IMG/VR virus record: IMGVR_UViG_3300027140_000023
Location: 1 to 24,319 of that record
Length of the DNA stretch: 24,319 nucleotides
Strand: one strand, 5' to 3'
Origin: a virus
Shown here: piece after piece, positions 1-24,319 of the stretch
Position numbering within the stretch: the stretch's first letter is position 1
How the letters are laid out: each line of letters begins with the position of its first letter
Translations under genes and position numbers: made by a program
The notes under the pieces: generated by a model
Seen by the model: the letters and a program-made list of their open reading frames with translations, nothing else
Database searches by the model: none
What the model was told of the DNA's origin: nothing

Positions 1-1
1 T

Positions 2-793
2 GTTGCTGCTATCCTTGATGCAGGTACAAACGTCATCCGCGAATCTGCTGGTTCACTTTCAACAACTGCTGCTAAGTCAACAATCGTAGCATCAGACACA
101 TTCAAGGGCCGCGATGTTCGTTACGCTGTAACAAAGTTGCGTGCTAACAATGTTGTTCCTCGTGGCGGAATGTATGTTTCATACATCCACCCAGAAGTTT
201 CACACGACCTACGTACAGAGACAGGTAACAATATCTGGCGTACACCACATGAGTACCAGAATGTTGGTCCACTATTTGCTGGTGAACTAGGCGCATGGGA
301 AGGTGTCCGTTTCATTGAGACACCACGCATGACTAACTCAATCTCAGGTGGTGCTCTAACAGCACTTGCTACTGCTTCTGCAGTAAGCGGTGCTTCAGGT
401 GCATTTACTATCGTTGCAGCAAACGCTGCATTCGGTGGTCTTGCTGAGGTAGGAGATGCAATCTCAGGTACTAACGTAGGTTCAGGTGCTTTGATTACAG
501 CAATTGAAGTTGGTGCAACAAACACTACATTCACAGTGTCTGTCGCTAACTCAGGAACTGTTGGAACAAACACACTTACAGTTACACCAAAGGCACGTGT
601 TTACAACACTTACGTACTAGGACAGCAAGCACTTGCTGAAGCAGTATGGAAGGAACCAGGCATTGAGTTTGGTAACGTTGTTGACAAGTTGAACCGTTTC
701 CGCCCAGTCGGCTGGCACGGTATCATCAACTGGTCTATCTACCGTCAAGAGGCGCTATACCGCATCGAGACTGCTTCATCAGTTCGTCCGTAA
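2..793 (+). CDS. Major capsid protein, N4-gp56 family (5' end outside window)
   Basis: The reading frame is open from the first bases, so the N-terminus is missing and 263 residues remain. The visible core resembles N4-gp56-type capsid proteins: 'AVTKLRANNVVPRGG' followed by 'YVSYIHPEVSHDLRTETG' and a 'NVGPLFAGELGAWEGVRFIET' block are characteristic of that family. Such proteins build the icosahedral shell. Between about 340 and 600 the chain runs into a Gly/Ala/Thr/Val-rich stretch that looks like an inserted beta domain, after which family-like sequence resumes ('VYNTYVLGQQALAEA'). Strong tandem hairpins follow the stop codon, as is common after highly expressed capsid genes. Family call is from recalled motifs, not a search. 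Confidence 0.88.
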   Translation, partial: VAAILDAGTNVIRESAGSLSTTAAKSTIVASDTFKGRDVRYAVTKLRANNVVPRGGMYVSYIHPEVSHDLRTETGNNIWRTPHEYQNVGPLFAGELGAWEGVRFIETPRMTNSISGGALTALATASAVSGASGAFTIVAANAAFGGLAEVGDAISGTNVGSGALITAIEVGATNTTFTVSVANSGTVGTNTLTVTPKARVYNTYVLGQQALAEAVWKEPGIEFGNVVDKLNRFRPVGWHGIINWSIYRQEALYRIETASSVRP

Positions 794-835
794 TCTAAGT
801 AATTAGATGGGTGGGGCAGGGGGAAACCCCTGCTC
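793..835 (+). terminator. Tandem hairpins after the capsid gene (attenuator or partial terminator)
   Basis: Two stem-loops follow the capsid gene directly. The first (ATCTAA-GTAA-TTAGAT, 793-808) starts on the last base of the stop codon. The second (814-822 with 827-835) has a nine-pair, mostly GC stem closed by a GAAA tetraloop. No clear U-tract follows, so a full intrinsic terminator is unlikely; partial termination, or protection of the capsid mRNA 3' end, fits better. Confidence 0.55.
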
Positions 836-862
836 TATCCATAAAACGGCTTAGGAGGCTAT

Positions 863-1114
863 ATGGCATACAGATTCACAACACCTACAGTAAGCGAAGG
901 CCCTGCGGGTGAAGGCCGTCTATTCGAGCAGTTCAGACTTGTAAGAGGTATCACAGTCTTGAAGATAGATGGAGTTTACTATGAACTTCGCTATCCATCC
1001 TCAGAAGAAGTAGAGGCTGCTGAAGAAGCATACATTGGTGGATACTCCTATGAAGTAAGTGCTGGTCAAAAAGCCAGCCTTGAGGCTGCAGGCTATACAG
1101 TGGAGACGGTATGA
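863..1114 (+). CDS. Small conserved phage protein, unknown function
   Basis: An 83-residue acidic soluble protein with no membrane segment. The start is well supported by GGAGG a few bases upstream of the ATG. The middle reads as alternating strand ('GITVLKIDGVYYELRYPS') and acidic helix ('SEEVEAAEEAYIGG'). Its position directly after the capsid gene is typical of small head-completion or decoration proteins, but nothing in the sequence proves that. Its stop overlaps the start of the next gene by four bases (ATGA), so the two are translationally coupled. Confidence 0.75.
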   Translation: MAYRFTTPTVSEGPAGEGRLFEQFRLVRGITVLKIDGVYYELRYPSSEEVEAAEEAYIGGYSYEVSAGQKASLEAAGYTVETV

Positions 1115-1425
1115 GACATAGATTAGACCATCCAGAAGATATTGAAGGTTGCTTCGGGTGCAAAATTTTAGGACTGCAATTAAATCCAGGAGATTCATCT
1201 TCTCAGAAGATGGTAAGTAATAAGAAGTGGGACGGTGAGTTAGAAGCCTATCGTGCAGCACGTGCTGATGGGATTCAACCTGCTGGTACAAGTATGAAAA
1301 AGATTCAGGAAGCACTTCGTGCATCTGATGTCATGGGTAAAGCATTTGATGCTAATACCATGGGTGATAGCAAGATAATCCAAAACAATACCGTATCTAA
1401 ACTAAAAGAAGTAGGAGTAATATAA
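1111..1425 (+). CDS. Conserved small head-region protein with N-terminal CxxC
   Basis: A 104-residue protein. The N-terminus contains a His/Cys cluster ('HPEDIEGCFGCKI') that resembles small proteins found near head genes in many actinophages; a 'HPEDxxGCFGC' opening is recurrent in that setting. Two cysteines are too few for a classical zinc finger alone, but His residues 3, 7 could contribute. The rest is polar and helical. It starts in an ATGA overlap with the preceding gene and ends in a TAATG overlap with the next. Function unknown. Confidence 0.72.
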   Translation: MRHRLDHPEDIEGCFGCKILGLQLNPGDSSSQKMVSNKKWDGELEAYRAARADGIQPAGTSMKKIQEALRASDVMGKAFDANTMGDSKIIQNNTVSKLKEVGVI

Positions 1426-1595
1426 TGCCAATGGTAAACGGAAAAGAATATGCATACACTGCTAAGGGTATGAAGGCAGCCAAGATGGAAGCCATGAAGT
1501 CAGGCAAGAAGATGGTCAAGAAGACCGCTAAGAAGAAGATGGTTAAGAAGACAATGAAGAAGACTGCAAAGCGTGGAATGTTTGGCGGCATGTAA
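1425..1595 (+). CDS. 56-residue lysine/methionine-rich basic protein
   Basis: A short gene coupled at both ends: its ATG shares a base with the upstream TAA, and its own TAA shares a base with the next ATG. The product has 17 lysines and 10 methionines in 56 residues, with a repeated 'KKMVKKT' type pattern after residue 28, so it is extremely basic and probably a continuous amphipathic or extended DNA-binding tail. It is the first of four consecutive basic small genes. A histone-like or DNA-packaging role is a reasonable inference from charge and place in the head operon; no named domain is recognised. Confidence 0.7.
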   Translation: MPMVNGKEYAYTAKGMKAAKMEAMKSGKKMVKKTAKKKMVKKTMKKTAKRGMFGGM

Positions 1596-1867
1596 TGCAA
1601 AAGAAACCATCGGCAAAACCAAAGCCAATGGCTCCACGTAAGCCTTCAACTGGTGTTAGAAAGCCAATGGCTTCTCCTACAAAAAAGTCTGGCGTTGTAG
1701 TTGCTTTGCCTAACGGCAGCACAGTTGGATTACGAGACATTGGCAAAGTAAAGCCAACTCCTAAACCAAAGCCAAAGCCATCAGTAATTAAGCCAAAAGA
1801 ATATACTCCAGCACAATATGATGCTTTGTTACGCAAGGCTCAAAAAGACGCTCAGAAAAAGAGATAA
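1595..1867 (+). CDS. Basic proline/lysine-rich small protein
   Basis: A 90-residue low-complexity protein. The first 35 residues and residues 50-72 are Pro/Lys repeats ('KPTPKPKPKPSVIKPK'), with a short beta-like segment between them ('SGVVVALPNGSTVGLRDIG') and a basic C-terminal helix ('YDALLRKAQKDAQKKR'). It starts in a TAATG overlap with the previous gene. The composition suggests an extended nucleic-acid-binding or scaffold-linker protein in the head operon. Function not established. Confidence 0.68.
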   Translation: MQKKPSAKPKPMAPRKPSTGVRKPMASPTKKSGVVVALPNGSTVGLRDIGKVKPTPKPKPKPSVIKPKEYTPAQYDALLRKAQKDAQKKR

Positions 1868-1873
1868 AAAATA

Positions 1874-2269
1874 ATGGCCTACACCAAAGCAAGTTTACGT
1901 GAACGCTTAAAGAATCAGATTATGTCTGGTTCTAAAGGTGGTAATCCTGGTCAATGGTCTGCTCGTAAGGCTCAGTTATTAGCACAGGCTTATAAGAAGG
2001 CTGGTGGTGGCTACTCAGGTAGTAAAACTACTAAACAAAAATCTTTGTCTAAGTGGACTAAAGAAGACTGGGGTACTAAATCTGGTAAACCTAGCACTCA
2101 AGGTGCTAAGGCTACTGGTGAACGGTATCTACCTAAAAAAGCAAGAGCGGCTTTAAGCAGTGCAGAGTATGCAAAGACTACTGCTGCTAAGCGTGCTGGC
2201 ACTAGTGCTGGTAAGCAGTTCGTTAAACAACCTAAATCTATTGCAAAGAAGACGGCTAAATACAGATGA
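1874..2269 (+). CDS. DUF5872-like basic protein
   Basis: A 131-residue, strongly basic protein. The pattern 'SLRERLKNQIMSGSKGGNPG', 'QWSARKAQLLAQAYKKAGGG', 'SLSKWTKEDWGTKSGKPS' and 'GERYLPKKARAALSSAEY', ending 'KQFVKQPKSIAKKTAKYR', matches my memory of the DUF5872 family seen in phages and some large eukaryotic viruses. The family function is unknown. The chain appears complete, with no signal peptide or membrane segment. It overlaps the next gene's ATG by four bases, so it is co-translated with a DUF6321-like partner, which suggests the two proteins work together. Confidence 0.78.
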   Translation: MAYTKASLRERLKNQIMSGSKGGNPGQWSARKAQLLAQAYKKAGGGYSGSKTTKQKSLSKWTKEDWGTKSGKPSTQGAKATGERYLPKKARAALSSAEYAKTTAAKRAGTSAGKQFVKQPKSIAKKTAKYR

Positions 2270-2547
2270 AAAAAGATTCTAGATTAACCCGTGCTGGTGT
2301 ATCAGGCTTTAACAAGCCTAAGCGTACTCCTGCCCATCCCAAGAAGTCACACGTAGTTGTGGCTAAAGAAGGAACTCAGGTCAAGACTATTCGTTTTGGG
2401 CAGCAGGGTGTATCTGGTTCTCCAAAGAAGGCTAATGAGTCTGCATCCTATGCAGCAAGACGTAAATCTTTTAAAGCAAGGCATGCTAAGAATATTGCCA
2501 AAGGCAAACTAAGTGCAGCCTACTGGGCAGATAAGGTGAAGTGGTAA
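2266..2547 (+). CDS. DUF6321-like basic protein
   Basis: A 93-residue basic protein. The segments 'RLTRAGVSGFNKPKRTPAHP', 'KSHVVVAKEG', 'KTIRFGQQGVSG' and 'ARRKSFKARHAKNIAKGKLS' followed by 'AAYWADKVKW' correspond to a small family that I recall as DUF6321, often encoded beside DUF5872. Function is unknown. The highly conserved RRKSFKARH stretch would suit nucleic-acid binding. The ATG lies in the upstream gene's stop (ATGA overlap), and its TAA shares one base with the next ATG. Confidence 0.78.
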   Translation: MKKDSRLTRAGVSGFNKPKRTPAHPKKSHVVVAKEGTQVKTIRFGQQGVSGSPKKANESASYAARRKSFKARHAKNIAKGKLSAAYWADKVKW

Positions 2548-3473
2548 TGGGTATTTTACTTAATGAACTAACGGACGAGGTGTTAATTAACCTTGCTGGT
2601 TATACAATACAGCAAGATAAGGCTACACATTTAACGGCTGCTATTACTACAACTACATCTACTATTGCAGCACCAACAATCTTTAGTGTTGCAGATGCTC
2701 AACGCCTTGGCTCGGGTATCGTTGAAATTGATGACGAACTACTATGGGTAGATAGCGTAGACCGTATTTCTAATACAGGAACAGTCTCTCCTTATGGTCG
2801 AGGCTTTATGGGTTCTACTGCTGCTACACATGATGCTGGTTCTAAAGTAACTATCTCTCCTACTTTTCCTAAGCACGTTGTAAAACGTGCCATTCAAGAC
2901 ACTATCCGTGCTATGGGTTCTTCTATGTTTGCCGTTAAGCAGACAAGTTTTACATTCAGCAGCACTGCAATAAACACATACGAATTAGATAACAAAAATA
3001 TACAAAACATTTTAACTATGCACTGGCAAGATATTGGCTCTAGTAAAGAATGGATTCGCATTAAGCGATGGGACTTAGATTCTTTTCCAGATGAGGCAAC
3101 TTGGGGCACGGGTGCACAGACAGTAACTATTGGAGACAGAATTGTATCTGGCCGTAAGGTGAAGGTTGTTTATGCAACCGCACCTTCAGTGCTATCTACA
3201 AGTGCTACTACTTCATTTAATACACAGACTGGACTACCTGAGTCTTGTAGAGACATTGTAATTCTTGGTGCTTCATATCGTTTGATTGCATACCTAGACC
3301 CAGCCCGTACTGGTGCACAGTCACCACAGGCTGATGAAACAGATAACAAGCGTACCTTTGGTTCAGCAACTAATGCGTACCGTCAACTGTTTGCTCTTTA
3401 TAACCAACGCTTAACAGAAGAAATTATGTCGCAACAACAACAATACCCGCCACGAGTTCACTTCAGCCGATAG
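2547..3473 (+). CDS. Probable head-tail connector/adaptor protein
   Basis: A 308-residue protein. I place the start at the ATG that forms a TAATG overlap with the preceding gene rather than the GTG six bases upstream. An N-terminal helix ('LLNELTDEVLINLAGY') is followed by a beta-rich domain containing 'EIDDELLWVDSV..GTVSPYGRGFMGSTAATHDAGSKV', a type of insert common in phage adaptor proteins, then helix 'AIQDTIRAMG' and a second beta domain; the C-terminus is helical ('QLFALYNQRLTEEIMSQQQQ'). Position between head and fibre genes supports a connector role. Family assignment is by resemblance only. Confidence 0.6.
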   Translation: MGILLNELTDEVLINLAGYTIQQDKATHLTAAITTTTSTIAAPTIFSVADAQRLGSGIVEIDDELLWVDSVDRISNTGTVSPYGRGFMGSTAATHDAGSKVTISPTFPKHVVKRAIQDTIRAMGSSMFAVKQTSFTFSSTAINTYELDNKNIQNILTMHWQDIGSSKEWIRIKRWDLDSFPDEATWGTGAQTVTIGDRIVSGRKVKVVYATAPSVLSTSATTSFNTQTGLPESCRDIVILGASYRLIAYLDPARTGAQSPQADETDNKRTFGSATNAYRQLFALYNQRLTEEIMSQQQQYPPRVHFSR

Positions 3474-3482
3474 GAAGATTGA

Positions 3483-5657
3483 ATGACAACTAGAAAATAC
3501 TCATCCCGTTCGCAGCAAACTACTCTTACTGCTGGAATCAACTCAACCGCTACTTCGGCTACAGTCGTATCTGGAAGCGGACTTCTTGGTGGTATCACCA
3601 TTTCTGCTGGAGAAACATTTACTGTAGTAATTGACCCAGATACAGCCCTTGAAGAAATTGTAGATGTTACCGCGGTTAGCACTAACACGCTAACCATAGT
3701 TCGTGCTATTGATACAAGTCCAGCAACTGGTCAGGCTCACTCTGCTGGTGCAGTAGTTCGCCACATGGCAATTGGTCGTGACTATCGCGAAGCCAATTCA
3801 CATATTGAAAATGTAACCACAGCACACGGGCTAACCATTGCTAATGTTTTGGAAACAACAGATACAAATATAATTACTAGTGCAATGATTGTAGACGGCG
3901 CTATTGTTAATGCTGACATTAATGCTAGTGCTGCTATTGCAGATACTAAATTGGCTACAATTTCAACTGCTAGTAAGGTATCTAATAGTGCTACTACTGC
4001 TACATCTGCTAATACTGCTAGTGCAATTGTGGCTCGTGATGCATCAGGTAATTTTACAGCAGGAACAATTACAGCAAATGTAACTGGTAACGTAAGTGGA
4101 ACCTCAGGTTCTACAACAGGTAATGCTGCTACAGCCACAGCCCTTGCTACTGGTCGTACATTCCAGTTGACTGGAGATGTAGAAGCAAGCGGAGTTACCT
4201 TTGATGGTACTGGCAATGTAAGCCTAACCACAGTTATTGGTACTGGAGCAATTGTTAACGCTGATATTAACTCAGCAGCAGCAATTGACAAGACAAAGAT
4301 TTCAGGCACAGCCATTACCGCTGGAGATACAGGCACTGTAACTAGCACAATGATTGCTAACGATACAATCGTCAACGCAGATATTAACTCCGCTGCAGCA
4401 ATTGCATATAGCAAGTTAAACCTTGCAGGTTCAATTACTTCAGCAGATATCACTAATGACACAATTGTTAACGCAGATATTAATACTGCTGCAGGTATTG
4501 CTTACAGCAAGTTATCACTTGGTGGAACTATTACCTCTGCTGACTTGGTAGACGGAACTATCGTCAACTCAGACATTAACGCATCTGCTGGTATTGCACT
4601 AAGCAAGTTAGCAACAGACCCACTAGCCCGTGCTAACCACACTGGCACACAGACAGCAAGTACTGTATCAGACTTTGATACACAGGTTCGTACCTCTAAG
4701 GTAACTGACCTTGCAGCACCTACTGGTTCATTCTCAATGAATAGCCAAAAGATTGTTTCTCTTGGAACACCTACAGCAAATGCTGATGCAGCAACTAAAC
4801 TTTATGTAGATACTAAAGTCTCAGACTTGGTTAACTCAGCCCCTGGAACACTAGATACTCTTGGCGAAATTGCAACAGCAATTCAAGCAGGCGGTACAGT
4901 CTTTGATGCTATGGTACTCAAGGCTGGTTCTACAATGACTGGTGCTTTGGTTCTAAATGCTGACCCATCAGTTAATCTTGGTGCTGCTACTAAGCAGTAT
5001 GTAGATACAGTTGCAGGTTCTGCTACCGCTGCTGCAGCAAGTGCTGCTGCTGCTGCCACAACTTATGACAACTTTGATGACCGTTACTTAGGTGCTAAAG
5101 CAACTCCACCAAGTTTAGATAATGATGGCAATGCTCTTATTACTGGTGCTATCTACTGGGACACTGCTGCTAATGCTATGTATGCCTGGTCAGGTTCTGC
5201 CTGGGCTTCTATATCATCTACTGCAGCAATTTATCGTTATCGTTATACAGCAACTGGCGGAGAAACTACAAAGTCTGGTTCCGATGATAATGGCTTAACT
5301 CTTAATTATCTGGTTGGCAAGGAACAAGTATATCTAAATGGTATCTTGCTTGTTCGCACATCAGATTATACTGCTACATCTGGCTCAAGTATTACATCTC
5401 TTGCAGCATTAACTGCTGGAGATATTCTTGAGATTATTACTTTTACCGCATTTGATTTGGCTACAGCAATTCAACAATCAATTTTCACTGCTAAGGGAGA
5501 TATCCTAGCAGCAACATCTTCTGGAGTTGCTGGAAAAATAGCAGTAGGAACTGATGGATATTACTTATCCTCAGATAGCACGACAGCAACTGGCCTAAAA
5601 TGGACAGCAGTAGTAACAGACCCTAATCCAAGTATCTTTATGCTGATGGGAGCGTAA
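3483..5657 (+). CDS. Large repeat-rich tail fibre protein
   Basis: A 724-residue Thr/Ala/Ser/Asn-rich protein typical of trimeric phage fibres. The first ~110 residues look like an attachment domain ('MAIGRDYREANSHIENVTTA'). Five 'IVNADINxxAAI' type repeats follow, then 'AATKLYVDTKVSDLVNSAPG' with 'LDTLGEIATAI', a segment widespread in tail fibres, and a second 'GAATKQYVDT' copy before an Ala-rich coiled region and a C-terminal 'FTAKGDILAATSSGVAGK' module. That last module recurs in two downstream genes. The ATG follows GGAAG. It should mediate host contact; receptor unknown. Confidence 0.85.
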   Translation: MTTRKYSSRSQQTTLTAGINSTATSATVVSGSGLLGGITISAGETFTVVIDPDTALEEIVDVTAVSTNTLTIVRAIDTSPATGQAHSAGAVVRHMAIGRDYREANSHIENVTTAHGLTIANVLETTDTNIITSAMIVDGAIVNADINASAAIADTKLATISTASKVSNSATTATSANTASAIVARDASGNFTAGTITANVTGNVSGTSGSTTGNAATATALATGRTFQLTGDVEASGVTFDGTGNVSLTTVIGTGAIVNADINSAAAIDKTKISGTAITAGDTGTVTSTMIANDTIVNADINSAAAIAYSKLNLAGSITSADITNDTIVNADINTAAGIAYSKLSLGGTITSADLVDGTIVNSDINASAGIALSKLATDPLARANHTGTQTASTVSDFDTQVRTSKVTDLAAPTGSFSMNSQKIVSLGTPTANADAATKLYVDTKVSDLVNSAPGTLDTLGEIATAIQAGGTVFDAMVLKAGSTMTGALVLNADPSVNLGAATKQYVDTVAGSATAAAASAAAAATTYDNFDDRYLGAKATPPSLDNDGNALITGAIYWDTAANAMYAWSGSAWASISSTAAIYRYRYTATGGETTKSGSDDNGLTLNYLVGKEQVYLNGILLVRTSDYTATSGSSITSLAALTAGDILEIITFTAFDLATAIQQSIFTAKGDILAATSSGVAGKIAVGTDGYYLSSDSTTATGLKWTAVVTDPNPSIFMLMGA
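3903..4605 (+). repeat. Five coding repeats in the tail fibre gene
   Basis: Units encoding 'IVNADIN(S/A/T)(A/S)A(A/G)I' start at 3903, 4251, 4368, 4464 and 4560. The last three are exactly 96 bases (32 codons) apart and each of the later copies is followed by 'A(Y/L)SKL'. The spacing is a multiple of three, so the frame is kept. Identical stretches such as 'gcagatattaa' between copies suggest recent duplication or recombination, which would let the fibre change length. Confidence 0.85.
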
Positions 5658-5660
5658 ACA

Positions 5661-5990
5661 ATGGCAACAACATATAAAGTCCTTGGGCAAATAAACCCAT
5701 CGGCTACAACAGCAACAACCTTGTACACTGTACCTAGTGCTACAAATACAATTATATCAACAATATCTGTGTGTAATCAGGCAGACACTGTGGGAAGTTA
5801 CAGAATTGCTGTTCGACCAGCAGGGGAAACTTTGGCTGCAAAGCATTACATTGCCTACGATGTAACTCTTCCTGGTGATAGTACTGATGCAATTACAATT
5901 GGTCTTACCCTTGCAGCAACAGATGTTGTCACAGCGTATGCCACATCAGCAAACTTTTCGTTTAATGCTTACGGAAGCGAGATAGCATAA
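5661..5990 (+). CDS. Small beta-rich fibre-associated protein (copy 1)
   Basis: A 109-residue beta-sandwich-like protein. It begins 'MATTYKVLGQINPSATTATT' and continues 'LYTVPSATNTIISTISVCNQ', then 'YIAYDVTLPGD' and ends 'FSFNAYGSEIA'. Short proteins with this 'LYTVP...YIAYD...FNAxGSEI' layout recur beside fibre genes in environmental phages; I infer a virion surface or fibre-tip role. It lies three bases after the large fibre gene and ends in a TAATG overlap. The gene at 6231-6533 is a diverged paralogue (same 'MATTxKVL' start and 'xxxVEIA/GSEIA' end). Confidence 0.75.
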   Translation: MATTYKVLGQINPSATTATTLYTVPSATNTIISTISVCNQADTVGSYRIAVRPAGETLAAKHYIAYDVTLPGDSTDAITIGLTLAATDVVTAYATSANFSFNAYGSEIA

Positions 5991-6211
5991 TGGCAATTAA
6001 CAGACTACCAGGAACATCTGGAATTCAAGAAACATTAATCAGCGCAAAGGGTGACCTTATTGTAGGTACTGCTGATAATGTAGCAGGTTTATTAACACTT
6101 GGTTCAAATAATGCAGTTTTGACTGTTGACACATCAACATCATCAGGCATGAAGTGGACAGCAGTAGATATATCAGCAATCGAAATCATGTCCTATATGG
6201 GCGCTTACTAA
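5990..6211 (+). CDS. Small fibre module protein ('AKGD' module)
   Basis: A 73-residue protein starting in the stop of the previous gene. 'TLISAKGDLIVGTADNVAGL' and 'SSGMKWTAVDISAIEIMSYM' closely parallel the C-terminus of the 724-residue fibre ('FTAKGDILAATSSGVAGK', 'ATGLKWTAVVTDPNPSIFML'). It is therefore a free-standing copy of the fibre's C-terminal module, either a duplicated fragment retained as a gene or a separate subunit capping the fibre. No enzymatic motif is present. Confidence 0.7.
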   Translation: MAINRLPGTSGIQETLISAKGDLIVGTADNVAGLLTLGSNNAVLTVDTSTSSGMKWTAVDISAIEIMSYMGAY

Positions 6212-6230
6212 GAAAAGGAAGTAGTAAATA

Positions 6231-6533
6231 ATGGCTACAACAACTAAAGTTCTTGCTCGCACAGCAGCAGCAACATCATCAGCAACTCTATACACAACTC
6301 CATCTGCAACAACAACAATTGTAACAAACATTGCAATTACAAATACAGCATCAGCAGCAGCAACTTACACGCTAGCATTGGGTGGAGTTGCTTTTGCAAC
6401 AACCTCAGCGATTGCAGCAAATGATACAATTATTATTGATGCTAAGCAGGTGCTAGTTGCAACAAATACAATTACTGGTCTTGCATCAGCAACTTCAGTT
6501 AACTTTCACATCTGCGGAGTGGAGATTGCATAA
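6231..6533 (+). CDS. Small beta-rich fibre-associated protein (copy 2)
   Basis: A 100-residue Thr/Ala-rich protein, paralogous to the gene at 5661-5990: 'MATTTKVLARTAAATSSATL' then 'YTTPSATTTIVTNIAITNTA' and ending 'VNFHICGVEIA'. The central 'YIAYD' motif of copy 1 is lost and the sequence is more repetitive, so it has diverged. The AGGAAG upstream suits its ATG, and its stop forms a TAATG overlap with the glycine-rich adhesin gene. A fibre or surface role is inferred from context. Confidence 0.73.
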   Translation: MATTTKVLARTAAATSSATLYTTPSATTTIVTNIAITNTASAAATYTLALGGVAFATTSAIAANDTIIIDAKQVLVATNTITGLASATSVNFHICGVEIA

Positions 6534-7480
6534 TGGGAGCAACAGTCAGAAGTCTTAAATCTGGTTCATCAGTAGGCAATTTATTTGCAAACAACCCAAC
6601 TATTGTTGAAGTTCTAATGATTGCTGGCGGTGGAGGTGGGGCTTCTAACGCCTCTACCGCACAATACGGTGGCACACATGCAGGTGGTGCAGGTGGACTT
6701 GTTTATGAGCCAAAATTTTTACCTCCAATAGGCGCATACACTATTACCATTGGCGCAGGAGGTGCTGCAGCAGGAACATTAACTACTAGCGCTCAAAATG
6801 GTGCTATTGGAAACAATACAACGTTTGGTAGTTTACTAACTGCATTTGGTGGTGGCGGAGCCAACGCAGATGGAAACACAACAGGTTCTATTTATGGTGG
6901 AGGTTCAGAGGCTGGACATGAATCTTTAATTCCTGCTGTATGGAATGGCGGCGGAGGAATGCGCGCTCAAGGAACTGGTATAATTAATAAAATAGCAGAC
7001 GGCAACTCTGGAATGGGTGGCGGCGGAGCATGGACTCAAGGACAAAACGGAGGCGCAACCCAATATCAAGGTGGTTGGGGTGGGGCTGGTGTTGCTGAAT
7101 TTGATACTTGGCTTGCAGCAACATCAACTGGAGTTAGTGTAGGCGGTCGGCGTTATATTGGCGGAGGCGGTGGTGGCGGATTCGCTCAATACTACGGAAC
7201 TCCGTACAACCGAAATAATAGCGGTGTTGGTGGAGGAGGTTATGGTGGATATGGAAGTTCAACTCCTGGTACCGCAGCCGATGCTAACACTGGCGGTGGT
7301 GGCGGTGGCGGTGGTTCAAATGGAAGCAACGGTTCACTAGGCGGAAGTGGAGGTTCTGGTTTGTGTATTATTAGATATTTAACTGGAACAATAGCAGCCA
7401 CAGGTGGAACTGAAGTTACATCTGGAGGATACAAATATCACACATTTACCTCTACTGGCACATGGACAAGGACAGCATAA
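6533..7480 (+). CDS. Glycine-rich adhesin / distal tail fibre protein
   Basis: A 315-residue protein dominated by glycine runs. It starts with a polar N-terminus, then 'VEVLMIAGGGGGASNAS', several 'GGGG' segments (around residues 105-150, 205-240 and 245-275) separated by short variable loops, and ends with a conserved-looking cap ('SGLCIIRYLTG', 'GGYKYHTFTSTGTWTRTA'). Parallel poly-glycine II bundles with variable loops are known in phage adhesins of the gp38 type, where the loops set host range; I infer the same logic here. It is coupled to its neighbours by TAATG overlaps on both sides. Confidence 0.8.
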   Translation: MGATVRSLKSGSSVGNLFANNPTIVEVLMIAGGGGGASNASTAQYGGTHAGGAGGLVYEPKFLPPIGAYTITIGAGGAAAGTLTTSAQNGAIGNNTTFGSLLTAFGGGGANADGNTTGSIYGGGSEAGHESLIPAVWNGGGGMRAQGTGIINKIADGNSGMGGGGAWTQGQNGGATQYQGGWGGAGVAEFDTWLAATSTGVSVGGRRYIGGGGGGGFAQYYGTPYNRNNSGVGGGGYGGYGSSTPGTAADANTGGGGGGGGSNGSNGSLGGSGGSGLCIIRYLTGTIAATGGTEVTSGGYKYHTFTSTGTWTRTA

Positions 7481-7848
7481 TGGCACACTTCGCACAAATT
7501 GACGAAAACAATAAAGTAACACAGGTTATTGTTACTGACAACAATCACCCAGATGGAGATGAAGGTTATCAATTTTTAGTAGATAGCCTAGGCGGAACAT
7601 GGATTAAAACATCATACAACGGCAATGTCAGAAAAAGATTTGCTGGCTTAGGCATGACCTATGATGCAACAAAAGATGAGTTTATTCCAATTAAACCATT
7701 TCCATCTTGGCACTGGTCAGATGAAGAAGATGCTTGGGCTCCTCCCGTTCCAGCACCACAAGAAAGAGAAGATGCAAAAACTCTTTGGAATGAAGAATCT
7801 CAATCTTGGCAACAAATTAGTCGCAAAACAAGTACTTCAGTAGAATAA
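7480..7848 (+). CDS. Conserved small virion-associated protein (cyanophage-like type)
   Basis: A 122-residue protein. I choose the ATG in the upstream stop (TAATG) rather than an ATG 18 bases earlier, because homologues begin 'MAHFAxxDENNxVxxVIV'. The pattern 'GGTWIKTSYNGNVRKRFAGLG', 'YDATKDEFIPIKPFPSW' and a Trp-rich C-terminus with 'DEEDAWAPPVPAP' is shared with small proteins in marine cyanophages and pelagiphages, usually encoded among tail genes. Its function is not known to me. Its stop codon abuts the stop of the opposite-strand gene that follows. Confidence 0.78.
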   Translation: MAHFAQIDENNKVTQVIVTDNNHPDGDEGYQFLVDSLGGTWIKTSYNGNVRKRFAGLGMTYDATKDEFIPIKPFPSWHWSDEEDAWAPPVPAPQEREDAKTLWNEESQSWQQISRKTSTSVE

Positions 7849-8556
7849 CTATTTGTATGATTTCCTATGCCAGTATTGGTTTTTATAGGAGTTCATTATT
7901 TTTCTTAAAAAAATAAAATAGTTTTTTTCAAATTGTTCTTGATTGCGTTTTCCAACAGAAGAAACCCAGTTATCTCTTTTGACTGGGATGTATTGAACAA
8001 TCGGAGTTCCAGTTTCTATAACGCCTTCCCATCCTTTTTTAATAAAGAATGGAAATGCTATTGTAAGTGGAAAAGTATCAGCATCTACAAACCCAGTCAA
8101 GGTTTGAAATGGTAAATCATATCTATTTGCTGGATGGGTACAAAGCAATGAGTACCCATCTGGCAAAGATACTTGCCATTGGTTTTCAAACTTTATAACA
8201 AACATGCTATATCCATCTGGTATTGGAACGCCTTGGTGTTGTTCTATGGTATGAAAACTAATTGGTTCTCTACCAGAACGCCAGTTAAATACTGGCACAA
8301 TTTCATCTGGTGACCAAGAAACAATAATATCTTCATTAAGCGTAAAGATATATCCTGCAGTCATTGCATCAAAAAATGGCATGCAGGCTTTAACAGTACG
8401 ATTGTTCTTGCCCTCAGTAAGATGGAACTTTCCATCCCCGTACAAAGGTTTTATGTCTTTATACCATTCAGGTATACAGGAAATTGCTGGGATAGGCGGA
8501 ATATCAAACTTCTCGGCCTCTGGCGTGGTTGGCGTAAATACAATTTTTTGATTCAT
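7849..8556 (-). CDS. Opposite-strand conserved phage protein inside the fibre region
   Basis: A 235-residue soluble protein on the strand opposite to all its neighbours. The 'PPIPAISCIPEWYKDI', 'TVKACMPFFDAMTAGYIF' and 'HPANRYDLPFQTLTGFVDAD' blocks resemble a family I have seen in cyanophages ('...KPEWYK...KKCPGIxD...GFI...'), of unknown function. An AGGAAAGG site precedes the ATG. Stops on the two strands touch at 7848/7849, so the gene sits as a neat cassette with its own presumed promoter at 8557-8612. It looks like a horizontally acquired 'moron', expressed independently of the late operon. Confidence 0.78.
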   Translation of the reverse strand: MNQKIVFTPTTPEAEKFDIPPIPAISCIPEWYKDIKPLYGDGKFHLTEGKNNRTVKACMPFFDAMTAGYIFTLNEDIIVSWSPDEIVPVFNWRSGREPISFHTIEQHQGVPIPDGYSMFVIKFENQWQVSLPDGYSLLCTHPANRYDLPFQTLTGFVDADTFPLTIAFPFFIKKGWEGVIETGTPIVQYIPVKRDNWVSSVGKRNQEQFEKNYFIFLRKIMNSYKNQYWHRKSYK

Positions 8557-8612
8557 TTTATACCTTTCCTAGGTGTAACAAGCATATCATATATAAAATA
8601 ATAAGGAGCAAT
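8557..8612. promoter_or_regulatory. Short divergent intergenic region
   Basis: These 56 bases separate the minus-strand gene from the plus-strand fibre gene. They contain an AT-rich core (tatcatatataaaataata), SD sites on both sides (AGGAAAGG leftward, AAGGAG rightward), and an expected leftward promoter, because no other transcription unit could read the gene at 7849-8556. TATGAT-like hexamers are present but no convincing -35 could be assigned. Confidence 0.35.
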
Positions 8613-9392
8613 ATGACTAAAGCCCGTGACCTAGCCAATGCTAGCACAGCCCTATCTGCAGTATCTGCTACGGAACTGGGCTACGTAGATGGTGTTACCT
8701 CTGCTATCCAGACTCAAATGGATGCTAAAGCACCATCATCTACTGCAGTTACATTAACTGGTACTCAGACTCTTACTAATAAGACACTGACTAGCCCTGC
8801 ACTAACTACACCAACAATTAGTACAGCAACAACTAATGGCGATATTTTATACGGAACAGGCTCTGGTGCTTTATCCCGTTTGGGTATTGGTACTACTGGT
8901 CAAGTACTTAAAGTAGCAAGTGGACTTCCTAGTTGGGCTACTAACACAGAAGCATATGCTGGTACTTGGACACAAGCAGCAACTGGTTCACTTACTGGTG
9001 CATCTGTAACAGTTAGCGGGCTAAGTGGAAAAAGAATTGCTTTTTTCTTAAAAGATTTTTCTGGAACTTCTGATGGACCAGCATCAGTTCAGATAAATGG
9101 ATTAACTTCATATTACTATTTTTCAGCAGGAAGATATTCAAGCACATATATTACTTTAACAACTTATATTGGTGCAACAGAAGGTACTGAATTTTATGTT
9201 GGTGCTGTAATTGATATGGCTGGTTCTTCTATGGCATACAAGCCAATTAGTGTTCAGCAGCAACCATCAGGAAGTGCTTCTTACTCTATTGGTGGATGGT
9301 ATGGGCCAGATTCAAATCCTGTAACCTCACTGACATTTGATATTAATGGTAGTTGGGACGCGGGAACCTACTTTGTTTATCAGGAGAACTAA
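8613..9392 (+). CDS. Second tail fibre / receptor-binding protein
   Basis: A 259-residue protein with an AAGGAG site before the ATG. The N-terminus ('ATELGYVDGVTSAIQTQMDA') and the repeat 'TLTGTQTLTNKTLTSPALTT' are standard in phage fibres. The 'TTNGDILYGTGSGALSRLGI' segment is another copy of the module seen at the end of the 724-residue fibre. From about residue 105 the sequence changes to a unique beta-rich C-terminal head domain with 'GTWTQAATGSLTGASVTVSG', the likely receptor-binding part. It may provide an alternative or second tail spike. Confidence 0.8.
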   Translation: MTKARDLANASTALSAVSATELGYVDGVTSAIQTQMDAKAPSSTAVTLTGTQTLTNKTLTSPALTTPTISTATTNGDILYGTGSGALSRLGIGTTGQVLKVASGLPSWATNTEAYAGTWTQAATGSLTGASVTVSGLSGKRIAFFLKDFSGTSDGPASVQINGLTSYYYFSAGRYSSTYITLTTYIGATEGTEFYVGAVIDMAGSSMAYKPISVQQQPSGSASYSIGGWYGPDSNPVTSLTFDINGSWDAGTYFVYQEN

Positions 9393-9394
9393 CA

Positions 9395-9586
9395 ATGATT
9401 AAAATAGAACACAACGCACAAACAGGTGAAATTTTTGAAATAGAAATGACTGAAGAAGAAATTGCAAATAAATTGGCATTTGATGCATTAAAACTTAAAG
9501 AATCACAAGACAAAGTTTCGGCAAAAAAAGCGCTACTTGCTCGTCTTGGTATCACTGCCGAAGAAGCGACGCTTCTTCTTTCGTAA
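9395..9586 (+). CDS. Small fibre-associated or assembly protein
   Basis: A 63-residue acidic helical protein. The start is the ATG preceded by CAGGAG two bases after the upstream stop, not the earlier GTG/ATG candidates that overlap the fibre gene. It reads 'MIKIEHNAQTGEIFEIEMTE' then helix 'LKLKESQDKVSAKKALLARL' and 'GITAEEATLLLS'. Short proteins ending in 'ALLARLGITxEEAxLLL' commonly follow fibre genes and may be assembly factors. A perfect GAAGAAGC/GCTTCTTC hairpin (9560-9578) overlaps its 3' end. Confidence 0.68.
   Translation: MIKIEHNAQTGEIFEIEMTEEEIANKLAFDALKLKESQDKVSAKKALLARLGITAEEATLLLS
9560..9585 (+). terminator. Weak hairpin at the end of the fibre cassette
   Basis: An eight-pair perfect stem with a three-base loop (9560-9567 with 9571-9578) is followed by only three T residues. 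It lies inside the last codons of the gene ending at 9586, before a 62-base gap and a new SD. Partial termination is possible, but coding constraint could also explain it. Confidence 0.35.
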
Positions 9587-9648
9587 TACTTATCCCTGAG
9601 CAAGGATACAAACTACTCAACTAATTTTTTCTGACTTAAGGAGATACG

Positions 9649-11652
9649 GTGGCTGGTAGAGATATTACGGATGGCCGCGATACGCGGTCTATTGCAGTAG
9701 ATGTTGGTGTTGTATCTAGCACATCAATCTGGCAGAACACAGATGTTGCCTATGATATAGCACTCGCAGGACTCCCATTTATCTATGCAATTAGTGATGC
9801 TCGACCATACATCCGTCAAACTGCACCTTTTAAGAAAGACCAGTTTGATAATCAAAATGAACCAGGAGAGCAATCTCTTACTGGTTGGTGGATTCGTAGC
9901 CAATCTTCTTTTCATGGTGGAGATGGCATTAACTTCTTTGACCCACAAGCCAATGATGAACTAGGACACTACCGTTTTGCAGATAGCAAAGGCGTAAATG
10001 TTTGGACCAAAGGTCAAGTAACACTACTAAAAAATTGCACATCAACTCACATTACTACTGGTGCTATAGCATCTAATGGTGTAGTACAGCAACATTTACG
10101 TTCTATTAAATGGAATACTACTAAAGGTGTTTTATTGTTAGATGAGTATGATGTAGATAAAATTGCTGCTGATGGAACGGTGACTCACTTTGTTGATTAC
10201 AATACTGGTGCTGGTGTTTATCCTGTGTATGCCGTTTGTGATGATGGAACTAAAGTATACTGGGTAACCAATGCTACTGCTGGAGGAACTACTAAACTTA
10301 CTGTTTATGGTAAGCCATTAACTGGTTCATCTGCTAGTACAGCAGATGAGTTTAAAGTATTTGATAATAGTCAAATTATTTCTAATGCAGTTATCGAATA
10401 TGTAAAGCAGCGTCTGGTTATCTGTGCTGACAATAAAGTGTATGAATGTGCTACCGCTGCTTCATCTACACCTACCTTGCTCTATACAAATCCATCTTCT
10501 TCTCACGTATACACATCTATTACTGCTTCTGGTTCAGCAATCTACCTTGCTGGCTACAATGGCATACAGTCTGTTATTGAGAAGTTTACTATCTCTACTA
10601 CTGGCACAATGCCTACTCTTACATCATCTATCGTTGCAGCAGAAATGCCAACAGGTGAAGTTATCCATAAGATTTTTTACTATCTTGGATACATGATGAT
10701 TGGTACTAATAAGGGTGTTCGTGCTGCTGTAGTCAATGACCAAGATGGTTCTATTAACTATGGTCCGCTTATCTTTGAATCAACTCAACCTATTTATGAC
10801 TTTGCTGCACGGGATAGATTTGTTTGGTGTGCAGCATCTGTTGCTGGAGAACCTGGACTAGTCCGTATTGATTTGTCTGCTGAGATAGAAACACTACGTT
10901 TTGCCTATGCTAACGATGTTTATGCTGATGGTGTCACTGGCTATAAGACTACTGCCTGTGCATTTATTGGCAATGATGACCCAGCAGTTGCAGATAGAAT
11001 TACATTCTGCACAGCCAACAATGGAACATCAAATGGCACAGTCTATATAGAAGATGCAGCCACATTACGCACATCAGGCTACATAACAACAGGCAATATT
11101 AGATATTCAACACTTGAGCCAAAAAACTTTAAGCGCCTTCTTGGACGCGGTGACTTTACATATGGTTCTATGACATTAGAAACAGTAGACAGAGACGGCG
11201 TTGAGTATGACCACATCTCATATGATTCTACTATTAACCCAATTGAAGTAACTACTTCACAGCCAGCAACTGCACAAGAGTATGTTGCATACAAGTTTAT
11301 TCTTTACCGTGATGGCACAACAAATAGCCTTGGACCTACATTCAAAGGCTATCAAGTTAAAGCCACCATTGCTACGCCACGTCAAAGAATCGTTAAGTTC
11401 CCTGTATTTTGTTTTGATATTGAATCAGACAAGTACAACGTGCTTAAAGGTTATGAAGGTAAGGCATTTGAACGCATCCAAGAACTAGAAGATGCTGAAG
11501 AAGGTGGAGATATTGTTACATGGCAGGACTTAACAACTGGTGAGTCACGTCAGGTACAAATTGAACAAGTATCATTCACTCGTATGACTCCTCCAGACCG
11601 TAGGTTTGATGGCTTTGGTGGAGTTATTGATATTATTGTTAGGACCGTCTAA
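9649..11652 (+). CDS. Minor tail protein, beta-propeller-like
   Basis: A 667-residue protein starting at GTG with AAGGAG upstream. The N-terminal part includes 'GWWIRSQSSFHGGDGINFFD' and 'YRFADSKGVNVWTKGQVTLL', a pattern I associate with actinophage minor tail proteins. The middle (about residues 150-420) is a run of short beta blades ('GTKVYWVTNAT', 'KQRLVICADNKVYEC', 'GSAIYLAGYNG'), which suggests a propeller. The C-terminal third ('QRIVKFPVFCFDIESDKY' and 'GFGGVIDIIVRTV') resembles baseplate or hub-type domains. No tape-measure gene precedes it. The next gene starts in its stop codon (TAATG). Confidence 0.7.
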   Translation: MAGRDITDGRDTRSIAVDVGVVSSTSIWQNTDVAYDIALAGLPFIYAISDARPYIRQTAPFKKDQFDNQNEPGEQSLTGWWIRSQSSFHGGDGINFFDPQANDELGHYRFADSKGVNVWTKGQVTLLKNCTSTHITTGAIASNGVVQQHLRSIKWNTTKGVLLLDEYDVDKIAADGTVTHFVDYNTGAGVYPVYAVCDDGTKVYWVTNATAGGTTKLTVYGKPLTGSSASTADEFKVFDNSQIISNAVIEYVKQRLVICADNKVYECATAASSTPTLLYTNPSSSHVYTSITASGSAIYLAGYNGIQSVIEKFTISTTGTMPTLTSSIVAAEMPTGEVIHKIFYYLGYMMIGTNKGVRAAVVNDQDGSINYGPLIFESTQPIYDFAARDRFVWCAASVAGEPGLVRIDLSAEIETLRFAYANDVYADGVTGYKTTACAFIGNDDPAVADRITFCTANNGTSNGTVYIEDAATLRTSGYITTGNIRYSTLEPKNFKRLLGRGDFTYGSMTLETVDRDGVEYDHISYDSTINPIEVTTSQPATAQEYVAYKFILYRDGTTNSLGPTFKGYQVKATIATPRQRIVKFPVFCFDIESDKYNVLKGYEGKAFERIQELEDAEEGGDIVTWQDLTTGESRQVQIEQVSFTRMTPPDRRFDGFGGVIDIIVRTV

Positions 11653-11858
11653 TGAACACACCGCAATGGGCTGGATTAATCGTATCTATTATTGCAATTG
11701 CTTCTGCATTTGCTGGTTCTGTTAGATGGTTAGTTAAGCACTACCTATACGAACTTAAGCCTAACTCTGGCTCAAGTCTAAAAGATTCCGTCATTAGACT
11801 GGAAGAAAAAGTAGAAATCCTTTATCAAATGATGTTGCAAAGAGGGAAGAATGAATGA
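11652..11858 (+). CDS. Small membrane protein with coiled-coil tail (lysis-associated)
   Basis: A 68-residue protein with one hydrophobic helix (residues ~7-28, 'AGLIVSIIAIASAFAGSVRW') and an amphipathic C-terminal helix ('SSLKDSVIRLEEKVEILYQM'). This layout is common for the small membrane protein encoded just before endolysins in actinophages; it may be a holin, antiholin or spanin-like partner. It is coupled on both sides (TAATG upstream, ATGA with the endolysin). The exact role cannot be told from sequence. Confidence 0.72.
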   Translation: MNTPQWAGLIVSIIAIASAFAGSVRWLVKHYLYELKPNSGSSLKDSVIRLEEKVEILYQMMLQRGKNE

Positions 11859-12358
11859 AGCCTGTTGCCAAGAAAGCCACACCTGCCGCTATTGCTGTCC
11901 TTCGACAAGCCACAGCGATAGTGCCATTGCGTATGAAAGCATCGGATGGACTTCTGCCGTCCAACGCTCATTTGATGCAGAGTCCAACCAGCGACCATAA
12001 CACTGGTTATGCTGTTGACTTAACGCATGACCCTAAGAATGGAATTGATTGTGTTGAAATTTTTGAAAAACTTAAAGAAGATAAGCGTGTCAAGTATCTT
12101 ATCTTCAAAGGAAAAATCTGGTCTAAAGAAAAATCTAAGTTGGGAAACAGACGGTACACTGGGAGTAATCCTCATAATAAGCATTTACATATTTCTATTA
12201 ACTCCACTATGGGTTCCGATACTTCTCCATGGTTTTGGTGGATGAATCAACCTAAGATAGTTAATCAAGTAGTAGCAAAAGTATTGCCTGTACCTGCAAA
12301 GAAGGCATATAAAACTGAAGTTTGTACCTGCTGCAAAGTGCACGGGGCAAAGCAATAA
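11855..12358 (+). CDS. Endolysin, M15-type D,D/L,D-peptidase-like
   Basis: A 167-residue protein with the zinc-peptidase signature of the M15 (VanY/endolysin) group: 'SDHNTGYAVD' at residues 46-55 supplies the first His and the Asp ligands, and 'HNKHLH' at 107-112 the second His. Such enzymes cut peptide bridges in peptidoglycan. It follows a small membrane protein (ATGA overlap) and precedes a holin-like gene, so it is the late lysis enzyme. The C-terminus carries a short Cys cluster (C157, C159, C160 then H163) that is unusual and might bind metal or the wall. No signal peptide, as expected for holin-dependent release. Confidence 0.85.
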   Translation: MKPVAKKATPAAIAVLRQATAIVPLRMKASDGLLPSNAHLMQSPTSDHNTGYAVDLTHDPKNGIDCVEIFEKLKEDKRVKYLIFKGKIWSKEKSKLGNRRYTGSNPHNKHLHISINSTMGSDTSPWFWWMNQPKIVNQVVAKVLPVPAKKAYKTEVCTCCKVHGAKQ

Positions 12359-12370
12359 TAGGAGGAAACA

Positions 12371-12556
12371 ATGGAACAATTTAAGCAACTCGGACTAACA
12401 TGGTTCCGTGCTGCAGCGTCTGCTGCGATTGCACTTTACCTTGCTGGTGAGACGGACCTTAAGACTCTTGGCGCTGCAGCCCTTGCAGGCTTTGCTGGAC
12501 CACTACTTAAGTGGCTAGACCCATCTGCTACAGCCTTTGGACGTGGTTCAAAGTAA
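12371..12556 (+). CDS. Holin candidate
   Basis: A 61-residue protein with an AGGAGG site upstream of the ATG. Two hydrophobic stretches are visible (about residues 13-26, 'AAASAAIALYLAGE', and 33-48, 'GAAALAGFAGPLLKWL') with a charged C-terminus ('GRGSK'). Size, membrane pattern and place after the endolysin match phage holins, which form pores that release the lysin. It is the last gene before the operon terminator. The small membrane protein at 11652 could be the real holin and this one its partner. Confidence 0.72.
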   Translation: MEQFKQLGLTWFRAAASAAIALYLAGETDLKTLGAAALAGFAGPLLKWLDPSATAFGRGSK

Positions 12557-12565
12557 TGATTTAAG

Positions 12566-12634
12566 GGGCCTAGCAGGCCCATATACACAAGAAACCCCCA
12601 GAACTGGTATCTCTACCAGCACTGGGGGCTTTTT
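12566..12634 (+). terminator. Intrinsic terminator of the late operon
   Basis: A long stem (CCCCCAG at 12595-12601 with CTGGGGG at 12622-12628) encloses a second perfect stem (CTGGTA/TACCAG, loop TCTC) and is followed by CTTTTTG. This is a strong rho-independent terminator for rightward transcription. A smaller GGGCC/GGCCC hairpin precedes it at 12566-12580. It stands between the convergent late and early arms; leftward transcripts meet the same hairpin but only a broken T-run, so termination there would be weaker. Confidence 0.92.
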
Positions 12635-12635
12635 G

Positions 12636-13010
12636 TCATTTACGCATTGTATTTATTATATCTTCAATCTTAATAAGGTAGCCCTTACTAGGATTCGGAG
12701 GTATATTGCAAGTAATGGCTCTTCCCCTAGCCGTTACTACTTGCTTTAGTACTTCCGTTGGCACTATGAAGGTTGCCCCCTCCAGCACAAAAGCCCAGTA
12801 TGCAGCCTTAGTGCTGGACAACCCTGATAGATACCAATTCTCATTGTTGTGTGACCAGCAAACTGTTTCAATATATACATTACCAGTTTCTTTCCATCTT
12901 AAATCTGTCTTGACTTCTACTGTAGCACCACCTGTTAGTAGTTGTTCTACTAACCCTTCTCCTTCTTGTCCTCTTGCTAGGTCTAGGTCAAAGTCTGATA
13001 GTTTGCTCAT
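12636..13010 (-). CDS. Small PD-(D/E)XK nuclease-like protein
   Basis: A 124-residue protein of a type frequent in actinophages. The N-terminus ('FDLDLARGQEGEGLVEQLL') gives an acidic helix, and 'TVEVKTDLRWKETGNVYIE' (residues 30-48) contains the E-x-K signature with nearby acidic residues, the layout of restriction-endonuclease-fold enzymes. No separate Asp is clear in the usual position before the E-x-K, so activity is inferred only. It is the last gene of the leftward operon, coupled to whiB by an ATGA overlap, and its stop touches the late terminator. Confidence 0.72.
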   Translation of the reverse strand: MSKLSDFDLDLARGQEGEGLVEQLLTGGATVEVKTDLRWKETGNVYIETVCWSHNNENWYLSGLSSTKAAYWAFVLEGATFIVPTEVLKQVVTARGRAITCNIPPNPSKGYLIKIEDIINTMRK

Positions 13011-13273
13011 GGGTATCCTAAGTATAGTGGTTCAGGAGTTATGTTTAGTTTTCTTCTTAAAACTTTACGTTCATGTTCTGTTGTTCCGCCCCAGAATCCT
13101 AGTACTCCGTAGTTAAGTGAGTAGTTTAAACATTGCTGTTTAATCTCACAGTTATTGCAGATTCTTTTTAACATTTTAATTTCTTTATAAGTTGCTGAAC
13201 CATCAGGAACAAAAAACTCTTCTGAATCAACACTTCTGCAATTAGGTGTACCTTGCCATTCTGGGTAACTCAC
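13007..13273 (-). CDS. WhiB-family Fe-S transcriptional regulator
   Basis: An 88-residue protein with the complete WhiB signature: cysteines 12, 39, 42 and 48 (C-x2-C-x5-C after an isolated Cys) to bind a 4Fe-4S cluster, then 'GVLGFWGGTTEHERK' and a basic 'RRKLNI' DNA-contact segment. WhiB proteins are restricted to Actinobacteria and their phages and usually act through the host sigma factor. Phage copies are known to interfere with host WhiB2 and superinfection in mycobacteriophage TM4. The start is GTG, four-base overlapped (GTGA) with the stop of an upstream 28-residue gene. Confidence 0.95.
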   Translation of the reverse strand: MSYPEWQGTPNCRSVDSEEFFVPDGSATYKEIKMLKRICNNCEIKQQCLNYSLNYGVLGFWGGTTEHERKVLRRKLNITPEPLYLGYP

Positions 13274-13356
13274 TTTTTATATTTCCAATCTACCCACATT
13301 TCAAAGACTCTACCAATAATAATACCAACCATTAAACCAATTAAAAAACTTTCCAC
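13270..13356 (-). CDS. 28-residue membrane microprotein
   Basis: A very short gene with strong support: an AGGAGG four bases before its GTG start, start directly after the preceding stop (TAA-GTG), and a GTGA overlap with whiB at its end. The product begins 'MESFLIGLMVGIIIGRVFEM', a single hydrophobic helix with a GxxxG-like glycine pattern, and ends with a charged 'DWKYKK' tail, so an inner-membrane peptide with cytoplasmic C-terminus is likely. Function unknown; possibilities are exclusion or modulation of a host membrane protein. Confidence 0.72.
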   Translation of the reverse strand: MESFLIGLMVGIIIGRVFEMWVDWKYKK

Positions 13357-13518
13357 TTATCCTCCTGTTGAGTAGAAGCCTGTACCATTGAACTTGATGG
13401 CTGGTGCCGACCATACACGTTGCATAGTTTCACCACAAGTACTGCAGGCTGGCGGAATATTTTCGTTAATCTCTTTTACTTCTGTGCAGTAGTTGCATTT
13501 AAAATCATACAGTGGCAT
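13357..13518 (-). CDS. FmdB-like zinc-ribbon protein
   Basis: A 53-residue protein starting 'MPLYDFKCNYCTEVKE' and continuing 'PPACSTCGETMQRVWSAPAI', then 'KFNGTGFYSTGG'. This is the FmdB-type regulatory zinc ribbon, with metal ligands C8, C11, C25 and C28 and the usual 'F.GxGFYxT' ending. Bacterial relatives are small putative regulators; phage copies are common in actinophages. It is coupled upstream by TAATG, and its last codons carry the SD for the next microprotein. Confidence 0.88.
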   Translation of the reverse strand: MPLYDFKCNYCTEVKEINENIPPACSTCGETMQRVWSAPAIKFNGTGFYSTGG

Positions 13519-13763
13519 TAGATAGAGTCCTCATTCTTTGGGTAAGGGAGTGTGACCATTGACCCACAGTTAACGCACTCTCCATCAAGGAAATAAAAGC
13601 ATAGTTCACCTTGGTCAAATGCAACAAGCGCATGAAATACATCCCCTCCACATATGCAAACATCCCCAATAGATTCTCCTCGCAAATCCATAGCGTGTGA
13701 GTAATCCGTTGGATGTAGTAACTCTCGGATTTCTTTGACATTATCACTCTCCTGATTCGTCAT
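13518..13763 (-). CDS. Zinc-ribbon protein of actinophage type
   Basis: An 81-residue protein with two Cys pairs: 'DVCICGGDVFHALVAFDQGE' (C-x-C) and 'DGECVNCGSMVTLPYP' (C-x2-C), with beta strands between, a zinc-ribbon arrangement. Similar small proteins ('CxCGxxxWxxxV...DxxCxxCG') are common near regulators in actinophages. I use the ATG with a GAGGT site upstream; it overlaps the sigma-like gene by 20 bases. A different frame in the same place has an excellent SD but a non-protein-like product. Function unknown; nucleic-acid or protein binding is likely. Confidence 0.75.
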   Translation of the reverse strand: MTNQESDNVKEIRELLHPTDYSHAMDLRGESIGDVCICGGDVFHALVAFDQGELCFYFLDGECVNCGSMVTLPYPKNEDSI

Positions 13764-14391
13764 CTTCTACCTCTACAGAATTGTCTTCATCTAGGTGTGG
13801 TCTGTACCCACCAAGATTTCTAATTAAAGAACTGATAGCACGCTGCACTTTCATACGTGCACCATCAGGGGTAGTGTTTAACTCTTCACCTAACTTGCTC
13901 CACTCGCAAGATTCTGTACTAAACCTAGTCTTTAAAATAAACTGTTTAGCCTCTGACAATCTGTAGTATGCCGTTGCTATGTCTGAGCGCAGTACTAACC
14001 AGTTATTAGTATCTGTGCTTTCACCTTTAGTGAACTTAAAGTTGAGGTCTTTAATTTTGGTTGGTATTTCATAGGATTCTGAAATAATAGAGGGTAAGAA
14101 CGCTTCAATAACTGAAGCATCATAGTAGTACAAATCAAGTAACTCATAACCAACCGTCCGTGCCTTTTCGCGTTCGCAATAAGTAATTGCTTTGTTGCGA
14201 AGAGACTTGGCTATGAGTTTGTCCTTGTCTTTTTGTGGTAGTGCTGACCACTCTTTGTACTTAACGGGATGACTAACAAACCATATCCACAAGACTTGTT
14301 GTATGTCTTGCTGGTCAGTCATAGGGTATTTGCGCTGGTATTCGGCAGCAATTGCCACAACCATCTGCTCATACTCTTCTAAGTAGTCCAC
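13744..14391 (-). CDS. Sigma-70-like / ECF-like RNA polymerase sigma factor
   Basis: A 215-residue mainly helical protein with GTG start. The N-terminal region ('YEQMVVAIAAEYQRKYPMTD' then 'QQDIQQVLWIWFVSHP') resembles sigma region 2, and the C-terminal segment (about 155-195, 'WSKLGEELNTTPDGARMKVQ', 'RAISSLIRNLGGY') is a helix-turn-helix like region 4. The linker (~95-140) is long and acidic, and the last 15 residues are almost all Asp/Glu/Ser. Phage sigma-like factors redirect host RNA polymerase to late promoters, a natural job here given the divergent early/late arms. Homology is distant. Confidence 0.72.
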   Translation of the reverse strand: MDYLEEYEQMVVAIAAEYQRKYPMTDQQDIQQVLWIWFVSHPVKYKEWSALPQKDKDKLIAKSLRNKAITYCEREKARTVGYELLDLYYYDASVIEAFLPSIISESYEIPTKIKDLNFKFTKGESTDTNNWLVLRSDIATAYYRLSEAKQFILKTRFSTESCEWSKLGEELNTTPDGARMKVQRAISSLIRNLGGYRPHLDEDNSVEVEDDESGE

Positions 14392-14392
14392 G

Positions 14393-14683
14393 TTATCCCT
14401 CTGCTACGCCTTCCCATTGTCGCCTTTGTACCAATAGTCCGATTATTGCATAATTTGCTAGGTCAAGAAAGGTATCTTCAATACTTTCATAGTTCGGCGT
14501 GTCGTTACTTTTGTAGTAAAGGTTTTCTAATCGTGCCATCTTATCGTGCATACGCACAAGCAGCCCATTCATTGCACCACCTGGAGCATTGGCTATGTTA
14601 AATGGGCCGTAGTCTTGATGCTTGCGCACCATAATAATACGTAGTTCATTGAGAATATCTTCAAAGTTATCAAGGTTTTTCAT
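14393..14683 (-). CDS. DUF1599-like / MazG-like all-alpha protein
   Basis: A 96-residue helical protein. I start at the ATG preceded by AAGGAGATACTTG rather than nine codons earlier. 'MVRKHQDYGPFNIANAPGG' followed by 'LLVRMHDKMARLENL' and 'ESIEDTFLDLANYAIIGLL' is the pattern of DUF1599 proteins, related to all-alpha NTP pyrophosphohydrolases (K-x2-DYG, then D-K and D-x2-NY motifs). In phages such proteins are proposed to adjust nucleotide pools or take part in base modification. The gene overlaps the upstream stop by 14 bases and precedes the sigma-like factor. Confidence 0.78.
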   Translation of the reverse strand: MKNLDNFEDILNELRIIMVRKHQDYGPFNIANAPGGAMNGLLVRMHDKMARLENLYYKSNDTPNYESIEDTFLDLANYAIIGLLVQRRQWEGVAEG

Positions 14684-14981
14684 CAAGTATCTCCTTAGCC
14701 TGTTGTTCAAAATCTATCATTGCTTCTTGCACTAACACTTCTTCTACTATCTTTTCTCCGTGTCCTGCTTCTGCTGAAATAAGAACTGCTGCCAGCATAG
14801 TCAACATTGTATTTGCTTTTTGTTGGTCTACTTGATTCATAACCCATACATCCCGTAGTGCATTAAGGATGTCTAATCCCTGGCGTTTAGAGATTGGTAT
14901 ACCTATGTGTCTAGGATTATCTTTAATAAAATCCCATACTTCATTGCCATTATTCAGAAAGGCATTTTCGGATTCGTTCAT
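14670..14981 (-). CDS. Hypothetical helical protein after the primase
   Basis: A 103-residue acidic, mostly helical protein ('RQGLDILNALRDVWVMNQVD', 'QQKANTMLTMLAAVLISAEA', 'KIVEEVLVQEAMIDFEQQAK'). No family recognised. It starts 32 bases inside the primase TOPRIM frame, with a GGAG about a dozen bases upstream, so it is probably translated by coupling. Its own end carries the ribosome site for the DUF1599-like gene. Position suggests replication or nucleotide metabolism, without direct evidence. Confidence 0.68.
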   Translation of the reverse strand: MNESENAFLNNGNEVWDFIKDNPRHIGIPISKRQGLDILNALRDVWVMNQVDQQKANTMLTMLAAVLISAEAGHGEKIVEEVLVQEAMIDFEQQAKEILDEKP

Positions 14982-15579
14982 TAATAAACTCCGCTCCTTG
15001 TAGCATTACTATACTGTTTACGTCATGCCCTTCTGGCATCTGAACTATATTAACATTACCTAACTCTCGGCTAACTTTCTTGCCAAAATCCATACCTGCT
15101 GAATCACCATCTGCTAATACAATTACTGTATCAAAATCATCTAATATCTTGGAATAGAATGGCTTCCAGTTGTTTGCACCTGGAATACCTACTGCTGGAT
15201 GTGGTGTTTTAACAGATACTGTTATGCAATCTATCTCGCCCTCAGTCACACAGATATAGTCTGATGCTGTTAGTACTGCCTGTGCATTGAACATACTGGT
15301 CTTAGCACCTGGCATACCCATATACTTTGGGTCTACATTACCCAACGCTCTGAATCTAATATCAACTACACCTGATGGTGTGATGTAAGGTATTGCTAAT
15401 CTTCCAAGGTATGGTTCATGACCTGGAAGAGCGTCCTTTACCACTCCAAGATGAAAGCGTTGCGCCTCTTCTACCGATAGATTGCGTGTTGCTAGGTACT
15501 CTGTTGCTAGATGAATCTGACTGGCGTACTGGTGCGTTGCCTGCAAGAGAAATTGTCTGTGCGAACTTGATAGCCTCAC
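14950..15579 (-). CDS. DNA primase, TOPRIM catalytic part (separate frame)
   Basis: A 209-residue frame carrying the catalytic half of a DnaG-type primase. 'YLATRNLSVEEAQRFHLGVV' and 'YLGRLAIPYITPSGVVDIRF' precede the TOPRIM core: Glu113 in 'VTEGEID' and Asp157/Asp159 in 'LADGDSAGMD', the metal-binding acidic residues. The zinc-finger half lies upstream in another frame and overlaps it by 164 bases. A GTG start at 15579 has AAGGAAGGAGG eight bases upstream, ideal for independent initiation; alternatively a +1 frameshift would join the halves. See findings. Confidence 0.85.
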   Translation of the reverse strand: MRLSSSHRQFLLQATHQYASQIHLATEYLATRNLSVEEAQRFHLGVVKDALPGHEPYLGRLAIPYITPSGVVDIRFRALGNVDPKYMGMPGAKTSMFNAQAVLTASDYICVTEGEIDCITVSVKTPHPAVGIPGANNWKPFYSKILDDFDTVIVLADGDSAGMDFGKKVSRELGNVNIVQMPEGHDVNSIVMLQGAEFINERIRKCLSE

Positions 15580-15790
15580 GATATGTGCCTCCTTCCTTAT
15601 AGATAATTAAATCGTATACATCTCCACTGACGCCACAACCATGACATTTAAATCTTTCTTCTTCAAAGTTAATACCTGCTGATGCATGGCTGTCATTGTG
15701 GAATGGGCATTTAATTTTGCGCCAGCCGTGTCCCTCAGCAGGAACGGCTGCGCCTATATAGCGTAGATAGTCTGCGATACTATGTTTCAC
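15416..15790 (-). CDS. DNA primase, CHC2 zinc-finger part
   Basis: A 124-residue frame with the primase zinc-binding domain: 'HGWRKIKCPFHNDSHASAGI' and 'FKCHGCGVSGDVYDLIIYK' give ligands C28, H31, C49 and C52, the CHC2 pattern used to recognise template. I start at GTG 15790, preceded by AGGAGG, rather than the longer frame that overlaps the resolvase gene by 120 bases. After 'YREAIKFAQTISLAG' the frame becomes Ser/Arg-rich and stops at 15416, while primase homology continues in the other frame from 15579. It may be a free zinc-finger subunit or the first part of a frameshift product. Confidence 0.85.
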   Translation of the reverse strand: MKHSIADYLRYIGAAVPAEGHGWRKIKCPFHNDSHASAGINFEEERFKCHGCGVSGDVYDLIIYKEGGTYREAIKFAQTISLAGNAPVRQSDSSSNRVPSNTQSIGRRGATLSSWSGKGRSSRS

Positions 15791-16124
15791 CCAAGACCCT
15801 CCTAATAAGAGCGAGCCACACGCTGGCAGGCATACTGCAATACCATTCTCCAACATCTGACTTTCCTTTCCGCTTATGCAAGACTGTTCCTGTCCATGCA
15901 TTATCGTTCTTCATTTCTATTTCTAGTTCTTTAATCCAAGCGCTCAAGTCCATGCGGACGTGGTTTTTAACCTCAATTGTTACTCCATTGACGCCACTAA
16001 TATCGCCTTTGTCTAACTGTGCTCCTGCTATTCTGCGGTCTGCATAAGGAAAACCATTAACCTTCAGCCATTTAACTGCATCTGCTTCGGCTTTGCTGCC
16101 TTTACGCTTGGCTGGTGTACTCAT
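15780..16124 (-). CDS. Holliday-junction-resolvase-like nuclease
   Basis: A 114-residue protein with restriction-endonuclease-fold motifs in order: Glu13 in 'GSKAEADAVKWL', Asp41 in 'DKGDISGV', and Glu51-Val-Lys53 in 'VTIEVKNHVRMDLSAW'. This E...D-x9-E-x-K layout is that of archaeal-type Hjc-like resolvases and similar phage nucleases that cut branched DNA before packaging. It is coupled upstream to a 47-residue gene by an ATGA overlap and overlaps the primase start by 11 bases. Substrate is inferred from family. Confidence 0.82.
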   Translation of the reverse strand: MSTPAKRKGSKAEADAVKWLKVNGFPYADRRIAGAQLDKGDISGVNGVTIEVKNHVRMDLSAWIKELEIEMKNDNAWTGTVLHKRKGKSDVGEWYCSMPASVWLALIRRVLGET

Positions 16125-16264
16125 TCTTTAGGTTGCTCCGTAATGATTGCTATTACCCAACCGTTGCCTTCGCCTTTTTCTGCACGCTCACGTGCAATAT
16201 CAATGTTAGATGCACGGATAACTTTTGTTTTATTTTTCTCATAAATGATTTCATACTTAGGCAT
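16121..16264 (-). CDS. 47-residue hypothetical protein
   Basis: A short gene coupled on both sides: its ATG shares a base with the upstream ATPase gene's TAA, and its TGA lies in an ATGA overlap with the resolvase gene. The product begins 'MPKYEIIYEKNKTKVIRASN', then a charged helix ('IDIARERAEKGEG') and a strand ('GWVIAIITEQPK'), a beta-alpha-beta mini-fold. No family recognised. The coupling is good evidence that it is translated. Confidence 0.65.
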   Translation of the reverse strand: MPKYEIIYEKNKTKVIRASNIDIARERAEKGEGNGWVIAIITEQPKE

Positions 16265-17076
16265 TACATTACCTCTTCCTGTTGGTACCTGACTGGTACA
16301 TCCTCTAGATACATAGAGTCTGGACTAAAAGATAGGCTAACATAATTGCTGCCTGTCTGGTCTGCTCTACCGTATCTGTTCTTGACTGGTGCTACACATA
16401 GGTATGTGTCGTCACCTTGTTTCATCTGACCAATAGTTAAAACCATTGCTGGAATCTGATTGACCATGCCCTGCACTGCGCTGCGTGGCTGGCAAGGATA
16501 GCCATCAAATCCTTCTTTTGTATGGTGTAGTACTAACACTGCTGCGTTGGTATCTCTGGCTAGATACTTGAGTTCTTTCATAACGGCACGCATTGCACCA
16601 AACTCATCGTACCCATCCATTGCTACATCCATTAGGTTGTCTACAACTATAAGGGTTGGCGACTTACCCCATACTGTTTCAAAGGCTGAGACTTCATCAT
16701 CTAAATCTTTGAGTGTAGGGCTAGATTCAAAGGACCAGAACAAATGGTTGTTGAGTTGTAGTATTTCATGCGACCTAGCAGGGTCGCGTTTTAGTAGTTG
16801 TTCTGCTGCTGCCTGTGTCATCTTGCCAGTCATAGCAATCAAGCGCATAGCCATTGTGTGTGCATTGGTATCTGCTGAAAAGTAAAGTGTAGGATGTTTT
16901 GTTTTAGCAGCAATAGCCAATGCAACTGATGACTTACCTGCACCTGGAGTGCCTGCAATAACAGTTACTTCTGCTCTACGCAGAATAATTCCTGCTCTCT
17001 CAAATGCAGCAAAGGCAGGCGGTAATGGTTCCCCGCCTACCTCTGCTTTATTTATAGAGCGTCTAAGTGTTTTCAC
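16264..17076 (-). CDS. DnaB/RecA-like replicative ATPase (helicase)
   Basis: A 270-residue RecA-fold ATPase. Walker A is 'GTPGAGKSS' (42-50); Walker B is 'TLIVVDNLMD' with Asp146; 'AVLVLHHTKEG' provides the following strand and sensor-like His pair, and 'RSAVQGMVNQIPAMVLTI' the next. This pattern matches the DnaB-like/AAA_25 helicases of actinophages, which unwind DNA ahead of the fork together with the primase encoded downstream. It lacks DnaB's N-terminal domain and is short. The GTG start overlaps the preceding stop (GTGA), so translation depends on coupling. Confidence 0.85.
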   Translation of the reverse strand: MKTLRRSINKAEVGGEPLPPAFAAFERAGIILRRAEVTVIAGTPGAGKSSVALAIAAKTKHPTLYFSADTNAHTMAMRLIAMTGKMTQAAAEQLLKRDPARSHEILQLNNHLFWSFESSPTLKDLDDEVSAFETVWGKSPTLIVVDNLMDVAMDGYDEFGAMRAVMKELKYLARDTNAAVLVLHHTKEGFDGYPCQPRSAVQGMVNQIPAMVLTIGQMKQGDDTYLCVAPVKNRYGRADQTGSNYVSLSFSPDSMYLEDVPVRYQQEEVM

Positions 17077-17543
17077 TTAATCTGTTCTGGAACGAATGTG
17101 TTCCATTCTGGTGAAGTGTTAGTAACATACTGGTTCTTACACTTGTCGAATGCACCCTTTGGTGCTGGGCAGAACCAACCTTTATATGGTCTGCCATCTT
17201 TACCCATACCTTGAATCGCTGTCATCTTTCCATGTGGACATGAACGGCCACCAATTGTAGGTGTTGGTGCTGGCTGTGTATATTCTTGGGCAGGAATTGT
17301 TGTTCCTGTTTCAATGATGTTGCCACCTAATGCTGCGGCAACTGCTTGTGCTGACATAACTGGTGCTGCTGGTGTTGATGCACCACGCACTGCTGCTTCT
17401 AGTTCTGTTGCTGCTGATGCAATCGCTGCGATTGAATGTGCAACTACATTGTCTAGTTCTTCTCCGCTTTCTGCACGGACTGTAACAAGACTACCTGCTG
17501 GTGTCTTAACTGTGATACTGATTGGTGCTTCTGTACTAGGCAC
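17073..17543 (-). CDS. Hypothetical protein with C-terminal zinc-ribbon-like motif
   Basis: A 156-residue protein. I use the GTG with AAGGAG six bases upstream; an earlier TTG in the same frame has no site. The N-terminal part contains a small beta domain ('ISITVKTPAGSLVTVRAESG') and an Ala-rich helix, then a low-complexity Pro/Thr linker (~95-110). The C-terminus ('GRSCPHGKMTAIQGMGKDGR', 'GWFCPAPKGAFDKCKNQYV') has Cys/His spacing that could bind zinc. It sits between the Cas4-like nuclease and the helicase, so a DNA-binding accessory role in replication is plausible. Confidence 0.72.
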   Translation of the reverse strand: MPSTEAPISITVKTPAGSLVTVRAESGEELDNVVAHSIAAIASAATELEAAVRGASTPAAPVMSAQAVAAALGGNIIETGTTIPAQEYTQPAPTPTIGGRSCPHGKMTAIQGMGKDGRPYKGWFCPAPKGAFDKCKNQYVTNTSPEWNTFVPEQIK

Positions 17544-18318
17544 TATCTTCTCCTTGCTCAAATGGAGTAGCCAAACCCTTTTGGTCTCGCCACTTTCTTA
17601 CTTTCATTGCAAATTGTACACCTTTCCATCCTTCTTGGATGTCAATCCATACTAACTTGCAAGTTCCTGTCCCTGCTGGGGCATGAATGATGATTGCTTT
17701 TTCTTTATTGATGTCGCCCCATGTGCCACGGGTCGCCGTATCTATCATGTACGGCGAGCCGTTGGCGTAGATTGCTAACTGCATAGCAATATTATTTGGA
17801 TGGTCAATGCGACCTGTCTTTAGGTCTGCAATAAACCTTTCGCCTTTGTATTCAACAACTCTATCTGGTGTGCCAGCAATTTTAAACTTATCTAGCACGG
17901 TGAATTGTTCGATGTAAAGTTTAGTAAGTATGCTAGTTGCTTTTTGGTATGCAAGAATGTCTGGCATCCATTGTTCTGGTACTGCACCTAACTCTAAACC
18001 TAAGTCTAGTTTTTCTGTTAACGCATGGATTGCTGTACCAATTGTTGCTGCTTTACTAGCACCTGCTGCATCCATTGCTTCTTCGATATATGCATTAACC
18101 AACTTGTTATCATCTGCTGCTACACCAATGGCTAGTAATAGGTCTGGTCTACTTGTTAAACCTATTGCTGCCATACGCATCTTCCATGCTGTTAATGCTG
18201 ATGCATCATCAAGACTGTTGGCTATTGTGGTAGCACGCGTATATGCAATTGCTTTGCCACCTTTAGGGGGAACGACTAACGGTCTTCCGTATCTATCTCT
18301 TTCAATTTCTACTGGCAT
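17536..18318 (-). CDS. Cas4/RecB-like exonuclease
   Basis: A 260-residue PD-(D/E)XK nuclease. The start is the ATG preceded by AAGGAGATGT; longer versions run into the intergenic region. Motifs in order: 'IGTAIHAL' (His98), 'IAGTPDRVVEYKGERFIADL' with Asp152 and Asp165, then Lys167 ('DLKTG') and 'AMQLAIYANG' (RecB-type Gln/Tyr motif). The four-cysteine Fe-S cluster of true Cas4 is not visible. Such phage enzymes degrade DNA ends for recombination or replication. It leads the replication block, about 120 bases after the preceding gene, with a strong inverted repeat in its leader. Confidence 0.82.
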   Translation of the reverse strand: MPVEIERDRYGRPLVVPPKGGKAIAYTRATTIANSLDDASALTAWKMRMAAIGLTSRPDLLLAIGVAADDNKLVNAYIEEAMDAAGASKAATIGTAIHALTEKLDLGLELGAVPEQWMPDILAYQKATSILTKLYIEQFTVLDKFKIAGTPDRVVEYKGERFIADLKTGRIDHPNNIAMQLAIYANGSPYMIDTATRGTWGDINKEKAIIIHAPAGTGTCKLVWIDIQEGWKGVQFAMKVRKWRDQKGLATPFEQGEDSA

Positions 18319-18376
18319 ACATCTCCTTGTTATTAGTGTCCCGTGTTCGCAGATGGCGGGACCACCCATCCCCAAG

Positions 18377-18417
18377 TCTAACACATAGTAGAAATGAACA
18401 AACGCCTATGTGTTAGA
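18377..18417 (-). promoter_or_regulatory. 12-bp perfect inverted repeat in the leader of the replication block
   Basis: TCTAACACATAG (18377-18388) and CTATGTGTTAGA (18406-18417) are exact reverse complements separated by 17 bases. They lie in the 119-base gap between the gene at 18438 and the Cas4-like gene, about 60 bases before its start. There is no T-run on either side, so it is not a simple terminator. A repressor operator or a leader-RNA hairpin is more likely. The rest of the gap (18319-18437) shows nothing else I can name. Confidence 0.6.
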
Positions 18418-18437
18418 TAGCGCATGATTGATGGTGG

Positions 18438-18878
18438 TTATTCCCGTTCGATTTCGCTTATACTTACATCGTGGCTGTCAATGTCTAAGTCGTAGCCGCT
18501 GACTTCGATATTGTCATTAATAATATCTTCGGCTTCCTCTTTAGAGGTAGCCTTGATACCAGTAATGTTAACTGTAATCTCTACAGTTGCACACCAAGTT
18601 GTAGTAAGCATGTCTGAACCAATTGATTCAAGCAATGCGTTAACCTCATCGCGTGTAACAGTTGTTTCATCCTCATCAACAGAACCATCAAATGCTTCTG
18701 TAAAGTAGGCATGTACTTCAGTACGTACCTTCATTAGTTTTCTATATGCTTCTTGTGCTTCAGTAGATACTGCATCTAGCCTACGCTTAGTTGCAATGTC
18801 TGTCTTGATTAGTTCCTTCAATGATTCTTCAGTGAAGTTATAGGTTGTGCCATCTACTGTAATTGGGTTTAAGTACAT
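18438..18878 (-). CDS. Acidic hypothetical protein
   Basis: A 146-residue acidic protein with AAGGAG before its ATG. The first half is helical ('EESLKELIKTDIATKRRLDA', 'AQEAYRKLMKVRTEVHAYFT') and the second half alternates strand and acidic helix ('CATVEITVNITGIKATSKEE', 'AEDIINDNIEVSGYDLDIDS'). Small proteins with 'VEITVxITGxxAxSEEEAED' occur in actinophages next to DUF932 genes, as here. Function is unknown; DNA mimicry is conceivable from charge only. Confidence 0.72.
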   Translation of the reverse strand: MYLNPITVDGTTYNFTEESLKELIKTDIATKRRLDAVSTEAQEAYRKLMKVRTEVHAYFTEAFDGSVDEDETTVTRDEVNALLESIGSDMLTTTWCATVEITVNITGIKATSKEEAEDIINDNIEVSGYDLDIDSHDVSISEIERE

Positions 18879-18886
18879 GTTGCTCC

Positions 18887-19834
18887 TTAGATTCCGACTA
18901 GTTCTAGTGCTCGTAGTTTAATGCCATCATTGCGCCCTGCAAGGGTAGCAATACTAGCATCTTTCTGAGAGTAGTGGTCAGCATATTCAACTACTGCTTG
19001 CCATAAACCAAACTCTGTATGACGGATGTTCTCTTGTGTTGGGCTATCTGAATAGATAGCAAATGCTTTCTGCCGTGCATTGAGGGCACGGGACTTGGCA
19101 TTCTTTTCACCCTTGCTGAGTAGGTGTAGAGGTGCGTTCTCAATTTTAGATGGTAGAGCCCACACTTTCTTGAAGTACTCAGTTGCTTTGTTGATGTCTG
19201 CCTCACGCTGTAATAGATGGTTAGCAAGATTACTATACGCATCAATACTTGTGTAAGTCAAGTCAAGGATGTTTCGCATATCGGATACTGATAACACTGA
19301 GTTTTGTGTATGACGCAGTGTGTATGTGTGCGCTTTGTTCTTGGCACGATAGATACGATTGATTTGGTTGGCACACCACAATCGTTCGATGATAGGACGG
19401 ATGACCACTGATGATGAACCATCATGACTAGTCTTGGCTAGTAAGAAGGCTGCGTGTGGGTCGCCCTTGATTTCCATTTCTTTTGGTAGTGACATAAGCA
19501 TCCATACTTTTGCGCCACCATCATACTCACCTGCTGCTGCATAGCGAGCATCACCTGAATCAATTAAGCCGTCAAGGCAGCCAAAGACTTCTTGGTTTTG
19601 GAAGACTTTGTATTTGCTACCTACTACGCCAATGACTGACTCATTTCCATTTGCTTTTTTTACGACTGCTTGCTTGTTCGGTACATGCAAGAAGTCAGAT
19701 GTATGCATATCAGATAAACCAACAGTCCAATTAAGTCCTGCTTGTTCTGCTACCTGTGCTGCACTACTTGCTTCTACTGCTACGCCAGCCTTTTGCCAGG
19801 CTGAGCGGTTCTTCGCTACATTTGCTGTAGTCAT
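18887..19834 (-). CDS. DUF932 phage/plasmid-like protein
   Basis: A 315-residue protein of the DUF932 type. Recognisable blocks are 'AEQAGLNWTVGLSDMHTSDF', 'ESVIGVVGSKYKVFQNQEVF', 'LDGLIDSGDARYAAAGEYDG', 'KVWMLMSLPKEMEIKGD', 'LAKTSHDGSSSVVIRPIIER' and 'LWCANQINR'. Members are common on phages and plasmids, usually in early operons; their function is not established, though a role around recombination or DNA handling has been suggested. Length fits a complete member. An AAAGGG site precedes the ATG. Confidence 0.88.
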   Translation of the reverse strand: MTTANVAKNRSAWQKAGVAVEASSAAQVAEQAGLNWTVGLSDMHTSDFLHVPNKQAVVKKANGNESVIGVVGSKYKVFQNQEVFGCLDGLIDSGDARYAAAGEYDGGAKVWMLMSLPKEMEIKGDPHAAFLLAKTSHDGSSSVVIRPIIERLWCANQINRIYRAKNKAHTYTLRHTQNSVLSVSDMRNILDLTYTSIDAYSNLANHLLQREADINKATEYFKKVWALPSKIENAPLHLLSKGEKNAKSRALNARQKAFAIYSDSPTQENIRHTEFGLWQAVVEYADHYSQKDASIATLAGRNDGIKLRALELVGI

Positions 19835-19846
19835 GTGTCCCTTTCT

Positions 19847-20341
19847 TTACCATGAAGCCTGATACTCGAAGGCCCATCCTTCAGGTACATCTTCAATTAG
19901 TTTGCTTACTATCTCCACGGTTTTTTTTACGCCATGGAAATACCATTCGTCATACTCTGTGCTTCCAAAGAAGAAGCCACCACCTGTTGGCAGTAGTTCT
20001 TCTGCTTTAGTATGGTCTGCTAACACTTCTTCACATGCAATCTTTAAATCAATTAAAGAATTACGAGGTACATAAATAGGCTGGCAGTTATCTTCTCCAT
20101 CTGCTAAGTTCTCAATAAACCAAGAATGGATAGCATTAACTTTACGCCAATAACCAACTTGAATAGATACCTGAGCAAAGGCTAGTTCGTTTGGGTCATA
20201 AGCCCAATCGTTAGCACCCATAAGGCTGGTTAGGATTTTGTAATCTGCATTTGGAAAACTAACTCCAGTTCCATCTGGATTTACTTTCCAATCACGGGAT
20301 GAGATACCTTTACGGGCATAGAGATACATATCTAATCCCAT
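19847..20341 (-). CDS. Conserved phage protein of 'MGLDMYL' type
   Basis: A 164-residue soluble protein. The opening 'MGLDMYLYARKGI' and the 'VGYWRKVNAIHSWFIENLAD' block belong to a small family seen in phages and some bacteria with no assigned function. The C-terminal half has 'YVPRNSLIDLKIACEEVLAD' and 'YDEWYFHGVKKTVEIVSKLI', predicted helices around aromatic strands. It begins four bases after the preceding stop and lacks a close SD, so it is likely coupled to the DUF4192-like gene. Confidence 0.78.
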   Translation of the reverse strand: MGLDMYLYARKGISSRDWKVNPDGTGVSFPNADYKILTSLMGANDWAYDPNELAFAQVSIQVGYWRKVNAIHSWFIENLADGEDNCQPIYVPRNSLIDLKIACEEVLADHTKAEELLPTGGGFFFGSTEYDEWYFHGVKKTVEIVSKLIEDVPEGWAFEYQASW

Positions 20342-20343
20342 GA

Positions 20344-20844
20344 TTAGATACCCATTCCTTCTTTAACTCTTGGATGTAGTTCGTGTGTCATAGCAACAAA
20401 CGCACCTGATGGCCAGCCTGAAGTAAAGACACGGTTAAGTAGATTTGCTAGTGAGTAACTAGGATTATGAACTAGCGCAGTACTAAGAAGTTCTTTAGCA
20501 GAATCTACTTCTTCTAGTGCGTATAGATTTGCAGCCAACACACTTGCAATAGGTGCAATGAACTTAGTAGGAACTGAGTCCATAAAGTATGCAAGGTATC
20601 CATTAACATCTTCAATCTTGCGCTCAGATGGCAGACCTAATACAAAGTCACGCAACTGAATGTCTTTCTGTAATGCTGCTGCAATCTCTGCAATATGGTC
20701 ATTATCTGGTGCTGTGCCTGAATCAACCTGTGTATAGATAGCGTCAGTTAAACGCTTGCGTTGTGTTAGTAGTTGTTCTTCTTTATCATTCTCACCCAAT
20801 AGGATGTTGTAGTAGTTTTCGATTTCTTCTAGTGTTACTGTCAT
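20344..20844 (-). CDS. DUF4192-like protein
   Basis: A 166-residue helical protein with AAGGAG upstream. The C-terminal half ('FIAPIASVLAANLYALEEVD', 'SAKELLSTALVHNPSYSLAN', 'LLNRVFTSGWPSGAFVAM') resembles the C-terminal region of DUF4192 proteins, which are widespread in Actinobacteria and their phages; the N-terminal part is shorter and divergent. The function of the family is unknown. Its placement between the lysozyme-like gene and the 'MGLDMYL' gene says little. Confidence 0.7.
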   Translation of the reverse strand: MTVTLEEIENYYNILLGENDKEEQLLTQRKRLTDAIYTQVDSGTAPDNDHIAEIAAALQKDIQLRDFVLGLPSERKIEDVNGYLAYFMDSVPTKFIAPIASVLAANLYALEEVDSAKELLSTALVHNPSYSLANLLNRVFTSGWPSGAFVAMTHELHPRVKEGMGI

Positions 20845-20865
20845 TTCTTTCTCCTTAGTTTGTTG

Positions 20866-21279
20866 TTAGTACCAGCCATTGGTACGCCAATGCGACCAAG
20901 CAACTGATGGTTTCTCGTAGCGGTGCTGGATATAAGCCAGCCCCCGCTCAATCTGAAGCGGGGCTGGCGTTGATGGGTCGAGGTTAAGCAACTGTGGAAT
21001 ACCAAATGCAGAACTGTTTGGGTTATCTGCTGCTGGATTCCATGCTGATTCTTTACCCCATAGTTTCATGAGTGCTCGATGTTCCGATAAGTTCCATTCG
21101 GGGTATGCCAACTTCATGAACTGTCTTGCATATAATTTCAGAGCGCGAGGAGTCCAATGGAACTCGCTCATCTCCGTAGGTTTTGGTTCTGTATGTGCCT
21201 GTGCTAGTGGCATGTGCCACGGTAGCATTGACAAGAATGCTACATACCATGCTGTAAGCAGTGCGAATAGTTTCTTCAT
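20866..21279 (-). CDS. Secreted lysozyme-like (lytic transglycosylase) protein
   Basis: A 137-residue protein with an N-terminal signal peptide: 'MKKLFALLTAWYVAFLSMLP' and a likely cleavage after 'AQA' (residue 28). The mature part resembles the small lytic transglycosylase fold: Glu77 in 'LMKLWGKESAWNP' as likely catalytic acid, 'NSSAFGIPQLL', 'IERGLAYIQHRYE' and the terminal 'AWSHWRTNGWY'. It should cut or remodel peptidoglycan from outside the membrane. It sits in the early leftward operon, far from the late lysis genes, and is ATGA-coupled to a 31-residue membrane peptide. A GC-rich hairpin lies inside the gene. Confidence 0.85.
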   Translation of the reverse strand: MKKLFALLTAWYVAFLSMLPWHMPLAQAHTEPKPTEMSEFHWTPRALKLYARQFMKLAYPEWNLSEHRALMKLWGKESAWNPAADNPNSSAFGIPQLLNLDPSTPAPLQIERGLAYIQHRYEKPSVAWSHWRTNGWY

Positions 21280-21371
21280 TTAGTAACCCATCTGTAGAGG
21301 ATATAGAAAACTGTAATGAGGAAGAGCCATGACTGTAATGGTGTGAGAGGGAGGAATGTAATGTCATTCAT
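21276..21371 (-). CDS. 31-residue membrane microprotein upstream of the lysozyme
   Basis: A short gene whose TGA overlaps the lysozyme ATG (ATGA) and whose ATG lies inside the previous microgene's end (GATGAATGA). The product starts 'MNDITFLPLTPLQSWLFLIT' and continues with a hydrophobic helix ending 'YILYRWVTK': a single membrane span with a basic C-terminus. Pairing with a secreted muralytic enzyme suggests a pinholin-, antiholin- or release-regulator-like role, as inference. The overlapping 104-codon frame at 21053-21367 is judged a shadow. Confidence 0.6.
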   Translation of the reverse strand: MNDITFLPLTPLQSWLFLITVFYILYRWVTK

Positions 21372-21468
21372 CTCCCCACATCCTGTCTGGTTCTTGGTAA
21401 CCATCATCCTCTTCTTCTGTGTCTTTGTCTAGTGCTATATCATCTTCAAGTGGTGGTTCATAGGTCAT
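21364..21468 (-). CDS. 34-residue acidic microprotein
   Basis: A short gene with AAAGGAG at good distance before its ATG. The product is very acidic ('MTYEPPLEDDIALDKDTEEE' then 'DDGYQEPDRMWGDE'), without hydrophobic segments, so probably an extended or disordered protein. It overlaps the preceding 32-residue gene by 11 bases and the following membrane peptide by 8. No family recognised; evidence is the SD and the compact overlap chain. Confidence 0.55.
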   Translation of the reverse strand: MTYEPPLEDDIALDKDTEEEDDGYQEPDRMWGDE

Positions 21469-21556
21469 CTTCTTCTATCTCCTTTAGCATCTCATTTAGT
21501 ATGGGCTGTACTGCTAGGGCTGCTTTGTCTAATGCTTCCTGTAGTTCTTTACTCAT
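21458..21556 (-). CDS. 32-residue helical microprotein
   Basis: Product 'MSKELQEALDKAALAVQPIL' plus 'NEMLKEIEEDDL', a single amphipathic acidic helix. The ATG overlaps the last codons of the XRE regulator gene by eight bases; the SD is weak, so translation would rely on coupling. Its end carries the SD of the next gene. It may be a small binding partner of the regulator. Confidence is moderate because the frame is short. Confidence 0.5.
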   Translation of the reverse strand: MSKELQEALDKAALAVQPILNEMLKEIEEDDL

Positions 21557-21833
21557 TGTCGTATCTTTCTTTGTATTCCATTAATCTTTTATGATGCATT
21601 CTCATAAGTAATTGTGTTGGCTCTTTTTCTTTTACTAATGATTCAATAGATATATCGTACCTATTGCATAGAAGTATTAGGTTTTCAAGGGTAGGTTTTC
21701 TATCTCCTCTTTCCCAACTTCCTAATGTTACTGCGGTTATCTGTGCAATTTTAGATGCTTCACTTAATGTTAAACCTTTGGCTTGTCTTACTTGTCGTAA
21801 TCTTTTACGCACTGTTCTATAGGTTGGATTCAT
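21549..21833 (-). CDS. XRE/Cro-CI family DNA-binding regulator
   Basis: A 94-residue protein with an HTH_3 domain over residues ~8-65: 'RLRQVRQAKGLTLSEASKIA', 'QITAVTLGSWERGDRKPTLE' and 'NLILLCNRYDISIESLV'. The 'TxxxxWExGxRxPxxxxL' signature is typical of Cro/CI-type repressors. The basic C-terminus could help dimerisation. It is ATGA-coupled to a 43-residue gene upstream. It may control the early operon; inverted repeats at 18377 and 22738 are possible targets. No integrase is seen in the window, so a lysogeny role is open. Confidence 0.9.
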   Translation of the reverse strand: MNPTYRTVRKRLRQVRQAKGLTLSEASKIAQITAVTLGSWERGDRKPTLENLILLCNRYDISIESLVKEKEPTQLLMRMHHKRLMEYKERYDNE

Positions 21834-21961
21834 TCTTCTTCCACATAGATGCGTCCTGTTGCCATCATCTCTTCCAAGATATTGTTGGCTGCTTTGAGAC
21901 TGAGTATTGCTTTGTCAATGGACTCGTTCAAGTCCGCTATTTCATGAACTGTGTATGACAT
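21830..21961 (-). CDS. 43-residue helical protein
   Basis: Product 'MSYTVHEIADLNESIDKAIL' continues 'SLKAANNILEEMMATGRIYV' and ends in three glutamates: one amphipathic helix with a short tail. The ATG has TAGGAGCAACAG upstream, a good SD. The stop overlaps the regulator's ATG (ATGA). The start lies within the end of the preceding zinc-ribbon gene in another frame. It may modulate the XRE protein; no family recognised. Confidence 0.62.
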   Translation of the reverse strand: MSYTVHEIADLNESIDKAILSLKAANNILEEMMATGRIYVEEE

Positions 21962-22091
21962 CTGTTGCTCCTAACTTAGACCAAGCACACGCTTGGCAAT
22001 AGTTCCTAGCGTGTGCTTTATTTATATCTACTACTATTGCTATCCCACATTGGTAGCAATCAAATGTTTGATACTTTACTTGGTTGTCCAT
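21942..22091 (-). CDS. 49-residue zinc-ribbon protein
   Basis: A short gene with AAGGAAG before the ATG, overlapping the preceding stop by 16 bases. The product 'MDNQVKYQTFDCYQCGIAIV' continues 'VDINKAHARNYCQACAWSKL', with C12, C15, C32 and C35 in two C-x2-C pairs, the classical zinc-ribbon spacing, which would not be expected by chance in a random frame. Probably a nucleic-acid- or protein-binding adaptor. A 10-bp inverted repeat (21983-22018) lies inside the coding region. Confidence 0.7.
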   Translation of the reverse strand: MDNQVKYQTFDCYQCGIAIVVDINKAHARNYCQACAWSKLGATDVIHSS

Positions 22092-22279
22092 AGGTCTTCC
22101 TTTGCTATGTCTGGGTCATAGTAGAAGTTCCGCCCCTGCTTTTCTATTCTTAAAGCACGGCGCAGATTCATATTGTCTCGATGCAATATAGCATTCTGTC
22201 TGATTGCTAGTGTAATAAGTATGATACTTGTAGACATTGCAATAATCAATGCCAGTATATCTCCTGCTCCTAATAACAT
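22076..22279 (-). CDS. Small membrane protein
   Basis: A 67-residue protein. I start at the ATG following AAAGGTAAC; longer frames run through the upstream terminator. It has one membrane helix ('GDILALIIAMSTSIILITLA', residues 5-24) and a charged cytoplasmic tail ('NLRRALRIEKQGRNFYYDPD'). No family recognised. It is the first gene after the intrinsic terminator at 22341-22384, so it probably opens a separate leftward transcription unit that includes the microproteins, regulator and lysozyme. Confidence 0.65.
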   Translation of the reverse strand: MLLGAGDILALIIAMSTSIILITLAIRQNAILHRDNMNLRRALRIEKQGRNFYYDPDIAKEDLWTTK

Positions 22280-22340
22280 TTTGTTACCTTTCTGATTAGA
22301 TGGACTCGCGGTATTCCGTAGTAGGTACATGGCCCTCCAC

Positions 22341-22384
22341 GATAAAAAGAAAAGGCAGGTGAGAGCCGAAGCCCCCACCTGCCT
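22341..22384 (-). terminator. Intrinsic terminator with UUCG loop
   Basis: On the minus strand AGGCAGGTG (22384-22376) pairs with CACCTGCCT (22361-22353); the stem continues through GGGGC/GCTCT with G-U pairs to a CUUCGG tetraloop and is followed by TTTCTTTTTATC. This is a textbook rho-independent terminator directly after the gene at 22391-22705. It splits the leftward arm into at least two units. Confidence 0.93.
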
Positions 22385-22390
22385 GAGTCT

Positions 22391-22705
22391 TTATGCTTGT
22401 GATACGGATGTAAGTACTACCTGCTTAAGGCCTGGCTTACGGTCTTTGTTATCAATGTTTGGACGGCGGTCCCAGCGTGTGTTACCGATGCCTTCTGCGT
22501 TGATGTATGCAGTTGAATCTGCGAGCCAGTTAAGTTCTCGTAGTTGTGTAATTACATTCTCATCGAAGATAACTACACGTGTAGAGTCAGAGCAAATTTG
22601 GCGCCCTGTTGGTAGTTGTTCGTAGTCGTTGATGGTTGCTGTGTAGAAACCATTGCGGTCAACAACATTCTTGATAACGCTGTTCTTGAATGTGACTGTG
22701 TTCAT
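22391..22705 (-). CDS. Hypothetical protein, possibly OB-fold ssDNA-binding
   Basis: A 104-residue protein with AAAGGAAAC before the ATG. It is beta-rich: 'MNTVTFKNSVIKNVVDRNGF', 'YTATINDYEQLPTGRQICSD', 'TRVVIFDENVITQLREL' and 'STAYINAEGIGNTRWDRRPN', with a basic segment 'NKDRKPGLKQVVLTSV'. The order of strands and the 'VVIFDENV...AYINAEGIG' pair recall single-strand-binding proteins, but I see no decisive motif. It is followed at once by a strong terminator, so it may be expressed at high level as a two-gene early unit. Confidence 0.72.
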   Translation of the reverse strand: MNTVTFKNSVIKNVVDRNGFYTATINDYEQLPTGRQICSDSTRVVIFDENVITQLRELNWLADSTAYINAEGIGNTRWDRRPNIDNKDRKPGLKQVVLTSVSQA

Positions 22706-22737
22706 TTTGTTTCCTTTTCTGTTGGTAGTGTTGTTGT

Positions 22738-22774
22738 GCAGACCTGCTCCTGCACTTGTTCAGAGCAGGTCTGC
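22738..22774. promoter_or_regulatory. 12-bp perfect inverted repeat between two early genes
   Basis: GCAGACCTGCTC (22738-22749) and GAGCAGGTCTGC (22763-22774) are perfect complements around a 13-base loop. The element fills most of the 78-base gap between the genes starting at 23146 and 22705. No T-run follows on either strand. It could be an operator, a processing site, or a stabilising hairpin that sets the relative expression of the two genes. Confidence 0.6.
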
Positions 22775-22783
22775 TTTGGATTG

Positions 22784-23146
22784 TTAGTTACAACTTGGAC
22801 ATACAGCGTGCTTATTGCATACCATGTGGCAGTCTTGGCACACGGTCTCATGTGGACCTAAGTCCACAACCAGTTCAAAGAACCTGTCGGATAGGTTGGT
22901 GACAGGTTCCATAAACTCGTTTCGTTCCTTTTCGTCGTTGTCAATGGTTACAGCACCTACCCAGTCGTGGCCAGATGGGCTGTCAACCCTATGCATGGGA
23001 CGGTCGTATTGGTCACTGTTTTCGTCTACTAGGTCATGGGCGATGTTGGTCGCCCGTGAATCTCGTAGGTCTTGGCAGTCTACGCATAGTTCCATCTGAA
23101 TCATGCACTGGTAGCATGGGTTGGAGACAGTCAGTTCATCAGACAT
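22784..23146 (-). CDS. Cysteine-rich zinc-binding protein, first gene of the early arm
   Basis: A 120-residue acidic protein with AAGGAAAG before the ATG. Cysteine clusters are at both ends: 'NPCYQCMIQMELCVDCQDLR' (two C-x2-C pairs) and 'HETVCQDCHMVCNKHAVCPS' with a final Cys (two or more C-x2-C pairs). The middle ('HDWVGAVTIDNDEKERNEFM') is polar and acidic. Two zinc knuckles linked by a helical middle is my reading. As the first gene leftward from the long non-coding region, it is probably expressed immediately after infection; host takeover is a reasonable guess. Confidence 0.75.
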   Translation of the reverse strand: MSDELTVSNPCYQCMIQMELCVDCQDLRDSRATNIAHDLVDENSDQYDRPMHRVDSPSGHDWVGAVTIDNDEKERNEFMEPVTNLSDRFFELVVDLGPHETVCQDCHMVCNKHAVCPSCN

Positions 23147-23266
23147 TGTACTTTCCTTTCTTTAACCTGATACACGCGATAACCTCTCGGTTCAGGATTA
23201 CGCCACTTTGAATCATGGCAGTCATCGGATAGCGCATTCTTGCGCTAGACGCGGGGCGTGGCTGGA

Positions 23267-23282
23267 CTGCGAGCCTGCGAGC
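23267..23282. repeat. Tandem direct repeat CTGCGAGC x2
   Basis: The eight-base unit CTGCGAGC occurs twice in direct succession (23267-23274 and 23275-23282), and the second copy forms part of a five-pair hairpin with the following CAGGC. It may be a short iteron-like or structural element. Confidence 0.7.
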
Positions 23283-23364
23283 AGGCGCACATTCATGGGC
23301 GCTCCAGACACGGCGTTGCGGGGATTCCGCAACGAGTAGTCCTGTTGCGCTTATGAGTTAGCCC

Positions 23365-23387
23365 CCTTCCGCCGAATAGGCGGGAGG
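23365..23387 (+). other. Stable hairpin with GNRNA-type pentaloop
   Basis: CCTTCCGCC pairs with GGCGGGAGG around the loop GAATA. One pair is U-G in plus-strand RNA and would be an A-C mismatch in minus-strand RNA, favouring rightward transcription. The loop GAAUA fits the GNRNA pattern of lambdoid boxB antitermination hairpins, although no N-like protein is recognised here. Confidence 0.6.
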
Positions 23388-23663
23388 TGCGGGATAACGA
23401 ATGCAATAGGACTTGACAAACATGATACAAGGCGCGTAGTCCTGAGAGAGAGGATTCTGTTCAGGTCAGGCATTCTGGAGTGAGTACAGCACTGCCAAGT
23501 GTGGCTGCATGGAATGCTGACGCACTGCAGTCGGCTGACGGAACGGGCAGGTGAGGGGTTGCCATTGCCAAGGCTGAAACTATTTTTATTTAGTATGAAA
23601 CAAATAGTTATCTGACTGGGGCGCAGACATCTGGTCAAGCCCGCAGACTGCTAGCCGTAACAG

Positions 23664-23736
23664 GACCCACTGTACAGGACAGTAGAGCGGCAGCATTAAA
23701 CAGTCTGTGGGTCTGAAAGACCCCAGAGTGTTTAAT
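23664..23736 (+). promoter_or_regulatory. Alternative-pairing hairpins (switch-like element)
   Basis: GGGTC at 23709-23713 can pair with GACCC at 23719-23723 (loop TGAAA), extended by CTG/CAG and enclosed by ATTAAACA/TGTTTAAT (23695-23702 and 23729-23736). The same bases, as GTGGGTC (23707-23713), can instead pair with GACCCAC at 23664-23670. The two structures exclude each other, as in attenuators and riboswitch expression platforms. A weak pyrimidine run (tctttct) follows the second hairpin. Confidence 0.5.
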
Positions 23737-23848
23737 AGTCTTTCTAACCTGTAGTAGTATCTGCCATAAAAATATTTCCGTACAACAGTGCCCCTGATAC
23801 AGTCATTATTTAACAGTTTTTGGCAAATAAAAAATATTTTAAAATAAA

Positions 23849-23887
23849 CCGTTCGGAATGGCTGTTTGAACGGGTTAATACTATATA
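23849..23887 (+). promoter_or_regulatory. Candidate promoter/operator before the terminase gene
   Basis: An AT-rich block (23813-23848) leads to the inverted repeat CCGTTC (23849-23854) / GAACGG (23868-23873), followed by TTAATACTATATAG with -10-like hexamers. No good -35 at standard spacing was found. Location upstream of the first late gene makes a regulated late promoter likely, perhaps read with help from the phage sigma-like factor or WhiB. Confidence 0.4.
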
Positions 23888-23903
23888 GAGAGTATTTATT
23901 ATT

Positions 23904-23981
23904 ACAGTAGCAAGTCTCTTAAAGACTTGCGTTACAGACTGTATCTACTGTCTGTTACAACTGACTGTAACTATTGTAGAT
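23904..23981 (+). promoter_or_regulatory. Structured 5' leader of the terminase gene
   Basis: Two stem-loops lie just before the start: GCAAGTCT/AGACTTGC with a five-base loop (23910-23930), then ATCTAC...GTAGAT (23943-23948 with 23976-23981) enclosing GTTACA/TGTAAC (23954-23959 with 23966-23971). ACAGTAG (23904-23910) can alternatively pair with CTACTGT (23945-23951). The structure ends 11 bases before the GTG and could limit ribosome access. Confidence 0.5.
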
Positions 23982-23992
23982 GGGACCATTCT

Positions 23993-24319
23993 GTGACTTT
24001 TCAAAAAGGGTCTAATAACCCTCAAAGTACCGCCCTGGCAGAGGCAAAACGTAAAGTTTTAGCCCTTGTAGCAGAGGGTATGTCGCCTAAAAAGGCGATG
24101 GAGAATCTGGGCAAAAAGCCAGATACCATCCGAATCTGGATGCTTAGGGATAAAGAGTTTGCCGCCGATTTAGAGCAGGCTTTGCAGGATGCAAAGTCCA
24201 ACTCAATCAAGGCGTTGGGCATCGCAAAGGAGGAAATCACCTTTCCTCAGTTTAGCGAGATGTTCCTTGACCAGAGGGTGTTTCCACATCATATGGACTG
24301 GGTGGACTTGCTAGAAGAT
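23993..24319 (+). CDS. terL: Terminase large subunit, N-terminal part (runs off the window)
   Basis: The first 109 residues of a terminase are visible. After a polar start comes 'ALAEAKRKVLALVAEGMSPK', 'KAMENLGKKPDTIRIWMLRD', an HTH-like segment found at the N-terminus of actinophage terminases, then 'PQFSEMFLDQRVFPHHMDWV' and 'DLLED', the conserved lead-in to the ATPase domain. Walker motifs lie beyond the window. I use GTG 23993; there is no clear SD and the frame is open back to 23879 without an ATG. Terminases cut and pump DNA into the capsid. It begins the late arm. Confidence 0.85.
   Translation, partial: MTFQKGSNNPQSTALAEAKRKVLALVAEGMSPKKAMENLGKKPDTIRIWMLRDKEFAADLEQALQDAKSNSIKALGIAKEEITFPQFSEMFLDQRVFPHHMDWVDLLED

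Follow-up and report, generated by a model that had tools for sequence, protein, structure and literature searches.

To our knowledge, large structured RNAs without an assigned function are rare, and those of phages, GOLLD and ROOL, have received structures only recently. GOLLD, which is often found near tRNA islands, forms a homo-oligomeric cage (a 14-mer), while ROOL forms an octameric nanocage. The pRNA of phi29, which is about 174 nt long and essential, is the product of an RNA gene near the genome end of a tailed phage; packaging RNAs of this type are obligate partners of the packaging motor and co-evolve with it. GOLLD, ROOL and OLE are known as large ornate RNAs: GOLLD is a phage-encoded, non-coding, large and highly branched RNA, half conserved and half variable, and ROOL is a large ornate RNA encoded by phages and prophages, with a function established for neither (PMC12286853). 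In the extrachromosomal prophages of the cluster A mycobacteriophages Alma and LadyBird, replication is driven by RNA-based origins, i.e. 400-500-nt regions expressing a non-coding RNA, and the ori regions deleted in the study of these phages spanned 26463-26959 and 25900-26299 (PMC7157519). Here, we describe a hypervariable phage RNA cassette that is supported by covariation and matched to no described family. It is best read as a new class of modular phage non-coding RNA, which would work like GOLLD and ROOL without being a member of either.

The 24.3-kb window, by which we mean the whole stretch of viral DNA analysed here, carries late genes running rightward and a set of leftward genes that includes a primase, a DnaB-like helicase, an exonuclease, a WhiB regulator and a sigma-like factor (Table 1). 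The WhiB-like regulator points to an actinobacterial host, and the phage family, which is metagenomic, probably infects actinobacteria. Between the divergent starts of a Cys-rich ORF, for which no family was found in Pfam or PHROGs, and the terminase ORF lies a gap at 23147-23992, whose limits and non-coding nature the original prediction had given correctly. Its dismissal of any credible ORF also holds: the longest one, a 95-aa frame on the minus strand, was rejected as protein-coding since it has internal stops in one relative (L063), is split over two frames in another (L060) and is missing in the other RNA types. No tRNA or tmRNA was found in the window. The G+C content is 56.5% in 23160-23580, as against about 40-45% in nearby genes, and drops to 39.7% in 23600-23992; the 846 nt are thus two different elements. 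Accordingly, the predicted G+C rise stands for the left half and fails for the right, and the single RNA of about 846 bases that had been envisaged shrinks to one of about 420 nt, roughly half of the region. The left half (~23164-23580) is a structured RNA gene, and the right half (~23600-23992) is an A+T-rich region before the terminase with a probable terminus, one late-promoter-like element and hairpins.

The hairpin density noted in the original prediction is borne out by folding well beyond chance and by covariation in two RNA types. Relative to dinucleotide shuffles, the left half (23160-23580) has fold z-scores of -7.6 on the plus and -5.4 on the minus strand and the right half (23600-23992) of -5.1 and -4.4, while two controls taken at 5000 and 14500 lie between -1.1 and +1.3; the corresponding values for the whole region, -7.3 and -9.5, are inflated by its uneven G+C. 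As a stretch over the neighbouring ORF (22700-23120) also reaches -3.5/-5.2, z-scores alone are no proof of an RNA, and it is covariation that provides it. For the core shared by types A, C and As (see below for the types), helices were drawn up manually from complementary stretches and scored on 18 distinct sequences: pairing holds in 97.8% of cells, and 12 of the 42 pairs show changes on both sides (59 cells), a level attained by none of 500 shuffles, whereas sliding the partners by 1-3 columns reduces pairing to 24-44% with at most two double-change pairs. The structure of type B, obtained with RNAalifold on 16 sequences, comprises 145 pairs, 98.2% paired and 19 with double changes (0/500 shuffles; slid controls 36-41%). 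These counts come from the very sequences from which the structures were derived, and recombination and relatedness among the sequences weaken the shuffle control. Base pairing is conserved in both of these sequence-unrelated types, so that the covariation among homologues anticipated by the original prediction is present in the related loci gathered, and we consider it nearly certain that the left half encodes a structured RNA.

In the window, this RNA is of type A, with a long-range helix (P0) closing a set of branches (Table 1). The sequence of P0 differs between the types while its pairing is kept, although the lower-scoring results of the automatic search for it include chance pairings. 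Among the members, the tandem G-A pairs of P1 are either retained or swapped for A-U pairs, P4 covaries (AT/AT, GC/GC, AC/GT), and both-sided changes are seen in three pairs of P6 and four of P7. Type B has a different 3' domain, which covaries too (type B helices 13 and 14). Across the phage family the RNA is about 400-560 bases long.

Table 1. Features of the window, by position and strand
Feature	Position	Strand	Sequence, basis or remark
WhiB-like regulator	13007-13273	-	
Sigma-factor-like ORF	13744-14391	-	PHROGs phrog_354, E 5e-12
DUF932 protein	18887-19834	-	Pfam PF06067, E 1e-35; in leftward operon
Cys-rich (zinc-ribbon-like) 120-aa ORF	22784-23146	-	first gene of leftward operon; cassette flank
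Structured RNA cassette (type A)	23164-23580	+	limits of homology among phages whose flanks differ; fold z -7.6 on +; covariation
Cassette boundaries	3' at 23562-23574		5' AACCTGATAC; 3' near CCATTGCCAAGGC; homology boundaries, not mapped transcript ends
P0 5' strand, long-range closing helix	23183-23224	+	pairing kept by differing sequences in other types
P0 5' segments	23183-23188; 23193-23204; 23210-23217; 23221-23224	+	CCTCTC; CAGGATTACGCC; GAATCATG; inner GTCA
Hairpin P1 with tandem G-A pairs	23226-23251	+	CGGATAGCGC / GCGCTAGACG; covariation of flanking pairs
Branched arm P2/P3/P4	23257-23312	+	covariation
Hairpin P5	23315-23333	+	GTTGCGG GGATT CCGCAAC; GCGTGG TTTA CCACGC in other members
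Helix P6 around hairpin P7	23338-23413	+	P7 at 23365-23387, loop GAATA
Inner TTGAC and P0 3' strand	23413-23453	+	CATGATAC 23421-23428; GGCGCGTAGTCCTG 23431-23444; GAGAGG 23448-23453
3' hairpin domain of RNA	23456-23580	+	fold of window module
Probable packaging terminus, near 23645	23618-23654	none	GGGGCGCAGAC...CCCGC|AGACTGC; contig starts, placed on window by eye from alignment
Inverted repeat and following motif	23849-23890	+	CCGTTCGG...TTTGAACGG, then TTAATACTATATAGAG; near-invariant across relatives; one copy in window
Stem-conserved hairpin and repeats	23910-23958	+	GCAAGTCT...AGACTTGC, repeats GTTACAGACTGTATCTACTGTCTGTTAC; upstream of terminase; alignment
Terminase ORF start (cut by window end)	23993-24319	+	PHROGs terminase small/large subunit; frame open in relatives, 628-639 aa

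Several features assign the RNA to the plus strand, i.e. towards the terminase. In type B, the pairs predicted on both strands contain G-U in 14 columns and A-C in 5; for the pairs of the core common to both strands the counts are 5 and 1, and within the core built by hand every one-sided change is a G-U on the plus strand, with no A-C. Further, the consensus energy is better on this strand in three alignments, CUUG loops cap eight distinct hairpins on it as against two on the other, and the tandem G-A pairs of P1 are presumably a stable motif on the plus strand only. The plus strand is hence very likely the one that yields the RNA, which agrees with the large structured plus-strand phage RNA originally predicted. 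A search for a plus-strand promoter before the cassette returned none that was convincing. No more than about 17 nt separate the cassette's left edge from the start codon of the leftward gene. The promoter of this gene must therefore be inside the cassette or to its right, and transcription of the cassette's minus strand is probable too.

Searching IMG/VR by protein and by DNA gave loci L002-L276, and about 60 homologous loci were collected. When 46 distinct intergenic regions were first aligned, homology held throughout on the terminase side, while the left side fell into several types; because a first MAFFT alignment across all types had mixed modules that are not homologous, each type was handled separately from then on. 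These are type A (the window, L114, L060 and L242), type C (L065/L102, L074, L238-L240 and L243), type As (L054, L062, L085 and L090), type B (L006, L017, L232, L234-L236 and L270-L276) and further types beyond these. One of the recognised types is present in about half of 112 distinct upstream regions, and in many of the others the same place is taken by another structured element, about 125-570 nt long. The shortest of these are hardly more than hairpins, such as GTCAAGC-AGTCTTTCC-GCTTGAC (L160, L042), and many relatives have such a short version or none, with the large forms missing. Upstream of the terminase in L020, L022, L030, L031, L152, L212 and L229 are structured elements with z-scores down to about -15 and no likeness to types A-C, which probably are more RNA types of this locus.

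The types do not follow the phage backbone. The RNA module of the window is 87.6% identical to that of L242 over 380 nt, while their right sides align over only 60 nt at 78% and their terminase N-termini are about 52% identical. Conversely, the window and L006 are 95.9% identical on the right side, with no detectable similarity between their modules, that of L006 being of type B; this type is present in phages of both terminase lineages. Entire RNA types have thus passed from one phage backbone to another at a fixed locus, the behaviour of a cassette that recombination moves about. The 79356-base record that contains L239 (G006) has two terminase matches 39.5 kb apart, with 50% and 41% identity to that of the window, and may represent two phages or a chimeric assembly. 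Beyond this family, only chance matches to the window's region were found in isolate phages, and none to types B and C, while the bacterial genomes searched held no copies of two type-specific patterns. Fold scores indicated no clear comparable element in the 1.55-kb right-end non-coding region of Streptomyces phage Manuel, which has a related terminase, and a reading of the sequences of two related metagenomic phages (OX376640 and OX376641) found no G+C-rich cassette.

In the right half, the first bases of 13 homologous contigs fall 365-379 nt upstream of the terminase. Several of them, which come from several samples, open with three to eight contig-specific purines, presumably library tails, followed by identical phage sequence, the pattern that a physical DNA end would leave. 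A 127-nt overlap closes four complete relatives of 38-40 kb into circles. In Streptomyces phage Manuel (L277, L278), the first ~270 nt recur at the right end of the record as a terminal repeat, beside the 1.55-kb region without annotated genes, suggesting that the position near 23645 could be either a cos site or the border of a terminal repeat; a genome terminus of one of these kinds is probable here. Among a handful of contig ends on the other side, no cluster was seen. The near-invariant inverted repeat closer to the terminase is a candidate phage-specific late promoter or operator, whose motifs (CCGTTCGG..GAACGG and TTAATACTATATAGAG) are recognisable in OX376640 and OX376641 too; the leftward-encoded sigma-like factor might read it.

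Our best account of these observations is a phage non-coding RNA encoded by the left half on the plus strand, in which P0, with GTCA/TTGAC at its inner end, would close the multi-branched domain P1-P7, with a second hairpin domain after it. This RNA would be transcribed on its own and act in trans during infection, as a folded RNA or an RNA-protein particle, as has been proposed for GOLLD and ROOL. The variable branches of this RNA would face a partner that varies as well, be it a host factor, a defence system or a competing phage, which would explain the diversification and swapping, and recombination in the conserved flanks would move the cassette. We lean towards such an independent transcript acting in trans, the trans part being suggested by the position, dispensability and exchange of the RNA.

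An alternative that takes up the strand preference and the place of the cassette directly upstream of the late operon is a cis-acting leader, in which the RNA would be the 5' part of a transcript that crosses the terminus and extends into the terminase and late genes, and would control this transcript in an antitermination-like or translational manner. We consider this unlikely, as a separate conserved promoter-like element lies just before the terminase, the RNA type is independent of the late genes, and relatives with homologous terminases do without the large forms. The last point, along with the discordance between RNA type and terminase relatedness, makes it highly improbable that the cassette is a packaging element acting at the genome end in the functional manner of phi29 pRNA, despite its place beside the terminase and about 65-480 bp from the probable terminus; were such an element made of DNA, the G-A and G-U features, which indicate RNA, would also speak against it. 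The same features, together with the CUUG loops and consensus energy, favour the plus strand and render rather improbable a minus-strand 5' leader that regulates the first gene of the leftward operon, even though the cassette ends beside that gene's ribosome-binding site with no room between them for a leftward promoter and minus-strand folding, too, exceeds chance.

An RNA-based replication origin, as in the extrachromosomal mycobacteriophage prophages (PMC7157519), would be consistent with the similar size, the probable actinobacterial setting and the hypervariability of the RNA type, as expected of a compatibility determinant. However, a search for ParA-like proteins (PF13614), tyrosine integrases and resolvases gave no match in 12 genomes, complete ones included, and hence no sign of prophage maintenance, and the isolate phages offer no similarity. 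The sign of the GC skew, proposed in the original prediction as a check, does change at the region, but it does so together with gene direction and so does not decide on an origin. We found no evidence favouring the origin that had been offered there as an alternative, and deem an RNA-based one about as improbable as the leftward leader.

Returning to the trans-acting RNA, we tentatively suggest that the locus could represent a very diverse new class of non-coding RNA, with a common closing helix and exchangeable structured domains, which is traded at a single site and possibly counters host defence or excludes rival phages. If so, it would be the RNA counterpart of swappable accessory protein genes. 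The exchange seen at this locus shows that phages can trade RNA modules just as they trade genes. Such a class offers a wealth of natural variants in which covariation is built in, sits at one predictable position of the genome and is of a size suited to probing, and comparisons of phages that differ chiefly in the cassette, such as the window and L006, make its role testable.

Among described systems, the origins of Alma and LadyBird resemble the cassette in region size and in their actinobacteriophage setting, probable in our case; they adjoin parABS, whereas ParA-like proteins were not detected here, and there is no sequence similarity. Like phi29 pRNA, the cassette is an RNA gene close to a (probable) genome end; unlike it, the large forms are dispensable and the RNA type is discordant with terminase relatedness. 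The resemblance to GOLLD and ROOL invoked in the original prediction does not extend to homology at the sensitivities tried: on both strands, the whole region matches no Rfam family, GOLLD, ROOL and HEARO included, at the gathering score or at E up to 10, and another 18 loci gave no match with E up to 5. Together with the covariation, this supports the new class that had been its alternative. With ROOL, the RNA shares the character of a large ornate phage RNA, and differs from it in the lack of a tRNA island and in the many exchangeable types at one locus. It is smaller than GOLLD and has no tRNA beside it; like GOLLD, it is phage-encoded, non-coding, large and highly branched, with a conserved and a variable half, but it varies by swapping whole modules.
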